NCBI GenBank assembly: GCA_003153555.1
Contig: PLZS01000164.1
Location: 1-64,000 of the forward strand
Source: Candidatus Melainabacteria bacterium
Lineage (GTDB): Bacteria; Cyanobacteriota; Vampirovibrionia; Obscuribacterales; Obscuribacteraceae
DNA: 64,000 nt
Reading direction: 5' to 3'
Part shown: one piece after another, positions 1 through 64,000 of the stretch
Numbering within the stretch: position 1 is the first letter of the stretch
Layout of the letters: each line of letters opens with the position of its first letter
Translations under genes and position numbers: made by a program
Notes under the pieces: model-generated
The model's input: the letters and a program-made list of their open reading frames with translations, nothing else
What the model was told of the DNA's origin: nothing
The model's database searches: none

Positions 1-2
1 GT

Positions 3-647
3 CCCGCTAAAATGTTCGTTGCACCTGTGGTGGATCTTGATATGCACCCTTTCGCCATCTTGCGCACTGCAGAAGTGAAAACTGCAGGAGCGCAAGTGCA
101 AGTCTTCGATAAAACTTGGTATCCTCACATCTGGTTTCATTCAGCGTTTTGGGGGCGCGGCAGTGGCGCTCGAAGCGCGCTTGCTAGCCCGGTTGCCGAC
201 GGTGTTGTGCCTCAAGTTGCTAATTATGTTGCTGGTTTTTCCATTAGTTTTCCTGCTTTGGATTATTTCAAGATAAAAGCACAGAAGCGCATGGCCATTC
301 ACAATGAGCAAGCGCAGCGCGCCAACTATGATTTGGCCATTCAGGTGTTGACTCAGAAGGATGCAAGAGCCCGCATTTTATTGGATAACGCGAGACGCAT
401 CGCCGACGAAACTCCTGTGTTGATCACCGCTGCTAAAGAGAACGAAATTAAAGCACTGGAGCGCTACCGGGTTGGACTTTCGACAATTGTTGAAGTTGCT
501 GAAGCGGAGCGGATATTGGCGCGCGCAGAGGTCGAAGATGCGGTAGCGGAAGTGCGTGTTTGGCGATCCATTCTTGCCACTGCTTATGCACAGGGTAATT
601 TGAATCCCTTCATGACGCTCGTTGCAAACGCGGAGGGCACCAAATAG
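3..647 (+). CDS. TolC-family outer membrane efflux protein, C-terminal part (5' end outside window)
   Basis: This is the C-terminal part of an outer-membrane efflux channel of the TolC/OEP family, which forms the exit duct of tripartite pumps. The reading frame is open to the left edge with no stop before the first ATG at 12, so the gene starts outside the window. The last 100 residues are typical of the family: a long alpha-helical stretch with the ERYRVGLSTIVEVAEAER motif (Y-R-x-G-x-x-x-x-x-x-V at a hairpin end), preceded by amphipathic strand-like sequence. The stop at 645-647 directly abuts the ATG of the RND permease, so the two are translationally coupled. Family call is firm; the substrate is unknown. 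Confidence 0.85.
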   Translation, partial: PAKMFVAPVVDLDMHPFAILRTAEVKTAGAQVQVFDKTWYPHIWFHSAFWGRGSGARSALASPVADGVVPQVANYVAGFSISFPALDYFKIKAQKRMAIHNEQAQRANYDLAIQVLTQKDARARILLDNARRIADETPVLITAAKENEIKALERYRVGLSTIVEVAEAERILARAEVEDAVAEVRVWRSILATAYAQGNLNPFMTLVANAEGTK

Positions 648-3600
648 ATGTGGCTAATTGGCGCTTCTATGCGTCGCCCAATCACAATCGTCGTGGGCAT
701 CATCAGCTTGATGCTCGCTGCGGTCATGGCGCTTTCCAGCATGAAGCAAGACATATTTCCCGATTTGAACATTCCCTCAATCTATGTCGTGCAGGGATAC
801 GGCGGCATGGCGCCAGACCAGATGGAAGGTTATCTCGTCTCGACCTATGAAATTCACTTTCTCTACATTCCAGGCGTCGATCACATTGAGTCGAAATCGA
901 TTCAAAACATCTCCTTGATTCAAATCTATTTCCATCCCGGCACGAACATGGCTGAGGCACTTTCTACGACAGTGGCAATGGTTGACAGAGCCAGAACTTT
1001 GATGCCGCCGGGTACGCTCGAGCCTTTCGTATTGCGATTTGACGCCGGTAGTCTTCCTGTTGGGCAACTGGTTTTGTCTAGCCCAACCAAGTCAATTGAC
1101 GAAATTCAGGACTTGGCATTTGTGCGTGTTCGTCCTGAACTTGGCACCATCCCTGGTGCTTCGGCACCGCCGCCGATGGGAGGTAACGCCAGAACTATTG
1201 TTGTCAATGTTAATGCTCAGAAGCTACGTCAGTTCAATATTTCAGGAGAGATGATCGTCAATGCCCTGGCTACAGGCAACATGATCACACCGGCAGGAAA
1301 CGTACGCACGGGCGATTATATGCGTATTTCTCCAGTCAATACAGATCTGCCCGACATCCAACAATTGGCTTACTTACCAATCAAGATGGGACCTGGTCCG
1401 ACAGTCTTCATGCGTGATGTGGCGACGATTACGGATTCGAGTGATATTCTCGCTGGATATGCGCTTTATAACGGTAAGCGGACGGTGTATGTGCCTGTGA
1501 TCAAACGAGCAGACGCCTCCACTGTCTCTGTGGTCAATGCCTTGCGCGCAGCATTACCGAGGATGCAATCGATATTGCCGCAAGACGTAAAACTTAGCTA
1601 TGAGTTTGACCAATCGAAAAAAGTGACTGACTCGATCACCGACGTGCTGCAGGAAGGCGCATTGGGCGCCATGCTGCCGGGTCTGATGATTCTTCTCTTT
1701 CTGCGCGATTTGCGCAGCACTTTGATCGTTGTCACGACGATTCCATGTGCCTTAATGGGCGCCTCGCTTTCTTTATGGATAACCGGACAAACCATCAACA
1801 TCCAAACTCTGTCTGGACTGGCTCTGGCAATCGGAATTCTCGTCGACGAAGCAACGGTAAATATTGAAAACATTCACACTCACCTTGCCAAAGGGGAAGC
1901 GATCACGCGTGCCACGTTGGCTGCGGGAGTGGAGACTATGGTGCCTCGATTCCTGGCAATGATGTCAATTCTGGCAGTGTTTGTGCCGTCCTTTTTCATG
2001 ACCGGGATCACGCGTGCACTCTTTGTTCCATTGTCTTTAGCGGTCGGTTTCGCGATGATTTCATCCTTCTTGTTATCGAGCACGCTTGTGCCAGTGATGG
2101 CTGTTTGGCTCGTCAAGCCGCAGCTGAAAGCGGAAAACGAAGGACCGTTTCACCGTTTTCAAACCAGGTTCGCCGCACTCGTCAAAACAGGCATGCCGTT
2201 GCGGCACATCATTATTCCTTGTTATCTGGTTGTATTTGGGCTCTTGAGTGTGCTGCTGTTCTTCCAAATCGGGCGCGAGATGTTTCCGAGCGCAGATGCT
2301 AATGAATTCAGAATTCGCATCAGGGCGGCGACTGGCACACGCGTTGAAGTGACTGAGCAAAAAGTGCTGCAAACAATTGATATTATCAAACAGGAAGCCG
2401 GTCAAGGCAACCTGATCGCCAGCCTCGGTTATGCCGGGCAACAGCCAGTGCAGTTTGTAATTAGTTCTGTCTTTCTCTGGACAAGCGGACCGCACGAGGC
2501 GGTAATGGATTTCAAGCTGCGAAAAGCAGCGAACATAGACTTGCCCGCTTTCAAGGATAAGCTGCGCAAGCGGTTCGCCAAAGACATGCCTGATGTCGGT
2601 TATTCATTCGAACCAGGAGATCTGGTTAGCCAAATCATGAATTTGGGCTCGCCAACACCGATTGCCGTGATCGTTAAAGGTCCAGACCTGGGGGAAAATA
2701 AAATCTACGCAGAGAAAGTAAAAGCAGAAATGGCGAAGATTCCCTATCTGCGAGATTTACAATATGGTCAACCGCAAGATTATCCAACTGTGGATATAAA
2801 TATCGATAGAGAATTGGCCGGTCAGTTTAACTTGAACCCACAGCAAATCGGCAACTCTTTGGTGCCAGCTACTTCATCTAGCCGATATATATTAGAGAAT
2901 TTTTGGATGGATAGAAAGACCGGTGTCTCATACCAAGTTCAAGTGCAGGTGCCGCAAGATCAAATTAGATCGATAGAAGATATTCAGCAATTTCCGGCGA
3001 TGAGATCAGAGAATCGTCAACATCCGCTTATTGGTGATGTCGCTAAAGTAACATACGGAAAATGCGTAGCTGAATACGATCGAGATAACATGATGCGCAT
3101 GGTAACTTTGACGGCCAACATATCTGGAAAAGATTTGGGTAATGTCGGGCAAGAAGTGGAGGCGGCACTTGATCGGGCCGGCAAGCCACCGCGCGGTGTT
3201 CGAGCAAGAGTGGGCGCGCAGGTGCCAGTGCTTAAAGATACATTCAACCATTTGTTCGGCGGTTTAGGATTAGCAATCTGCGTGATTTTCTTGATGCTCA
3301 CGTCTTATTTCCAATCGCCTAAGCTTGCGATTATTGTCTTATCCACAGCACCGGCGATCATCTTCGGCGTGCTCTTCGCCTTGTGGACCACACACACAAC
3401 TCTCAATGTCGAATCATTCATGGGCGCGATCATGGCGATTGGTGTTGGCGTTTCCAACGCGATTTTGCTTGTCTCTTTTGCTGAACGCAATCGGTTAGAT
3501 GGCCTACCCGCCGACGAAGCTGCCGTGAAAGGCGCAGAAGAACGTCTGCGCCCTATCTTGATGACGTCGATTGCCATGATCGCAGGGATGGTGCCTATGG

Positions 3601-3776
3601 CATTGGCTCTCGGTGGCGGCGGTCAACAGAGCGCGCCGCTTGGACGCGCTGTTATCGGTGGACTAACGGCTTCCACACTAGCTGCACTAACCATCCTGCC
3701 GCTAGTGTTTGCTTTGATTCAACAAAAGACATCGCTTACCTCACCATCATTACACCCCGACGATCGCGGTGAATAG
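648..3776 (+). CDS. RND-family efflux permease (AcrB/HAE1/CusA superfamily)
   Basis: This 1042-residue inner-membrane proton-driven pump belongs to the resistance-nodulation-division superfamily. It shows the expected plan: an N-terminal membrane helix followed by the DIFPDLNIPSIYV segment, a large periplasmic loop, a six-helix block around residues 335-490 containing GILVDEATVNIENI (TM4-like acidic site), a second periplasmic half, and a final helix block with GVGVSNAILLVSFAE. The length equals the family norm. It starts one base after the TolC stop and overlaps or abuts the adaptor gene, giving the order channel-pump-adaptor. The adaptor more often comes first. Substrate class (drug versus metal) cannot be told from sequence alone; no metal-binding Met/Cys cluster was seen. 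Confidence 0.93.
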   Translation: MWLIGASMRRPITIVVGIISLMLAAVMALSSMKQDIFPDLNIPSIYVVQGYGGMAPDQMEGYLVSTYEIHFLYIPGVDHIESKSIQNISLIQIYFHPGTNMAEALSTTVAMVDRARTLMPPGTLEPFVLRFDAGSLPVGQLVLSSPTKSIDEIQDLAFVRVRPELGTIPGASAPPPMGGNARTIVVNVNAQKLRQFNISGEMIVNALATGNMITPAGNVRTGDYMRISPVNTDLPDIQQLAYLPIKMGPGPTVFMRDVATITDSSDILAGYALYNGKRTVYVPVIKRADASTVSVVNALRAALPRMQSILPQDVKLSYEFDQSKKVTDSITDVLQEGALGAMLPGLMILLFLRDLRSTLIVVTTIPCALMGASLSLWITGQTINIQTLSGLALAIGILVDEATVNIENIHTHLAKGEAITRATLAAGVETMVPRFLAMMSILAVFVPSFFMTGITRALFVPLSLAVGFAMISSFLLSSTLVPVMAVWLVKPQLKAENEGPFHRFQTRFAALVKTGMPLRHIIIPCYLVVFGLLSVLLFFQIGREMFPSADANEFRIRIRAATGTRVEVTEQKVLQTIDIIKQEAGQGNLIASLGYAGQQPVQFVISSVFLWTSGPHEAVMDFKLRKAANIDLPAFKDKLRKRFAKDMPDVGYSFEPGDLVSQIMNLGSPTPIAVIVKGPDLGENKIYAEKVKAEMAKIPYLRDLQYGQPQDYPTVDINIDRELAGQFNLNPQQIGNSLVPATSSSRYILENFWMDRKTGVSYQVQVQVPQDQIRSIEDIQQFPAMRSENRQHPLIGDVAKVTYGKCVAEYDRDNMMRMVTLTANISGKDLGNVGQEVEAALDRAGKPPRGVRARVGAQVPVLKDTFNHLFGGLGLAICVIFLMLTSYFQSPKLAIIVLSTAPAIIFGVLFALWTTHTTLNVESFMGAIMAIGVGVSNAILLVSFAERNRLDGLPADEAAVKGAEERLRPILMTSIAMIAGMVPMALALGGGGQQSAPLGRAVIGGLTASTLAALTILPLVFALIQQKTSLTSPSLHPDDRGE

Positions 3777-3786
3777 GAGAACGGAT

Positions 3787-5301
3787 TTGTACGCATTGGA
3801 ATTGAGCAAAGCAAAGAGAGCCTGTCGCATCGCGTGGAACCTGGCTGTGCCCACTTGTTTGTCATTGACTCTGTTTTCTTGTTCGAATGCCACCAAAGAA
3901 GTAATTGGCGATCAAGTGGACGCTGTGCGGGAGCTGCCTGTCGTAACGGTGCAATCGAAAATTCTCGATCGCGTCGATCAGCTGCCTGGAGAGATCGAAG
4001 CCTATCAGGATGTGGCGATTTACCCGAAAGTACCTGGATTCATCAAATGGATCGGCGTTGACCGTGGTTCCATTGTGAAGAAAGGACAGTTGATGGTCGG
4101 TCTAATTGCTCCTGAATTATTTGCCCAACGCAATGAGGCTTTTGCGAAAACTGAAGCGGTTACAGGTCAACTGCACGAGGCAGAGTCCCGACTTTCTAGC
4201 GCAAAAGCTCAGGTGCTGGAAGTTAACGCTAAACTATATGGCGATAATGACACTTACACAAGGACAAAGGAAGCCTCTCTGGTACCGGGCGTGGTAGCGC
4301 CCAACGAGGTGATCGTTCTTGGCAAAATTGTTGATGCAGATCGGGAAAAATTGAGAGCTTGGCAAGAAAATGTTAGAGCATCCGAGAACCAAGTTAAATC
4401 CTTGAAGAACTCCGTTCAATCGCAGAATCAAGCCACCAAAAACTATCAAGATATTTCTGATTATCTGACTATTGCTGCGCCGTTCAACGGCTATATTACC
4501 GAGCGCAATATGCACGTCGGCAGTTTTGTGGGACCGCTAGGAAAGGGTGCTTATCCTCCGATCGTGCGCATTCAACAGTTGAATCTTTTGCGTATCGTCA
4601 CACCTGTTCCTGAGATTGACACGAGTGGTGTCGTGCCTGGTGCCAAAGTCCAATTTACCGTCTCTACACATCCGGGCGAAAGGTTCACTGGGCAGGTCGC
4701 ACGACTGGGCAATTATCTGGATCAGAAAACCCGCACGATGCCGGTTGAGTTGAACTATTGGAATCACGACAATCGCGTCTTGCCTGGCATGTTTTGTGAA
4801 GTTTATTGGCCGACAAAACGCCAACACTCTACCTTCTTTGTGCCTCTAACAGCTGTGGAAACCAATTCGACGATAGAAACATTTGTCTGTCGTGTCAATA
4901 AAGACAACAAAGTCGAATGGGTAAAAGTAAAACGCGGTCAAATGATGGGCAATATGGTGGAGATTTTTGGTGACATAAAAGAAGGCGATACAGTGGCGTT
5001 ACACGGCACCGACGAGTTGAGGCAAGGAACGGATGTTAAGCCCGTGCCAGTCGATAGACGTACCGCGGAGGCGGCTCCAGTAGCTCGTCCTTCCTATCAC
5101 TCTGCGGGCGCATCATTTGTGGTGCCCAATGTCGAACGCGAAGCGTCCTTTAGGTCATCTGAATCATCTGATTCATCCGGAACACGGACATCACCCGAAA
5201 CAGGGAGATCGCTCGGAACTGCTGTACCATCTGGAGCTGTTCAGTCATCCGGAACGGCTCAATCATCCACTAAAACTGAAAGCTCGGAGTCTAGAAGGTA
5301 A
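3787..5301 (+). CDS. RND efflux periplasmic adaptor lipoprotein (membrane fusion protein)
   Basis: A periplasmic adaptor of the HlyD/AcrA type that joins the RND pump to the TolC channel. I place the start at the TTG at 3787 because a strong AGGAGA lies six bases upstream (3775-3780); a GTG at 3769 overlapping the pump stop is possible but has no clear ribosome site. A lipobox LTLFSC near residue 32 predicts a lipid-anchored protein. Next come a lipoyl/barrel-sandwich half (DVAIYPKVPGFIKWI), a coiled-coil hairpin around residues 110-220, the second lipoyl half (YLTIAAPFNGYIT) and beta-barrel domains. The last 70 residues are a Ser/Thr/Gly-rich tail, unusual for the family and probably disordered. 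Confidence 0.9.
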   Translation: MYALELSKAKRACRIAWNLAVPTCLSLTLFSCSNATKEVIGDQVDAVRELPVVTVQSKILDRVDQLPGEIEAYQDVAIYPKVPGFIKWIGVDRGSIVKKGQLMVGLIAPELFAQRNEAFAKTEAVTGQLHEAESRLSSAKAQVLEVNAKLYGDNDTYTRTKEASLVPGVVAPNEVIVLGKIVDADREKLRAWQENVRASENQVKSLKNSVQSQNQATKNYQDISDYLTIAAPFNGYITERNMHVGSFVGPLGKGAYPPIVRIQQLNLLRIVTPVPEIDTSGVVPGAKVQFTVSTHPGERFTGQVARLGNYLDQKTRTMPVELNYWNHDNRVLPGMFCEVYWPTKRQHSTFFVPLTAVETNSTIETFVCRVNKDNKVEWVKVKRGQMMGNMVEIFGDIKEGDTVALHGTDELRQGTDVKPVPVDRRTAEAAPVARPSYHSAGASFVVPNVEREASFRSSESSDSSGTRTSPETGRSLGTAVPSGAVQSSGTAQSSTKTESSESRR

Positions 5302-5305
5302 TCAC

Positions 5306-6481
5306 GTGCAACAACTTAAGCCACGCCCTCTCAAATACGAAACCATACGTGATATCGACACGTTCATCGAGCATATACGAATTGGTTCGCTCAAAAATTG
5401 TGTCGTACAAGGATTGGACGTAGCTATCCTTTGCGTTGATTGGAGCCAGGTCAACACCGACAACACAATGTTTCTCGGGTGTCGGTTAGTTAGCATCGAA
5501 GAAGAGACGATGTTATTGAGAAAAGGTGCTCATTTTTTTGCACCCTTTGTTGGTCTTCCCTACAATCCTTATCGCACCTCACTTTACACGCCTTCTGAAT
5601 TGATGGGCGGTTATGATCCAATTGAGAACAATAGCCTGGACACCCTTATTAACAGGCACTTTGATGCTCACGGCGGCCACGATGCAGACATTATGGAAGC
5701 GTTGTCACAGCGTATTCACGATTATTCGATCGACAGCGCCATTAAAGAGCTGCTCGGCAGAGATGAAGAGACTGGTCTAACCCAACGCAAAGCCGTGGGC
5801 ATTATGGGCGGACATTTGGCAACTCGAGACGATCCATACTATCGAAAAACCGTTGAATTGGCGCGACTACTTACGCAGTCAGGCTATTTTGTCGTAAGCG
5901 GTGGCGGACCCGGCATCATGGAAGCGGCAAATTTAGGTGCCTATCTTGCCACCGCTGGTGATGATGCAATCAACAAGGCGATTGAACTATTGAGCAAATC
6001 TCCAACGTACTCACGTGAAGATGGCACAATGGACCCGGGATACGTTGGACAGGCGCGAGAGGTATTGTCTCTGTATCCCACAGGTGCCGAAAGTTTGGCA
6101 ATTCCAACTTGGTTTTATGGACACGAACCAGTCAATCTCTTCGCCACTTACATTGGTAAATATTTTTCTAATAGCATTCGTGAGGACGGCTTGCTTTCAA
6201 TCTCAATTTTCGGGGTGGTATTTGCGCCTGGTAGTGCTGCCACCACTGAAGAAGTCTTTATGGATGCTGCTCAGAATCACTATGCGACATTCAACTTTTA
6301 TAGCCCGATGGTATTTCTCGGCGAGGGACATTATCTGCAATCACAAGTTTATTCATGCTTGGCTCAACAGGCAGTTGGCCATCCATATGCGCAGATGATC
6401 ACGATCTCGGACAATCCGCAAAAATTGCTGGACTTTATCAAAAAACACAAGCCTCTACGCAATGATCTGCCTCCGACTTAG
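5306..6481 (+). CDS. LOG-family (Rossmann-fold) nucleotide-binding protein
   Basis: A 391-residue protein of the LOG/TIGR00730 superfamily; members are phosphoribohydrolases that release a base from a nucleoside monophosphate. I place the start at GTG 5306, seven bases after AGAAGG and just past the adaptor stop; a longer frame to 5117 would run through the adaptor's 3' end and looks artefactual. Residues around 165-225 contain VGIMGGHLATRDDPYY and VVSGGGPGIMEAAN, the nucleotide-binding glycine loop. The second family motif, normally PGGxGTxxE, is here APGSAATTEEVF. The protein is nearly twice the size of short LOG enzymes, with about 150 extra N-terminal residues as in PpnN-type proteins. 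The link to efflux is only positional. Confidence 0.75.
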   Translation: MQQLKPRPLKYETIRDIDTFIEHIRIGSLKNCVVQGLDVAILCVDWSQVNTDNTMFLGCRLVSIEEETMLLRKGAHFFAPFVGLPYNPYRTSLYTPSELMGGYDPIENNSLDTLINRHFDAHGGHDADIMEALSQRIHDYSIDSAIKELLGRDEETGLTQRKAVGIMGGHLATRDDPYYRKTVELARLLTQSGYFVVSGGGPGIMEAANLGAYLATAGDDAINKAIELLSKSPTYSREDGTMDPGYVGQAREVLSLYPTGAESLAIPTWFYGHEPVNLFATYIGKYFSNSIREDGLLSISIFGVVFAPGSAATTEEVFMDAAQNHYATFNFYSPMVFLGEGHYLQSQVYSCLAQQAVGHPYAQMITISDNPQKLLDFIKKHKPLRNDLPPT

Positions 6482-6514
6482 GCAACGCGAACAATGGACC
6501 GGACTCTTTTCGGT

Positions 6515-6520
6515 TAAACT
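6515..6520 (+). promoter_or_regulatory. Possible -10 element (TAAACT) upstream of the FMN reductase
   Basis: TAAACT fits the TANNNT -10 pattern and lies 40 bases before the start codon at 6560. No convincing -35 hexamer is seen. The same hexamer recurs before several other genes in the window. Confidence 0.25.
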
Positions 6521-6559
6521 ATCTAGCTCAGAGCAGAAGCAGTAAAGTGAGGTTGCGTC

Positions 6560-7177
6560 ATGGCGTCGGTTACCAGAATTTTGGCATTTGCAGGCAGCAC
6601 CAGAAAAGATTCATTCAACAAAAAATTGGTCAAGGTAGCAGCGGATGGTGCGCGCGAAGCCGGTGCAGAAGTTACCTTCGTTGATCTGCATGATTTGCCG
6701 CTGCCTTTATACGACGGCGATTTGGAAGCTAAAGATGGCATCCCCGAGAATGCTAAGAAGCTCAAGAAAATGATGCTCGAGCATCAAGGGCTGCTCATTG
6801 CCTCCCCCGAATACAATAGCTCCATTTCGGGCGTGCTTAAAAATACGATTGATTGGATCTCCAGACCCGAGCCTGGTGAAAAACCACTCGCCTGCTTTGA
6901 TCAGAAGGTGGCTGGCTTATTGAGCGCCTCTCCAGGAGCGCTTGGTGGCTTGCGCGGCCTGGTTCATGTTCGCTCCATCCTCGGCAACATCAAAGTCACT
7001 GTCATTCCCGATCAAGTCGCTGTTTCAAAGGCACACGAAGCCTTCAATGAAGATGGCACGATGAAGGATGAGAAGCAGCAGCAGTCGGTCCGCAATATTG
7101 GTTCGCAGGTGGCTAACGTGGCCGCCAAATTGCACGGCACAGAACTCAAGCAGTTGAGCGAAACGCGCACAAAATAG
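6560..7177 (+). CDS. NAD(P)H-dependent FMN reductase family protein
   Basis: A 205-residue flavodoxin-fold quinone/FMN reductase-like enzyme. It opens with ILAFAGSTRKDSFNKKL, the phosphate-binding loop for FMN (G-S-x-R-x-x-S-x-N), and carries SPEYNSSISGVLKNTIDW, the hallmark of the NADPH-dependent FMN reductase family (PF03358), followed by a GGLRGLVHVRSIL segment near the second flavin contact. Length matches the family. The ATG at 6560 follows a GAGGT seven bases upstream. It is probably a monocistronic cytoplasmic enzyme with its own promoter and a strong downstream hairpin. Chromate, azo or quinone substrates cannot be told apart. Confidence 0.87.
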   Translation: MASVTRILAFAGSTRKDSFNKKLVKVAADGAREAGAEVTFVDLHDLPLPLYDGDLEAKDGIPENAKKLKKMMLEHQGLLIASPEYNSSISGVLKNTIDWISRPEPGEKPLACFDQKVAGLLSASPGALGGLRGLVHVRSILGNIKVTVIPDQVAVSKAHEAFNEDGTMKDEKQQQSVRNIGSQVANVAAKLHGTELKQLSETRTK

Positions 7178-7228
7178 AAACACGAACAATAAACTGAACG
7201 AAATCGGCGTGATGTATTACGCGCACAA

Positions 7229-7266
7229 AATAGAAGAGGCACCACTTTCGTGATGCCTCTTCTATT
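7229..7266. terminator. Bidirectional hairpin between convergent genes
   Basis: A 13-bp perfect stem (7229-7241 with 7254-7266) encloses a further CAC/GTG pairing and a TTTC loop. It sits between the stop of the FMN reductase (+) and the stop of the FHA gene (-), so it can end transcription from both sides. Confidence 0.7.
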
Positions 7267-7278
7267 GATCTTTCGGGA

Positions 7279-9531
7279 CTAAGCTGAGAGCAATGAACTC
7301 AGCTTATTTGTTCCTGAACTTTCTTCTCTCTCAGCTGATTCAGATCCTGGTTCAAGATTGAAACCTGGTAGCCATCCACTGCTGTTCAAGATAGTCGCAC
7401 GCACTGTCTCAGCGCTGCCATCATGCAAAGCAATTTCTTTGTAGACGGAAAGCAACTGAAGCGTTGTCATCAAGCATACATTTTTCTTGGATGCATACTC
7501 AGCCAATTCGCTATTGAAGTCAGATGAATTCAACGGTGATGGCGCGGTTTCTCCACTCTTGCAAACAAGCAGGATACCCTTCGGTTCAACACCTTGCTCG
7601 CACCAGTAGCGCGTCTGTGAAATCGATAGTTGTCCAAGATGTGTACGATCGGCTTGGCTTTCAGTCCAAACAATTCTGGCGATTGAAACATTTTTGTCTT
7701 CGGAGGTATCAAGACGCAGTTCATGCTTGTCTTCCTCAGAAATCTTAACGCGCCAACCGAGCATCGTCAGAACCTTGCCGCAAGCCTCGACGAGTTCTTC
7801 GCCTTGAGCTGTGAGGAGAGTGTTCCGCAACCCCTTCGTCAGAGCAACTCGGCTTTCGACTTCCTTGATTTTCTGCTGCGCAAGACGAACTTGCTCGTTC
7901 AGCTCCGTCAATTCCTTGCTGAGTGAATTAAGCTCGGAAGAAAAGTACTTCTTGCACCAATCTGGTACCGTGCTTGAGCCCGCTTCTTTAACTATACTCA
8001 TTCCTTTTGCTCCGTTGCTGGTCTGTGATTCACCATTCGTATCCGACGAGTCTGCACGAGGCTCGTCCTCTTTTTTCAGCTCTTCGCGCTCGACCATTTC
8101 GCTCGATGATTGAAAATTGAGTTTTAAAGACGATGCAGGTTCTTCGGTTTTCTTTTCGGTATTGTGCGAAACTTCGCCAATAATTTCGGCAAATTTGTCC
8201 AGAGTTGAAGGAGTCATTGGACTCGCCGATTCTGGTTCTTCTTTCGTTTCTTCTTTTTCGGCATGAACTGGTTCAAATTCTTGTGCTGGTTCTGGTGTTT
8301 GGTGCCAAGCTGGCTCTGATTCCGATTTTGATTGAATAGGCTCTGCTTCGGACTCTGACTTGGATTCCGATTTGGGTTCTGTCAGCGCTTCTGCAACTAC
8401 TAACGATTCTTTAGGTGTTGGTTCGGGACCGGTCATCAGTGTGTCAAATTGATTGTCACTAGCAGGCGCAACCTCCTCATTAGCTCGAGCGGATGACAGT
8501 GCGCTGGCAACTTTATTCAATGGGTCAAACAAATCATTGATGCCGTAATGATATTCACTAAATCCTGACTGTTCGGAAAAATTGTCATCAAATTCGGTGA
8601 ATTTTTTGGAATCAGATGCCACCACATTTGAAGACTTATCTTCATCGTCAGCGGGTTGGTTCAAAGCCTCGACTTTGCTTGCCGTTTCTTTCTCCAACGC
8701 ATCTAAGTTCGCATAAGTCTTATCAGCAGATTTTGATTCGCTTAGATCGGCTGCCGAGTCGTCTTTTGCCTTTGCTTCAGCTGGCTCAGGCTCTGATTGC
8801 TTTTCAGCAGACCCGGGCCGAGATTGCTTTTCAGAGGCTTTAGCAACGGCTTTGTTCAGATCTTGTTGCTGTAGTGGATCCAGCAGCATCGCGACAGTGA
8901 TCTCTGATTTGTCGTTGGTCTTCTTCTCTTTTGGAACTTCGCCTTTAGGATTGATGGAGACGTTGGCAGCTGCCGGCAAGTCCATCTCGCGGGTGCCTTC
9001 CTTGCTGGTTGGCTCTGGTACTACAAACTCAAGTTCTTGCTGGTCCATGGCGCCGACGTCCACTGGTGCGAACTTTTCTGGCACGCCAATAGCCACAGCC
9101 GTCTCGATGACAAACCAGAACAGGGAAACACCAACCTTCAGAACATCGCCATCGTGAATCGGCTCAGGTACTGTTATCTGGTTGCCGTTTAGGAATGTAC
9201 CATGACGGCTCTTGCCGTCTTGGACCATATACTGACCATCCTCTCTGGTAATCACAAAGTGAAATCGAGAAATTGATTGGTCGCCTGAGATGACGATGTC
9301 ATTCAAGTCGTCGCGGCCGACCTTACATCTTGGTGTGGTGATGGGAATTTTTCGGTTTGAAACAAGGTCTACTAAAAATGCTGTCGCATTATTATCAGTC
9401 GGTTCTTCTTCGCTTTTTAGCTGCAGACCCTCGCCAGCCATCAGCCCACCCATGTCCAGATCGGTGACCGTACATTGAGTGCAAACGACTCCGTCATAGG
9501 GTTTTTTACAAACTGGACAATTGCTTTCCAT
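7279..9531 (-). CDS. FHA-domain protein with zinc ribbon, acidic linker and nuclease-like C-terminal domain
   Basis: A 750-residue modular protein. Residues 5-20 hold CPVC...CTQC, a small zinc ribbon. Residues about 52-141 form an FHA phosphothreonine-binding domain, with KVGRDDLND, the S-R-x-H core in SISRFHF and GTFLNGN. Then about 400 residues of Glu/Ser/Lys/Pro-rich low complexity follow, with repeated SESKSES-like stretches. A coiled coil (about 540-600) leads to a compact domain (about 600-735) that includes GEELVEACGKVLTMLGW, reminiscent of PD-(D/E)XK or Mrr-like folds, but I cannot place the catalytic residues. FHA domains bind phosphorylated partners of Ser/Thr kinases; a Hanks-type kinase lies at 36377. 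The function of the whole protein is unknown. Confidence 0.8.
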   Translation of the reverse strand: MESNCPVCKKPYDGVVCTQCTVTDLDMGGLMAGEGLQLKSEEEPTDNNATAFLVDLVSNRKIPITTPRCKVGRDDLNDIVISGDQSISRFHFVITREDGQYMVQDGKSRHGTFLNGNQITVPEPIHDGDVLKVGVSLFWFVIETAVAIGVPEKFAPVDVGAMDQQELEFVVPEPTSKEGTREMDLPAAANVSINPKGEVPKEKKTNDKSEITVAMLLDPLQQQDLNKAVAKASEKQSRPGSAEKQSEPEPAEAKAKDDSAADLSESKSADKTYANLDALEKETASKVEALNQPADDEDKSSNVVASDSKKFTEFDDNFSEQSGFSEYHYGINDLFDPLNKVASALSSARANEEVAPASDNQFDTLMTGPEPTPKESLVVAEALTEPKSESKSESEAEPIQSKSESEPAWHQTPEPAQEFEPVHAEKEETKEEPESASPMTPSTLDKFAEIIGEVSHNTEKKTEEPASSLKLNFQSSSEMVEREELKKEDEPRADSSDTNGESQTSNGAKGMSIVKEAGSSTVPDWCKKYFSSELNSLSKELTELNEQVRLAQQKIKEVESRVALTKGLRNTLLTAQGEELVEACGKVLTMLGWRVKISEEDKHELRLDTSEDKNVSIARIVWTESQADRTHLGQLSISQTRYWCEQGVEPKGILLVCKSGETAPSPLNSSDFNSELAEYASKKNVCLMTTLQLLSVYKEIALHDGSAETVRATILNSSGWLPGFNLEPGSESAEREESSGTNKLSSLLSA

Positions 9532-10241
9532 GGTCTTGCTCTGTCGTTCTAGTGCGGATCATACCGTCCGTGGAGTCCTCGGACTCGCGGGTCGACCGCC
9601 ATGCCAACCCTACACCCTACTAAAATGTTCCACGGGCCGTCGATTATAAACCCTTAGCTAGCCCACGACTTTGGATTTTTCATTATCAGACTTAGCCTGG
9701 TCAGTTAATAACTTGGCAATTTGGTTGCAATACGCTCGCTCGACAACCACTGAAAAACTCCCTGGGTTGAGGGTATCGGAATGTTAGGGTGGCAAGTTAT
9801 CGCTCGCCAGGTTGATTGATTTACCCTAGCCGTCTGGTAGTCACGAGATGAGGTCGACAAATGGCAGACGACGCTTTGCCCCTGGATGCCTCCACAGCAG
9901 GCTAGCAACCGTGCTGAAGTCTCAAGGCAGGAACGCTCAAAGCTCTTCAAGCTGAGATTGAAGACCACAAAGATGGGGATGATCGGCTTACTTGGTAGCC
10001 CTATTCGACCTTGAAGCCGTGCATGCCAACGATAGCCTCAGCAAACAGGCCTTCGTTGTGGTTATGGCAGTTCGATGGAAAATCATAGCCCGCGCTCCTC
10101 AGACGGTTTCGCCTTACGTCTGATTATCTCAACAGGATTCGCCCTGGGCAATTTAACCTCATGCACGACATCAGAAATCAAGCGTGGAAAGTTGATATCA
10201 CCTTGGTGCAAAGTCGCACTGCATCGCATATGGTGGCAGTT
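9532..10241. other. Gene-poor gap of 710 bases
   Basis: No convincing gene was found. Two short open frames (9705-9968 minus, 10075-10284 plus) lack recognisable motifs and ribosome sites; the second runs into the cytochrome gene. A small imperfect hairpin lies at 9568-9590 (GAGTCC/GGACTC core), probably within the leader of the FHA gene. The rest may be decayed coding sequence, but I could not recognise the ancestor. Confidence 0.4.
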
Positions 10242-11060
10242 TTATTTCTTCTTGTTTCTCAGGCTAGATAGTTCTTTCAGATAGAGAACAAGCGAATCGA
10301 TTTGTTTTTGCGCAAGCGGTCCACCCGCCTCGCCTCCAAAGCCTGGCATGGCGTTTGTCGTCTTGCTTCCTTTTGTGATGACAACCTTTATATGCTCATA
10401 GTAAAGAGGATTGTCGTAAGGTCCGATCAACGTTGGTCCGCTCTCACCCTCTGCTTTCGGTCCGTGACACATGGCGCAATCTGCATTGTATAAGTTACGT
10501 CCGAATTCACCAACTCCTCTCGCTGCATGACAAGAGGCGCAGTTTTCATCGGTCAATATCTTGGCTTTGGTATTTTCCGACAAGCCTTGGTGCTGGTTTC
10601 GCACAAACATTTTCAAAGCAAGCTCAACGATTGGTCTTTGTGGATCATTGGATGACACATTCAAAGTTTTTGTAACACCGTTTTGTTTCATACTGGTATC
10701 AACGGTGACAAATAGATTCGTAGTCTCGCCCGGCTCAAGTGTCTTCTTGGCGAATTTCGGCACGGTGCAGCCACACGACGCGTATGCTTCCACTATCTTT
10801 AATGTGCCAGCGCCGCTGTTGGTTACCTTGAAGGTGTGGTTGATCCGCGCGCCCTCATCCACGGTGCCAAAATCAAAGACTTGAGCGTCAAATTGGATTT
10901 TAGGCTTTTCACCGACGTCGGCAGCAGAGCCGATTAAGTGCTGTGAGAGCGCCGTTAGAGCCACTATGCAAACAGCGATGCTGAGTGTTTTAGTCGGAAG
11001 AAGAATTTTTCCGCTGTTACTTCTTTGAAATTTTGATCGTTTCAACATCATCGATAGCAA
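10242..11060 (-). CDS. Exported DUF1573 - cytochrome c fusion protein
   Basis: A 272-residue exported protein. A signal-like helix (residues about 24-46) is followed by a DUF1573 immunoglobulin-like domain (about 54-150) with its typical ASCGCTVPKF motif at residues 95-104. A C-terminal class I cytochrome c domain has CAMCHG at 195-200 for covalent heme and Met238 (NAMPGFGG) as the likely axial ligand. A second CxxCH (CASCH, 174-178) lies 21 residues earlier, which may bind a second heme or be a relic. The function is probably periplasmic electron transfer or redox sensing; the partner is unknown. The frame starts at a TTG (11060) overlapping the upstream DUF190 gene by 44 bases; ATG codons at 11051 or 11048 are alternatives. 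Confidence 0.82.
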   Translation of the reverse strand: MLSMMLKRSKFQRSNSGKILLPTKTLSIAVCIVALTALSQHLIGSAADVGEKPKIQFDAQVFDFGTVDEGARINHTFKVTNSGAGTLKIVEAYASCGCTVPKFAKKTLEPGETTNLFVTVDTSMKQNGVTKTLNVSSNDPQRPIVELALKMFVRNQHQGLSENTKAKILTDENCASCHAARGVGEFGRNLYNADCAMCHGPKAEGESGPTLIGPYDNPLYYEHIKVVITKGSKTTNAMPGFGGEAGGPLAQKQIDSLVLYLKELSSLRNKKK

Positions 11061-11349
11061 TCAACCCTTCTTCGATCATCTCTTCCACTATTGGCAGTAC
11101 TTGAGCCACTTTCTCCGCTGTTTCAAGAAACATGACGATGTCCGGCAAACTAATTGCTAGATCAAGAATACGAGTAGTGTGGATTTGTTTATGGGTGCCA
11201 AATCCAGCGCTCCCTTTGAGTACGGTCGCGCCTGCGCACCCCTCTTTTTTAAGCCTTTCCAGCAATGCCGCAGCCAAGTTGCCATGTTGATACCGATCGG
11301 TCTCAGTGACAAAAATCATGACTCGTTTCATCGTTGCTCTAGTCTGCAT
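11017..11349 (-). CDS. DUF190 family protein (CrcB-associated)
   Basis: A 110-residue cytoplasmic protein of the DUF190 family (PF02641), PII/GlnB-like in fold and often encoded next to the fluoride exporter CrcB. Visible features are KRVMIFVTETDRYQ at the start, HTTRILDLAISLPDIVMFLE in the middle and an acidic IVEEMIEEGL helix. I chose the ATG at 11349 because AAGAGGT lies about six bases upstream; the open frame runs further but would overlap crcB. It starts ten bases after the crcB stop and overlaps the cytochrome gene, so the three form an operon. A regulatory role in fluoride efflux is inference from context. Confidence 0.82.
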   Translation of the reverse strand: MQTRATMKRVMIFVTETDRYQHGNLAAALLERLKKEGCAGATVLKGSAGFGTHKQIHTTRILDLAISLPDIVMFLETAEKVAQVLPIVEEMIEEGLIAIDDVETIKISKK

Positions 11350-11359
11350 GAATGACCTC

Positions 11360-11752
11360 TTAAGTGATGCGACCAAGTAAGTAACCGAGGAACACGGCAA
11401 GCAAGCCTAGTACCAAGTTGCTTGCCACATTTGCGATTGCCAAAGTGGTATCACCTTTCTGGTACAGATTGAGCGTTTCCCAGGCAAAAGCACTGAAGGT
11501 TGTGAAGCCTCCCGAAAAACCCGTAGTGATTAGCAGTCTTAAGTTTGGATCGATCGCTCCCGGCTTGGCTAGAGACAGGCTAAATACATAGCCGAGAAAA
11601 GCACTACCTATTGTGTTGACAAACAAAGTCGCCCAGGGAAATGTCGTACCGAACCAATTGCCGAAATAGTGGCCGCTCCAAAATCTTGCGATTGAACCGA
11701 CAGAACCACCAAGAGCTACAGCCAGTGTGTTGATCAGCAGGGCATTGTTCAT
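11360..11752 (-). CDS. crcB: Fluoride ion channel CrcB/Fluc
   Basis: A 130-residue inner-membrane fluoride exporter that works as a dual-topology dimer. Four hydrophobic helices are evident. The family signatures are present: GGSVGSIARFW near the N-terminus, NTIGSAFLGYVF, and TTGFSGGFTTFSAFAWE with the Phe/Thr/Ser residues that line the pore. Length is normal. AAGG lies eight bases before the ATG at 11752. It heads a crcB-DUF190-cytochrome operon. I looked for a fluoride riboswitch upstream (11753-11831) and did not see its conserved core. Confidence 0.93.
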   Translation of the reverse strand: MNNALLINTLAVALGGSVGSIARFWSGHYFGNWFGTTFPWATLFVNTIGSAFLGYVFSLSLAKPGAIDPNLRLLITTGFSGGFTTFSAFAWETLNLYQKGDTTLAIANVASNLVLGLLAVFLGYLLGRIT

Positions 11753-11831
11753 AAGGAAAACCTTGAGTTATTCCCACTAACCCTATCACTTTTTCGCCAA
11801 TGCGCTCAACATAAGAAGCGCAAGAACTTCT

Positions 11832-13808
11832 TTACAACGCTTCTTTATTTGGCGTGCCCCAAGACTTCAATGGCATAATCGGCGCCGATGCAACTGGGTC
11901 CTTAGAAATCAGCACCGCGATTGTGGTCTGACCTAATGGCAGGCTCAGGGCAATGTTCAGATCGGTGATATCTTTTTGCTGCTTCTGCGGCGGCGACGCG
12001 TCGCTTGCATGAATTGCGAACTTCGCTCCTAACGGCGACAAAATGCGCAGTTGCATGTGTTCTCTTCCATTCGCTCCTTGCTGTTCGAGGGCTGCACAGG
12101 AGCCATCGTTGGATAAATTAACAAGTGCCTTTGTGTGCCAATGCCAGCAGATCGGCACTGCATTCGGTGCGTCGATCTCGTCCTGGATGAGAATATTGCC
12201 ACCATTAAGCAGTGCCATACCGCGGAGAGCATGAGAGAGCTTGTTGCTGTAGGCAGCACTCAAATCTGCGACGGCGAAGGCAAATTTCGCATCGTCTGAA
12301 AAGGAAGTGATCTGGGCGGTGGCCTGTCTGAATTGATTTTCTCGATCAATTGTAATGCAGTTGTGCCCCTCAGTGCGAAGGCGATAGTAACTGTATCGTT
12401 CCTCGCCAAAATAGCCCGGCAATTGATAGTCGTCTGGACCAAAATCTTGAGCCCAACGGCATCCTCCCGAGTCCAAAACGAAAGTGCCGAGATCTAAGTG
12501 GCTATGATTGACTTTGTTGTCTCCGCCTTTGAAGCCGATGAAGACTGCTTTGGGATCGGTCCAGCTGCTGCGCAGAAATGCCACGTTTATTCCTTTAAAA
12601 ATGGCGCTCAGAGGAAGGTGCTCTGTGGCGGCGGTTTTAGCCGTATCTCCTTGACGGTAGAAGAACAGGTGAAAGATGTCTGGTCCATCATGTGCGAGCA
12701 ACAGTTCCTGACCGGCAAATACAGGGTTAGCAAAAGTTCGACTCAGCCACATCGTTTGCCAGGCCTTTTCAACGTTTTCGGTGGCATCAGCAAAGTTGAA
12801 ACTTTTGCCAATTGGACCACTGCAGTAAATTCTGAAATATCCGGTGCGTGCAAGTCCGTCCGTTTTAGCGAAATCAAAGTCAGTGCCGAGGGCCGTCTTC
12901 AGGTCAGCGCTTAGGAATGCGACATAACGCGTGCAGTAGCTCCAATAACCGGGACCCTCAGCCCAACCTCCATCTGGCGCAAAGGAAGCCATAGCGCGCG
13001 GCAAAGAAAGACGCGCACACTTGATGATCCGATTTGCCAATTGTGGCTCTTCATCAGCTACTGCCAGCGCACCTGCCACCATGCCACCGTTGCAGACAGG
13101 ATTCCAATTATTCTTTGCTCCCACCCACCACTCATTGTTCTGATAAGCTTTGACGCCTTGATTCAGACCCAGCCGAACTATTGCATCTTTAATCGTCCTA
13201 CGATCTTCTTTCGAAAGGTCTTCGTAAAGCCAGTCGTAACCGATCGCGAGGGCATTAGTCATTTCTGCGACATCAAGAAAATGCGCCGGATTCCATGTCT
13301 TAAGCGCAGCAGCCTGAAGCATCTCAGCCCGAGTTCTTTCAAAGAAACGCTTGTCGTGCGTCAGCCTATAAGTGCCTGCCAGAGTGTAGACTCGCTTTAA
13401 CACTAATCTGCTCAGTTCGAGCTGACTCGATTCACCAAGAGCATTTTCTGCTAGGGGGTCGGCAAGAATTTTATTGGCGCGTTGTTGCACTCCTTCCCAC
13501 AGAGATTTGGCGACGGCATCTTTGCTTATGGTTTTGTGAACTCTCTCAATGTCGCTGTCCAGAAGCATTAGTCTGGGATGGTGCGGCCGCAGAGTCTTGA
13601 GGAGATTTACGCCATCGTCTGTGGTGGCAGCGCGATGAACGTCCGATCGCCAGTCTAACTCCGTGACACGGTGTGCCTCGTCATTGACTTGAGCAGGCTT
13701 GATCACGTCCGCAGGGCGCGATGATTCTGTGTCCGCACACCGGGCAGTTCCGTTACTGTTGAGAGCCAGTGCGATTGCGCCTACTAGAGCTTGAAGTTTT
13801 TTATGCAA
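11832..13808 (-). CDS. Exported heparinase II/III-like polysaccharide lyase family protein
   Basis: A 658-residue exported protein resembling heparinase II/III and alginate lyases. A signal peptide (residues 1-24, ending near TARCAD) precedes an alpha/alpha-toroid (about 75-370, with HPRLMLLDSD, YDWLYEDL, NNWNPVCNGGM and SFAPDGGWAEGPGYWSY), then a beta-sandwich domain (about 400-650, with NKVNHSHLDLGTFVLDSGG and EGHNCITIDREN). The Asn, Tyr and His residues in these motifs are typical of the catalytic cleft of the family. The start is a TTG at 13808 with AAGGGA eight bases upstream. Its likely job is periplasmic or surface degradation of an acidic polysaccharide; the substrate is unknown. Confidence 0.82.
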   Translation of the reverse strand: MHKKLQALVGAIALALNSNGTARCADTESSRPADVIKPAQVNDEAHRVTELDWRSDVHRAATTDDGVNLLKTLRPHHPRLMLLDSDIERVHKTISKDAVAKSLWEGVQQRANKILADPLAENALGESSQLELSRLVLKRVYTLAGTYRLTHDKRFFERTRAEMLQAAALKTWNPAHFLDVAEMTNALAIGYDWLYEDLSKEDRRTIKDAIVRLGLNQGVKAYQNNEWWVGAKNNWNPVCNGGMVAGALAVADEEPQLANRIIKCARLSLPRAMASFAPDGGWAEGPGYWSYCTRYVAFLSADLKTALGTDFDFAKTDGLARTGYFRIYCSGPIGKSFNFADATENVEKAWQTMWLSRTFANPVFAGQELLLAHDGPDIFHLFFYRQGDTAKTAATEHLPLSAIFKGINVAFLRSSWTDPKAVFIGFKGGDNKVNHSHLDLGTFVLDSGGCRWAQDFGPDDYQLPGYFGEERYSYYRLRTEGHNCITIDRENQFRQATAQITSFSDDAKFAFAVADLSAAYSNKLSHALRGMALLNGGNILIQDEIDAPNAVPICWHWHTKALVNLSNDGSCAALEQQGANGREHMQLRILSPLGAKFAIHASDASPPQKQQKDITDLNIALSLPLGQTTIAVLISKDPVASAPIMPLKSWGTPNKEAL

Positions 13809-13878
13809 CGAATCGTTCCCTTGAGCCCCAATTTTTAGAGGTTCGGTGCTTTACTGAGGACATTTATAAGCGGAGACA

Positions 13879-14571
13879 CTAGGCAACATGGATGTATGGT
13901 CTTAAGTTTTCATTCGGCTCGCTTGTGCGAATCAATTCCCTGGTCAGAGGTGCGGTCTCACCTTCGCCAAAGAGAATAAATTTCCATGCGTAAGATAACG
14001 GATGCGCGTCCGTCCATCCCATATAGACATGGGGAATCTTTTTTGTTTCCTTGGCAATGTGCAGCAATAGCGAAGCAATGGCCACAGGTGCCGATTGACA
14101 CTTGCAACGAAATATTTTGTAGTCGCCGGAATTCATTCCTTTAACTTCAATTTTTTCCTTGCCGGCATTTGCGTCCTTTGTCTCTATTTCTAAAAATATG
14201 AATGAGCCTTCTTCTGGTTGAATGCTGTTACGCTCTCGGGCTTCCTCTTCTCGGATCCTATAATCTTGTGTGGAGACACGATGAGCAAGAAAGTGAATTT
14301 CCAAAGAGTCGCTTCCGAGTGCCTCTTCAAGGTATCCAGCTGCCCTCTTGTCGAGAACGATAGGTACTATTTTTAGTTGACTGGCGCGCATTATGTGCAA
14401 GACATTTCCGGCTAGTAGAATTGCAAAAATGACACCATATAGAATACCGTCCAGTCCAGAGAATCGTATACTCAGACTGATCGAAATGATCGTCATAATG
14501 AACAGACACAGGCAGGTGAGAATGCGATGCTTTCTTTGCTTTTGTGCCATTTTGGCGTCTACCATTGCCAT
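13879..14571 (-). CDS. Small membrane protein with the transporter-tail module
   Basis: A 230-residue protein with two N-terminal membrane helices (residues about 17-37 and 40-60) followed by a soluble module (about 70-230). This module is clearly homologous to the C-terminal tail of the APC transporter encoded immediately upstream: both share FLAHR/LLAHR, EEEAR/EENAR, FRCKC/MRCKC, HVYMGWT/HVYLGWT, FGEGETA and LTRE. The start is five bases after the transporter stop, so both are co-translated. It looks like a duplicated regulatory or partner domain freed from the pore. I do not recognise the module itself. Start could be the second or third ATG (14565 or 14550). Confidence 0.75.
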   Translation of the reverse strand: MAMVDAKMAQKQRKHRILTCLCLFIMTIISISLSIRFSGLDGILYGVIFAILLAGNVLHIMRASQLKIVPIVLDKRAAGYLEEALGSDSLEIHFLAHRVSTQDYRIREEEARERNSIQPEEGSFIFLEIETKDANAGKEKIEVKGMNSGDYKIFRCKCQSAPVAIASLLLHIAKETKKIPHVYMGWTDAHPLSYAWKFILFGEGETAPLTRELIRTSEPNENLRPYIHVA

Positions 14572-14576
14572 CTTTT

Positions 14577-16478
14577 CTAACCTAAGTGCACAAAAGGACG
14601 TTTACTTTCTTTCGCTTCGGTGCAGCGAAGTATTTCGCGCGTTAACATAGCGGTTTCACCTTCACCAAAAAATATATACTTGAATACGTTGGCAATTGGA
14701 TCGCCTTCGGTCCAGCCAAGATAGACGTGCGGATTTTTCTCCGTCTGCCTGCGAATATTCAGCAGTATTGCGGCAATCCCATTAGGAACGGCAGGACACT
14801 TGCAGCGCATGATTTTATAACCATCAAGCTCTATTCCTGATACCTCAAGAAGAGCTTCTCCAAAGTTGGAGACTTCCGTGGGTTCAACTTCAACAAAAAT
14901 GAAATCGCCTTCGCGCAATTGAATGCTATGCACGCGTCTGGCGTTTTCTTCTTTCTCCTTGTAATTGTTTCTGCCAATTCGGTGAGCAAGCAGGCGAACT
15001 TGCCCTAGATTTTGTTTGCACGCTTGTTCAATAAATCTCTTTGCCGTCTCGTCGAATTCTACTCTTTCGATTCTCAGCTCCGTAGAGCGAAGCGCCCTTG
15101 ATAGAGCCGACGAGAACAAAATGCACAAAATGAAAAACGTCGCAATCCTTAAACCATCTGGTCTTTCAGTGATGTTTGCTCCAGTCGTATAGATAAAAAT
15201 CAAAGTGATTATGCAGAACCAGCCGCGCAGCATCGGGAATTCTTTCCACACCTTGATCGTGGAAACCACTGCTGCCGACGTCATCAGGACTAGAACGCCA
15301 GTCGCATACGCTCCCGCCTGAGCATCGACGTCGGCTCTAAACAAAATTGTGACTGCAAAACCGACAGCCGTGAAAAAAATTACTAACGGCCTAACCGCTG
15401 TAGTCCACGCGGGAGCCATGCCAAATCTTGGCAAATATTTGGGCACAAGGCCGAGCAAACCGGCAATTGCTGAAGCGCCTGCGAACCAAAGTATGAGAAT
15501 TGTGCTGATATCATATGCAGTGCCAAAGGATTCTCCCATATATTTGTGAGCGAGATAGGCAAGCGCGCGACCATTTGCTGGACCACCAGGCGCGAATGAT
15601 TCATGGGCAATCAGAAGCGTACTCACCACGCTGCTGCCCATGAGAAATACAGACATTATTAGCGCGGCTGTGGCCAGCAAAAATCTGGTGTGAAGTATTC
15701 GTCCATCTTTATTCTCTTCTGTATCTGTGACAGCTCCTTTCACAAGCGGCATTACTGCAACCCCCGTTTCAAAACCGGACAAGCCCAGCGCCAGTTTGGG
15801 GAAAACGAGGGCGGCGGCCAGGAAAATGGCCGGAACTGAGCTGAATTGTGAGAAAAGATTTGATTGCCAATTCGTCACAGTTTGCCAGTTTGAGGATAGA
15901 ACACCAAAACAATTCAGCACCAAGATTGCATTCAAGATAAGGTAGCAAGTGACAATGACGAAGCATAAGCCAATCGCCTCATTGAACCCTCTGTAAAATA
16001 TTGCAGCAAGGGAAAAGATCAAGATCAAAGTGATCAAGATTGGCTCGTTTGTGTGGAAAGATCTTACAAAGAGCGGATTTTGAACAATGTGCGCCGCAGC
16101 ATCAGCAGCTGAAAGAGTAATGGTAATGATGAAGTCGGTGGCGGCAAACCCGAGTAGCAGCAATATAACTATTTTACTCAGCCAACCGGATAGAAGTTTT
16201 TCCAGCATAGCCAGACTGCCTTCACCATTCGGGCTATGTCGTGCGACCACATAGTAGACAGGCAGTGCACAAAAAATTGTCACCACAACTAAAACTAGAG
16301 TGCTGATTGGCGACAAAATACCTGCCGCCAGAAAGGCGATGCCTGGCTGATAGCCAAGCGTTGAAAAGTAGTCAACGCCGGTTAAGCACATCACCTTCCA
16401 CCAGTGATCTTGTTGAGCAGGTTGATCCGATGGCTTTTCGCCAGGCTTGAGTTTCCTTGTTTTTTCCTTTGGGGACAT
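14577..16478 (-). CDS. APC-superfamily permease with a long cytosolic C-terminal module
   Basis: A polytopic transporter of the amino acid-polyamine-organocation type, 633 residues from the preferred ATG at 16478 (GAGAGA five bases upstream; a TTG at 16511 is possible). The first segment shows [18 protein letters not shown], where the broken first helix of LeuT-fold carriers binds substrate. About 12 helices follow up to residue 455. The remaining 160 residues form a soluble domain (FLIE-type helix, then [30 protein letters not shown] and [13 protein letters not shown]). This resembles K+ or amino acid carriers with regulatory tails, such as KimA-like proteins, but the tail is not one I recognise. 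The substrate is unknown. Confidence 0.8.
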
Positions 16479-16801
16479 AAAATCTCTCGTTGCTGTTTGG
16501 GCTATACCCAAAATTTTGGCTGAGCGAATCGAGAGAGTTCTTCATCAGTGTCTCGATGGAGCGACATTCTTTTGTTTTCAATTTTCTTGTCTGATATCGA
16601 ATACGGTATCACTGATTCTTGAGCGTTATTTCAGGCAAAAAACTGCCCTCATATTTCTAAAGCTGAGGCACAGGCTTTCAAGAAAAAATTGCCGAACTGC
16701 AGGGTCTAAACTGATTGATGCAATTCTGTAATTCGTCGCTCTGGCTGTTTTTCCTAACTACATCGAATTCGCTTGAATTGTATATGAACGCGATGCACTA
16801 A
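16479..16801. other. Intergenic region upstream of the APC transporter
   Basis: This 323-base gap between two minus-strand genes presumably holds the transporter promoter. It is AT-rich. No riboswitch core, including ydaO/c-di-AMP, was recognised, and no gene. Confidence 0.4.
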
Positions 16802-17482
16802 TTAAAGGTTGACTGACGACTCTTTGGGCACCACATGTGATGGCGGAATTTTCGCAAGTGCAAGCAGAGTTCTCACTTCTTCATCGGTTGTTTGAGTGAA
16901 GTCCCCGTACCATTGACCGACGCCTTGAAAGGGATAGGGAGTGGCAGCGCAAATAATTTCCTCGACTTCTCGGCCGAGTTCAAGATAGACTTCTTTCTCC
17001 GCAACGGGCACTGCGACGATTACCTTTTTCGGATTTCTGGTTTTAACGGCTCGAACTGCAGCCTTCATACTTGCGCCGGTTGCCAATCCGTCGTCAACGA
17101 GAATTACGATCATCGCCTCCAGATTGAGTGGTTCACGATCGGAACGATAGCTGTGCTCACGTCTCTCCAGCTCGATTTGCTCTCGCGCAGCTACTTTATC
17201 GATTACGGAAGGCTGTATCTTTAGAGCGCTCAGGACGCTTTCGTTGAGCACTTGTATGCCGCCACTGGCGATTGCACCCATTGCTAGTTCCTCGTGTCCT
17301 GGAACTCCTAGTTTACGGACGATAAAAACATCCAGAGGTGCGATCAGGGACTTTGCTATTTCGAAAGCGACCGGCACTCCTCCACGAGGCAGAGCCAGGA
17401 CGATGACGTCGTTCCGATTGGCATAATCGTGAAGTGTCTCTGCCAGCACTCTTCCGGCGTGTGATCGATTTCGATAAAGCAT
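16802..17482 (-). CDS. Phosphoribosyltransferase family protein
   Basis: A 226-residue type I phosphoribosyltransferase fold. The family start MLYRNRSHAGRVLAETL fits the ATG at 17482; the upstream extension to a TTG at 17569 has no ribosome site. The PRPP-binding loop is VILVDDGLATGASMKAA (hydrophobics, two acidics, then T-G-x-S), and LALPRGGVPVAFEIA forms the pyrophosphate loop. This long form, with PYPFQGVGQWYGDF near the end, is common in bacteria but its substrate is unassigned. It is not one of the purine pathway enzymes encoded at 20022-32918. It stands alone on the minus strand. Confidence 0.85.
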   Translation of the reverse strand: MLYRNRSHAGRVLAETLHDYANRNDVIVLALPRGGVPVAFEIAKSLIAPLDVFIVRKLGVPGHEELAMGAIASGGIQVLNESVLSALKIQPSVIDKVAAREQIELERREHSYRSDREPLNLEAMIVILVDDGLATGASMKAAVRAVKTRNPKKVIVAVPVAEKEVYLELGREVEEIICAATPYPFQGVGQWYGDFTQTTDEEVRTLLALAKIPPSHVVPKESSVNL

Positions 17483-17799
17483 GGCAACTAAAGCTTTTGT
17501 CTGTGGATAATGATCAATCAGCGTTCTTAAAGTTTCCCACGAACGCCGCGCTAATGGTGTTACTAGCAATTACTAGATTACTCCCCAATGCCTGTTTTGC
17601 CCCAACTTAATTTTGACTCAAACGTCAAGCGCTCAACGCGCACCACTTTGCGACCTCGCCAATTTGTATAAGTATTGCCATGGTCGACTAAACTTATGAA
17701 CGTTGTGATTAGCCGATTTTTTCAGGGATGCCGACTTGCAGCATCGCAAGCTCTCGACATACAAATCATGGAACCAAAACCCGTGAAAAGGACCTAGTG
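17483..17799. other. Divergent intergenic region
   Basis: This 317-base stretch separates the phosphoribosyltransferase (-) from the metallophosphatase (+) and must hold both promoters. I see no clear hexamers, no stable hairpin and no gene. Confidence 0.35.
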
Positions 17800-19122
17800 A
17801 TGATCATTCGAATTCTCAAGAGCATTGTTTCGGCGACTGCAATTTCGATACTGTGCGCTGGATTCGCTACTGCAAAGACCGCTGAGTCGACGCCACCTCC
17901 TGTTGATTCCGGATTTTCGTTTGCCGTTTTCGGTGACTCAAGATCAATGATGTACCTCCCTGACAAGGCGGACCAGCAAGAGGAGGCAACCAAACTCATC
18001 GTCGATATGTTCAACCTGGTGCTTCCAGAGAAAGTCGCGGAAGAGGTCGTCAAAAAAGACGTCAAGCTCACCTACGACCCCGACAGCGGGGAGTTGGTGC
18101 AGATCGTCATGCCGTTCATGAGCCAGAGCCAAGTCATGACGCTGACAGTCGACAAAGGATGGGTCACAGAGGCTTCCGTCGAAGACGTGAAATTGCTTCC
18201 CGGTGTGAGGCGCACAATGTTCCGGCTGCATGCCGGAGAGTGGCTTGCCCGCGAAATCGTGAGGGATGTAGAGACAGGTCGGGCGAAGTTTATTCTCAAC
18301 ACGGGGGACTTGGTTTGGTGGGGCAAGCAGGGCAACCCGCCCTCAAAGAACCCGTATTGGAAGTTGGTGTATGAGGATATTCTGAAGCACATGCCGGCCC
18401 CGGACCAACAGATGTTAGAAGCCGGACTGCCCGGGCGCATCTTTCCTGCCGTCGGCAATCATGAGGTGTGGGACGATTCCGACGTTGAAGGTCTGTTGAA
18501 TGCTTTTCCTTATTTGAAAAAGTTCGGGGTTTCCGACAAGCGTCTCGTCTACAAGTTCGATTACAAGGACGCCCTCTTTATCTTTCTGTGGACCGGCAAA
18601 TACGACTATCGCTCACCTACTGGATGGGGTGCCACTCGGCCCACCTACGAGGAGCAGATGAAGGAGTTGAAGCAATGGTTAGATGAAGCCAAGGCTGCGG
18701 GTACTCACAAGGTCTTCGTAGCCTTCCATGCCCCGGCCTTCTGTCGCTCCGGTATGGGACCCATCCCCGATGATCAAAATCCCCACAAGGTTCTTGCCTC
18801 GTACGCGAAAGATTTAGATATTGTCGTGTTCAATGGTCACGTCCACACGACCGAGGTCTACGAAGTGGATGGAGTGAAGTATCTGGTACTAGGCGGCGGT
18901 GGCGCTGAGCAAGATCCGATTCTTCCCGGTAGAAGTCACCTCAAAGTAGCCGACAGCTACCCAAAGGATCTCTATTGGAAAGGACAGGATCGAAAGGAGG
19001 ACTACAACTACCTGCTCGTGGACGTTAAGCCCGGGCAGAAGACGAAGTTTACTCTCAATCGCTTTCGTCCGTGGTCAGCGGAGCCGTTCGCAACCGTCGA
19101 GCTGTTCGGCTCGTCCAAATGA
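17800..19122 (+). CDS. Exported metallophosphoesterase
   Basis: A 440-residue secreted calcineurin-like phosphoesterase. I place the start at ATG 17800 (AAAAGGA about seven bases upstream; GTG 17797 is adjacent), which gives a clean signal peptide ending at GFATAKTAE. Metal-binding motifs appear in order: FAVFGDSR (the usual GDxH has Arg instead of His), LNTGDLVWW, VGNHEVW, VAFHAPAF and FNGHVHTTEVYE. A family-atypical insert (residues about 45-140) sits between the first two motifs. The codon third positions are much richer in G/C than in neighbouring genes, which suggests acquisition by transfer. The substrate, phosphodiester or phosphoprotein, is unknown. Confidence 0.85.
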   Translation: MIIRILKSIVSATAISILCAGFATAKTAESTPPPVDSGFSFAVFGDSRSMMYLPDKADQQEEATKLIVDMFNLVLPEKVAEEVVKKDVKLTYDPDSGELVQIVMPFMSQSQVMTLTVDKGWVTEASVEDVKLLPGVRRTMFRLHAGEWLAREIVRDVETGRAKFILNTGDLVWWGKQGNPPSKNPYWKLVYEDILKHMPAPDQQMLEAGLPGRIFPAVGNHEVWDDSDVEGLLNAFPYLKKFGVSDKRLVYKFDYKDALFIFLWTGKYDYRSPTGWGATRPTYEEQMKELKQWLDEAKAAGTHKVFVAFHAPAFCRSGMGPIPDDQNPHKVLASYAKDLDIVVFNGHVHTTEVYEVDGVKYLVLGGGGAEQDPILPGRSHLKVADSYPKDLYWKGQDRKEDYNYLLVDVKPGQKTKFTLNRFRPWSAEPFATVELFGSSK

Positions 19123-19493
19123 AAGGTCCTAGAGCCAAGAACAACAGCCATGTTCTCGCACCGTATATAGTGCCTAGTCAAATCGCGCGCCCGGCAAGTA
19201 TCCATGACAGACGACAAGATGTTGGCACTAAGCAAAACACTGCAAGGACTAATGTTCCAACCTCTTGCAAAGCTTTGTTTGGTCTTTACGACCAAGGCTC
19301 TCAATATATTGGCAAGCTGTCGCAGACGTATGTATGTGATGCGCTGATTCTCGACGCCATGCACGGGGTTCTATTTGGTGAATGATGGGCATTTTGGTCA
19401 GTACACATTGGGTTCTTTGAATATATCTTCCAGACCCGCTAAACTAATATTTCTGTCCGACGGAATGGGTAGTTATACGGGTGGACCTTAACG
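19123..19493. other. Intergenic region with a promoter for the orphan gene
   Basis: No gene was found in these 371 bases. The 3' part holds a good sigma-70-like promoter (see 19417-19445). Confidence 0.4.
19417..19445 (+). promoter_or_regulatory. Putative sigma-70 promoter for the 152-residue orphan
   Basis: TTGAAT at 19417-19422 and TAAACT at 19440-19445 are separated by 17 bases, the ideal spacer, and lie about 50 bases before the start codon at 19494. Confidence 0.5.
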
Positions 19494-19952
19494 ATGACTG
19501 AAGCTGAAGGCACGGCTATTACCACTGAACAGTTCTTGGAATTTTTAAAGAAGCTGCCCTGGTGTAAACAAGGGACTAATGTTCTTGTCGCTGTCGACAA
19601 GGCAACGCCGGAAATTATTGATATGTTCAAGGACCATGAGCTGAAGGTTTTTCCGACGGCAATGACGATCAAGATGAATAAGTCTATGCTGAAGGAATTT
19701 CAAGAAAAGTATGCTGAAGGCATGCCACTGCCAGTGGTGGTGGTTTGGAAAACAGACGGTGTCTACATCTGGTATCGCCGTCACAAGAGTTCTGAGTTTC
19801 CTTACGATGGTTGGACGAATTCAGAAGCCGCTGCTTATGAACGTGAAAGAGTGTTCGTACCCGCCGACGAGTTCGGTGCCGACTATGCAGCAAGCCACGC
19901 GGATTCGGTCGCAAAATCCAAAGAGTGCCCGACGATTATTCCTCCGCACTAA
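19494..19952 (+). CDS. Hypothetical protein, 152 residues
   Basis: A soluble acidic protein of unknown function. I recognise no family. It begins with a helical FLEFLKKLPW segment, then alternates short strands and helices (VLVAVDKATPEIIDMF, LPVVVVWKTDGVYIWYRRH), which resembles an alpha/beta fold with possible thioredoxin-like layout, but no CxxC is present. The C-terminus is rich in Ala, Asp and Ser and ends in IIPPH. It has its own promoter and a GGTGGA ribosome site about nine bases upstream. No neighbour suggests its role. Confidence 0.6.
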   Translation: MTEAEGTAITTEQFLEFLKKLPWCKQGTNVLVAVDKATPEIIDMFKDHELKVFPTAMTIKMNKSMLKEFQEKYAEGMPLPVVVVWKTDGVYIWYRRHKSSEFPYDGWTNSEAAAYERERVFVPADEFGADYAASHADSVAKSKECPTIIPPH

Positions 19953-19990
19953 GGTCAATTGAAGCACGAAGGCAAGTTCGATGCGGGCAG

Positions 19991-20007
19991 GATGCCGGCG
20001 CTCCAGG
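19991..20007. repeat. Dispersed intergenic repeat, copy 1
   Basis: GATGCCGGCGCTCCAGG, also found in slightly varied form twice at 39785-39824. It lies between the orphan gene and the end of purK. Confidence 0.45.
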
Positions 20008-20021
20008 TCGCTTGTCCTGGT

Positions 20022-21227
20022 TCAGCGCTCAGGATTCGGTTTCGTTTCCAGGCTGGACCGGAATTCTTGTGCATAGCGCAAGGCTTGCTCGGCGCTGCTT
20101 GCGTGGGTGACGAAGTGTCCCATCTTTCTTCCGGCTCGGGCTTCGCGTTTTCCATAGAGCACTAAATCAACAACGTTTGGATGATCCGCTAAGGCTGACA
20201 AATCTAGATCCTCGCGACCTTGCGCCAACCACACGTCTCCTAATAGATTGCCCATACAAAAGGAGCCATTGGCTAAGACTTTTGGTTCGCTCAGCGGAAT
20301 GTCCAACATTACGCGAGCAAGAGCGTCGAATTGACTTAACGTGCAGGCTGTTCTCGTCACATGTCCAGAGTTATGCGGGCGTGGCGCGAATTCGTTTATA
20401 TAAATCTGCCAGCCGTCACACTGTGCACCAGTCGAGCGACGGGCATTGTTCTTGGTGAGGAAAAATTCGGTCGTTAGCAACCCATAAGCACCGAGATGCC
20501 GTGCTGCATCAAGAGCGATTTCGCGGACTTTGTTTTCAATTGATATGGGTATGCGGGCAGGCAAGATAGTGAAGTCGAGAATGTGATTTTTGTGCAGATT
20601 TTCAAAAACAGGAAAGATCACTTCTTTCCCTTGCGGCGAACGAGCCACTATACAACTAACTTCCATCTCGATTGTCAGCGCTTCTTCGAGTACGCCGGCG
20701 TACTCAACTTCGCTGCTTTTCAGTTGCGCAAGAGCCGACTGCGAATCATCAGGATTGGATAAAAAATACTGTCCTTTACCGTCGTATCCACCGCGACTGC
20801 TTTTCAGGATGCTGGGGTAACCAAACTGAGTGAGGATTTCGGGAAGCGCTTCTAAGTCACTAATTGCAGTGAAGGAGGCGTGAGGCAAATTATGCTCACG
20901 CAAAAATGTTTTTTCTCGCAAACGATCTTGCGTCGTGTGTAAAACGCTTACGCTGGGATGAATTGGCTTCGTTTTTTCAAAGTGATATAGTTCGCTACTT
21001 TCAACATTTTCAAATTCATAAGTAACGGCATCAACTCCTGAAAAGAATCTTTCAAGCGCAGGAATATTTGTCCATTTCTCATTGAAGCACTGTCCAGCAC
21101 CGACTTGTTTGCACGCTGGAGCTGACCGGTCGGGGTCATAGATGGATACGGCGCCGCCTTGTCGGTGAATGCTTTCCGTAAGCAACATGCCCAACTGCCC
21201 GCCGCCAAGCACGCCAATTCGCTTCAT
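20022..21227 (-). CDS. purK: N5-carboxyaminoimidazole ribonucleotide synthase
   Basis: PurK (401 residues, normal size) uses ATP and bicarbonate to carboxylate AIR at N5, the first half of step six in purine synthesis. It is an ATP-grasp enzyme: residues 1-20 carry IGVLGGGQLGMLLTES, the Rossmann glycine loop, a central SILKSSRGGYDGKGQY forms the ATP-binding loop, and INEFAPRPHNSGHVT is the family signature near residue 275. It overlaps purE by four bases (ATGA), so the two are translationally coupled and together replace the class II PurE route. It is the last gene of the pur cluster. Confidence 0.96.
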   Translation of the reverse strand: MKRIGVLGGGQLGMLLTESIHRQGGAVSIYDPDRSAPACKQVGAGQCFNEKWTNIPALERFFSGVDAVTYEFENVESSELYHFEKTKPIHPSVSVLHTTQDRLREKTFLREHNLPHASFTAISDLEALPEILTQFGYPSILKSSRGGYDGKGQYFLSNPDDSQSALAQLKSSEVEYAGVLEEALTIEMEVSCIVARSPQGKEVIFPVFENLHKNHILDFTILPARIPISIENKVREIALDAARHLGAYGLLTTEFFLTKNNARRSTGAQCDGWQIYINEFAPRPHNSGHVTRTACTLSQFDALARVMLDIPLSEPKVLANGSFCMGNLLGDVWLAQGREDLDLSALADHPNVVDLVLYGKREARAGRKMGHFVTHASSAEQALRYAQEFRSSLETKPNPER

Positions 21228-21745
21228 TTCAGATCTGGACCCTTATTCAAGCGTGCCTGCACTTTGGCGTTTCCGGCGAGTGCGGCATCCGCTCGTTGTT
21301 TTCGATAAACTTCCAACTTGCCGGCGAGAACTTTGTCTTCAATGGCCAGAATTTGGACGGCGAACAATGCAGCGTTGGTAGCACCACTGGTGCCGATGGC
21401 AAAAGTCGCGGTCGGTATGCCGGCAGGCATTTGAACGATCGAAAGTAAACTATCCAGACCGCTGAGCGCTTTGGATTGGATCGGTACTCCGAGTACGGGC
21501 AATGTCGTTAGAGCCGAGATCATGCCCGGCAGATGCGCGGCGCCTCCAGCCGCGGCGATCAGCACTTTAAGCCCGCGAGACTGAGCGCTAGTTGCGTAGT
21601 CGAACATGACTTGCGGGGTGCGGTGTGCACTAGTGATCGATATTTCGTAGGCGACCGCAAAGCTGCTGAGGATTTCCTCTGCGAATTGCAATGTCTCGTA
21701 GTCAGTCTCGCTGCCCATGACGATTCCGACTATCGGCTTGTTCAT
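21224..21745 (-). CDS. purE: N5-carboxyaminoimidazole ribonucleotide mutase
   Basis: PurE (173 residues) moves the carboxyl group of N5-CAIR to C4, giving CAIR. The class I signature is clear: VGIVMGSETDYETL at the N-terminus, SAHRTPQVMFDYA with the catalytic His, AAAGGAAHLPGMISALT, and LPVLGVPIQSK. GGGGAG lies six bases before the ATG. It is followed by purK with a four-base overlap and lies 23 bases after purH. Confidence 0.97.
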   Translation of the reverse strand: MNKPIVGIVMGSETDYETLQFAEEILSSFAVAYEISITSAHRTPQVMFDYATSAQSRGLKVLIAAAGGAAHLPGMISALTTLPVLGVPIQSKALSGLDSLLSIVQMPAGIPTATFAIGTSGATNAALFAVQILAIEDKVLAGKLEVYRKQRADAALAGNAKVQARLNKGPDLK

Positions 21746-21768
21746 AGCGTCTCCCCTCAGTGTTCCCG

Positions 21769-23367
21769 TTAGTGCTTGAAGCAGCGCTGTCCCGTAAACA
21801 GCATGGTGATGCCTGCCTTTTCACAAGCGGCAATAACTTCTTTGTCTTTGACGCTGCCGCCAGGTTGAACTATGACGCTGATGCCTGCTTTGGCCGCAGC
21901 ATCGATGTTGTCTGTGGCTGGGAAGAATGCATCGCTGGCCATTATTGCGCCCTTAGCTTTTCCACCAGCTTGATCGAGAGCGATGTTAACGCTGGCGATT
22001 CTGCTCGTTTGACCGATGCCAAATCCTAACGACTGTCCATCTTTTGCTATAAAAATGGCGTTGCTGGTTAAGTGCTTCACCACAGCCCAGGCGAAGGCTG
22101 CATCCACGATGTGTTCGTTTTGCAACCGGCCACCGCTAACACACTGGAACTGGGCCAGTTGAACTGGCGGTTCAACATCCTTCTCGATGATCCAGCCAAA
22201 GTCCTGCAGATCCCGCAGATGCCACGAAGTTGTCTCGGTCGGCAACAATAGCGATGAACGCAGCTTGAGCACCCGAACATTTTTCTTTGACTTGAAGACT
22301 TTCAGGGCTTCTTCGTCGAAGTCAGGTGCCGCGACGATCTCAACAAAACCCTGGGTGATCTTTTCTGCTAGTTCCGCTGTCACCTTTTCGGTGAAACCAA
22401 ATATGCCACCAAACGCCGCCATCGGATCCGTATCGTATGCTCTTTGATAAGCCTCGAGCAAATCCTTGCCGACAGCCACGCCGCATGGGTTGTTGTGCTT
22501 GATGATGCAGGCTGCAGGTGAACCGATATCTCGTAAGATTCGAACCAGACAATAAGTGTCCGTTATGTTGTTTGAAGAAAGTTCTTTGCCTTGCAATTGC
22601 TCAAAAGGAGGGAAAGCATCCTTACCTTCCATTGTTCCCGAGAATCGACCATCTGAGTACCAGACAGCAGCTTGATGGGGATTCTCGCCGTAACGCAACT
22701 GTTGGAACTGCGCCAGTTTTATGTCAACGGCTTCAGGCAGTTCTCCTGACGCAGCTGCGGCAGTAGCGGCGATGGAATCAGCATTGCCTTGGCTGGCAAC
22801 AAAATAATTGGCGATGTGCGTGTCATATTCTGAGGTTCGTTTAAAGGTTTGCTGCGCCAATTGCCTTCTGAAGGAGTGGCTCAGTTGCCCTTTCTCGGCA
22901 GCCATTTCCTTCAAGATATCTGTGTATTGACCTGGCTCGCAAGCGACTGTGACGCGAGTGTAGTTCTTCGCGGCAGCGCGTAACAGACTGACACCGCCGA
23001 TGTCTATGTGTTCGATCATCTCGGCTTCGGCCAATTTTTGCTTCAGCTTTTCTTCGAAGGGATAAAGGTTGACGATGACGATATCGATTTCGCTAATGCC
23101 GTGTTCGCTTAAGCTGGCGCGGTCTTCTTTTGAAGGTCTTGAGAGAATCCCGGCAAATACTTTCGGATGGAGTGTCTTCACTCTCCCGTCAAGAATCTCA
23201 GGAAATTTTGTTAGTTCTTCGACCGCTTCGCACTTGAAACCGCGCTCTTCCAGGAACTTCGAAGTGCTGCGCGTGGCAATTAGTCTCACTTCGTCAAACT
23301 CTTGAACGCCTTTGAGAAAGTGCTCTAAGCCTGTCTTATCCCAGACACTGACTAATATTGTTCGCAT
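21769..23367 (-). CDS. purH: Bifunctional AICAR transformylase / IMP cyclohydrolase
   Basis: PurH (532 residues) performs the last two steps: it formylates AICAR with 10-formyl-THF and closes the ring to IMP. The N-terminal methylglyoxal-synthase-like cyclohydrolase domain spans about residues 1-195 (start ILVSVWDKTGLEHFLKG). The transformylase domain follows and contains IIKHNNPCGVAVG, with the catalytic Lys-His pair, and DAFFPATDNIDAAAKAG near the end. AGGAGAG lies five bases before the ATG. It sits between purM and purE, with short gaps of about 25 bases. Confidence 0.97.
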   Translation of the reverse strand: MRTILVSVWDKTGLEHFLKGVQEFDEVRLIATRSTSKFLEERGFKCEAVEELTKFPEILDGRVKTLHPKVFAGILSRPSKEDRASLSEHGISEIDIVIVNLYPFEEKLKQKLAEAEMIEHIDIGGVSLLRAAAKNYTRVTVACEPGQYTDILKEMAAEKGQLSHSFRRQLAQQTFKRTSEYDTHIANYFVASQGNADSIAATAAAASGELPEAVDIKLAQFQQLRYGENPHQAAVWYSDGRFSGTMEGKDAFPPFEQLQGKELSSNNITDTYCLVRILRDIGSPAACIIKHNNPCGVAVGKDLLEAYQRAYDTDPMAAFGGIFGFTEKVTAELAEKITQGFVEIVAAPDFDEEALKVFKSKKNVRVLKLRSSLLLPTETTSWHLRDLQDFGWIIEKDVEPPVQLAQFQCVSGGRLQNEHIVDAAFAWAVVKHLTSNAIFIAKDGQSLGFGIGQTSRIASVNIALDQAGGKAKGAIMASDAFFPATDNIDAAAKAGISVIVQPGGSVKDKEVIAACEKAGITMLFTGQRCFKH

Positions 23368-23392
23368 TCTGCTCTCCTGAGTGAGTTTTCCG

Positions 23393-24385
23393 CTAGTTCG
23401 AAATGATCATGCTTGAGTCTTTGCAATCGACACTAAGCTTGCCACTTTGATCGGTGACTTGTCCAACAAGCTGCGCTTGAAAGTTGTGATTCGTAAAGGT
23501 CTCGATCACAACCGCAGCATTTTCTTTTTTAACAATTATTGAAAGTCCCATGCCCATGTTGAATGTTTTGAAAAGTTCTTCCTGAGCGACATGTTTTCGT
23601 AATTCCGTATATATTTCTGGCTCTGGGAGCGGATTGTTGATTGCAAAACCGATTCCTGTTTTTAACCTGAATAGATTGCGCCAGCCACCACCTGTGATGT
23701 GAGCAATACCTTTTAGCTTTATTCCAGGTTTTCCAAAAAGTTCAACGACTGGCTTGACATAGATGAGCGTCGGCGTAAGTAGCGATTCCCATTTCGATTT
23801 CGGAACCACTTTGCGAGCTAAGGAAAAGCCATTGGAGTGGACTCCGCTCGATGCCACGCCAATCACCAGATCGCCTGGTTCAATGTCATCGCCCGTGATC
23901 AATTCGTTCTTAGATACTAAACCCATCGAGAAGCCGGCTAGGTCGAAGTGCTTGTCCTGATACAAGTCTGGCACTTCAGCAGTTTCACCTCCGACTAATA
24001 GCATCCCTGCTTGGTCGCAGCCGATGGCGATTCCCTTGATTATGTCGTCAGCATAGTGATCAACAAGTTTGGACGTTGCATAATAATCCAGAAAGGAAAG
24101 CGGCTTAGCGCCTACGCAAATCAAGTCATTGGCGCACATGGCGACCAAATCAATGCCGATCGTATCAAGCTTGTCTAACTCGCTGGCCAGAAGCAATTTT
24201 GTACCAACACCATCTGTGGTGAGTGCAACAGCTTGGAACTCAGAGATTGGCACAACCGAAGCGTATCCACCGGCGCCTGCCCAGAGCCTCTCGTGCCCCG
24301 GTCGACGAGAAAGCTTTTTCAATCTGCCAACAAACGCTTCTGCCTTGAGTACGTCAACTCCGGCTGCAGCATATGTATTTTCCAT
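23393..24385 (-). CDS. purM: Phosphoribosylformylglycinamidine cyclo-ligase (AIR synthetase)
   Basis: PurM (330 residues) closes the imidazole ring of FGAM with ATP to give AIR. I place the start at MENTYAAAGVDV (ATG 24385) because AGGAG lies about six bases upstream; a six-residue longer frame would overlap the purQ stop. Family motifs are TTDGVGTKLLLASELD, AMCANDLICVGAKPLSFLDYYA and ITGGGWRNLFRL. It belongs to the same superfamily as the two halves of PurL. It follows purQ at 14 bases. Confidence 0.95.
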   Translation of the reverse strand: MENTYAAAGVDVLKAEAFVGRLKKLSRRPGHERLWAGAGGYASVVPISEFQAVALTTDGVGTKLLLASELDKLDTIGIDLVAMCANDLICVGAKPLSFLDYYATSKLVDHYADDIIKGIAIGCDQAGMLLVGGETAEVPDLYQDKHFDLAGFSMGLVSKNELITGDDIEPGDLVIGVASSGVHSNGFSLARKVVPKSKWESLLTPTLIYVKPVVELFGKPGIKLKGIAHITGGGWRNLFRLKTGIGFAINNPLPEPEIYTELRKHVAQEELFKTFNMGMGLSIIVKKENAAVVIETFTNHNFQAQLVGQVTDQSGKLSVDCKDSSMIISN

Positions 24386-24399
24386 CGGCTCTCCTCTAC

Positions 24400-25191
24400 T
24401 CAATTTAACGACGCGGCTGCGTTGGAAAAGATTGCTAGACCATGGGGAATCTCGGCTATGGTCGTCGAACGTTCAAATCTCTTGATCGCTACTTGGCGGT
24501 TCGTCCATGATGGATTCTGTGTCCAACGAACGAACGCCTCTGGGTGTGGCATTAGACCCAAAACATTTCCGGCCGGGTTGGTGAGCGCAGCGATCTTGTC
24601 GAAGCTACCGTTCACTTCGTCTGTATACCGCAATGGCGCCAATCGCTTTACTGTCTGCTCGACTGATTCGCCTGCTCCATCCTCAAGTGGCTCAAGAGCC
24701 AGCCGCCCTTCGCCGTGACGAATCGGTAATTCGATTTCGCGTAACGAGGTGAAGAATCTGCTGTTTACATCCGGATATACCTGCAACCGAACCCATCGGT
24801 TGATGAATTTTAACTGCGCGTTTCTTACCAAACTGACGATGCGAGGATCGTTTTCTCCTGAGAAAGGGAGCAGTCCTAACTGCACCAGGACCTGAAAGCC
24901 GTTGCAGATGCCGAGCACCAAATTGCCATTCTCTATATATGTATAAAGTGCGTCTTGCAAACGTTCCCTCAATTTGATTGCCAAAATTTTGCCGCTGGCA
25001 ATTTCGTCGCCGTAAGAAAAACCGCCTGGAATGACGAGCATTTGCGCTTTCGAGAGTGCCTGAGGATTGAGCAGTAAGTCAGAAACATGCATAGGTGCGG
25101 CCGCGAAGCCAGACAGATTTAGAGCCCAAGCAGTTTCAGCATCACAGTTGATCCCGTCGCCACATAAAACTATTGCCCCAGGTTTGTGCAC
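24400..25191 (-). CDS. purQ: Phosphoribosylformylglycinamidine synthase glutaminase subunit
   Basis: PurQ (263 residues) hydrolyses glutamine and feeds ammonia to PurL. It is a class I glutamine amidotransferase: PGGFSYGDEIASGKILA forms the oxyanion loop, LGICNGFQVLVQLGLLP holds the nucleophile Cys, and the C-terminal LMPHPEAFVRW holds the His-Glu pair. The start is GTG 25191 with GAGGGA upstream. A separate purQ implies that the neighbouring synthetase lacks the glutaminase domain, which agrees with its length. Confidence 0.95.
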   Translation of the reverse strand: MHKPGAIVLCGDGINCDAETAWALNLSGFAAAPMHVSDLLLNPQALSKAQMLVIPGGFSYGDEIASGKILAIKLRERLQDALYTYIENGNLVLGICNGFQVLVQLGLLPFSGENDPRIVSLVRNAQLKFINRWVRLQVYPDVNSRFFTSLREIELPIRHGEGRLALEPLEDGAGESVEQTVKRLAPLRYTDEVNGSFDKIAALTNPAGNVLGLMPHPEAFVRWTQNPSWTNRQVAIKRFERSTTIAEIPHGLAIFSNAAASLN

Positions 25192-25203
25192 CGTTTTCCC
25201 TCG

Positions 25204-28200
25204 CTAATCAAAAGGTAAGGACGTACGCCACGCTCGTTCTAAGTCCATCATTGCAAGATCGATCACCGTTGCCTCGCCTTCCCAAACCGTCAGGCGCGGT
25301 TTGTCGGAGACGATGCCAATCTCCTCGCACGCAAAGTCTTTCCAGAACTCTTCCCACTCGGATTTGTGGGAGGGGTCGATGCTAATCACAAGGCGCGCTG
25401 GTCCTTCGGCGAAGAGTATTGTGTCTATCCGGCTTAGCACCTTCTCTGCACTGACAGGTAAGGAAGAGTTGTCTCCGCTTTTCTTTTCGAATTCAACGAG
25501 GTGCGTGAGATCGATTTTTGCACCCTTTCCGCTGCCGATGATGCACTCGGAAATCGCTACAGCAAGCCCACCTTCAGATGAGTCATGGGCTGAGTTGATC
25601 CAACCTTTGTCCATTGTTTGATGCACCTTTCGATAGAGCTGTGCTGCTTTTTGTAAATCTATCTGCGGCGTTAGTGCTGATTGCCAGCCAAGCATTTCCT
25701 CGTAATGGCTACCAGCTAAACCAGGCTTGCCAGCTCGGAGCAGATAGATGATGTCTCCTGGTTGTTTAAATTCCATCGACACGCATTTACTTACATCGGG
25801 CACTCGTGCCATGCCCGAAATTAACAATGTTGGAGGAATTGAGAGACGAATGACACCATCATCGAAGTCATTTTTCATGCTGTCTTTGCCGGAAATCAGC
25901 GGCGCCTTATACGCAAGAACTGCTTCCGCAAGTCCCTGACAGGCTCGCACCAGGAGTGCCAACAACGTTTTCCCGTGTTGATTTTTAGTGCTCAGTACAG
26001 GATCTGGCCAGCAGAAATTATCCAACAGTGTGACAGTGTCCGGGTCTGCTCCCACGCATACCAAGTTGCGCACAGCCTCATCTACGGCACAGATCGCCAT
26101 CAAGTGTGGATCGTGCTTGCTCAGCCTCGGATTCAAGCCATTAGAAATTGCTAGACCGGCCTTGTCACCATAGACGGGGCAGATCACTGCCGCGTCGCAA
26201 GGAGCTTGCTGTCGTTCACCCATTAAAGGCTTAATTACGCTCATTCCTTGCACTTCATGATCGTATTGCCGAATCACTTGCTCTCGGCTAGAGATATTCG
26301 GATGAGCCAGTAAGCGAAGTAAAAATTTGCCCAAATCGGCTGGCACCGAGCCAGACGTCATAGTGATCTGCGACGGTTTCCATTCGGCTTCAAGCTCTAG
26401 TGGAGGCAAACCTTCATGGAGGAAAGTTAGATCTAGCAAAGCAACCGGCTTGCCGGCTCGAGTTACTTCGAAATAGCCTTTGTCATGAAAGACCCCAATC
26501 GCCGTTGCTTCAACATGATGCTTTTCAGCCAACGCGTGCAGCTTATCCAATGATGTCGTCGAGAGTGTCATGCGCTCTTGTGATTCTGACACCACTATTT
26601 CCCAATCTGCCAGACCTGGATACTTCGTTGGAATTTGATCCAGCTCGATTGTGGCACCATTTGTTATTTGAGCCATCTCGCCGACCGATGAAGATAGACC
26701 ACCGGCGCCATTGTCCGTGATGCCCGTAATCAACCCCTGGTCACGTGCTTCGATGATGAAGTCGAGAACGCGCTTTTGTGTGAAGGGGTCGCCAATTTGC
26801 ACTGCCGACATCGGTGAACCTTCGTGCAATGATTCTGACGAGAACGTTGCACCATGGATGCCGTCTTTACCGACACGACCACCGACCATGACTATTGTGT
26901 CGCCGACTTTGGTGTGCTTCTCGTACCCACATTTCCCATGTACGTCAAGTGGGAGTATACCGCCCGTTCCACAGAACACCAGAGGCTTAGCGCGATAGCC
27001 GGGATGGAAGAATATGGCGCCGTTCACAGTCGGAATGCCGCTTTTGTTGCCGCCGTCTTCTACACCCTTGCGCACTCCGTCCATAATCGCTTTGGCCGGC
27101 AATAATTTGGGTCGGGTCGGTAAGTCGGAGGACGGAAACGCGAAACAAAACACGTCTGTGTTAAAAATCGGTTTGGCACCAAGCCCGGTGCCCAGGATAT
27201 CTCGATTGACGCCAAGAATTCCAGTCAGGGCGCCGCCATATGGCTCAAGTGCAGATGGCGAATTGTGTGTCTCCACCTTAAAGCAGACCGCCCAATCATC
27301 GTCCCACTTAACTACACCACTATTGTCTTTGAACACGGAAAGAAGATCCTTTCTCGATGCCATTAGCTCTTTTGTCGGCCCCTGAATGTAAGTTTTGTAG
27401 AGGCTTTTGACGACGACCTTGTTTTTGTTGCCCGAGCTAAAGTCGACATGAGAAATGGTGGCGTTGAAAATTTTGTGCTTGCAGTGTTCAGACCATGTTT
27501 GAGCAAGAATCTCTAACTCCACATCCGTGGGACTGCTCGGTAAACCATTAGCGCTTCTGTTTTGTTGCACCTGCTTCTGTCTGAAAAAATTTCTGATCGT
27601 TCGCATCTCGCTCAGTGTCAGAGCCAAGAGGCGATCTTTGCTCAGCGCCTCCAGACCTTCATCTTCTAATTCGAGATTAACAGGCACTGTTTGAGGTGGC
27701 TCTGGTAGACGGACAGTGGGGAACAGCAACAACTCGCTCGTGCAGTCTGCTGACAAATCATGAACCTTGAATGTGTCCGCAAGTGGATGGTAGATCGTGT
27801 AGCGGCTAGCTCTTTCAACGGATTCGGAATCGCTGTAAATTTTGTCCATAGTTAGAGTTTTGCGCAAGTTAGCCGCAACCTCAGCACTCATCAAACGATC
27901 GCGAAAGATAAATCCGGCACCGGATGAAACTGAGATATCGGGAAATTTTTTGAGCTCTAGCGCTTCCTGAACCGTGTGAGCAAGATTGTCAGTAACCCCA
28001 GGCAGGAACTGACGCTCCGCCCACCATCGATATCCTCGTCCACTCCATTTTTCTACCCATGATGATCTTTCTTCCGGGCGGGCGATCCACAAATCTTCTT
28101 GAAGGGGATCGATCAATACTTCGCGTAAGGCGACAGATAAATCGTCCAATTGATCTTTATAGCGTTCTGGGATGCGCACCCAGTAGAGAGCAAATGCCGA

Positions 28201-28299
28201 ATAATCCGTCTTGGGAACTACGGACAAGCACCATTGCAGTGTTGTTTCCGAATGTGTCGAATTCTGCGTAGTCTGGGAAGCTCGGTGCATTTGGCTCAT
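25204..28299 (-). CDS. purL: Phosphoribosylformylglycinamidine synthase, long PurSL-type
   Basis: PurL (1031 residues) converts FGAR to FGAM using ATP and ammonia from PurQ. It is longer than the 740-residue PurL of Gram-positives and shorter than the 1295-residue proteobacterial form that contains the glutaminase. Residues 1 to about 220 have a PurS-like alpha/beta layout (including a second segment near RDRLMSAEVAANLRK), so PurS is probably fused; no separate purS was seen in the cluster. Catalytic PurM-like halves follow, with VETHNSPSALEPYGGALTG, GITDNGAGGLSSSVGEMA and a second half near ISGKDSMKNDF. It overlaps purN by four bases. PurSL fusion is inferred from length and layout. Confidence 0.93.
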   Translation of the reverse strand: MSQMHRASQTTQNSTHSETTLQWCLSVVPKTDYSAFALYWVRIPERYKDQLDDLSVALREVLIDPLQEDLWIARPEERSSWVEKWSGRGYRWWAERQFLPGVTDNLAHTVQEALELKKFPDISVSSGAGFIFRDRLMSAEVAANLRKTLTMDKIYSDSESVERASRYTIYHPLADTFKVHDLSADCTSELLLFPTVRLPEPPQTVPVNLELEDEGLEALSKDRLLALTLSEMRTIRNFFRQKQVQQNRSANGLPSSPTDVELEILAQTWSEHCKHKIFNATISHVDFSSGNKNKVVVKSLYKTYIQGPTKELMASRKDLLSVFKDNSGVVKWDDDWAVCFKVETHNSPSALEPYGGALTGILGVNRDILGTGLGAKPIFNTDVFCFAFPSSDLPTRPKLLPAKAIMDGVRKGVEDGGNKSGIPTVNGAIFFHPGYRAKPLVFCGTGGILPLDVHGKCGYEKHTKVGDTIVMVGGRVGKDGIHGATFSSESLHEGSPMSAVQIGDPFTQKRVLDFIIEARDQGLITGITDNGAGGLSSSVGEMAQITNGATIELDQIPTKYPGLADWEIVVSESQERMTLSTTSLDKLHALAEKHHVEATAIGVFHDKGYFEVTRAGKPVALLDLTFLHEGLPPLELEAEWKPSQITMTSGSVPADLGKFLLRLLAHPNISSREQVIRQYDHEVQGMSVIKPLMGERQQAPCDAAVICPVYGDKAGLAISNGLNPRLSKHDPHLMAICAVDEAVRNLVCVGADPDTVTLLDNFCWPDPVLSTKNQHGKTLLALLVRACQGLAEAVLAYKAPLISGKDSMKNDFDDGVIRLSIPPTLLISGMARVPDVSKCVSMEFKQPGDIIYLLRAGKPGLAGSHYEEMLGWQSALTPQIDLQKAAQLYRKVHQTMDKGWINSAHDSSEGGLAVAISECIIGSGKGAKIDLTHLVEFEKKSGDNSSLPVSAEKVLSRIDTILFAEGPARLVISIDPSHKSEWEEFWKDFACEEIGIVSDKPRLTVWEGEATVIDLAMMDLERAWRTSLPFD

Positions 28300-28919
28300 G
28301 TCTCAATTGACTCCCTGGCTAAATTATCCAACTTGATTCCATTGTTTGAGATTTCTCGGAGCACGGCAGGATAGAGCGCGTGTTCAACTGCTAAACCGCG
28401 AGCTTTGAAGACAGACAACGTATCATCGGCAAGACGCGGAAAGGATTGTTGGGCAAGAATTGCACCATGATCAACTTGTTCGTCAACGAGATGAACAGTG
28501 ATTCCGGAAATTTTTACACCATAATTAAACGCATCCTCGTAAGCGCACTTACCGGGGAAAGCCGGCAATAGAGACGGGTGTATGTTAATGACTCGGTAGT
28601 AACCGCGGGGATCTCTGTAATGGCTCAGGAACTTTGGCGAGAGAATACGCATGTAGCCGGCCAGGACTATGTAGTCAAAGCTAATTGTGTCCAAGAGTTC
28701 TTGAATCTTTGCCTCATGTTCGGCCCGCGTCAATCCAGCATTGGCAATGGCAGCAGTTTTGACGCCGTACTGTTGAGCAGTTTCTAGAGCCTTGGCGTTT
28801 AGGTCATTTGAAAAAACAAGTTCAACTGAGGCATCCAATTCGTCATCCTGGATAGATTTCAGAATTGCTTCCATATTTGAGCCCCGTCCAGAGACGAAGA
28901 TTGCTAGCTGGATAGACAT
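28296..28919 (-). CDS. purN: Phosphoribosylglycinamide formyltransferase
   Basis: PurN (207 residues) transfers a formyl group from 10-formyl-THF to GAR. The family motifs are FVSGRGSNMEAILKSI (phosphate loop), LAGYMRILSPKFL, NIHPSLLPAFPG with the catalytic Asn-His, and SGITVHLVDEQVDHGAIL with the catalytic Asp. Ribosome site GGAGAG lies about ten bases before the ATG, within the end of purD, which it overlaps by 16 bases. Confidence 0.96.
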   Translation of the reverse strand: MSIQLAIFVSGRGSNMEAILKSIQDDELDASVELVFSNDLNAKALETAQQYGVKTAAIANAGLTRAEHEAKIQELLDTISFDYIVLAGYMRILSPKFLSHYRDPRGYYRVINIHPSLLPAFPGKCAYEDAFNYGVKISGITVHLVDEQVDHGAILAQQSFPRLADDTLSVFKARGLAVEHALYPAVLREISNNGIKLDNLARESIET

Positions 28920-30205
28920 TGCTTGAAGGCTCTCCTTGCTATGTCTCGGCGATAATCAATTCCTTTGAACGACACCGTTTTCAGGACGGCGTAGCAATTC
29001 TTCGCTGCTTGTTCCATCGACGCAGCGGTGGCCACTATGGCAAGCACCCGTCCACCATCTGTCACTACTTTGCCATCGACATATTTTGTGCCAGCATGAA
29101 ATAGAACGGTGCCTGTTTTTTCGGAAGACCCAGTAGATATTATCTCTTCGCCACGAGACGACGAGGTGGGATACTGTTGTGCCACAGCCACTACACAGCA
29201 ACTGCTATCTGTGCTCCATTGCAGCGTCACTTGATCCAACTGTCCGCTGGTACAAGCCCAGAGCGCCTCAAGCAGGTCTGACTTAAGTCTCGGCATCATT
29301 GCCTGGGTTTCTGGATCGCCGAAGCGAGCGTTGAATTCGAGCAAAAGCGGCCCAGAATCAGAAACCATAATGCCCGCGTAGAGCACGCCTTTGAAAGATA
29401 GAGAACCTGACGCCAGGGCTTTCTCAAGTGGTTGAACGATTTGTGCTTCGATTTGTGTTCTGTGGCGATCGTACAGCTCGACTGGCGAGTAAGCGCCCAT
29501 GCCACCTGTATTGGGACCGGTGTCACCGTCAAATCTGCGTTTGTGATCCTGGCATGGAGCCATCTGGACAAGATGTTTGCCATCACACAGCATCAGTAAA
29601 GACAGTTCCTCACCAATGATTTTTTCTTCCAGCAGGATAGTTTCACCCGCGGTGCCGAATGATTTAGAGCTGAATATTTGCTCTAGAGCTGCCAACACTT
29701 CCGCTTCTGTGTCGCAGACGAAAACGCCCTTGCCTAGTGCTAATCCATCTACTTTTACGACTCTCGCCCACTCATTTTGGCGGGCAGCTTGCTTTGCTTC
29801 TTCATATGACCGACAAACTACATACCGAGGTGTCGGCAACTTCAGCCGGTCCATGAAATTCTTAGCGTGCGCTTTGCTCCACTCCAGCTTCGATTGTTCT
29901 TTGTTCGGGCCAAAGACGCGCAGCCCCGCTTTCTCAAGACAATCAACTATTCCTTCTGCAAGCGGATTATCTGGACCAATTACGGACAAATCGATTTTAT
30001 TCTCGATGGCAAATTTTTCCAGCCCGGCAAAATCCATCACTCCGATTGGCACATTTTCGCACTTCCATTCTTGAGCGGTGCCTCCGTTACCTGGGGCGCA
30101 GAACACTTTCTCGACATGATTGCTCTGTGCGAGTTTCCAGCACAATGCATGTTCTCGCCCACCACTGCCTACAACTAAGATTTTTAATGGATGGTCTGGC
30201 AACAT
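28904..30205 (-). CDS. purD: Phosphoribosylamine-glycine ligase (GAR synthetase)
   Basis: PurD (433 residues) joins glycine to phosphoribosylamine with ATP. It is an ATP-grasp enzyme with the N-terminal KILVVGSGGREHALCWKLA loop, an ATP lid around VVKVDGLALGKGVFV, and the signature RRFDGDTGPNTGGMGAYSP with EFNARFGDPETQAMMPRL. Length is normal. The gene lies six bases downstream of purC and overlaps purN. No unusual features were noted. Confidence 0.97.
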   Translation of the reverse strand: MLPDHPLKILVVGSGGREHALCWKLAQSNHVEKVFCAPGNGGTAQEWKCENVPIGVMDFAGLEKFAIENKIDLSVIGPDNPLAEGIVDCLEKAGLRVFGPNKEQSKLEWSKAHAKNFMDRLKLPTPRYVVCRSYEEAKQAARQNEWARVVKVDGLALGKGVFVCDTEAEVLAALEQIFSSKSFGTAGETILLEEKIIGEELSLLMLCDGKHLVQMAPCQDHKRRFDGDTGPNTGGMGAYSPVELYDRHRTQIEAQIVQPLEKALASGSLSFKGVLYAGIMVSDSGPLLLEFNARFGDPETQAMMPRLKSDLLEALWACTSGQLDQVTLQWSTDSSCCVVAVAQQYPTSSSRGEEIISTGSSEKTGTVLFHAGTKYVDGKVVTDGGRVLAIVATAASMEQAAKNCYAVLKTVSFKGIDYRRDIARRAFKQCLSS

Positions 30206-30211
30206 TCGAGG

Positions 30212-31441
30212 TTACACCTTTTGTGGTCCAGCTGGAACTTGCTCTTGCGATATAAATTTAGGCGGCATCGACTTAACGTATTGATCGAGTGATGGATGTT
30301 TAGAGAATATTTCCGAGCGAATTAGATGATTGGTGATCACTCCGTAGAGTTGGTCAACAAGCACCTTGTCTGCAGACGACAAAGGCTCTGGAGCAGCACC
30401 CAGTTCTTCTTTGCAAATGTGTTTCCATCCCTTATTTGGCAAACTCAATGCTCTTGTTTGAGCTTCTTTGATAGCGTTTTCCCATTTGCTGCCACGATAA
30501 ATTTGGCGGATCAATTCTTTTGAAAGATGGCACCCTTTGTGCATCAATCTCAGTTCATCTGGACCGATGCTATCGGCCAACATCGGTTGTCCATCGACGA
30601 GAATCATTTCCACCTTGCCATCCCACAATTCGATCGAGCGATCGGCAAACATCACGAATAGACCAAGCGCCACGTCGGTAGCCATCTCGATCATATTCTC
30701 GAATGTCTTACCATCCAAACCAGCCATGAGAGCCGCTTCCTGGTAAGAGAGCAAACGATCCTTTGGTTCGAGTTTTGTGTAAAGTTCGATCACTGGATGT
30801 TCGAAAAAACTATTCGCTTGAGGCTGCCGTTTTAGCCCGAGCGTTCCGGCATAATTTGGATCCTTGGCTAACCGTTCTATCAGCGAGCTTCCGGACGGAA
30901 GACCGAAACGGAAAACGATCTCTAGCGGAATCAATCGACGCGAAGCAGTGAGATCGTTTTTGTAGAAATAAATGGTATTACCAGTGATGTTACGAGCTTC
31001 GGGTCTGAATACTTCAGCCTTTACAACTTCCATTAACACTGGTTCTGGGTCAGTAGCTGCCTTCTTTAAATCACTGACGTGATCAGCGCCCTGCGCCAGA
31101 GACCGAAAGTGTGTTTGGGCCCCTTCATTGGATAGTCCATTAAAGACAGCATGACTCCATCTTTTTTGCAGCCAAGCATGATCGAAAAGCTGCAGATGCA
31201 GCGACGAAGGCAACATTTCCCAAAATTCTTTTTTCGACAAGCGGTCAAAAAAATAGGCGCCCATTAACGCCAGCGCCCGTCCTTTGTTGGCGATTGTGTC
31301 AGGCATTTTGCCCCAATCGAACACCGAGTAGTCGTCGGTAAATTCGAACCACAATGTGTCTGCTTGTCCCGGTGATGACCAAACTCGTTTAACTGAGCCT
31401 TCATAGGCTAGTTGGAGAGACTCTGGTTTGGTTGAGTTCAC
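30212..31441 (-). CDS. purC: SAICAR synthetase (PurC), long divergent form
   Basis: PurC joins aspartate to CAIR, forming SAICAR. The two family signatures are present in altered form: LIPLEIVFRFGLPSGSSL (usual P-x-E-x-x-x-R-x-x-x-x-G-S) and LWDGKVEMILV followed by MLADSIGPDELRL (usual L-x-D-E-x-x-P-D-x-x-R). With 409 residues it is much longer than the usual 235-300. The extra sequence is an insert around residues 85-160 and a 120-residue C-terminal extension. Its position between purF and purD and the lack of another purC support the call. Enzyme activity is expected but not proven by sequence. Confidence 0.85.
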   Translation of the reverse strand: MNSTKPESLQLAYEGSVKRVWSSPGQADTLWFEFTDDYSVFDWGKMPDTIANKGRALALMGAYFFDRLSKKEFWEMLPSSLHLQLFDHAWLQKRWSHAVFNGLSNEGAQTHFRSLAQGADHVSDLKKAATDPEPVLMEVVKAEVFRPEARNITGNTIYFYKNDLTASRRLIPLEIVFRFGLPSGSSLIERLAKDPNYAGTLGLKRQPQANSFFEHPVIELYTKLEPKDRLLSYQEAALMAGLDGKTFENMIEMATDVALGLFVMFADRSIELWDGKVEMILVDGQPMLADSIGPDELRLMHKGCHLSKELIRQIYRGSKWENAIKEAQTRALSLPNKGWKHICKEELGAAPEPLSSADKVLVDQLYGVITNHLIRSEIFSKHPSLDQYVKSMPPKFISQEQVPAGPQKV

Positions 31442-31451
31442 GCGGTTCTCC

Positions 31452-32918
31452 TTAGCACGAACTATGTTTGGCAGGAGTTAAGGCTCGGTCTCGGTCTCGG
31501 TCTTGCAGTCGCCTGGTTTCGAACTCACGACCGGAATTCACATCGGTCGGATAAGTATCTGTCAGGCAGCCTGTGCACAGGGATTGTTGATTGAGCGCCG
31601 TTTTCAGACCTTGAACGGTCTGAAAGACAATTCGATCGCAACCCAAATCGGCGGCGATTTCGTCTTCGGTTTTGTTATGTGCAACTAACTCTCCCGCGCT
31701 CGGGAAGTCAATTCCGTAATAACAAGGACTGTTAATCGGTGGGCATGACGAAACGAGAATCACTTCTTTTGCTCCGGCTTGCTTGATTAGTTTGACAATC
31801 TGCTTAGCTGTGTTACCGCGCACGATTGAGTCGTCAACGATAATGCATCGCTTGTCTTTGAACTCGGATGCGATTGGAAAAAGCTTGCGCCTAATCGCTT
31901 CCTGTCTGGATTGTTGACCGTCCAAAATGAAGGTTCTATTGATGTATCGATTTTTGATCAACAATTCTCGGAACGGAAGTTTCAATCCCTCCGCAAGCGC
32001 TACGGCAGCAACGCGGCTTGTTTCCGGCACAGGCACTACAATATCTGCTTCGATTCCCAACGATTTGATCCGTTCGGCTAGCAATAGGCCTAATCTGAAA
32101 CGTGCTTCGTAGACTGAAGTGTTTCCGAATTCTGATTCGACACGGGCAAAGTAGACCCACTCAAACATGCATGGAGAGTACGAATCCTGTTTGATGATTT
32201 GCCGAGTTACTTGGCCTTGACCATTTATGTAAACTGCCTCGCCCGCTTTTACTTCTTCGATGTTTTCGTAATCCAAAAAGTTGAGCGCTATAGTTTCGCT
32301 AGCTATGGCGTAGACTTTGTCACCCTCAGGCGTAGTCTTGCTGCCGAATACGAGGGGACGAATACCGTTTGGATCGCGAAATCCGAAGATGTCACCATCG
32401 CGTGTCAGGCAGACAATTGAATAGCTGCCGACTAATTTGTCCATTGCTACTTTGATCGCCTTGAAAATGGACTGAGGTGACAACACGGTCGTACCGAGGC
32501 TATCAGTCAGCAGTTTGAGAATCAAAGCCGAATCAGAATCAAGCGGCACCGGAATGACGCTTTTCTTCAAAATTTCTTCGCGCAACGAATAGAAATTGAC
32601 TATATTGCCGTTGTGTCCTAATCCAAGACCTGTTTCGTAATCCAGAAATGGCTGCAGCAGATTCGGATCGTCTCGCCCAATCGTCGCGTATCGCGCATGT
32701 CCAATGGCTGCAGTTCCAGTTAAATTTTTGAAGGAACGCTCAGAAAAAACGTTTTCAATTAGACCGCTTCCCTTTTGCAAGTGGAATCCGCCTGGCTTCT
32801 TGCTGTGGACCGTTAAGATTCCGGCGCCGTCTTGACCTCGGTGTTGTAAGTTCATGAGACCGGCGAACGCTTCTAACGCTGAGTTGCTGCTCCCCGCGAC
32901 GGCAATGAGTCCGCACAT
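31452..32918 (-). CDS. purF: Amidophosphoribosyltransferase
   Basis: PurF (488 residues) makes phosphoribosylamine from PRPP and glutamine, the committed purine step. I place the start at ATG 32918 so that, after Met removal, Cys is the N-terminal nucleophile (MCGLIAVAG); the frame extends four codons upstream. The glutaminase domain shows NLQHRGQDGAGI and the PRPP loop is CIIVDDSIVRGNTA. Cysteines in SPCMFEWV, NSPCYYG and LCTGCLTDTYP match the iron-sulfur ligands of the Bacillus-type enzyme. The C-terminus holds a CTCGGT hexamer repeated three times (31484-31501), coding Arg-Asp repeats. It heads the cluster. Confidence 0.96.
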   Translation of the reverse strand: MCGLIAVAGSSNSALEAFAGLMNLQHRGQDGAGILTVHSKKPGGFHLQKGSGLIENVFSERSFKNLTGTAAIGHARYATIGRDDPNLLQPFLDYETGLGLGHNGNIVNFYSLREEILKKSVIPVPLDSDSALILKLLTDSLGTTVLSPQSIFKAIKVAMDKLVGSYSIVCLTRDGDIFGFRDPNGIRPLVFGSKTTPEGDKVYAIASETIALNFLDYENIEEVKAGEAVYINGQGQVTRQIIKQDSYSPCMFEWVYFARVESEFGNTSVYEARFRLGLLLAERIKSLGIEADIVVPVPETSRVAAVALAEGLKLPFRELLIKNRYINRTFILDGQQSRQEAIRRKLFPIASEFKDKRCIIVDDSIVRGNTAKQIVKLIKQAGAKEVILVSSCPPINSPCYYGIDFPSAGELVAHNKTEDEIAADLGCDRIVFQTVQGLKTALNQQSLCTGCLTDTYPTDVNSGREFETRRLQDRDRDRALTPAKHSSC

Positions 32919-32959
32919 ACCGCTGATCACCCCAATATGGATATCCTAGGATAGCCTGT

Positions 32960-33040
32960 GCAGCGAAGCTGCTCGGCTTATGAAGCCAGCAAGTCTTCCA
33001 GTCGTGGCTGAAATTTTGCTGGTCCTCCCCGGTCCTGACC
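32960..33040 (-). promoter_or_regulatory. purF leader with short hairpins
   Basis: The purF leader holds two adjacent small hairpins, GGCTT/AAGCC (32975-32987) and GCAGC/GCTGC with a three-base loop (32960-32972), and a GC-rich GACCGGGGAGGACC stretch (33021-33034) next to an inverted GGTC/GACC. I could not fit it to the ZTP or purine riboswitch cores. It may be a post-transcriptional control region. Confidence 0.35.
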
Positions 33041-33079
33041 TCATTAAGAGTACTAAGAACGCTCGCCATATCCAAGCAA

Positions 33080-33096
33080 AATAACATATTGTTATT
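33080..33096. promoter_or_regulatory. AT-rich perfect palindrome between purF and the Sel1 gene
   Basis: AATAACA-TAT-TGTTATT is a perfect 7-3-7 inverted repeat in the divergent intergenic region, 24 bases before the Sel1 start and about 160 before purF. It has the geometry of a dimeric repressor operator. Confidence 0.4.
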
Positions 33097-33120
33097 AAAC
33101 GAACGGCGTTTCTCTTGGCA

Positions 33121-33660
33121 ATGAGTTTGATTTTGAACGAGGAAAATCCTATTAGCAGTCTTATTGCTGCAGCGGATAAGGGGGATCTGGGGGCTCAGGT
33201 TCAAGTCGCGTTTGAGCTGGTCAAAGGGCAAAGCACTGGGCGAGATTTTGCTCGCGCTGCGCATTATTATCAATTGGCTGCCTGTCAGGGTTCCGCTATT
33301 GCGCAGCATAACTTGGCGACGATGTCTTTGAACGGGCAGGGCGTCCAGCAAAACACCAAGATGGCAATCCACTGGTTCGAAAGGGCTGCTGCGCAAAATG
33401 ACGCCGACGCCCAGTTCAACCTGGCGTTGATTTACGAGCAAGGTGGCGACGATACTGACATGAGCCAAGCGTTGGCCTGGTATGAGCGTGCCTCGGAAAA
33501 CGGTTCTGCTCGTGCTCAATTTGATTTAGCGGCGATTTATCATCATGGAAGAGGGTGCAACAAAGACATTGATAGAGCAATTTTTTGGTACCGCAAAGCC
33601 GCTGCCCAAGGAGTGAAGAGAGCCGAACAAGCCCTGCACTCGTTAGGGGATATGATATAA
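33121..33660 (+). CDS. Sel1-repeat protein
   Basis: A 179-residue soluble protein made of about four Sel1-like (TPR-type) repeats of roughly 36 residues. The repeat signature A-x-x-x-L-A-x-x-Y/M-x-x-G-x-G-V-x-x-x-x-x-x-A-x-x-W-F/Y-x-x-A-A is seen in HNLATMSLNGQGVQQNTKMA and in FDLAAIYHHGRGCNKDIDRA. Such repeats bind partner proteins. I prefer ATG 33121; a TTG two codons upstream is possible. It is followed by a 55-residue gene and a protease gene on the same strand. No signal peptide was seen, so it is probably cytoplasmic. Confidence 0.85.
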   Translation: MSLILNEENPISSLIAAADKGDLGAQVQVAFELVKGQSTGRDFARAAHYYQLAACQGSAIAQHNLATMSLNGQGVQQNTKMAIHWFERAAAQNDADAQFNLALIYEQGGDDTDMSQALAWYERASENGSARAQFDLAAIYHHGRGCNKDIDRAIFWYRKAAAQGVKRAEQALHSLGDMI

Positions 33661-33687
33661 GGTCTGGGTACAAAGCAAGGAGATAAA

Positions 33688-33855
33688 ATGGATCAGAAGA
33701 TTGCAGAGCGAATAGCGACGGCTCTGGAAAATATCGTTGAAAAACTTGGTTCAATCGAAATAAAAATTGAGGAGCTGTCCTACGAAGTTCAATCGCAAGG
33801 AAATATGATCTGTGAATCTCTTGCACCAACTATTGCCGAGGAGTGTGACAACTAA
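33688..33855 (+). CDS. Small hypothetical protein, 55 residues
   Basis: A short open frame with a strong AAGGAG five bases upstream (33677-33682). It codes an acidic helical peptide with a heptad-like pattern (IATALENIVEKLGSIEIKIE, then ELSYEV). It contains one internal Cys (CESLAP) and ends DN. It overlaps the start of the protease gene by 44 bases in another frame, which suggests translational coupling. I do not recognise it. It may be a coiled-coil partner or a regulatory peptide. Confidence 0.6.
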   Translation: MDQKIAERIATALENIVEKLGSIEIKIEELSYEVQSQGNMICESLAPTIAEECDN

Positions 33856-35038
33856 AGCTGTGAAGCAGGTGTTGTTCGTCCTGACAATTTGTTTGTCAAT
33901 ACAGTCGCTGCCCGCATCTGCCGGCGATTGCGAAGATGGCATCAGGCTGTACAACGAACGGAATTATGCTGCGGCAGAGCAATGTTTTAATCGCTGTATG
34001 CAACGACCGGTCCCGGATTTGAATATCGGTTATTATGCCGCTCTTAACGCTCAGCAGCTAAAGGAATATGAAAAAGCGAGAAGATTATTCGAACAAATAG
34101 TGAGAATATCGCCCAATAGCCCAGCTGGAAAAATGTCTGCAGTTGCTGCCAAGAATTTGGCAGGGCCGCCTGAAGTAGCTACTCTACCTCGAGAGACCTG
34201 GGTTCCATTTACACGCCAGGGCAGCCATATTTTGGTGGATGTAGAACTAAATCAGCATCCTGTCAAAATGATCTTTGACACCGGCGCGGATGCTTGTATG
34301 TTCAGTGAAGGCATGCTGCAGCAAGTCGGCGTCAATATCCCTGACCGTCCACCGGATGGTATGAGCGGCGGCGTGGGTAAGGCTGGCATGACCCCAATGT
34401 GGAAGGTTCCAGTCAGTTTGAAGCTGGGTCGAATCGAACGTAAAAACTTTCGCATTGGTATGACTCGAGTACCGCAGGTGGTGGCATTGCTGGGGCGGGA
34501 TTTTTATCAAGGTTTTGAATACAGCATAAACGACGCAAACAATACGATTGGATTCAAACGCATAGGTTCCGGCTCGACAACAGAAACTGCTACGAAGACA
34601 TCTAAGGCTGCCCCGCTAGGACCAGACGGGTCGACGACTGTGAGTGCCAATGGAACTTACGTCTACAACATCCCCTACTCCGGTACTACATCGATGATCA
34701 TTGTGGAAGCTAAATTGAACGGTCAACCTTGCAAGATGATCTTCGATACCGGGGCGGGCATGTGTTTCTTCACTAGCGAGCAGGCTAACAAAGTTGGGGT
34801 GACGGTGCCGGCAAATTCTGTGGCAATTCCCGTACAAGGTGTTGGTGGTGGTTCCACCGCTAACTTGGCTACGATCAGTAGTTTTAGATTGGGACCGATT
34901 GAATTAAAAGACGTGCAATGCGCTGTCGGCGGAAAATCCGTAGCACCATATCCACTGCTTGGGCAAACGTTCTTCCGCGAATTTCAATACACGATCGATT
35001 CGGCTAACAAAATCATTCACCTGAGCAGAAGCAAATAA
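33812..35038 (+). CDS. Exported protein with two retropepsin-like aspartic protease domains
   Basis: A 408-residue exported protein. A signal peptide (cleavage near ASAGDC) precedes a TPR-like helical region (about 40-115), then two retropepsin-like domains. The first has the active motif IFDTGADACMF (Asp156) and the later MTPMWKVPV...ALLGRDF strand; the second has IFDTGAGMCFF (Asp312) and PLLGQTFF. Retropepsins normally dimerise to bring two DTG aspartates together, so this single chain should form an intramolecular pepsin-like pair. Start is GTG 33812, which lies within the upstream 55-codon gene; a later GTG is possible. The substrate is unknown. Confidence 0.82.
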   Translation: MNLLHQLLPRSVTTKAVKQVLFVLTICLSIQSLPASAGDCEDGIRLYNERNYAAAEQCFNRCMQRPVPDLNIGYYAALNAQQLKEYEKARRLFEQIVRISPNSPAGKMSAVAAKNLAGPPEVATLPRETWVPFTRQGSHILVDVELNQHPVKMIFDTGADACMFSEGMLQQVGVNIPDRPPDGMSGGVGKAGMTPMWKVPVSLKLGRIERKNFRIGMTRVPQVVALLGRDFYQGFEYSINDANNTIGFKRIGSGSTTETATKTSKAAPLGPDGSTTVSANGTYVYNIPYSGTTSMIIVEAKLNGQPCKMIFDTGAGMCFFTSEQANKVGVTVPANSVAIPVQGVGGGSTANLATISSFRLGPIELKDVQCAVGGKSVAPYPLLGQTFFREFQYTIDSANKIIHLSRSK

Positions 35039-35062
35039 CCTTTATCGACTTGCCGACTTGCT

Positions 35063-35371
35063 CTACTTAAGTGCCGCTTTCAATATTCTTGAGTTCTCTT
35101 CACTGGCTATTGCTTCTTCGGTCTTTCCTTGCCCGCCAAGGGCTGCGGCAAGCTTATGCTTGGCTTCGGCAACATCCGCGTGAGCAGGCCCCAGCAGCAC
35201 CTCTAAACCGAGGCAGAGTTCCCGATATAGTTGTTCTGCCTCAGCAAATTTCTCAGCCAGCAGCAGTTCATCGGCACGCAGGGAGACGCTTTTGATGTTC
35301 TCGAGACTTTCCAAGTTATCCGAGGATAGCCCATCCGAGGAGGGACTCTGTGGCACATTCTCATTCTTCAT
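35063..35371 (-). CDS. Small TPR-like protein
   Basis: A 102-residue protein. After about 30 polar residues rich in Ser it forms two helical repeats of the kinesin-light-chain-like TPR type (ELLLAEKFAEAEQLYREL, then GPAHADVAEAKHKLAAALGG). AGAGGA lies seven bases before the ATG. It overlaps no neighbour. TPRs mediate protein contacts; no further function can be read. Confidence 0.7.
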   Translation of the reverse strand: MKNENVPQSPSSDGLSSDNLESLENIKSVSLRADELLLAEKFAEAEQLYRELCLGLEVLLGPAHADVAEAKHKLAAALGGQGKTEEAIASEENSRILKAALK

Positions 35372-35431
35372 AAAAGGTCCTCTCTGGCGGTTGCCTGATT
35401 GTGACGCGACTGATGAGCAAAAGGTTGCATA

Positions 35432-36319
35432 TCAATGAAGTGTCTTCTTCAAAAATGTTTCGACGATTTGTAAGTTCTCCGCCGAAAAAAAGTTGTGTTG
35501 TCCGTTTTTGACAACGTGGTATTCAACCGGAACGCGAGCGGCTTTCAAGACCTCATAAAACGTCGAACTTTGCTCAATTGGCACGACACGATCTCGGTCG
35601 CCATGCATGATTAAAAACGGTGGATCGTCATTGGTGATGAAGGTGACCGGACTTGCAAGCGCAGCCAACTCTTGCTTTTTGCTGGGAAGACCGCCAAGAA
35701 GCTTTGCCACCGGTCCTTTGGGGTCGTTCAGTTGCAGTTCATTGTCAGCTTTCGCTTGTTCGCCTATGGTCAACAAATCAGTCGGTCCACACCAATCGAC
35801 GACGGCCTCGACTTTACTGCTTTGCTTCGGATTGCCTAACGTTCCTTCTAAGTTTGTGATGTCACCGGTGGTGCCAAGCATGGCGGCAAGCTGCCCACCG
35901 GCAGAGTTACCGAACACAGCGATCTTCTTCGGAGCAAAGTGATATTCGGCTGCGTTGGCGCGCAACCAACGCACTGCTGCTTTCACATCATAGAGCTGGG
36001 CCGGATAGATTGCACTGTTACTAAATCTATAATTTATGCTGGCAACAGCAAATCCTGATTTCATAAAGAACACCGCGGGAGTGTCTTCTTTCGAGCCCAC
36101 AAGCCACGCTCCCCCATGGATCCACAGAATTACAGGCATTGGCTTCTTGGCGTTTGTCGGCAGGTATATATCCATTGCGTGCGCATTGTCGTTCAATTTG
36201 GGAGCGTAGGAAACGGTTTTCATCGTATATCCAGCGTGAGCGTCTTCGCGCGCTTGCACGCTGCACGAACTCAAAAGAACTACGCACGATAGGGCCAACA
36301 AAAGATGATCTATGCGCAT
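35432..36319 (-). CDS. Alpha/beta hydrolase lipoprotein (esterase/lipase family)
   Basis: A 295-residue carboxylesterase of the COG0657/BD-FAE type. The start is ATG 36319, with AAGGG upstream, giving a lipoprotein signal with lipobox LLSSC near residue 18. The oxyanion hole HGGAW appears in VILWIHGGAWLVGS. The nucleophile elbow is GNSAGGQLAAM, the acid is in HGDRDRVVP and the His in NGQHNFF. Such enzymes cleave esters of sugars or lipids at the periplasmic face. Surrounding genes give no clue about the natural substrate. Confidence 0.88.
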   Translation of the reverse strand: MRIDHLLLALSCVVLLSSCSVQAREDAHAGYTMKTVSYAPKLNDNAHAMDIYLPTNAKKPMPVILWIHGGAWLVGSKEDTPAVFFMKSGFAVASINYRFSNSAIYPAQLYDVKAAVRWLRANAAEYHFAPKKIAVFGNSAGGQLAAMLGTTGDITNLEGTLGNPKQSSKVEAVVDWCGPTDLLTIGEQAKADNELQLNDPKGPVAKLLGGLPSKKQELAALASPVTFITNDDPPFLIMHGDRDRVVPIEQSSTFYEVLKAARVPVEYHVVKNGQHNFFSAENLQIVETFLKKTLH

Positions 36320-36376
36320 GGCGAACCCTTCGCTTTGCCGAATGATCAATGATATTCGTTTGCTTTCGAATTTGGG

Positions 36377-37294
36377 TTACTTGTAAGGTTTATAAAGCCA
36401 TTCAAGTTCCAACTTTACGTCATCCATTGATTTGTGACGGTCTTCTGGATATTTTTTCAACATCTTCTTCAAGATTTCTTGCAGACTCTGTGGGAAGGAA
36501 ACACCGGGGCAGGCAGCAACTAAGCTTAGTGGTTCGTTGCTAACATGACCGCTCATCGTCTCCACCGGAGTTTTACCGATGATCGGCAAAACACCCGTGA
36601 CCAGGTTGAAAGCCAATATCCCAAAGGAATAGATGTCTGACCTGGCGTCTAAGTGAGCGTTGAGAATCTGCTCAGGGCTCATGAATGCAGGCGTTCCCAC
36701 GACTTGACCGTCCATAGTCAGTTTCTCGCTTTTTCTTTCGTTGATTTTCTTGGCGATGCCGAAGTCAACGATCTTTACGAGGTCTTTGCAGACATTGGTT
36801 TGAAGCAAGATAATGTTGTCTGGTTTGATATCGCGATGCAGAATGCCGCGACTATGCGCATGGGCAAGCGCTTCGGCAATTTGAATGAGGATAGGGAAGG
36901 CGCGCGGCAATGGAAGCCGACCACATTTCTGGATAACGTCTTTAAGGTTGTCGCCTTCCAGATAGTCCATAACCAAAAATGGATAACTGTTGTCTTGCAG
37001 CCCGAAATCGAAAACTGTGACGATGTTTGGATGATTCAAGGAACTGGCTGCCTGTGCTTCGCGCTGAAATCGCAAGAAGCTATTTTCATTACCTTTTAGG
37101 TCTTCAAACAGCACTTTTACGGCAACGGGACGGTCGAGTACTTTGTGTCTGGCTCGATAAACCTTACCAAGCGCGCCGCTGCCTATCTCGTGCTCGATTA
37201 GGTAGCGATCCGCTATGGTGCAACCGATTAGTGATGCCTGTGCCAAACCCACATCGCCCCCCAAGACGAAATTCCCTCTTATTAGTTCTACCAA
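36377..37294 (-). CDS. Hanks-type Ser/Thr protein kinase
   Basis: A 305-residue soluble kinase. The glycine loop is IGSGALGKVYRA, the ATP lysine is in VAVKVLFEDL, the catalytic loop is HRDIKPDNI, the magnesium loop is DFGIAK, and the activation segment ends in GTPAFMSPEQIL. No membrane segment or sensor domain follows, so it is a minimal cytosolic kinase. Its phosphothreonine readers might include the FHA protein at 7279-9531. The frame start is a TTG at 37294 with no ribosome site; TTG 37264 or GTG 37252 within the N-terminal region are alternatives. It is followed by an esterase gene. Confidence 0.9.
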   Translation of the reverse strand: MVELIRGNFVLGGDVGLAQASLIGCTIADRYLIEHEIGSGALGKVYRARHKVLDRPVAVKVLFEDLKGNENSFLRFQREAQAASSLNHPNIVTVFDFGLQDNSYPFLVMDYLEGDNLKDVIQKCGRLPLPRAFPILIQIAEALAHAHSRGILHRDIKPDNIILLQTNVCKDLVKIVDFGIAKKINERKSEKLTMDGQVVGTPAFMSPEQILNAHLDARSDIYSFGILAFNLVTGVLPIIGKTPVETMSGHVSNEPLSLVAACPGVSFPQSLQEILKKMLKKYPEDRHKSMDDVKLELEWLYKPYK

Positions 37295-37496
37295 CTTGGC
37301 GCTCTAACTTAAACAGTGGTGGACGATAAATAGTGTATTGCTTGAGCTGACTTAGATTAAATCATTAGGGAGCAAGGGATATCAAAGCAGCTGTATTTGC
37401 TGGCGATGGTATCGTATATGGTACCGAAAATGGATTGCGAGGCTTTCGCTTGAGCAGCGTTTGTTTGTTTGTGTGGTGTCCGGCTGATCCGGCTTG

Positions 37497-38489
37497 TCAG
37501 GCTTCGATCTTGTCCAGCTGCTGTAGCAATCGGTTAATCGCCGCGATTTCGTCTTTGTTCAGTCTTACGTCTGCAGCCTTAGCGTTTTCAGCCGCCTGCG
37601 CCGCATCCCGAGCGCCGACAAGAGCGACGGTAACTCCCGGCTGTTGTATGGTCCAGTTGAGCACGACGTTTCCAATTGAGGCGTTATGACGCTCGGCTAT
37701 CGGTTTTAGATCTTGCAAAAATTTGTTCACTTTTTCAATAAAGGCGGGTTGGAATTGAGGCTGCTCGGCGCGGTGATCTCCCGGCGCAAACTTGTGATCC
37801 GCTTTGAACTTGCCTGTCAACAATCCGCGTTGGAGCGGGCTGTAAACAACTGTGGCGATGTCGTGCTCTCTGCAATACGGCAACACGTCCTTTTCGATAT
37901 CGCGAAGAACCATGCTGTAGGGCGGTTGATTGGACGCAATTGGAACTATGGTGTTGCATTTACGAATGTCGTCGGCGGTAAAGTTGCTCACTCCGATCGC
38001 ACGTACTTTTCCTTCTTTCAACAACTGCGCGCAGGCTTCCATTGTTTCTTCCAACTCTGTAGATGGATCGCGCCAGTGGCATTGATACAGGTCAATGTAA
38101 TCAGTACCGAGCCGCTTGAGGCTATCTTCGCATTCTTTGATGATGCTGCTCTTCCTTGCATTTCGATAAATTTTTACGATTTTCCCGTCTTCATTGAGAT
38201 CAAAGAAGTGCTCACCCTCGGATGAATCCCAGCGCAGACCGAACTTTGTGAAGATCTGAACTTTGTCGCGTTTGTCGCCAATCGCTTTCGCGACAAGCTC
38301 TTCGCTTTTTCCATAACCGTAGATTGGAGCTGTATCGATGGAGGTCACGCCGGCATCTATTGAGGCCTGAATGGCTTCGATCGCCGCTTTCTCATCAGAG
38401 CCGCCCCACATTGTGCCGCCGATTGCCCAAGCACCATATGTGATGACTGACGCATGAATGTTCGATGCCCCAAGCTTTCGGTACTGCAT
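37497..38489 (-). CDS. Aldo/keto reductase
   Basis: A 330-residue NADPH-dependent oxidoreductase with a TIM-barrel fold. The catalytic tetrad is visible: Asp in IDTAPIYGYGKSEEL with Tyr, Lys in IFTKFGL, and His in LYQCHWRDP. SNFTADDIRKC and IPIVAS-type loops follow, and VALVGARDAAQAAENAKAAD near residue 300 is the NADPH 2'-phosphate site. GAGGAG lies seven bases before the ATG. The specificity (sugar or aldehyde) is not predictable. It stands alone on the minus strand. Confidence 0.92.
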   Translation of the reverse strand: MQYRKLGASNIHASVITYGAWAIGGTMWGGSDEKAAIEAIQASIDAGVTSIDTAPIYGYGKSEELVAKAIGDKRDKVQIFTKFGLRWDSSEGEHFFDLNEDGKIVKIYRNARKSSIIKECEDSLKRLGTDYIDLYQCHWRDPSTELEETMEACAQLLKEGKVRAIGVSNFTADDIRKCNTIVPIASNQPPYSMVLRDIEKDVLPYCREHDIATVVYSPLQRGLLTGKFKADHKFAPGDHRAEQPQFQPAFIEKVNKFLQDLKPIAERHNASIGNVVLNWTIQQPGVTVALVGARDAAQAAENAKAADVRLNKDEIAAINRLLQQLDKIEA

Positions 38490-38729
38490 AAATGACTCCT
38501 CACGGCTGTAATTGTAAGTTCGTAGGCGAGAGTCTAGCCCAATCCAGGGCGATTGGGATCAATTTATGCCTAATACTACATACTTCTTTTCGCAGGGGCG
38601 GTTTTGCGGTCACCAGCAGGTCTGTTAATCGCTCACTTTTTCTTCTCGTCAATGGTGAACAATTTACTACCGTTTAGCACCGGATATAGTGTCTTTCCTG
38701 AGTGCATGTTCAGTCATGGATATTTGATC

Positions 38730-38735
38730 TAAACT
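38730..38735 (+). promoter_or_regulatory. Possible -10 element (TAAACT)
   Basis: TAAACT lies 45 bases before the start of the 174-residue membrane protein. The rest of the intergenic region 38490-38779 holds no gene. Confidence 0.25.
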
Positions 38736-38779
38736 GTATAAAGAAATATCAATAAAAGTACCGATGGAGTTCTCTTACA

Positions 38780-39304
38780 ATGAGCCAATTGGTCAAAATT
38801 TTCAAGCCAGATCCATCCGTTGTCTGGGTGTTCAAGGCTATGGTGATTTTTGCAGTGCTCGTCACTGCTGCTGGCCTCGCATCCGCCCGAGCAATGATTT
38901 CATGTCTTGGATTATTTCTACTGACTGTTTTCGCGGGGCTAACGTTTAAGCAATCCGGACAGACAATTGAAATTTACAGCGACAAAATTGTTTTCCGCCA
39001 CTCCGGGCAAGAACCTTGGATCTTGCCGTTTGAGAACTTTTCGGGTATTGAGCTTGTAACGACATTGCGGCACTCGACCAAATACTCCCCTGGGCGGACA
39101 ATCCTACTTCGATTCATCGACAACGATGATAAATTCTGCGCTGAAGCCAACGTCAATGTTTTTGACAAAAGCGCTATCCGTACAATGATTGAGCTAATTC
39201 AAGAGCACAAGGAACAGCTCTCCTTAAACGATCAGGCAGTGGCTTTATTGCAAGTCCGAAGATATAAAGGGAATACAATGGATAAAATCACCAAAACGGA
39301 GTAG
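38780..39304 (+). CDS. Hypothetical membrane protein, PH-domain-like
   Basis: A 174-residue protein with two adjacent N-terminal membrane helices (residues about 17-35 and 40-56) and a beta-rich tail (TIEIYSDKIVFRHSG, then TILLRFIDNDD). This layout resembles bacterial PH-like (bPH/YdbT-type) membrane proteins, but no firm family match can be made by eye. It is followed at six bases by a DUF4870-like gene, probably in one operon. Its cytosolic tail ends in a helical segment. Confidence 0.55.
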   Translation: MSQLVKIFKPDPSVVWVFKAMVIFAVLVTAAGLASARAMISCLGLFLLTVFAGLTFKQSGQTIEIYSDKIVFRHSGQEPWILPFENFSGIELVTTLRHSTKYSPGRTILLRFIDNDDKFCAEANVNVFDKSAIRTMIELIQEHKEQLSLNDQAVALLQVRRYKGNTMDKITKTE

Positions 39305-39310
39305 CGAAAA

Positions 39311-39712
39311 ATGGATGAATTGCCTGCGAGAAGCTCGTCGGATGGAAACGAGTTGGTGAAAACAAAGCTATTTGAAATTGACAACAATGTTGCCGCAGCC
39401 CTGAGCTATATACCAATTTGCTTTGCCGGTGCGATCTTTTCAGGAGTCTGGATGGCTACTGAGCCAAAAAGTAACAAGTTTTTGCGTTATCACGCATTTC
39501 AAAGCTTAGTCCTCACAGCGGCGTGCGTCGGACTGATGATCGTCACTTCTGTGTTTGGACTTATACCATTTATAGGAATCTTCGCCTGGTTCATTCACTC
39601 CGTTATTTCTTTTGCCTTTGTGGTCGGCAATATTTATCTGATGTACAAGGCCTATAAGGGACAGATGGTGACCATTCCATACGTCAGCATGTTAGCCGAT
39701 CAAAACGTCTGA
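39311..39712 (+). CDS. DUF4870/Tic20-like membrane protein
   Basis: A 133-residue membrane protein with three or four helices. The NKFLRYHAFQSLVLTA segment matches the conserved FxRFHAxQSL motif of DUF4870/Tic20-like proteins. GGAG lies nine bases before the ATG. The protein lacks a signal peptide and ends in a short cytosolic tail. Function is unknown; such proteins often sit near secretion or stress genes. It is downstream of the 174-residue membrane protein. Confidence 0.7.
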   Translation: MDELPARSSSDGNELVKTKLFEIDNNVAAALSYIPICFAGAIFSGVWMATEPKSNKFLRYHAFQSLVLTAACVGLMIVTSVFGLIPFIGIFAWFIHSVISFAFVVGNIYLMYKAYKGQMVTIPYVSMLADQNV

Positions 39713-39784
39713 AGCTTTGATTTTCTCTGAGAATTTTGCGCACCACATCTAATGTCATAGTTAGCGCAAATAGGTGCCGGCAAG

Positions 39785-39824
39785 GATACTGGCGCTGCCC
39801 AGGCTAGATGCCGGCGCTCCCAGG
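39785..39824. repeat. Dispersed intergenic repeat, copies 2 and 3
   Basis: Two tandem variants, GATACTGGCGCTGCCCAGG (39785-39803) and GATGCCGGCGCTCCCAGG (39807-39824), share a core with 19991-20007. The second copy ends six bases before the end of the TPR gene at 39830. Confidence 0.5.
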
Positions 39825-39829
39825 TTAGA

Positions 39830-40396
39830 CTAGGTGATTGCTTCCCATCGTCCGGAGCGTGAGAATCGCCCAGAGGAAATGGCGATGGCAGAAGCCCGAA
39901 GTGCTTCCGCTTCTGGAGCGCGATTGGTCTGGTAAAGCAATGTGGTGTAGTGTCCTAGGAGCGTAAGCACCTGCGGATGTTTAGCGCCCATCGCCTTGGT
40001 TTTTATGGACAAGGCTTGCTTGTAGAGCGGCTCGGCTTGGACTAATTTGCCCGCTGAGTGGTAAATCATAGCCAGATTATGAGAAATTATGCCGGTGTCG
40101 AGGTGATCTTCACCCAGTGTTTTTGCATACATGGACAGTAGCCTGCGACAAATTGGGGCGGCGAGGCTGTATTTTTGCTGAAGGTAATAGATTTCCGCTA
40201 GACTTTCGAGCGTCATAGCCAGCCTACCGTCGTTTTGCTCGAATGACTCAGCTTCTTCAAGCGCTGACAGGGCCATGGTTTCGGCTTCCGAGTAATTCTT
40301 GTTCTGCAAGGCGTGTTCGGCTGAGGCAGTCAGAACCTCCCATGGTACGCAGACTGTCTCTTCGGGTAATCTCGGTGTTTCCGCCTGTGTCTTCAT
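39830..40396 (-). CDS. TPR protein (kinesin-light-chain type repeats)
   Basis: A 188-residue soluble protein of four TPR units. Signature stretches are NYSEAETMALSALEEAE, LAEIYYLQQKYSLAAPICRR, LAMIYHSAGKLVQAEPLYKQA and LLGHYTTLLYQTNRAPEAEA. The start is ATG 40396; a TTG at 40429 has no ribosome site. The unit type matches the protein at 35063. Its role is likely protein binding, with partners unknown. Confidence 0.8.
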   Translation of the reverse strand: MKTQAETPRLPEETVCVPWEVLTASAEHALQNKNYSEAETMALSALEEAESFEQNDGRLAMTLESLAEIYYLQQKYSLAAPICRRLLSMYAKTLGEDHLDTGIISHNLAMIYHSAGKLVQAEPLYKQALSIKTKAMGAKHPQVLTLLGHYTTLLYQTNRAPEAEALRASAIAISSGRFSRSGRWEAIT

Positions 40397-40570
40397 GTAA
40401 TTTTTCTGCCCAAAGGACCCCGAAACCAAACGGGCAAATAAGAAAGGTGCTCGGACTGTCCGAATCTTTCCAGTTTGGGCTATTGCACCAGATATGGTGC
40501 GATTTCAGCGCTCGATTGAGCTGCCCCGACCCGGGTATAATCTGAGCACTATGATTTGAGGTTGATGTTC

Positions 40571-40939
40571 ATGCAAAGGCTCGAGAAGATATTCGATAAT
40601 AAGGGTGTCAAAGTTCTGGCTGGAGACATTGATGCCGGAGACTATGAATTCAATATGGGCGCCTTGTGGGGCGGTTTTGAAACGATTCAGTTGCAGGGCG
40701 AAATTAAGAGCTTGGCTTTGCAGACGGAAGAGAGTGTCAAGAAAGTAGCAGGCACCTTGGGCTGGGGACTTGCAGGCTCATTGGCTTTAGGTCCAGTTGG
40801 GCTGCTCGCTGGTTTGGTTCTTGGGGGGAATCGCAAGGAAGTATGCGCCCTCTGTGAACTCAAGGATGGGCGAAAGTTCCTGGCCACAATGGACTCAAAG
40901 ATTTACCAGCAAATGCTGGCGCTTTCGATGATGAAATAG
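40571..40939 (+). CDS. Small membrane-associated protein with glycine-rich hairpin
   Basis: A 122-residue protein of unknown function. GAGGT eight bases upstream supports ATG 40571; earlier ATG 40565 or TTG 40556 are possible. The middle (residues about 55-95) is hydrophobic and Gly-rich (GWGLAGSLALGPVGLLAGLV), suggesting one re-entrant or two short membrane helices. The flanks are soluble (FDNKGVKVLAGDI, then CALCELKDGRKFLATMDS). It resembles small GlsB/Gly-zipper or holin-like proteins, but no family is assigned. It converges on the long Pro-rich gene. Confidence 0.5.
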   Translation: MQRLEKIFDNKGVKVLAGDIDAGDYEFNMGALWGGFETIQLQGEIKSLALQTEESVKKVAGTLGWGLAGSLALGPVGLLAGLVLGGNRKEVCALCELKDGRKFLATMDSKIYQQMLALSMMK

Positions 40940-40944
40940 CCAGT

Positions 40945-41008
40945 TCGCGCATAATTGCTTGTGTTCGACGAAGAAGCAGCTAGTCGCGCATGATTGCTTG
41001 TTTTCGAC
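40945..41008. repeat. Direct repeat of the 3' end of the Pro-rich gene
   Basis: 25 bases at 40945-40969 repeat those at 40984-41008 with two mismatches, 39 bases apart (in frame). The second copy codes the last residues of the gene; the first lies past its stop codon. Confidence 0.6.
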
Positions 41009-43370
41009 CGACGAAACTTCGACGTGCCATATCCAACACTGATAAAACCACTGTTACTGTCGTGAAGAGCACAATCGTGTTTGGTAGGTAAATAGCAGCC
41101 AAAGACGCAGATGTGGATAGAACAGCGGCAAAAATGGCACTTATCCCAGATGCCGCTGCGATTAAACAGATTGGCACAATTAAGAGATCTGTCACTCCAT
41201 AGGTCATTGACCGCCGAAACTTGAAGTAAATCAGCAATGACAAAATACCAATCGAAACGTAGGTGAGCAAAACCATGATTGATCCTAGAGAGTTTGCGGC
41301 TGACGAGACAAAAATAGTACCTGGAATTCGTCCAAAAGCGGCGGACAACCCCGAGCAAAATGCAAAAATCCGATGGATCACAACTTGCAGCAAATTAGGG
41401 CGCTTATTTGGATTGAATGGGTGCAGTTTGATTTCACGATTGTCATAGGTATTCACTCCCTGGATAAAATTGTCAGCCAGCGGTTTCGGGGCGATTAGCT
41501 GCACGGCGCTTTCGATCCGCTGACCCGCATCCCTACAAGTGCCTGCAGCAGCTGATTGTTCCGTCACCCAGCTCAATCCCAAACAAATGAAATAAATCAA
41601 CAGATAGATTTCGAATCGAACCCCCGCCGTCGTTTTGCTCTTCAAGCGCCGAATCGATTGTTGGTGCACAGTCGGCGTTGGCAAGGCTAATTCTGGATCC
41701 ATCGCCGCTAATTCTTCGAGAGAATAGTGACGCTCTGGCTCGGGCTGTTGGGTTTTGGGCGGCGCATCAGAGGGCGACATTTGCAATTCTTCCAAACCAG
41801 GGGAGAAAGCATCGTTGGTCGCTCTAGGCTTCTTTTGTGTTACTGGGTGCCAATCTTCCGGCTTACCTTGAGAAATTATTGATTCACGCAAATCTGCGAC
41901 AAATGCAGCTATTTTAGGTGGTGAAAGCGCTTCTTCATCTTGGTCGTAAGGTTTTGGTGTGACTTCCAACCCTGAAGCTTCTTTTGGTTCAGCTGGTTGT
42001 GAAGACTTCGACACCTGGCTGGGAGAGAGATCTCGTGCAGTTTGATTGAGGGACTTGTTTGAGCCGGATGTTGGCTGCTTTGGTTCCGTTTTTACCGGTG
42101 CAGGCGTTTGCATCGCAGGACTCTGCGCCGGTTCCGTTGGCGAGGTCAGCGGCGAAGTGACAGGTGGGAGTGCAGGTGAGTTTACTGGTGCAATATCAAC
42201 TGCCGTGGCTTCCGTCTGTTGTTGGAGTGTAGGTGATGAGCCGGACGCAGCCAGTTCGCGTTCGCGCAAGCTCGATACAAACTTAGCCATCTTGGGCGAA
42301 AGACCCGGCGTTTGCGGTTCGAGTTGTATTGCTGGGTTGTAGTTGAGTTCAGGTCCGAGCGTTGTAGACGGCGGCTGCTCAACCGACGGGCTTGCAGAAC
42401 TGCGGGAAGAGAATACGCTCAGCCCGTTTGGGGAGGATGATGCAGGCAATTCAGCACTCGGCTTTTTGATCGTGCTTAAGTCGCGCTCGCCGCTGGTTCC
42501 GCTGAGCGAGGACGAGAAGGCTGCTGCTGACGCGCCGAAGTAATCGACTGGTGCCCTCCACTTATATGCAGTTTCTTCTTTAACCGGCAAGGCGCGTGAG
42601 CTTCGCGTCAAACTTCCTAGATCGGGCACTTTTGGGCTGGTGGGGGTATCCATCGCGGCAATGTCATAGGTTGTCACCTGATGCTCGCTACTGTTCGTCA
42701 AAGGAATATCGAATTTCGTGGCGTCCAGAATTCGCGCTGAAGTGGACGGTGTCGGCGGTGTTGGCGCGGCATCATCTTTGCCAAGTGTTGGAGCCGAAGC
42801 GGGGTTCTGAGAATTATTCGATGCGGAAGGTGTCTCACTCGCCAAATCCGGAGTAGTGGATATCTCAGCTGTTACTGGTGCGTCAGGACCGGCAGTTAGT
42901 ACAGGTTCAGCCGCAGTGTCAGGAGCGGGAGGCACAGGCGTGGACGCCTTTGTAGACTTTGACTGAGGGGAACTAATGCCAGTGTTGCTCGCCGTTATGA
43001 TTGGCGCTTGCTCTAGACCGTGCTTGTAGCTGGATTCTGTAAATTTGTAATTGGAAAAATCGGTGCTGTTTTCAGGAGAAGCCTGAGAATCAACTGGAAC
43101 GTCCTGAATCGACGAACCGGGCGCGGGAGGCTGAACGGCAGCAATATCGGTAGGCTCAGCCACAGGAACAAGTGGCTGGACGGCAGCGATATCGGTAGGC
43201 TCAGCCACAGGAACAAGTGGCTCTGGTGCGGAAAGATCGTGAGCGCTAAGGGGTGGAGATGGCGGCTCTACAGCCGTGATCTCATGCAAGGTCGCATCGA
43301 TACCCGGTCTTTTAACCGTTTTCTTTGCAGCTTGCTTTCCGCTTCTTTTTGACTGTTTCTTCTTGGTCAA
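40980..43370 (-). CDS. Pro/Ser-rich protein with C-terminal membrane domain
   Basis: A 796-residue protein. The first 550 residues are low complexity, rich in Pro, Ser, Ala and Thr, with a 15-residue unit (LVPVAEPTDIAAVQP) repeated twice (43129-43218). Three short KxAxFVxxLR-like segments (MAKFVSSLRERELA, IAAFVADLRESI) recur in the middle and may be linear motifs. From residue about 590 there is a membrane domain with at least five helices and an extracytosolic loop (about 615-650). No family is recognised. It ends with ARRSFVGRKQAIMRD. The N-terminal 25 residues are Lys-rich and cytosolic, so the linker probably reaches into the cytoplasm. Confidence 0.65.
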   Translation of the reverse strand: MTKKKQSKRSGKQAAKKTVKRPGIDATLHEITAVEPPSPPLSAHDLSAPEPLVPVAEPTDIAAVQPLVPVAEPTDIAAVQPPAPGSSIQDVPVDSQASPENSTDFSNYKFTESSYKHGLEQAPIITASNTGISSPQSKSTKASTPVPPAPDTAAEPVLTAGPDAPVTAEISTTPDLASETPSASNNSQNPASAPTLGKDDAAPTPPTPSTSARILDATKFDIPLTNSSEHQVTTYDIAAMDTPTSPKVPDLGSLTRSSRALPVKEETAYKWRAPVDYFGASAAAFSSSLSGTSGERDLSTIKKPSAELPASSSPNGLSVFSSRSSASPSVEQPPSTTLGPELNYNPAIQLEPQTPGLSPKMAKFVSSLRERELAASGSSPTLQQQTEATAVDIAPVNSPALPPVTSPLTSPTEPAQSPAMQTPAPVKTEPKQPTSGSNKSLNQTARDLSPSQVSKSSQPAEPKEASGLEVTPKPYDQDEEALSPPKIAAFVADLRESIISQGKPEDWHPVTQKKPRATNDAFSPGLEELQMSPSDAPPKTQQPEPERHYSLEELAAMDPELALPTPTVHQQSIRRLKSKTTAGVRFEIYLLIYFICLGLSWVTEQSAAAGTCRDAGQRIESAVQLIAPKPLADNFIQGVNTYDNREIKLHPFNPNKRPNLLQVVIHRIFAFCSGLSAAFGRIPGTIFVSSAANSLGSIMVLLTYVSIGILSLLIYFKFRRSMTYGVTDLLIVPICLIAAASGISAIFAAVLSTSASLAAIYLPNTIVLFTTVTVVLSVLDMARRSFVGRKQAIMRD
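43129..43218 (-). repeat. 45-base tandem repeat inside the Pro-rich gene
   Basis: Two tandem copies (43129-43173 and 43174-43218), differing at two positions. They code 15 residues each. Confidence 0.85.
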
Positions 43371-43445
43371 ACGAGACGACTCCGTCCGCGGTCTCTAGAA
43401 TTCAATTATGCCACCAAAGCACCGGAATACTAACCTGCGGGCGTC

Positions 43446-43637
43446 TTATATCATTTGACCGCGAGCCTTAATTAAGAGGTTGTTTGCCCAGTAATAGTCT
43501 GGCCGCTCTGGTAGCGTAGTTTCTTCGTAGGCTTGGTCGAACGTTTTATGTAGTTCGAGTCGCCACTTATTTGAGTCAGTCCACAACATCTCTCCGTGTC
43601 GCACTGCCATCAACTGATCGACAAAATCAGCTTCGGA
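43446..43637 (-). pseudogene. Truncated C-terminus of a predicted nucleotidyltransferase (COG3541-like)
   Basis: An open frame from 43637 down to the stop at 43446, first ATG at 43610 (54 residues). The peptide shows VRHGEMLWTD, KWRLELHKTFDQAY, TTLPERPDYYWANNLLIKAR. It strongly resembles the C-terminal tail of large DNA-polymerase-beta-type nucleotidyltransferases (YcgL/COG3541). No nucleotidyltransferase domain lies upstream, so it is most likely the leftover of a deleted gene; its broken end coincides with a 13-bp inverted repeat at 43615-43653. Expression as a small protein cannot be excluded. Confidence 0.55.
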
Positions 43638-43653
43638 TTAATTTTGTCGATCA
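43615..43653. repeat. 13-bp perfect inverted repeat at the gene break
   Basis: TGATCGACAAAAT at 43615-43627 pairs with its complement at 43641-43653 around a 13-base loop. The left arm lies inside the remnant's coding frame. Confidence 0.7.
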
Positions 43654-43668
43654 TCACTTGTGTTGGCT

Positions 43669-43684
43669 GCACCACCTGTGGTGC
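43669..43684 (-). terminator. Hairpin overlapping the stop of the Pro-rich exported gene
   Basis: GCACCAC and GTGGTGC pair around a two-base loop, directly at the stop codon of the gene at 43684. There is no T-run, so termination is uncertain. Confidence 0.35.
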
Positions 43685-44262
43685 TATATTCCCAATGCTT
43701 GGCCGCGAAGCCTTCTGATCGGTTGCAACAGCTGATTCTTAACTCTACTCTTAATGTTAGATTGCGAATTGCTTTGACTCCGGCTGTCTGAATTTTGATT
43801 GGCATCATCGGGCATCGTCAAATCTTGCGAATGTGCTTGATCAATTGTCACCCCCTGCGGTGCTTCGATGCCGGGCGCTTCCTGTGCCGATGGGCGTTGA
43901 ATCCGAGGGGCGGAGTCGATTTTGGGAGGTGCGGCAATTCGAGGCACGGCTGGTTCAGGACCTGTAAACGGATCTTTCGAGGGAACGATGGTTTCATCAT
44001 GAATGTAGCCGCCACCGAAGAGTTTGCGTGGTACGGTAGCCCGTGCCGCGACCGGTGCAAATGCATCCGGCGCTGAAGCTTTCGCTATTGGTAAGTCCAA
44101 CCGGGCGGGTAGCGGTGGGAAACCTTTAGGTTCAATCGGTTCGTCCGAAGCAATCGGTAAAGTGCTCACATCCTGTGGGCTGTCAGCCCGTCCCGAACTG
44201 GCGGTGATGCCAATCAAGCCAATGATCGAGCAAGCGATTAAGGGTAAGTGATTTGCTTTCAT
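43684..44262 (-). CDS. Exported Pro-rich hypothetical protein
   Basis: A 192-residue secreted protein of unknown function. AAGGAG five bases before ATG 44262 fixes the start; a signal peptide (MKANHLPLIACSIIGLIGIT, cleavage after SSGRA) follows. The mature part is rich in Pro, Ala, Asp and Ser, and a central LFGGGYIHDETIVPS stretch is the only ordered-looking segment. The C-terminus is Ser/Gln/Asn-rich and ends in a basic amphipathic helix. No family was recognised. Confidence 0.65.
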   Translation of the reverse strand: MKANHLPLIACSIIGLIGITASSGRADSPQDVSTLPIASDEPIEPKGFPPLPARLDLPIAKASAPDAFAPVAARATVPRKLFGGGYIHDETIVPSKDPFTGPEPAVPRIAAPPKIDSAPRIQRPSAQEAPGIEAPQGVTIDQAHSQDLTMPDDANQNSDSRSQSNSQSNIKSRVKNQLLQPIRRLRGQALGI

Positions 44263-44446
44263 GAATCTCCTTATCTCCACAATATACACGTTAGTTGTTG
44301 TTCCTGAAAGCAGAATTTATCAAGCAAGCAAAAAGACCGAATCATTCGACATAGAGTAGCCTAGGAGTGCTGACCAGGCATCACTGAATATGGTGGCGCA
44401 CAAATCGGTGCGTTGCTAGGCTGGACAGGAGTCTGAACCAAGCATC

Positions 44447-45136
44447 CTATGAACGCAAAAAGACGCGCAACCACTCCTGTTTCCAAAATACTAGACATGC
44501 TCTCCCAACCACGCGATCATTTTTGACAAAGCCCCAGACATGACTATCCGCACTTGCATTCCGATTATCACCAAGCATAAAAAACGAATTGGCTGGAACG
44601 ACAATCGGTTCGTCGCTGTCTGAGTATGGGCGGATGAATTTCCCATTCATTGAGTAGCCTCTGATGTCTCCTAGGTTGGATAATTCATAGTCAGGAGTTA
44701 TTGCTCCTGGAACTTCCAGCAACTTGCCGTTCACGAACACACCGACTCCGCTTTTGATGCGAATTTTGTCCCCAGGTAGTCCGACCACTCTTTTGATAAA
44801 GGCTGGGGGACTCTCTGGAACGAAGGGGATATATTTCCCAAGTAATCCATTATCTGGAACTCCGGTTTCAATTGCTGGAGGATAAAAAACGAGGATGTCG
44901 CCGCGTTGGATCGGACGGCCAAGGACGCTGCTAGAAAGTTTTTCTACAAGAACGCGATCTTCAATATTGAGGTTCGGTTCCATCGAGCCGGATGGAATGT
45001 AGCGCGCCTCCGCAATCGTCCCTTTAACTAGAACAGTCATGCCAACAACTATGACGGCAAGCTTGAGCGATTCAGCTAGAAACTCTTTGACGTCGCTCTT
45101 TCGTTCATCCCATTTTTTGGCCAAATATTTGATCAT
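44447..45136 (-). CDS. lepB: Signal peptidase I
   Basis: LepB (229 residues) cleaves signal peptides of exported proteins at the periplasmic face. An N-terminal membrane helix (about 22-40) precedes the catalytic domain. PSGSMEPNL holds the nucleophile Ser51, and AFIKRVVGLPGD holds the general base Lys115. The family motif GDNRNASADSHVWGFV is near residue 190. The length suits the short bacterial form with one helix. Its neighbour upstream is a divergent Cys-rich gene. Confidence is high. Confidence 0.96.
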   Translation of the reverse strand: MIKYLAKKWDERKSDVKEFLAESLKLAVIVVGMTVLVKGTIAEARYIPSGSMEPNLNIEDRVLVEKLSSSVLGRPIQRGDILVFYPPAIETGVPDNGLLGKYIPFVPESPPAFIKRVVGLPGDKIRIKSGVGVFVNGKLLEVPGAITPDYELSNLGDIRGYSMNGKFIRPYSDSDEPIVVPANSFFMLGDNRNASADSHVWGFVKNDRVVGRACLVFWKQEWLRVFLRS

Positions 45137-45327
45137 AGAAAAGCCTCAGATTATAGACGTAGACTATCACCAATAATTTTCTGATCAATAGGGTTTAGCC
45201 TATATTCGCCAACATCTTCGCACTACTTCCGGTATCAGTCGTCTTCGCTAGTTTTTCGTAATCTTTCCCTGGCTTGATTCGTCCAGTTTGAGGGTAGAAA
45301 TTAGGGAGTCGCTCAGGTGGTCTGCCG

Positions 45328-45558
45328 ATGGATACGAATCCAGATCATTTACCTATCTATATTGGATTAGCAGTTGCTGCCCTTGTAGCCGTTTGTCTTA
45401 AGAATCTAATCCTTAACCTTTGCTTTGGGATTTGCGATTGCTATTGCGGTCCAGGCAAATGTGAATGTGGCTGTGGCTGCAAGGCGCCAGATTGTCCGTG
45501 CTTTCACCGGGATAAAAGCGCTCACAATGACGAGTCTCGGCGAGGCGGCTACTATTAG
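45328..45558 (+). CDS. Membrane-anchored cysteine-rich peptide
   Basis: A 76-residue peptide with a hydrophobic N-terminal helix (residues about 10-33) followed by a Cys-rich tail with the pattern C-x-C-x-C-x4-C-x-C-x-C-x-C-x4-C-x-C (residues 36-58, nine Cys; two more lie in the helix). This resembles metallothionein spacing but is fused to a membrane anchor. The C-terminus is charged and ends in GGYY. AGGTGG lies about eight bases before the ATG. It is divergent from lepB. A metal-binding role is inference. Confidence 0.6.
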   Translation: MDTNPDHLPIYIGLAVAALVAVCLKNLILNLCFGICDCYCGPGKCECGCGCKAPDCPCFHRDKSAHNDESRRGGYY

Positions 45559-45685
45559 AATTCTTCACCTTTCGCTGCCAAATCTCATTTATTTGGGACG
45601 AAATAGTGGCTCTGCAGCCTGCCCGGCAATCTCTGAGTAGGCACACTCAGGACGTAAACCTTCTTAATCAAAGCGTGGGCACTCT

Positions 45686-45719
45686 TGCATAATTATGCCT
45701 TTGAGTGAATAATTATGCA
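45686..45719. promoter_or_regulatory. Two ARG-box-like ArgR operators at the argR start
   Basis: TGCATAATTATGC (45686-45698, with a perfect 12-bp palindrome) and TGAATAATTATGCA (45706-45719) have centres 20 bases apart. Both fit the TGAATWWWWATTCA ARG-box pattern closely. The second overlaps the ATG at 45715. Confidence 0.75.
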
Positions 45720-46182
45720 CATGCAAATGCAAGCACGAATCGAGCGACAGCGAAAAATCTTGACGGTGATTGAGAAGTCTGCCATTGATACTCAGGCGGC
45801 CTTGCAAACTGCTTTATCAAAGTTAGGTATGCCTGTTAACCAGGCAACACTGTCCAGAGACATCCGTGAACTCGGTTTGATCAAAGTCGAAGATGAAGGA
45901 GCGTACCGTTATGTTAGTCGTCAAACTCTACCGAAGCCAACAACAAAACCGGCGGCGCTCGCGACGATAAGCAGATTCATTCAAGACATCACCTACTCGG
46001 GAAATATGATCGTAGTGAAGACTGACAGCGGCGCTGCTTCGTACGTCGCGGAAGCCATAGATGGACTGCAGCTATCTCAGTTGTTGGGAAGCGTAGCAGG
46101 TGACAATACAGTTTTTTTTGTAGTAAACGCTGAGTCGAAAGCCGCACAAGTCGTTAAGACCTTGCGCACCATGACCCAGTAA
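45715..46182 (+). CDS. argR: Arginine repressor
   Basis: ArgR (155 residues) represses arginine biosynthesis genes when bound to arginine. The N-terminal winged-helix domain (about 8-75) shows NQATLSRDIRELGLIKV, the DNA-recognition helix. The C-terminal oligomerisation domain contains GAASYVAEAIDGLQL and LGSVAGDNTVFFV, where arginine binds and the hexamer forms. The ATG at 45715 lies inside an ARG-box-like palindrome; later ATGs at 45721 or 45727 are possible, and no clear ribosome site is visible. It is the first gene of an argR-argG-argH set, so autoregulation is likely. Confidence 0.93.
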   Translation: MHMQMQARIERQRKILTVIEKSAIDTQAALQTALSKLGMPVNQATLSRDIRELGLIKVEDEGAYRYVSRQTLPKPTTKPAALATISRFIQDITYSGNMIVVKTDSGAASYVAEAIDGLQLSQLLGSVAGDNTVFFVVNAESKAAQVVKTLRTMTQ

Positions 46183-46204
46183 CCAAAAAAGGGGAATCGG
46201 AACA

Positions 46205-47425
46205 ATGAAAAAAATTCTGCTTGCTTACAGCGGCGGACTCGATACATCGTGCATTCTGACTTGGCTGAAAGAGAAGTACAACGTCCCTATTGTTGCGTAC
46301 TGCGCAAATGTTGGGCAGACTGACGATCTAAGCGGTGTTGAAGATAAGGCAATGAAAACAGGTGCAGATAAATGCATTGTTGAAGATTTGCGATCGGATT
46401 TTGTTGAGAATTACGTTTTTCAATCAATTAAAGCCAATGGTGTCTATGAAGGCACATACTTGATGGGCACAAGTCTTGCTCGTCCATGTATTGCAGAAGG
46501 GATGGTTACGGCTGCTTTGAAGGAAGGTTGTGACGCCATTGCGCATGGTGCAACAGGTAAAGGAAACGACCAGGTGCGATTTGAGTTGGCTATCAAAGCA
46601 CTTGCACCACATATCCAAGTTATTGCCCCATGGCGTACCTGGACCTTTACGGGCAGAAATGATCTGATTGACTATGCCCAAAAGCATGGTATTCCCGTGC
46701 CTGTGTCCAAAGAAAAGCCATACTCGATGGATTCCAATTTGATGCATATCAGTTATGAAGGCGGAATTTTGGAGGATCCAGCCGCAGAACCACCAGTCGA
46801 TTTGTTCCAGTGGACAACGGATCCAGAGAAGGCTCCTGATAAGCCAACCGAAGTAACGATTGAGTTTAGCGGTGGCGTGCCGGTTGCGGTAAACGGCAAA
46901 CAACTGAAAGCAGTTGAATTGCTCGAAACATTGAATGAACTTGGTGCCAAGCATGGTGTTGGACGCGTTGACCTCGTCGAGAACCGTTACATCGGCATCA
47001 AATCCCGCGGCGTCTACGAAACCCCTGGTGCGACGATCTTAATGCAAGCACACCAAGCCGTAGAATCTTTGACGCTGGATCGTGAAGTTGCTCACATGAA
47101 AGAAAGTTTGGGGCTGAAGTTCGCTGAACTCACTTATAACGGTTACTGGTTTGCTCCTGAACATGTGCTCTTGCGTAAATTCATCGACGAATCGCAGGCA
47201 ACCGTATCCGGCTGGGCCAAGCTGAAATTGTACAAAGGGCACTCAGGCGTTGTTGCACGTGGCTCTAATTCGTCGCTCTACGATCACAAAATGTCCAGTT
47301 TTGAAGAGATGGGTATCTTCAATCAGGCCGATTCTGGTGGATTCATCAACATCAATGGTCTTCGGTTAACGGCATGGAGCAAGAGCAATGAAAGTTTTAA
47401 GAAAAGCCTTCAAGCAACAACTTAG
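46205..47425 (+). CDS. argG: Argininosuccinate synthase
   Basis: ArgG (406 residues) couples citrulline and aspartate with ATP. The N-terminal ATP-pyrophosphatase loop is LLAYSGGLDTSCILTWL, and ARPCIAEGMVTAALKEG with GCDAIAHGATGKGNDQVRFE holds substrate contacts typical of the family. AGGGGA lies about ten bases before the ATG. The end overlaps argH by 38 bases in another frame. It lies 22 bases after argR, so the set is probably transcribed together from the ARG-box promoter. Confidence 0.97.
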   Translation: MKKILLAYSGGLDTSCILTWLKEKYNVPIVAYCANVGQTDDLSGVEDKAMKTGADKCIVEDLRSDFVENYVFQSIKANGVYEGTYLMGTSLARPCIAEGMVTAALKEGCDAIAHGATGKGNDQVRFELAIKALAPHIQVIAPWRTWTFTGRNDLIDYAQKHGIPVPVSKEKPYSMDSNLMHISYEGGILEDPAAEPPVDLFQWTTDPEKAPDKPTEVTIEFSGGVPVAVNGKQLKAVELLETLNELGAKHGVGRVDLVENRYIGIKSRGVYETPGATILMQAHQAVESLTLDREVAHMKESLGLKFAELTYNGYWFAPEHVLLRKFIDESQATVSGWAKLKLYKGHSGVVARGSNSSLYDHKMSSFEEMGIFNQADSGGFININGLRLTAWSKSNESFKKSLQATT

Positions 47426-48764
47426 TGATGTAGTCACTGAATTCGTTGCTTCCGCTAAGGCGGATCAGGCGATTGTTGAAGCAGACATAAATGGCAGCCT
47501 CGCTCATGTTGAGATGCTCAAAAAATCTGGGCTGGTGACCCCAGCCCAGGCTGAAAACTTGCAAACTGGATTGAATGCTTTAAAAGAAAAGTATTTGAAA
47601 GGCTTGTTCATTCTTGATGCACAGTATGAAGATGTGCATATGAATGTCGAATCAAAACTCGCAGAGTTGATCGGAGCCGATGCAAAACTATTGCATACTG
47701 CTCGCAGTCGTAATGACCAGGTGGCGCTCGATATGCGCCTATTCATTCTGGACAAGACGGCTGATATTGAGGCACTGATTGCGGATTTGCAGAATGCGCT
47801 GATTCAAACAGGCGTACAAAACATTGACGTCGTCATGCCTGGTTACACTCATCTCCAGCGTGCACAACCATTGCTGTTTGCTCATGTGATGCATTCATAT
47901 GTTGAAGTCTTCAACCGAGACAAGGGCAGGTTTGGGGACTCTAACAAGCGCACATCTGTTTCGCCGCTTGGTGCTGGTGCTCTAGTAGGCTCTGGTCTGG
48001 CTATCATGCCGGAAGTTACGGCAGCTGCACTAGATTTTGATCATCTGTTTGGCAATTCGATTGACGCGGTAAGCGATCGTGATTTCATTGCTGAATTCTT
48101 GTTCGCTGCTTCGCTTACATCCGTACACTTATCTCAATTGGCTGAGACGTTGATTATCTGGTGCACAAAAGAATTTGGATTCATCCAGTTCCCGGATGAT
48201 CTGACCACCACCTCCAGCTTGATGCCGCAGAAGAAAAATCCAGATCCGATGGAACTGGTGCGGGGCAAAACTGGCGCGATTGTTGGCGAACTAGTGAACG
48301 TTTTGATCACTCTAAAAGGATTGCCGGTTGGCTACAACCGAGATCTGCAGGAGACGAAGCCTGGCGCGATCAAGGTTTCCGATGAGTTGGCCGCGTGCTT
48401 GAAAGTGATGACGCTCGCTATTAAAGGTTTGAAAGTCATGAGTGTAAACACTTTAGAGGCAGCTTCTGATCCGGAATTGTTTGCCACCGACCTCGTCGAA
48501 TATCTAGTCACGAAAGGCGTTGCGTTTAGAGCCGCCCATGATGCAGTCGCATGCGTAGTGCAATACGCTCGAGATAATTACACACCTTTGTCGCAGCTGC
48601 CAATTAGCGATTACAAGAAATACGCAGCCGAATTCGATGACACCGTCTACAAAGTCTTCGATGCTGTCAATTCGGTGAATAGCAAAACATCGCATGGTGG
48701 CACAGCCACTCAGCAAGTCAGTGATGCGCTCAAAAGAGCGCTTCTTGATCTGGCTGTTTTCTAG
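47388..48764 (+). CDS. argH: Argininosuccinate lyase
   Basis: ArgH (458 residues) splits argininosuccinate into arginine and fumarate. The family signature SSLMPQKKNPDPMELVRGK and HTARSRNDQVALDMRLF, with YTHLQRAQPLLFAH (catalytic His), are intact. The usual N-terminal WGGRF box is replaced by VLRKAFKQQL, although the following segment (EFVASAKADQAIVEADINGS) aligns well. The start overlaps argG by 38 bases, with GGAG upstream. The lost box does not touch the active site, so the enzyme is expected to work. Confidence 0.95.
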   Translation: MKVLRKAFKQQLSDVVTEFVASAKADQAIVEADINGSLAHVEMLKKSGLVTPAQAENLQTGLNALKEKYLKGLFILDAQYEDVHMNVESKLAELIGADAKLLHTARSRNDQVALDMRLFILDKTADIEALIADLQNALIQTGVQNIDVVMPGYTHLQRAQPLLFAHVMHSYVEVFNRDKGRFGDSNKRTSVSPLGAGALVGSGLAIMPEVTAAALDFDHLFGNSIDAVSDRDFIAEFLFAASLTSVHLSQLAETLIIWCTKEFGFIQFPDDLTTTSSLMPQKKNPDPMELVRGKTGAIVGELVNVLITLKGLPVGYNRDLQETKPGAIKVSDELAACLKVMTLAIKGLKVMSVNTLEAASDPELFATDLVEYLVTKGVAFRAAHDAVACVVQYARDNYTPLSQLPISDYKKYAAEFDDTVYKVFDAVNSVNSKTSHGGTATQQVSDALKRALLDLAVF

Positions 48765-48918
48765 CCCTGCTTTTTTCATTTGCCGTGCGGCATCTTAAAG
48801 AATATGTACTGGAGATAACCTCTAGTTTCCTATGCTCAATGACTGTATCTTTCTTCACAGGCGGCCAGCAAATTCGGCGCATGGAAAAGCCAGCCCGTTG
48901 ATCAAGGAGGACCTCATT

Positions 48919-49563
48919 ATGAACTCGCTGTTTTTGAACTTCTGGAAAGAACGCAATTCCAGACCTGGCTATTACGGTAAGGCAACTGTGGCCGGAATCA
49001 CCGTCAACGTCCACAAGGGCGTTTATTCGCCTGATCCAAAATGCACTCATGCCACCACACTGCTAACAAACATCGTCTCTGATTTCACAGGCAAGAGTGT
49101 GCTTGATTTGGGTACAGGCTCAGGTTTTTTGGCGATCTATGCCGCAAAACACGGAGCCACTAGATGCACTGCTGTGGATATTCAAACAGAAGCGGTGGAA
49201 AACGCGAGAGAAAACGTAGCAAACTTTGATTTGAGCGGCGTCATAGAGGTTTTCGAAAGTGATTTGTTTGACGAGGTAACAAGGAAGTACGACGTCATTC
49301 TGGCCAATCTGCCGATCATGGATCCAGAGTGGACAGATTTGAACCAGTTTGCAAATAGAGTCAATCAAAGATTCTTTGACGAACTCGACTCTAAATTGGA
49401 AGCAGACGGAAAAGCCTATATCTCAAGCACGTCCTGGGGCGACTTGCCAGAGCTGAAGAGAATGATTGTCGAGAGTGGCTATCAATACAAAATTCACTCA
49501 GAAGAACTACCCGACGCAGTTTGGTATGTCTTCGAGTTAAGCAGACCGAATGATCGCTTATAA
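48919..49563 (+). CDS. SAM-dependent methyltransferase (PrmC/HemK-like)
   Basis: A 214-residue methyltransferase. AAGGAGG eight bases before ATG 48919 decides the start. The SAM-binding glycine motif is VLDLGTGSGFLAIYAAKHGA, and the active-site ILANLPIMDPEW resembles the NPPY motif of PrmC-type amine methylases with NLP in place of NPP. The protein is short at its C-terminus. It lies 155 bases after argH and ends 14 bases before the convergent flavoprotein gene. Its target is unknown. Confidence 0.82.
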   Translation: MNSLFLNFWKERNSRPGYYGKATVAGITVNVHKGVYSPDPKCTHATTLLTNIVSDFTGKSVLDLGTGSGFLAIYAAKHGATRCTAVDIQTEAVENARENVANFDLSGVIEVFESDLFDEVTRKYDVILANLPIMDPEWTDLNQFANRVNQRFFDELDSKLEADGKAYISSTSWGDLPELKRMIVESGYQYKIHSEELPDAVWYVFELSRPNDRL

Positions 49564-49577
49564 TTGCGACACTCGCG

Positions 49578-50795
49578 CTAAGCTGCAATCAAATATTTCA
49601 GGATGGATCGAGCCGCTATCATGCCGTCTCCAACGCTTCTAGCGATGCCCTGGCAGTCAGAAGAGATTAGATCGCCGCCGGCAAAAACACCATCCAAATT
49701 TGTTTGGCAAAATCGATCGACCGCAACAAAACCGGCACCATCAAGCTCGACTTGTCCGCAAAAAACTTCCGTGTTGGCAACGGTTCCCACCCGTTCGACG
49801 AGCATTTGTACAGGGTAGGCAGTGGTTTTATCGGTGCGGTTATCTCTGACAAGTATGCTTTGCATGTTGCCCGACTCTCCGTCAATTGAGACGACTTCGG
49901 TGTGTTCAAGCACTGTTATTCGTTGATCATTCCTAACATCTCGAACAACGTCCGGTCTTGCTCGAAAACGGTCCGAACGATTGACAACAAGTACAGACGG
50001 GCATCTTTGAGCAAGCCAGAGGCTGTCTAACAAGGCGTTGTCGCCACCGCCGATTACTGCAATGGATTTGCCTTTGACTTTCTCTTGATGTGCCTCCACA
50101 TTCCAAATGACGTTGTCTGAAAATTCCTGTAATCGCTCAATTGGCAGCGCTCGCCGACGGGTACCGGTAGCGAGAAAAATAGCTTTAGCACGATATGTTT
50201 GGTGCAATCCATAGAGTGTCTTGGTGCTCAGATCGATCCGTTCAATGGTCTCTGCCGACTGAACACAAAGCCCAACCTTTTGGCACAGAGCTTCCAAATC
50301 GTCCCTTACAGCCGCACCGCTGTCCCAGTAGCGGGCAGCAAAATTGCGAATCGAGTTTGTGATGTCTGGAAGCTGTCCGCCAAGGCTGGAATTTCGATCG
50401 ATTAAGAAGTAATCTGCCTTATTTTCATGCAGCTCAAGAGCGCAACTAATTCCCGCTGGTCCTCCTCCTAGAACAATAGCGTCATGAGTGATGATGGTCT
50501 GCACTGATTTTTCTCCCGCCAAGCTGTCTTCAAATTCTAGCTGCTTGTGGTTGTCTATGACATCCGTGTTGATGGGCCTTTCAGAAGTGAAAGAAGCCTG
50601 AAATTCTTTCAATATAGACTTTCTGAGCTCACGAATAGAATGGACGAGCTGCTCAGATATCAGATATTGCTGATGCGATCGAGCAAAATGTATTGGGAGT
50701 GCAATCAGGAGACAAGTCGTTGAATTTTCAAACAAACCTGCGGATGCGCAAATGGTGCTCTGCATATCAGCTTTCGTTGTCTTTTCTCGTGTCAT
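49578..50795 (-). CDS. Thioredoxin-reductase-like FAD/NAD(P) flavoprotein without CxxC
   Basis: A flavoprotein of the thioredoxin reductase/ferredoxin-NADP reductase fold, up to 405 residues. FAD contact IVLGGGPAGISCALEL is at about residue 107; the NADPH domain has IAVIGGGDNALLDSLWLA; the FAD end is GVFAGGDLISSDCQGIARSVGDG. The redox CxxC of thioredoxin reductase is absent (FSDNVIWNVEAH region), so it is more like a ferredoxin/flavodoxin reductase. Residues 1-100 precede the fold and overlap the start of the divergent gene; no clear ribosome site decides the start, and TTG 50735 or ATG 50765 are possible. Confidence 0.82.
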   Translation of the reverse strand: MTREKTTKADMQSTICASAGLFENSTTCLLIALPIHFARSHQQYLISEQLVHSIRELRKSILKEFQASFTSERPINTDVIDNHKQLEFEDSLAGEKSVQTIITHDAIVLGGGPAGISCALELHENKADYFLIDRNSSLGGQLPDITNSIRNFAARYWDSGAAVRDDLEALCQKVGLCVQSAETIERIDLSTKTLYGLHQTYRAKAIFLATGTRRRALPIERLQEFSDNVIWNVEAHQEKVKGKSIAVIGGGDNALLDSLWLAQRCPSVLVVNRSDRFRARPDVVRDVRNDQRITVLEHTEVVSIDGESGNMQSILVRDNRTDKTTAYPVQMLVERVGTVANTEVFCGQVELDGAGFVAVDRFCQTNLDGVFAGGDLISSDCQGIARSVGDGMIAARSILKYLIAA

Positions 50796-52348
50796 GCGCT
50801 TTGGTGCCTGCCTATGCTGAGGCTGGACAAAGCGTTGCTAAAGAGAACGTTTTTCAAGCAGACCCTCCCAGACAGCCCACTAGTGATGCACAAGTGCAGA
50901 TGGCCGTCGCCACTGTAGAAAAATTGGCGCAAAAAGAAATCGACGAAAATGCAGTTGCCGGTATCGCAATTGCTGTAGTCCATAAGGATAAACTTGTTTT
51001 CGCGAAAGGCTTCGGCGTCCGTGAAGTGGGAAAGGAAGCCAAGATCGATCCAGACACTGTGTTTCAGCTTGCCTCTGTTTCCAAGTCAGTTGGTGCGACC
51101 GTCGTTTCCGAATTGGTTGGCGAGGGCAAAATAACTTGGGATTCCAAAATCTGTGATCTTGATCCCGGCTTTCAAATGTACGATCCGTGGGTCACGAGCC
51201 AAATTACCATTCGCGATTTTTATTCTCATCGCAGCGGATTGCCTGAACATGCAGGCGACTTGCTGGAGGATTTGGGTGCCGATGGCGCGCAAGTCTTGTA
51301 TCATTTGCGTTTCCAAAAGCCTGATAGCAGCTTTCGATCGCACTATGCGTACACAAATTTCGGTGTAACCGAAGCTGGTGTCGCAGCTACCAAAGCGTAC
51401 GGACTGAGCTGGGACGACGCGTCGCAGGAGAAGTTGTACAAACCGCTTGGTATGACCTCCACAAGTTCCCGGTTCGTTGATTATGCTGCGCGCACAAACA
51501 AAGCACTTGGCCACGTTTTGGTTAACGGTAAATGGGTGCACAAATTTACACGTGAACCGGATGCTCAGTCTCCTGCGGCCGGAGTCAGTTCATCAGTGAA
51601 CGATATGGCGAAATGGATGCGTTTGGAAATTGCTAGCGGAAAGTTTGAGGGCAAGCAGCTAGTAGATAAGAAGGCATTGGAGGAAACGTATCATCCCGAG
51701 ATGTTGACTCAATTCAATCCGTTCAATCAATTACCTGGCTTTTACGGTCTGGGAATGAACGTCTTCTACGACGAGCACGGACGTCTGCGTTTGGGACATT
51801 CGGGCGGTTTCGCAATGGGGGCTGGAACGAACGTGGCAATGGTTCCCAGCGAGGAGTTGGGAATTGTCGTGCTCACCAATTCGTCTCCGGTTGGTGTAGC
51901 CGAAGGATTAGCGATGACGTTTACCGAAATAGGGCTGAATGGCAAGCAGAGCCATGATTGGCTCGCCGTGTACAAAAGGGTGTTCTCGAACCCGGCGGTG
52001 ATTGGACTAATTGAGGGCTTCGATTTTTCCAAAGCACCTATTTCGCCTACGCCCGCATCTCCCAACTCTGCATATTTAGGCACTTATACAAACGATTTCT
52101 TTGGCGATATCAAAATAATCGAGAAGGATGGCGAACTAGCAATAGTGCTAGGTCCAAAAAATTTGACTGTGGCAATGAAGCACTATGATCGTGACACATT
52201 CTCTTACGAGACCGGCGGCGAAAATGCAGTTGGACTGAGTGGTATCACGTTCACGGTCGCACCCGACGGCAAGGCGATACGAGTGCTGATTGCGCACTTA
52301 AATGATTGCGGAGAAGGCACCTTCGAGCGCTCTTCAAATAAGAAGTGA
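50720..52348 (+). CDS. Exported serine hydrolase of the class C beta-lactamase family
   Basis: A 542-residue exported hydrolase. The start TTG 50720 has an AGGAGA seven bases upstream, giving a signal peptide with cleavage near AYAEAG. The catalytic SxxK tetrad is in ASVSKSVGATV, the YxN motif is in SHYAYTNFG, and the third motif is LGHSGGF. A C-terminal domain (about 430-542) resembles the beta-barrel appended to many such esterases/peptidases. Its likely activity is peptide or ester hydrolysis; resistance is not implied. The gene is divergent from the flavoprotein and converges at 3 bases on the small membrane gene. Confidence 0.87.
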   Translation: MNFQTNLRMRKWCSAYQLSLSFLVSCALVPAYAEAGQSVAKENVFQADPPRQPTSDAQVQMAVATVEKLAQKEIDENAVAGIAIAVVHKDKLVFAKGFGVREVGKEAKIDPDTVFQLASVSKSVGATVVSELVGEGKITWDSKICDLDPGFQMYDPWVTSQITIRDFYSHRSGLPEHAGDLLEDLGADGAQVLYHLRFQKPDSSFRSHYAYTNFGVTEAGVAATKAYGLSWDDASQEKLYKPLGMTSTSSRFVDYAARTNKALGHVLVNGKWVHKFTREPDAQSPAAGVSSSVNDMAKWMRLEIASGKFEGKQLVDKKALEETYHPEMLTQFNPFNQLPGFYGLGMNVFYDEHGRLRLGHSGGFAMGAGTNVAMVPSEELGIVVLTNSSPVGVAEGLAMTFTEIGLNGKQSHDWLAVYKRVFSNPAVIGLIEGFDFSKAPISPTPASPNSAYLGTYTNDFFGDIKIIEKDGELAIVLGPKNLTVAMKHYDRDTFSYETGGENAVGLSGITFTVAPDGKAIRVLIAHLNDCGEGTFERSSNKK

Positions 52349-52351
52349 CCA

Positions 52352-52612
52352 TTATTTTACGGGGATAACTTCGAAATTCGGCAGTGTTCTAGCTGCGTCT
52401 GTATCGTGCCGAGCTGCCGAATCTGCCGCCATGACTGACGCTGGTTTGGTGGTGTAATTAGCTCCATTCAATGCATACAAGGCTACACCAAAAACCAAAG
52501 CCAAGGATAACGCCACAGCGAAGAACAGTGTTCCCTTGTCGTTGCGCTCGGCTCCGAGCGTGTCGTAGATCCCAACTGTGTTTCCCACTTCATCTTTCGT
52601 TTGCAGAACCAT
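52352..52612 (-). CDS. Small single-pass membrane protein
   Basis: An 86-residue protein with one membrane helix (residues about 28-47, TLFFAVALSLALVFGVALYA) between a short cytosolic N-terminus and a polar tail. GAGGTG six bases upstream supports ATG 52612. No family match was made. It converges on the serine hydrolase stop with three bases between. The upstream 277 bases (52613-52889) hold no gene. Confidence 0.65.
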   Translation of the reverse strand: MVLQTKDEVGNTVGIYDTLGAERNDKGTLFFAVALSLALVFGVALYALNGANYTTKPASVMAADSAARHDTDAARTLPNFEVIPVK

Positions 52613-52889
52613 ATCATTCACCTCGTTCAAGGTGACTGTGTAGACGGTTCAACCAGCGCTGAGTTCCCTTTTTCTGAAAATGATATGGATGTTGCATATG
52701 CGAGCACGCCGGCTGCCGTATATACGATCGGTGATTAGGAATAATTGATTCAAGCTAGCTATTGAGCGGATCGGACTGCTGGCGGGCTCAGTTAGAACTC
52801 GATGAATTCTCGATGGCAAAAAGTTAAGTAGGCCCGTAAACGTGCACTAGCTATGCTTTCCTGGGGACTGTCAAGAGCCTCTCGTATAT

Positions 52890-53678
52890 ATGTCATTCAA
52901 TCGCGTGGTGGGAATGAGAAAAGCTAATTTGGTTCGTTTACAGACGGCTCGTAAAAGGGCTGAGGCATCAGGGACAAACCCGAGCGAATTTGACGACATT
53001 TATAACAACGTGCGGCTCAGCCAAAGCAGCACGCTGGGTCTTGCCTGCGAGATTCTGGGCAACTACAAGGTGCGAGTGCAGAATGTGCGCCGCGATTTCT
53101 TGCAAAGTATTACGAGAGACTCTCTAAATTTCTTGGCCGGGCAGAAATTACAAGAACGGCAGAGACTCAGCCTCGACGAGGTGATTGGGGAGTCGATGAA
53201 GTCTGTTGTGGATGAGATATTCACAACTCTAGACCCGTACATTTCAGAATTCAATAAGGCTGTGGCATGCACACAGCTCTCAGTTTCCTCAACGAGCCCT
53301 GCTTTGGTAAAAGAAGTTCTGAGTTTCGACAGTTTGCGCAGACCGGTGCATACGGTGTCTTCTTATCGCGCCCGGATCTCGACTTGCCGGCTAAGCATTG
53401 TTGTGCGTGGACAACATAATAAAGTGGACTTCTTTGTTCTGCCTGTGGAACAAGTAATGGCTTTGACTCATGTGGAATCCCAACATGTTCCATTGATGAC
53501 CTTCAGCGGCGAACACAATGGTGTTGGCCTGATCGACTGGCAAGTCGAAGGAAAACCGCTCACTTCGGACCGTCTAGAGCGATATTGCTTGCATTTATTC
53601 GACCACTTGATCGAGCAAACGCGTGACGAAATCGCTGCTTTTTCGAATTCTCGGTATCTTCTTGCTGGTGCGGTTTAA
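52890..53678 (+). CDS. Hypothetical protein, 262 residues
   Basis: A soluble protein of unknown function. It starts with a basic helical part (ANLVRLQTARKRAEAS), continues with long helical segments (residues 60-130) and ends with a beta-rich half (LSIVVRGQHNKVDFFVLPVEQV, then GVGLIDWQVEGKPLT), which resembles ligand-binding beta-sheet domains. No motif is recognised. The ATG 52890 has only a weak ribosome site. The 3' end is followed by a leader hairpin of the next gene. Confidence 0.55.
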   Translation: MSFNRVVGMRKANLVRLQTARKRAEASGTNPSEFDDIYNNVRLSQSSTLGLACEILGNYKVRVQNVRRDFLQSITRDSLNFLAGQKLQERQRLSLDEVIGESMKSVVDEIFTTLDPYISEFNKAVACTQLSVSSTSPALVKEVLSFDSLRRPVHTVSSYRARISTCRLSIVVRGQHNKVDFFVLPVEQVMALTHVESQHVPLMTFSGEHNGVGLIDWQVEGKPLTSDRLERYCLHLFDHLIEQTRDEIAAFSNSRYLLAGAV

Positions 53679-53728
53679 GCTGAGGCAAGATCAGGGAAAA
53701 CCCCATCGTTACATCGACGGCATTTACC

Positions 53729-53734
53729 TAAACT
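53729..53734 (+). promoter_or_regulatory. Possible -10 element (TAAACT)
   Basis: TAAACT lies 154 bases before the start of the VIT/VWA-like gene, upstream of the leader hairpin. No clear -35. Confidence 0.25.
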
Positions 53735-53834
53735 AGGGATGCTCAACCACACGGTTGCGCGATTTACCAATTCTTCGCAATAGCGATACTACTCATGGTG
53801 CGCACTTCCTCGCGTACCGAAAGCAAAATGTGTT

Positions 53835-53856
53835 TGCTTCGTGCATCGGCACGAAG
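53835..53856 (+). promoter_or_regulatory. Leader hairpin before the VIT/VWA-like gene
   Basis: GCTTCGTGC and GCACGAAGC form a 9-bp stem around an ATCG loop, 31 bases before the start codon. It has no T-run, so it is more likely a stability or translation element than a terminator. Confidence 0.45.
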
Positions 53857-53887
53857 CGCATATTCAGCCATCTATGGAGAAATTACC

Positions 53888-56677
53888 ATGATCGATTTAG
53901 ATGTCGAAAAGAATTCCCAATCTGCTCAGGCGGTCGAAGATACACCGGTCGATAAATGGGCTGAAGAGTTGAATCAGCGCCCTCAACATCGCAATCTCTG
54001 GGAAGGTTATAGAGCTATATTAGTAATGATTTTTGGCGTTGTTTTGCCATCATTGTTCTTGATGGTATTTGCCGCTGCGTGCCACGAAAGAATTAGCATG
54101 TTGCTGATCAAACATCCGATTGAAACCCTTATAGAAGCTTTTCTCGCCCTCAGTGTACCTATCGGGAATTTTGCAGTCTGGTCTGCTATCTGTCGCAAAG
54201 ACACGCGTTTCGCCATGAGACGTGGCTTGCAAAACGGTCTTGCAATTGGTGGTTCGCTTCTCTTTACTATCATCTCTATCGCGGCGATCTGTACCGGAAG
54301 AGCTTCCATTTTCGTTGGTCCTCAAATGCACGCTTTCGGAGAAGGATTCGCGGTGATCGCGCTTGTGTTCTTAGCATCAATGGGTGCCGGCATTTACCTT
54401 ACGCTTCAATTGAGAGAAATGCGCGAATTCCAAAGCGCTCGACTGAGAACGGTCGTGTACTCTGCAATCGGTGTTGTTCTGGCGCTTTTCGGTTTCATCG
54501 GATCGGAAGCGAAGTCGATGTACATGCGCGTTGCAGAACATATGGCTTTTGCAGGCGCAACTCGCGAGGAACAGGTGCACGGACTGACAATGTTGCGCGG
54601 TCTGAATCCAGAACAGGATATGCGCTTGGAGTGCGCGGATCCGCGCACAGTAGGCCTGCCTGGTCTGTTTATTCCGATCAATAATTCTACGCAGCAACAA
54701 CTTTATTTCGCAGCATTCGGAAAGCCTTTTCGTGATGACCGATCGGCTGACTTATCTGGATTCTCTAACGATTATTTACATCGCCATGTTGTAGGCGCCA
54801 TGATTCCGGAACTGTCGCTGGTTCGCTCCGGCATGGATGGGGCGGTCAATCCGGACTCGTTGTCATCGACTATCAGCTGGACTTTTGTTTTCAAAAATAC
54901 GGCTTATGAAGACAAAGAGGCCCGAGCCGAACTTTCATTGCCACCAGGCGCGGTGATTTCGAATGTTACTGTCTGGCAAGATGGACAGCCTGTAAGCGCT
55001 TCCTTTGCAGCTAGTGGGAAAGTGCCGACCACAGGAAATTGGACTGATGTGGGTCACACTACGCCTGCTGTAGTGTCCGATCTGGGGCGCGGGCGGACTT
55101 TATTGCATTGTTATCCGGTCAAAGCTCAAGACGAATTAAAGGTTCGACTGACTATGATCATGCCATTGAAGTTGGACCTGGCGACAGAGGCTACATTGGC
55201 TCTGCCTCGCTTTATCGATACAAATTTCTCGGTCAAAGGTGAGCACCAAGTCAGGCTCAGATCACCGGAACGTTTGTCTCTAAAATTGGACGGTTTGAAA
55301 GAAACCCAATCTCCAACAAAGGAGAAGGTCCTATCAGGAAATTTAAAGAATGAGGAGTTGTCCGGTTTAGGGCTCTCAGTGACTGCAACCCGCAAGCCCA
55401 CCTTTGAACCGATCGCAGTGAAGGATCCTCACACACCAAGTAGATATATTGTGCAGACGATCAAGCAGATGCCAGTGAAACTGCCCAACCATCTCATAGT
55501 TGTGCTGGATGGCTCCCAAAATGTGAAAACTGATCTCGCCGATATTAAAGAAGGCTTGTCCAGCCTTCCGGCTAACGTGACCAGTTCTTTGATAGTTGCC
55601 ACAGATGCATCTCCTCGGTTGCAAGAATTGCAATCGCTTGCAACTGGTTTACCGACGTTAGATCAAAAAGTATTTGACGGAGGTCAAGACAATTTACAGG
55701 CTGTTGTTAAAGCTGCAAGCACTGCTGGTGAAACCAAAAATGGTGCGGTACTTTGGATTCATGGGCCGCAACCAACGTTGAATAAAGAGCTCTATGTCAT
55801 GGCTCCTTACACACAAACACCCGCGTTCTATGAACTCTCTCTCGACAATAGTGTTACTGACGGCAACGAGTTCTTCAAGAATCACCGTGAGATTGGACCA
55901 TTCTCGCCAGTTCCGCGCAACGGTTCGATCAAGCATGATTTGAAACGATTCGTTTCTAAGTGGCAGCCGGGCGGCATTGAATACGTCGTCAAGCTCGAAG
56001 AAACGATTTCGGCGCCAAAGAACACCATTGGATCCGCACAACAGGCTGTCGAATTGGCTTGTCTCTCGGCAAAGGAGCAATCTCAATCGTTAATCGCACA
56101 AGGCAATTATCACAAAGCAGCTGAAATAGCTGTTCTGCATAAGCTTGTAACGCCAGTTAGTTCGGCTGTCGTCTTGGGTGCAAGAGAAGAGCAGCCGCAA
56201 TCTGCCGAAGGCTTCGTTCGTCAAGGCGCCAGCTCCGTTATGCAGCAAGCCCGCCAACAATCAGCGGAACAATTCAACAACAATAGGTCATCTGAAGAAT
56301 CATTCGATCCAAACTCGGGCGCTCCAATTTTTGTTGGCGCAGTCAATGGCACGATCGGACCGCAAGGAGCGGATGCAACTTTCGTTACCGGTGTTAACAC
56401 CGCTGGTACGGTGCGAGTTAACAATCTCGCTAATCTCGAAGCGCTTCTGAACTTGCTCGCTAATGGATTTGAGTTGTTTTGCATGGTCGCTGGATTGACG
56501 CTGATCGTCATGACTTTCGTGAGCAGATCTTCTGCTGAAAAGTGGTTCGGGTTGCGAGGTATGTCCGCGCCTGTGATGGTTGCGATTGGAGCTGCAATCA
56601 TCGTCGGAGGTCTGTCGACGCCTGGAATGATCAACTGGTTTGTCGCCTCGGCGCGAGACGCGAACCTGTTTTCTTAA
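53888..56677 (+). CDS. Large membrane protein with VIT-like and VWA-like domains
   Basis: A 929-residue membrane protein. The start at ATG 53888 has GGAGA about eight bases upstream. Four or five N-terminal helices span residues about 40-220. A VIT-like beta domain follows (about 320-480, with WTFVFKNTAYEDKEARAELS and LPPGAVISNVTVWQDG), then a VWA-like domain (about 500-660, LIVVLDGSQNVKTDL, with the DxSxS site degraded). The C-terminal 200 residues are low complexity, ending in two membrane helices. The layout resembles XrtN/MSEP-CTERM-type VIT proteins linked to exosortase systems, but no exosortase is visible here. Strong terminator follows. Confidence 0.65.
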   Translation: MIDLDVEKNSQSAQAVEDTPVDKWAEELNQRPQHRNLWEGYRAILVMIFGVVLPSLFLMVFAAACHERISMLLIKHPIETLIEAFLALSVPIGNFAVWSAICRKDTRFAMRRGLQNGLAIGGSLLFTIISIAAICTGRASIFVGPQMHAFGEGFAVIALVFLASMGAGIYLTLQLREMREFQSARLRTVVYSAIGVVLALFGFIGSEAKSMYMRVAEHMAFAGATREEQVHGLTMLRGLNPEQDMRLECADPRTVGLPGLFIPINNSTQQQLYFAAFGKPFRDDRSADLSGFSNDYLHRHVVGAMIPELSLVRSGMDGAVNPDSLSSTISWTFVFKNTAYEDKEARAELSLPPGAVISNVTVWQDGQPVSASFAASGKVPTTGNWTDVGHTTPAVVSDLGRGRTLLHCYPVKAQDELKVRLTMIMPLKLDLATEATLALPRFIDTNFSVKGEHQVRLRSPERLSLKLDGLKETQSPTKEKVLSGNLKNEELSGLGLSVTATRKPTFEPIAVKDPHTPSRYIVQTIKQMPVKLPNHLIVVLDGSQNVKTDLADIKEGLSSLPANVTSSLIVATDASPRLQELQSLATGLPTLDQKVFDGGQDNLQAVVKAASTAGETKNGAVLWIHGPQPTLNKELYVMAPYTQTPAFYELSLDNSVTDGNEFFKNHREIGPFSPVPRNGSIKHDLKRFVSKWQPGGIEYVVKLEETISAPKNTIGSAQQAVELACLSAKEQSQSLIAQGNYHKAAEIAVLHKLVTPVSSAVVLGAREEQPQSAEGFVRQGASSVMQQARQQSAEQFNNNRSSEESFDPNSGAPIFVGAVNGTIGPQGADATFVTGVNTAGTVRVNNLANLEALLNLLANGFELFCMVAGLTLIVMTFVSRSSAEKWFGLRGMSAPVMVAIGAAIIVGGLSTPGMINWFVASARDANLFS

Positions 56678-56698
56678 AGTAAACCCTGGGGTGAAAAG

Positions 56699-56725
56699 AG
56701 AGCGCTCCTAAAGGGCGCTCTTTTT
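56699..56725 (+). terminator. Intrinsic terminator after the VIT/VWA-like gene
   Basis: AGAGCGC (56699-56705) pairs with GCGCTCT (56715-56721), extended by two inner pairs, and runs into a T-tract (56721-56725). Confidence 0.85.
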
Positions 56726-56839
56726 ATTTTCAACAATATTGTTTGAAGTCACCAACGGTTTGCGCGATTGCTAAACTGCCCTGCTGTACCACGGATCACG
56801 CGATTGTAAAGGTAAGCTTCTACCGCAGGATCGACCGAG

Positions 56840-57790
56840 TCATTTTTTCAGTTTGCACTCAATGACGCCCGTGCTCGTGTCGCCTGCACCGTAATACAGA
56901 TTTAGCCGATCGCCGTTTTTTGTGAGCCCTTCTACAAATACAACGTTCGGCACTTGTCCTTCAACTTCCCACTTCTTTTCTGGTGCAAAGATTGGTGTTT
57001 CAGAACGTCGCAAAACTTTAGTCGGATCGTTTTTATCAAACAGCACCCAGCCGGTCCGATAAACAAGTTTGTCATCTGCACCGTTATAGATAAGGAGTAT
57101 GCCGTCTTTAGTGAGAATAGGCGCTGGTCCCGGCTCGACAACCTTTGAGTCAAACATTCCCTCTCGCTTTGCCAGCACAGGAACTTTGGTTGCGTCCTGC
57201 CAGTGCTTCAAATCAGTTGAGATGGCGACGCCCATTTGATCTGCACCATTGGCGGTGCCAAGATAGTACATCCAATATTTGCCGTTCACTTTTGTTGTTA
57301 AAATAGCTCCCGATTTTGTCCACTTTTCGTTCCAGGTGCCTTTGTTGGCTGGCATGATAATTCCGACTCTGTCCCACTTCTTTAAATCCATAGAAGTTGC
57401 CAGGCAGAGCTGGGCATCGGTTTTGTTGTAACCGGTATAAGTAAGGTAATAGAGATTGTCGATCTTGACGATGCGTGGATCTTCAATTCCGCCATCCTTC
57501 TCATAATCCGTTTCTGGCACCAGAACCGGTTCTTTGCTTTGAACAAAATGGATTCCGTCTGTACTTTCGGCATAGCCGATACGTGACGTTCCTTTTTTGT
57601 CCTGTGCTCTGTACAGCAGAACCGTCTTTTTGCCCAGCTTCACGGCAGTCGGGTTGTAAGCTGCTAGATCGTCAAAGAGATTTTCCCTTGGTGTGAGAAT
57701 CGGTTCATCAGACAAGCGTTTCACTTCAGTAAGCGGCGATTGGATAACAGCAGCGCTTATAGCGATCGAAGCTAATTTCATAAAGTACAT
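56840..57790 (-). CDS. Exported GH130-like glycosidase/phosphorylase
   Basis: A 316-residue five-bladed beta-propeller protein of the GH130/GH43 superfamily. The start is ATG 57790 with GAGGA upstream, giving a short signal-like N-terminus (IAISAAVIQS). Blade motifs include AAYNPTAVKLG, DGGIEDPRIVKID (the conserved Asp in the sugar site), and KWTKSGAILT. Such enzymes act on beta-mannosides by hydrolysis or phosphorolysis. The C-terminal segment with NLYYGAGDTSTGVIEC matches GH130. The substrate is unknown. A possible -10 TAAACT is on the minus strand at 57821-57826. Confidence 0.8.
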   Translation of the reverse strand: MYFMKLASIAISAAVIQSPLTEVKRLSDEPILTPRENLFDDLAAYNPTAVKLGKKTVLLYRAQDKKGTSRIGYAESTDGIHFVQSKEPVLVPETDYEKDGGIEDPRIVKIDNLYYLTYTGYNKTDAQLCLATSMDLKKWDRVGIIMPANKGTWNEKWTKSGAILTTKVNGKYWMYYLGTANGADQMGVAISTDLKHWQDATKVPVLAKREGMFDSKVVEPGPAPILTKDGILLIYNGADDKLVYRTGWVLFDKNDPTKVLRRSETPIFAPEKKWEVEGQVPNVVFVEGLTKNGDRLNLYYGAGDTSTGVIECKLKK

Positions 57791-57820
57791 ACTTGTCCTC
57801 GGCTAATTTGGAACCAATGA

Positions 57821-57826
57821 AGTTTA
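57821..57826 (-). promoter_or_regulatory. Possible -10 element (TAAACT) of the GH130-like gene
   Basis: TAAACT on the minus strand ends 30 bases before the start codon at 57790. No clear -35. Confidence 0.3.
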
Positions 57827-58015
57827 GCAGCCTCGTATATGCTTTGGATCTCTCGTTCAAGGCTGGTAGTTGGAGCATCTCTGGAATCCTCTGATTTTGA
57901 AATTTGTTCGGCTTTCGGAAAGTCCCCGATTTCCAGTCTGACGCGTGGATGAATTTGCGCACAGCAACCGAGACTTTTTCGTGTTTGCCTGTAGAATTTA
58001 CTCTCTTAGATTTTT

Positions 58016-58762
58016 ATGCCAATTGCGCACGGTGAACCCATGACACAAGAATGCCTCCTGGACATGACCAAGACGTTTACCGATGAAGGTTACTCATTAA
58101 GGAAGGGGTTTCTCAGCGAAGCGCAGCTGGAGGATATCGAACGAGGGATTGACCACGCGAAGGTTAGTGCCACCGTACGTAAGCGGGGTGCTGGGGTTTT
58201 CGCCATGCGGCATCTTCTTAAAGAAGTTGATGAAGTTCGGAAGCTGGCAGAATCCGCAGCTATTTTCAAAATGGTAAAAGAAATTCTGGGCGGGGGTGCC
58301 TTTCCCGTTCGTGCCGTGCTTTTGGACAACGATCCCGACGCGCATTGGTACATGACATGGCATCAAGACTTGCACATAGGAGTCAAAAAACGTGTGGAGC
58401 TCCCCGGTTTCAGCACATGGTCAGTGAAGAATGGCATCTTGCACGTTCAACCACCGGTTGAATACTTGTCCCGGATGCTGACTGTCCGTTTGCATTTAGA
58501 TGATTGTTTAGCAAAGGATGGGGCTCTGGAAGTTGTGCCAAGTTCGCACTATGCCGGGGTGCTTTCCAAAAAGCGGATTGACGACCTGGACGAGAAGGGT
58601 GCATTAAATGTTTGTGCTGCTAACAGGGGAGACATTCTCTTAATGCGACCGCTGCTTGTGCACCGTTCATCACCGTCTCTAAACGATGGACATCGTCGAA
58701 TCATTCATATTGAGTACGCCTCTGAGCAGTTGCCTGGCGGACTTGAGTGGGCGATCGCCTAA
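58016..58762 (+). CDS. Phytanoyl-CoA dioxygenase (PhyH) family protein
   Basis: A 248-residue Fe(II)/2-oxoglutarate dioxygenase-like protein. The metal site is seen in TWHQDLHIG (His-x-Asp) and the distal His in LLVHRSSPSLN, with Arg nearby in HRRIIHIEY for 2-oxoglutarate. PSSHYAGVLS is a family-typical loop. Start is ATG 58016; ATG 58040 is possible. Members hydroxylate diverse small molecules, so the substrate cannot be predicted. It is isolated on the plus strand. Confidence 0.83.
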   Translation: MPIAHGEPMTQECLLDMTKTFTDEGYSLRKGFLSEAQLEDIERGIDHAKVSATVRKRGAGVFAMRHLLKEVDEVRKLAESAAIFKMVKEILGGGAFPVRAVLLDNDPDAHWYMTWHQDLHIGVKKRVELPGFSTWSVKNGILHVQPPVEYLSRMLTVRLHLDDCLAKDGALEVVPSSHYAGVLSKKRIDDLDEKGALNVCAANRGDILLMRPLLVHRSSPSLNDGHRRIIHIEYASEQLPGGLEWAIA

Positions 58763-58943
58763 CCAGAGTTGAATCCGATCAGCAGTTGAAGGTCCGCTAA
58801 GGCTGACCGGTAGGGTACTCTTGGTATCGCCTGTGGTGCTATGCAAAAGACCTCATAGCCCCACACTAGTCAACCGTAACTTTTGGGGAGCGGTCATCGC
58901 CGATTTCGTAAATTCTCAAAGTTCGCCGCAAGGATAAAAGAAA

Positions 58944-58966
58944 GCAGCCCCATTAAATGGGGCTGC
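58944..58966 (-). terminator. Strong hairpin, probable terminator for minus-strand transcripts
   Basis: GCAGCCCCATT pairs with AATGGGGCTGC around a one-base centre. On the minus strand it is followed by TTTCTTTTA. It could end the clpS-clpA transcript, which would then carry the repeat array in its 3' untranslated part. Confidence 0.6.
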
Positions 58967-59060
58967 CGCAACTACTTTTGGATTTTCTGCCCAGCGAATG
59001 CCGGGGGAATTTTAAACAAACCAATATTCGATTAGGTCTTTAACCCTCCCTCAGAATGGC

Positions 59061-59355
59061 AGTCTCGAACAAAGTACAGGTATTTTGGACCAAGTTCTCG
59101 GACAAAGTATCTTGGACAAAGTATCTTGGACAAATAACTCGGAGGTTATTTGGACCAAGTATCTCGAGCAGTATCTCGAGCAGTATCTCGAACAAGTATC
59201 TCGGACAAATAACTCGGACAGTTATCTTGGACCAAGTATCTCGAACAGTATCTTGAACAAGTATCTCGGACAAAGTATCTCGACCAGTATCTTGGACCAA
59301 GTTCTCGAACAGTATCTTGGACAAATATCTCGAACAAATAACTTGGACTAAGTAA
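59061..59355. repeat. Degenerate tandem repeat array of about 23 units, 11-15 bases each
   Basis: Consecutive copies of AGTATCT(C/T)GGACAA, with variants AGTATCTCGAAC, AGTATCTCGAGC and ATAACTCGGAC. Unit length varies from 11 to 15 because one to three bases at the junction (CAA, CCA, C, none) differ. The frame shifts between units, so it is not protein coding. It lies 210 bases downstream of clpA. Confidence 0.85.
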
Positions 59356-59564
59356 CCCGTACAACTATATTTTTATACCAAAGCATCGGTCGATTTTCTC
59401 AGCCTTAATGATTAATTCACAATTTGTTACATGATTGCCTACTCCCGTTCTTCTCGGGTTTACGCCTCGCAAAAAAGTGAAAATATCTCCCTCCAAATAG
59501 TGGAAGTTTGCCTGTGAATTTTGTAGTTTTTAGCTCTGCTCTGGAGCTGGTGGTGTCGTTTAAG

Positions 59565-62015
59565 CTACGAAAATGGCTTTTCCGTATCTGCAACGACATT
59601 AGCCGCGGCTGGATCGGTCGTTAGTTTTATGACCGTATCCCCTTCGTCAGCGGATTTGCTCACACTAGACCCAGAATCGCTTGTTTCCTTGATAACCACT
59701 TCTGGGTCTTTGGGATCGGACGACTTTATTTCCAGGATGATTTCGCCATCCTTTTCATTGACGACCGTGGTGCCACCGTGTTCAAGTTTGCCAAAGAGCA
59801 ATTCTTCGGCGAGCGGCTCGCGTATTTTTTGTTGAATGAGGCGAGACATTGGCCGAGCGCCATACAATTTATCGAATCCTTTGACAGCGAACCATTGTTT
59901 TGCAGAGTCGGTCAATTCAAGCTCGACCTTTTTCTCGATAAGCTGAACTCTCACTTCTTGAACGAATTTATCTACCACACGCAGGATTTCTTGACGTCCA
60001 AGTTGATGGAAGACTACGGACGCGTCAAGGCGATTGCGAAATTCTGGACTGAATGTGCGTTCAAGAGCATTCTTGCCTTTGCCGGAAGGGTCTGATGCTC
60101 GAGAAGCAGGTTTGAACAGCTCCTCCTCGAGGCTTGGGGACATGGCAAAACCGATGTCTCCGCTGGTCATTTCGCGGGCGCCGGCGTTGGTCGTCATGAT
60201 CAATATAACGTTGCGAAAGTCAGCTTTCTTGCCATTGTTATCTGTCAAAGTAGCGTGGTCCATTACCTGCAGCAAAATGTTGAAAAGGTCAGGATGCGCC
60301 TTTTCAATTTCGTCTAACACCAGCACCGCATGTGGTGTCTTAGCAACTGCGTCGGTGAGCAACCCACCCTGGTCGAAGCCAACGTATCCCGGAGGCGCGC
60401 CGATCAAGCGTGACACGGTATGCTTTTCCATGTACTCGCTCATATCAAAGCGCAGGAAGCTGATGCCAAGCACTTTTGCTAGCTGTTTTGCTAACTCTGT
60501 TTTGCCTACACCTGTTGGTCCAGAAAACAAGAACGAACCAATTGGTTTTCCGGGATTGCTCAAACCAGATCGTGATAACTTTATTGCCCGCACCATTTGC
60601 TCGACTGCATGATCTTGACCGAAGATAACGGACTTCAGTTCGGCATCCATATTTTGCAGTCGTTCTTTGTCTGAGCCAGACACGGACTTCGGTGGTATTT
60701 TAGCCATGCGAGCCACAACCAGCTCTACGTCATGTGTGGTGATGACTTTTGAAGGTCGCTCCTCTGGTGTCATCAATTTCACGGCGGCGCCTACTTCATC
60801 AATAACATCGATCGCTTTATCCGGCAGGAACTTGTCATTGATATGCTTGGCTGCCAGTTCGGCTGAAGCGATAATCGCATCATCCGTATAAGTGACACCA
60901 TGATGCTCTTCATAGTAGATTTTCAGACCCTGAAGAATTTTGATTGTTTCTTCAGTTGTCGGTTCTGCGACATCAATTTTTTGGAAACGCCGAGCTAAAG
61001 CCTTGTCCCGTTCAAAGGCGGATTTGTACTCTGGATATGTTGTCGAACCAATGCAACGTAACTCACCGCTGGCAAGGGCTGGCTTGAGAATATTCGAAGC
61101 GTCCATGGATCCGCCTGAAACAGCACCAGCTCCCACAATCGTGTGGATTTCATCAATGAATAGAATGACGCCAGGTCTCTTCTGCAGTTCTTTTATTACC
61201 GCTTTCATGCGCTGCTCAAACTGTCCCCTGAATTTCGTGCCGGCAATCAAGGCGCCCATATCGAGCGCGAATACCTCTGCGCCCTTGAGCGCATTTGGCA
61301 CTTCGCCTCTAAAGATTTTCAGCGCTAGACCCTCAGCGATAGCTGTTTTACCAACGCCTGGATCGCCGACGTAGATCGGGTTGTTTTTGCGGCGCCGGCA
61401 CAACACTTGAATTGTTCTTTGTATTTCAGCGTCTCTTCCAATTAGAGTATCGATCTTGTTTTCTTTGGCTCGTTCAATGAGGTTGACGGTGAACTCTGCC
61501 AGCGGGTCTTTAACGCTGCGGCCTTCGTCGTCATCTCCATAGGCGTGTTCAGCGCCGCCATCTTCATCATCTTCGCGTCCACCGACTTTGGAGATGCCGT
61601 GTGAGATGTAATTGAGAACATCAAGTCTGGTTATGCCTTGCTTTTCCAGCAAATAGACAGCGTGCGATCTTCGTTCTTGGAACATCGCCGCTAGCACATT
61701 GCCACCGTCTATAGTGCTTTGAGCAGCGGACTCCGCTTGCATCGCCGCGCGCGAAAGCACTCGCTCGAAGGCAGCGCTGGGTTCAGGGTTTTGTTTCATC
61801 CCATCGCGCAGCTTTTCCATGCTCTCTTTGAGAAACTGGTCTAGTTCTTTGCGCAGCTCATCAATGTTGCCTCCACAATGGCGGATCACCTGACTTGTAG
61901 TTTTTTCGTTCAAAAGAGCGAAAAGCAAGTGCTCCAATGTTAGAAATTCGTGCCTGCGCGCGACAGCTTCTTGCAAAGCGAGGTTGAGTGTATCCTGTAA
62001 TTCCTTTGTAATCAT
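59565..62015 (-). CDS. clpA: ATP-dependent Clp protease ATP-binding subunit ClpA
   Basis: ClpA (816 residues) is the AAA+ unfoldase that feeds ClpP. The N-domain (1-140, ARRHEFLTLEHLLFALL) docks ClpS. The first ATPase has GDPGVGKTAIAEGLA and the second GPTGVGKTELAKQLA, with LVLDEIEKAHPDLF as the second Walker B. The C-terminal 60 residues are an acidic tail rich in Asp, Ser and Thr, absent in E. coli ClpA (758 residues). No middle ClpB coiled-coil insert is seen. It follows clpS by 40 bases in an operon. Confidence 0.95.
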   Translation of the reverse strand: MITKELQDTLNLALQEAVARRHEFLTLEHLLFALLNEKTTSQVIRHCGGNIDELRKELDQFLKESMEKLRDGMKQNPEPSAAFERVLSRAAMQAESAAQSTIDGGNVLAAMFQERRSHAVYLLEKQGITRLDVLNYISHGISKVGGREDDEDGGAEHAYGDDDEGRSVKDPLAEFTVNLIERAKENKIDTLIGRDAEIQRTIQVLCRRRKNNPIYVGDPGVGKTAIAEGLALKIFRGEVPNALKGAEVFALDMGALIAGTKFRGQFEQRMKAVIKELQKRPGVILFIDEIHTIVGAGAVSGGSMDASNILKPALASGELRCIGSTTYPEYKSAFERDKALARRFQKIDVAEPTTEETIKILQGLKIYYEEHHGVTYTDDAIIASAELAAKHINDKFLPDKAIDVIDEVGAAVKLMTPEERPSKVITTHDVELVVARMAKIPPKSVSGSDKERLQNMDAELKSVIFGQDHAVEQMVRAIKLSRSGLSNPGKPIGSFLFSGPTGVGKTELAKQLAKVLGISFLRFDMSEYMEKHTVSRLIGAPPGYVGFDQGGLLTDAVAKTPHAVLVLDEIEKAHPDLFNILLQVMDHATLTDNNGKKADFRNVILIMTTNAGAREMTSGDIGFAMSPSLEEELFKPASRASDPSGKGKNALERTFSPEFRNRLDASVVFHQLGRQEILRVVDKFVQEVRVQLIEKKVELELTDSAKQWFAVKGFDKLYGARPMSRLIQQKIREPLAEELLFGKLEHGGTTVVNEKDGEIILEIKSSDPKDPEVVIKETSDSGSSVSKSADEGDTVIKLTTDPAAANVVADTEKPFS

Positions 62016-62055
62016 TTTCTCTTTCTGCCAGTCATTATTGTTGTTCTACCACGCC

Positions 62056-62379
62056 CTATGCTTCTTCTATTGTGCACAAAAGCGGATATCCTTCCGATTG
62101 AGCCAATTGAATGACTTTGTTGCTTTTCGCTTCGGCAACCTCATGCGTGTAAACGCCTGCTATACCTATGCCGGAGTTGTGAACCGCCAACATTATCTTG
62201 AAAGCATCGGCGAAACTCTTATGGAATATGGATTGCAATATGAAAACGACAAATTCCTGCGACGTGTAATCGTCATTATGCAAAAGCACCTTGAACATGG
62301 GCGGTTTTTCAACTTTTGGCTTACTTTCGGTAAGCACACCCTCTTCGTGCTCTTGGTCCTCTTTCACCCAGTTTGGCAA
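62056..62379 (-). CDS. clpS: ATP-dependent Clp protease adaptor ClpS
   Basis: ClpS (107 residues) delivers N-degron substrates to ClpA. The core PMFKVLLHNDDYTSQEFVVF contains the N-end recognition motif (NDD and Tyr), followed by VHNSGIGIAGVYTHEVAEAK with the conserved His. The first 27 residues are charged, as usual. The start codon is a TTG (62379) with GGGGA about seven bases upstream. It is directly upstream of clpA, a common pair. Confidence 0.94.
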   Translation of the reverse strand: MPNWVKEDQEHEEGVLTESKPKVEKPPMFKVLLHNDDYTSQEFVVFILQSIFHKSFADAFKIMLAVHNSGIGIAGVYTHEVAEAKSNKVIQLAQSEGYPLLCTIEEA

Positions 62380-62466
62380 TCCCCGATCCCCGTAATCTTT
62401 CCGTCTTGAGTCCGCTTTGGACCTTCTATTTCTGTCTATAACATATTATGCTTGGGAATTACGAGA

Positions 62467-62538
62467 AAAATCCCTCGCCATCTACATAAGTAACGTCTTG
62501 GCAATCGCCATTTACTTAGTCTTTGAGCAAGGGATTTT
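62467..62538. terminator. Nested hairpin, probable terminator of the RHS-like gene
   Basis: Three nested inverted repeats share one axis: AAAATCCCT/AGGGATTTT (62467-62475 and 62530-62538), TAAGTAA/TTACTTA (62487-62493 and 62512-62518) and TGGC/GCCA (62499-62502 and 62507-62510). On the minus strand the outer stem is followed by a T-run. It lies between the RHS-like gene end and clpS. Confidence 0.65.
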
Positions 62539-62561
62539 ACGGTTATTTGAGGCGTGAATTG

Positions 62562-63626
62562 TTAGGGTTCGTACTTGTATTCTTGCCTTCTTTCGGCAGC
62601 AATTACATCAGCCGGTGTCTGTTTATAGTCGATCGTTCCTTTCGACCGATCAATAGTAGCTGTCCACCAAATGCCGTCGGGACCTTGATAAATATTATCG
62701 CTGTGAGTGCTGTTAACCTTATTCATTTCATAAGGAACTGAGCCCGGCTTTCTAAAGCTAATCGATTCCGGATTGCTAGCGTTGCTACCCCAAGTCAATT
62801 GGCTTACGTGTCCCCCCGGCTCTGTAACTCTCACTATATTGCCACTACCTTCGGTTCCGTTGCGGTCTACTCTACGTCCATCCGGATAAGTCGTAGTACT
62901 AAAGTCGCCCGTGGTTCTGGAGGTGGTGAGGGTTCCATCGTCTCCAAGTGTAACTTTGGAGTATGCGCCGCCTCGATTCTCTAACACGCCTTTATCGTTT
63001 TGAATGTTGTGTAAGATTCGTCCTGAGCCCGGCTCACGTGTGTAATTTTCGGTTGACCCAGTGCCGCTGTGAATGGTCGTCAGGTCTCCGATTCTCTTGA
63101 TTACGCGGCCATCAGGAGTTTGGTACTCAGTGTAGTCAGACCCGTTTCGCAGCACAGTTGTGTGATCCACTTTGGCAACAGTGAGAGGGGTTTGAATCTG
63201 GTCGCCTTCCTTGTGGCGCACCAGAACTTTCTCACCGGTTTTTGCATGGCGAACATCAAAGACCGCATCAATCTTTCCAGTGGATTCGTTGATTGTGTAT
63301 GCGTGCTGTGTTTGATCTTTAGATTTGTGATTTTTGTTGTAAATGTCATCGGTAAAAACAAGCTGCATTTTGCCATCAATTTTAAAGACTGAACTAGCAT
63401 GCAAGTGTGCGTCTAGCTCTGCCGGTTTGCCATTGTGCGCATGGTGGAGCTCTTGATCCAGCTTCTTAAAATTGAAGTGGGCAAGATTTTTCGAGACTGT
63501 CGCATCGTCACCGGTCATTTTGCCGCGAAAATCATGCAACTCCTCATGAAAGTGCGTTACAGCTTGAGGTTCAGTTTGCTTACCATGGTGGTGGACGACT
63601 TCTGTTCCTGGTTTAAACTCTGTCAT
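62562..63626 (-). CDS. His-rich protein with YD/RHS-like repeats
   Basis: A 354-residue protein. The start ATG 63626 has AAGGTGA five bases upstream. It opens with a His-rich part (VVHHHGKQTE, HFHEEL, HHAHNG) that could bind metal. The second half consists of beta-strand repeats with DGRVIKRIGDL, TYPDGRRVDRNGT and TGDFSTTTYP, resembling the YD/RHS repeats of wall or toxin proteins. No signal peptide or toxin domain is visible. Function is unknown; low sequence complexity may indicate a structural role. Confidence 0.6.
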   Translation of the reverse strand: MTEFKPGTEVVHHHGKQTEPQAVTHFHEELHDFRGKMTGDDATVSKNLAHFNFKKLDQELHHAHNGKPAELDAHLHASSVFKIDGKMQLVFTDDIYNKNHKSKDQTQHAYTINESTGKIDAVFDVRHAKTGEKVLVRHKEGDQIQTPLTVAKVDHTTVLRNGSDYTEYQTPDGRVIKRIGDLTTIHSGTGSTENYTREPGSGRILHNIQNDKGVLENRGGAYSKVTLGDDGTLTTSRTTGDFSTTTYPDGRRVDRNGTEGSGNIVRVTEPGGHVSQLTWGSNASNPESISFRKPGSVPYEMNKVNSTHSDNIYQGPDGIWWTATIDRSKGTIDYKQTPADVIAAERRQEYKYEP

Positions 63627-63754
63627 GTTGATCACCTTGTCGGAGTGCCTGCATGCAATCAACATACGATTCAGATTGGAAAGATTCGGTTCAGAAATCG
63701 GACATTTTTGGTTCAGAACGTTAAAAGTGCTTCGCTCGTCCAAATTACGCTCTC

Positions 63755-64000
63755 TTATGGAACTTCCAAGATATAGCCGACTCCATGCACTGTGCGCAGA
63801 AGCAATCCTTCTGGATCAAGTTTTTTGCGGATTCTCTTGACCGTGCTGCGCAGTGCTTCTGCAGTCGCTTCGGTGTCGCTGGGCCAGACCTTGGTCAGTA
63901 ATGCCTCCTGCGAGAATACGTGGTTTGGGTGGCGCATGAAAAACTCAAGCAGCTGAAACTCCTTGGGTAGAAGGTTGACTGGATTGCCATCCTTTTTTAC
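63755..64000 (-). CDS. OmpR/PhoB-type response regulator, C-terminal DNA-binding part
   Basis: The frame is open to the right edge, so only the C-terminal winged-helix part is present (about 81 residues). LPKEFQLLEFFMRHPNHVFS and LRSTVKRIRKKLDPEG with VHGVGYILEVP are the classic OmpR-type motifs. The receiver domain lies outside the window. It regulates transcription after phosphorylation by a histidine kinase. The target genes cannot be told. Confidence 0.9.
   Translation of the reverse strand, partial: VKKDGNPVNLLPKEFQLLEFFMRHPNHVFSQEALLTKVWPSDTEATAEALRSTVKRIRKKLDPEGLLLRTVHGVGYILEVP

Follow-up and report, generated by a model that had tools for sequence, protein, structure and literature searches.

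We analysed a 64,000-nucleotide window, that is, the whole stretch of DNA taken from contig PLZS01000164.1 of a Candidatus Melainabacteria bacterium, in which two adjacent genes lie on the minus strand. The larger gene (14577-16478) encodes a full-length transporter of 633 amino acids when read from its ATG start, or of 644 amino acids from an alternative TTG start at 16511. Five bases separate its stop codon from the start of the smaller gene (13879-14571), which encodes 230 amino acids. The initial annotation had described the transporter tail as recurring in a stand-alone protein five bases downstream, and BLASTP bears this out: the small protein matches the transporter C-terminus with 42% identity and 67% positives over 184 residues (E 7e-52). 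Motifs AHR, EE-AR, RCKC, HVY-GWT and FGEGETA-LTRE were found in both proteins as described. The copy had been taken to comprise the last 160 residues; the tail is indeed copied, but the copied part is longer, since the match of the small protein against the genome spans query residues 24-229 and takes in TM11-12 as well. Chance similarity of the two proteins is ruled out by the E value of 7e-52. A split or frameshifted single gene is likewise ruled out, because the transporter retains its own complete TM11-12 and tail. The duplication of the C-terminal part of the transporter into the small gene is real.

AlphaFold2 models of both proteins gave corresponding architectures. For the transporter (mean pLDDT 87), a LeuT-fold domain with 12 transmembrane helices followed by a C-terminal cytosolic domain was predicted. 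The transport core, delimited by hhalign, comprises TM1-10 (residues 26-413; 15240-16403) and bears the putative K+/H+ residues discussed below. TM11-12 (residues 414-466; 15081-15239), recognized by the model and by residue conservation, form the duplicated hairpin, modelled at 415-464. The cytosolic domain (residues 467-633; 14580-15080), defined by BLASTP and the model, contains an alpha/beta domain at 472-632 and, close to its end, an FGEGETA loop (residues 604-610; 14649-14669), of which G605 and G607 are invariant in 64 of 64 family members. For the small protein (mean pLDDT 86), two membrane helices at 8-38 and 41-64 were predicted, as the initial annotation had it, followed by an alpha/beta domain. 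Its hairpin (residues 8-64; 14380-14550) has a positively charged N-terminus, with five Lys or Arg and one Asp or Glu among the first 17 residues. The cytosolic domain (residues 65-230; 13882-14379) is universal-stress-protein (USP)-like by a weak structural match in VIA and retains the FGEGETA loop in its sequence (residues 201-207; 13951-13971).

To what family does the transporter belong? Sequence searches of Pfam, NCBIfam and the PDB returned no notable match for either protein, and a family profile found no match among PDB sequences. The transporter matched neither AA_permease_2 (PF13520) nor the Kup model K_trans (PF02705) of Pfam. Scanning genome contigs with a profile confirmed at least 569 family members among at least 595 pattern matches; the best 80 of these at least 569 came from Obscuribacterales, Nostoc and relatives, Streptomyces, Arthrobacter, Acidobacteriota, Meiothermus and others. 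From the family, 64 diverse members were used for residue conservation and Pfam tests. In Foldseek, the best PDB matches of the transporter model were three KimA entries (8b70 with E 1.8e-13), followed by SLC12 transporters. VIA aligned 509 residues to KimA 8b70 with Z 43.0 and 16% identity, the high rmsd of 13.7 reflecting a different placement of the two domains. KimA entries reached Z 43.0, 42.7 and 40.0 versus 37.6 for the best amino-acid transporter, and KimA was the top match by both methods over transporter residues 22-633.

KimA (YdaO) of Bacillus subtilis belongs to the KUP family, is a swapped homodimer and takes up K+ by K+/H+ symport (PDB 6s3k, 8b70, 8b71); it shares with the transporter the LeuT fold, 12 transmembrane helices, a cytosolic alpha/beta domain, the K+ and H+ residues and an Arg in the TM8-9 loop. 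It differs in overall sequence (about 16% identity), in a cytosolic domain that cannot be aligned, and in matching AA_permease_2, which most family members do not. The SLC12 cation-chloride cotransporters (NKCC1, KCC3, NCC), the next-best full-length Foldseek matches, also combine a LeuT fold with a C-terminal alpha/beta domain, but they are eukaryotic, have a larger cytosolic domain and show about 10-13% identity.

Profile-profile comparison (hhalign) aligned the membrane domain only (E 1.8e-6, probability 89.8, KimA residues 27-401). According to the available text of two structural studies, the K+ site of KimA is lined by D36, Y43, T121, T230 and Y377, and E233 is the proposed proton coupler (PMC6994465, PMC10284832). 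KimA D36, Y43, T121, T230, E233 and Y377 pair with transporter D36, Y43, T119, S234, E237 and Y391, which are conserved in 64, 61, 64, 64, 64 and 61 of the 64 members, respectively; the position of T230 is thereby Ser throughout the family. KimA R337, the TM8-9 loop Arg, corresponds to R351 and is present in 62 of 64 members. An Arg or Lys in this loop may be common among APC transporters. R337 is also the only residue of the KimA c-di-AMP pocket (P479, V506, H579-S582, R337) with an equivalent here, the cytosolic domains being unalignable by sequence. KimA-like proteins of S. venezuelae are 39-42% identical to KimA as far as the available text reports (PMC10117811); kinship of such a recognisable kind was not found for the transporter, at about 16%. 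Owing to this low identity, the missing PDB match of the family profile and the restriction of the profile match to the membrane domain, the transporter is KimA-like rather than KimA proper. The assignment of the family to the KimA type is well supported; K+ transport is what we infer from it. The genome of the window also encodes a true KimA homologue (L197 8355-10268, G000:C8:46354-48267; 43% over almost the full length), and thus two KimA-type lineages coexist there.

The genomic neighbourhood of the family was then considered. Among 80 loci gathered by sequence alone, each with about 3 kb of flank, nine contained kdp genes and five others a KimA homologue (14 of 80, from Actinomycetota, Acidobacteriota and Obscuribacterales); the other 66 had neither neighbour. 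KdpA was present in 14 of 20 chosen genomes of the window's class, and in eight of these 14 a transporter copy lay within 13 kb of it, versus 0.23 expected by a chance estimate that treats related genomes as independent. On the transporter tree, the kdp-linked label requires eight changes, at least five of them forced by starred branches, and the linkage occurs on several branches. While loci L180-L186 had been chosen for a nearby KdpA, ten others (L187-L196) were chosen blind, and one of them, L190, holds kdp. In this genome (G023), kdpA, kdpB, kdpC, a kdpD-like gene and the transporter follow one another, with an overlap between the kdpD-like gene and the transporter. A TrkH gene begins five bases downstream of the transporter in Deinococcus deserti, and a mechanosensitive channel gene lies upstream of it in Granulicella. 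Seven annotated plasmid regions include one with TrkH and five without any K+ gene; an eighth, unannotated region from Arthrobacter has a TrkH-like frame nearby. TrkH was found in none of the 20 class genomes, and Kup matched in none of 14.

As a side observation, members of this 'amino acid transporter' family are repeatedly linked with kdp operons in Obscuribacterales and Streptomyces (L190, G023:C3, 9841-18236; L082, L180-L186; L091, L113, L135, L139, L144, L145, L151, L154, L158), and the annotations we saw ignore this K+ evidence. The KdpD-like protein of L190 (11726-13684; 653 aa) matches KdpD, Usp, DUF4118 and GAF models and no histidine-kinase domain at E 1e-5. In L196 (9807-14099, G000:C98), another copy of the transporter in the window's genome has, about 70 bases upstream of it, the end of a gene for a P-type ATPase (768 aa, E1-E2 ATPase).

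Judged by the KimA-closest fold, the conserved K+/H+ residues and the kdp and KimA neighbours, the large gene most likely encodes a K+ importer. Database products read differently: plasmid-borne members are annotated as 'amino acid transporter' or 'APC family permease', and the initial annotation also spoke of an APC permease, a label that holds at the superfamily level, with the substrate evidence favouring K+ over amino acids. If these names were taken literally, the protein would import amino acids or other organic solutes and its tail would sense something unrelated to K+. Many amino-acid APC transporters do match the membrane domain (VIA Z 28-38), two of the 64 members match AA_permease_2, though KimA does so too, and an asparaginase gene adjoins the transporter in one Deinococcus. 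Set against these points are the conserved K+-site residues, the recurrence of kdp, KimA and TrkH neighbours, and KimA as best fold match, and we regard an organic-solute permease as unlikely.

The initial annotation had not recognized the module shared by the two proteins. We identify it as the domain that a KimA-like transporter carries on its cytosolic side, for which the best, albeit weak, structural match is a USP-like fold. The three top VIA matches of the small protein were USPs (Z 7.9, 6.9 and 6.6; rmsd 3.1-3.8, 96-111 aligned residues), values which lie below the safe level of the tool and of which even Z 7.9 can reflect mere arrangement. KimA followed further down with weak scores (Z 6.1 and 5.5). 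Foldseek gave nothing for the small protein at E 0.001 or less, Pfam Usp (PF00582) matched neither tail nor small protein at E 1 or less, and profile comparison of the transporter tail with the KimA cytosolic domain detected no sequence similarity. The tail weakly resembles USP and KimA domains. The match at Z 6.9, second-best for the small protein, is the c-di-AMP-bound USP domain of KdpD (PDB 7ji4), which may have the USP-like fold and a link to K+ physiology in common with it but is a module of a histidine kinase, with a low score and no sequence match. A nucleotide ligand for the tail domain is plausible. In KimA, the cytosolic domain binds c-di-AMP and forms a dimer whose main interface is the linker after TM12, as stated in the available text of PMC10284832; that of PMC6994465 likewise has KimA dimerising through cytosolic domain and linker. 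A c-di-AMP synthase domain scored above cut-off in 13 of 14 class genomes. A c-di-AMP riboswitch at the locus was dismissed, as Rfam searches of the window and four partner loci returned tRNAs only.

Is the small gene conserved? In a survey of 50 family genomes, in which absences refer to the matches listed, we found it in seven. Intact copies lie directly downstream of the transporter in the window's genome (G000) and in G014, G031, G061 and G063; a contig end splits the G062 copy, and the G060 copy is truncated at the contig start but has next to it the 4 kb that its relatives have there too. All six genomes of genus g13 thus carry it at the same syntenic site (four complete, two cut by contig ends). 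Among the matches listed, the window's genome is its only occurrence outside g13, and within the window's own genus it is present in one of three genomes and missing from G001 and G002. Conservation therefore holds for g13 and does not extend to G001 and G002 or to most of the family. The copy in G061, which was outside the three-sequence profile, scored 337 bits, while no fused tail exceeded 251. When genome contigs were searched with the small protein alone, none of 25 pattern matches was confirmed. Apparent stand-alone tails in G022, G033 (C554, C348), G016, G027, G069, G070 and G000:C186 turned out to be contig-end fragments and were excluded from the counts.

Comparing G014 with G063, we obtained a dN/dS of 0.060 for the small gene versus 0.030 for the transporter; other pairs were saturated or nearly so, and the window's copy has no close pair. 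In g13, the small gene is under purifying selection. In a quick tree, the five small proteins grouped together (SH-aLRT 94), but an alternative topology, in which the window's small gene pairs with the tail of its own transporter, fitted equally well (p-AU 0.615, better by 4.73 log units); the trees are thus compatible with one origin of the small gene as well as with two. Tandem full-length transporter copies occur in G009 and at L104, L116 and L149 (Acidobacteriota), where they may form heterodimers, and short or stop-bearing tail remnants in G013, G026, G030, G033 and G034; together, tandem transporters and degraded tails show how the small gene can arise.

An alternative is that the small gene is a functionless, decaying remnant of a transporter tandem duplicate: full-length tandem copies are common, tail remnants exist in five genomes, and the window's copy sits on a long branch (1.87). 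Yet decay is hard to reconcile with the low dN/dS of the G014-G063 pair (the window's own copy lacking such a pair, so that decay there stays conceivable), with syntenic presence in all six genomes of g13 (in two of which a contig end cuts the gene), or with soluble invariants that persist in five of five proteins while anchor residues drift. We thus consider decay very unlikely.

What the small proteins have kept and lost indicates what they may do. Identity across three g13 pairs is 65-82% for the soluble part, against 28-49% for the anchor. Twelve soluble invariants of the fused proteins (F528, E530, G548, A569, P583, Y586, W589, P594, G605, G607, E615 and R618), including both Gly of the GEG loop, are retained in all five small proteins. 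From the linker after TM12, D476 and A479 are kept in five of five and E467 in four of five. Most TM11-12 invariants have been lost, as have S537 and F539 in five of five, and for this reason the small protein cannot simply replace a transporter half. The small protein retains its cytosol-facing side and parts of the linker and has lost most residues that would pack in the membrane domain; we read it as a free, membrane-held regulatory and dimerisation module. The initial annotation had suggested a module in cis with a free partner; this stands in so far as the module occurs both in cis and as a free anchored paralogue, under purifying selection in one genus. Its further suggestion, that the free partner could oligomerise with the pump, would accord with the dimerisation of KimA through this domain and linker.

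The residue pattern could also point away from the neighbouring transporter. With most of TM11-12 and S537/F539 lost and the soluble core kept, the small protein might be an anchored nucleotide-binding or signalling protein for some other target, or a nucleotide sink. We judge this rather doubtful: in five of five complete cases the small gene directly follows a transporter, always one from the same broad clade, no intact lone copy was seen elsewhere in the 50 family genomes among the matches listed, and the retained linker residues D476, A479 and, in four of five, E467 belong to what is the main dimer interface in KimA.

We put the chances at about even that the small protein acts as a free regulatory subunit, anchored in the membrane, for the KimA-like K+ transporter and tunes the response of the latter to a cytosolic nucleotide. 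According to this proposal, the large gene would encode a K+ importer of the KimA type, H+-coupled, LeuT-folded and dimeric through its cytosolic domain. The small gene would have arisen by partial tandem duplication, or from a tandem duplicate later trimmed, retaining TM11-12 and the cytosolic regulatory domain, and presumably forms an operon with the transporter. The hairpin would hold the small protein at the membrane, where it would most likely pair with the cytosolic domain of a transporter, replacing the second transporter subunit. Such pairing could tune the response of the transporter to a cytosolic nucleotide, with c-di-AMP as prime candidate. Here we infer the hetero-assembly, the direction of its effect (probably a brake or a changed ligand response) and the ligand.

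The nearest working precedent for a free regulatory copy is the MthK K+ channel, whose regulatory domain is likewise both fused to the pore and free, the two co-assembling; the available text describes a gating ring that requires RCK domains of both forms, four fused and four free (PMC9440719). In MthK, as far as that text goes, the free copy is soluble and is the product of an internal start within a single gene, whereas here it is a separate, diverged and membrane-anchored gene product, and fold and transporter class differ. That a KimA-class transporter copied its own dimerisation and sensing module into a dedicated free subunit, so that mixed complexes set K+ uptake as in MthK, is a tentative possibility. 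For KimA-like transporters, a literature search found no account of a free tail; this counts only weakly as evidence of absence. We know of no free tail paralogue for KimA.

If the proposal of a dedicated free subunit is correct, this transporter class would here have its first split regulatory subunit, and the large family to which the transporter belongs would be mislabelled as amino-acid permeases. Hundreds of contigs (Streptomyces, Nostoc, Acidobacteria and others) carry the transporter without a domain model of its own. Its identity as a K+ importer would give Obscuribacterales, in which TrkH and Kup were not found, a testable K+ route besides Kdp. The free tail would be a natural case of a cis-regulatory domain turned into a separate subunit, and adding or removing one small gene would allow the roles of dimerisation and second messengers in KimA-like transporters to be tested. 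Elsewhere in the window, at 11017-11752 on the minus strand, a DUF190 gene and a CrcB gene overlap, a pair which we presume to serve fluoride export.
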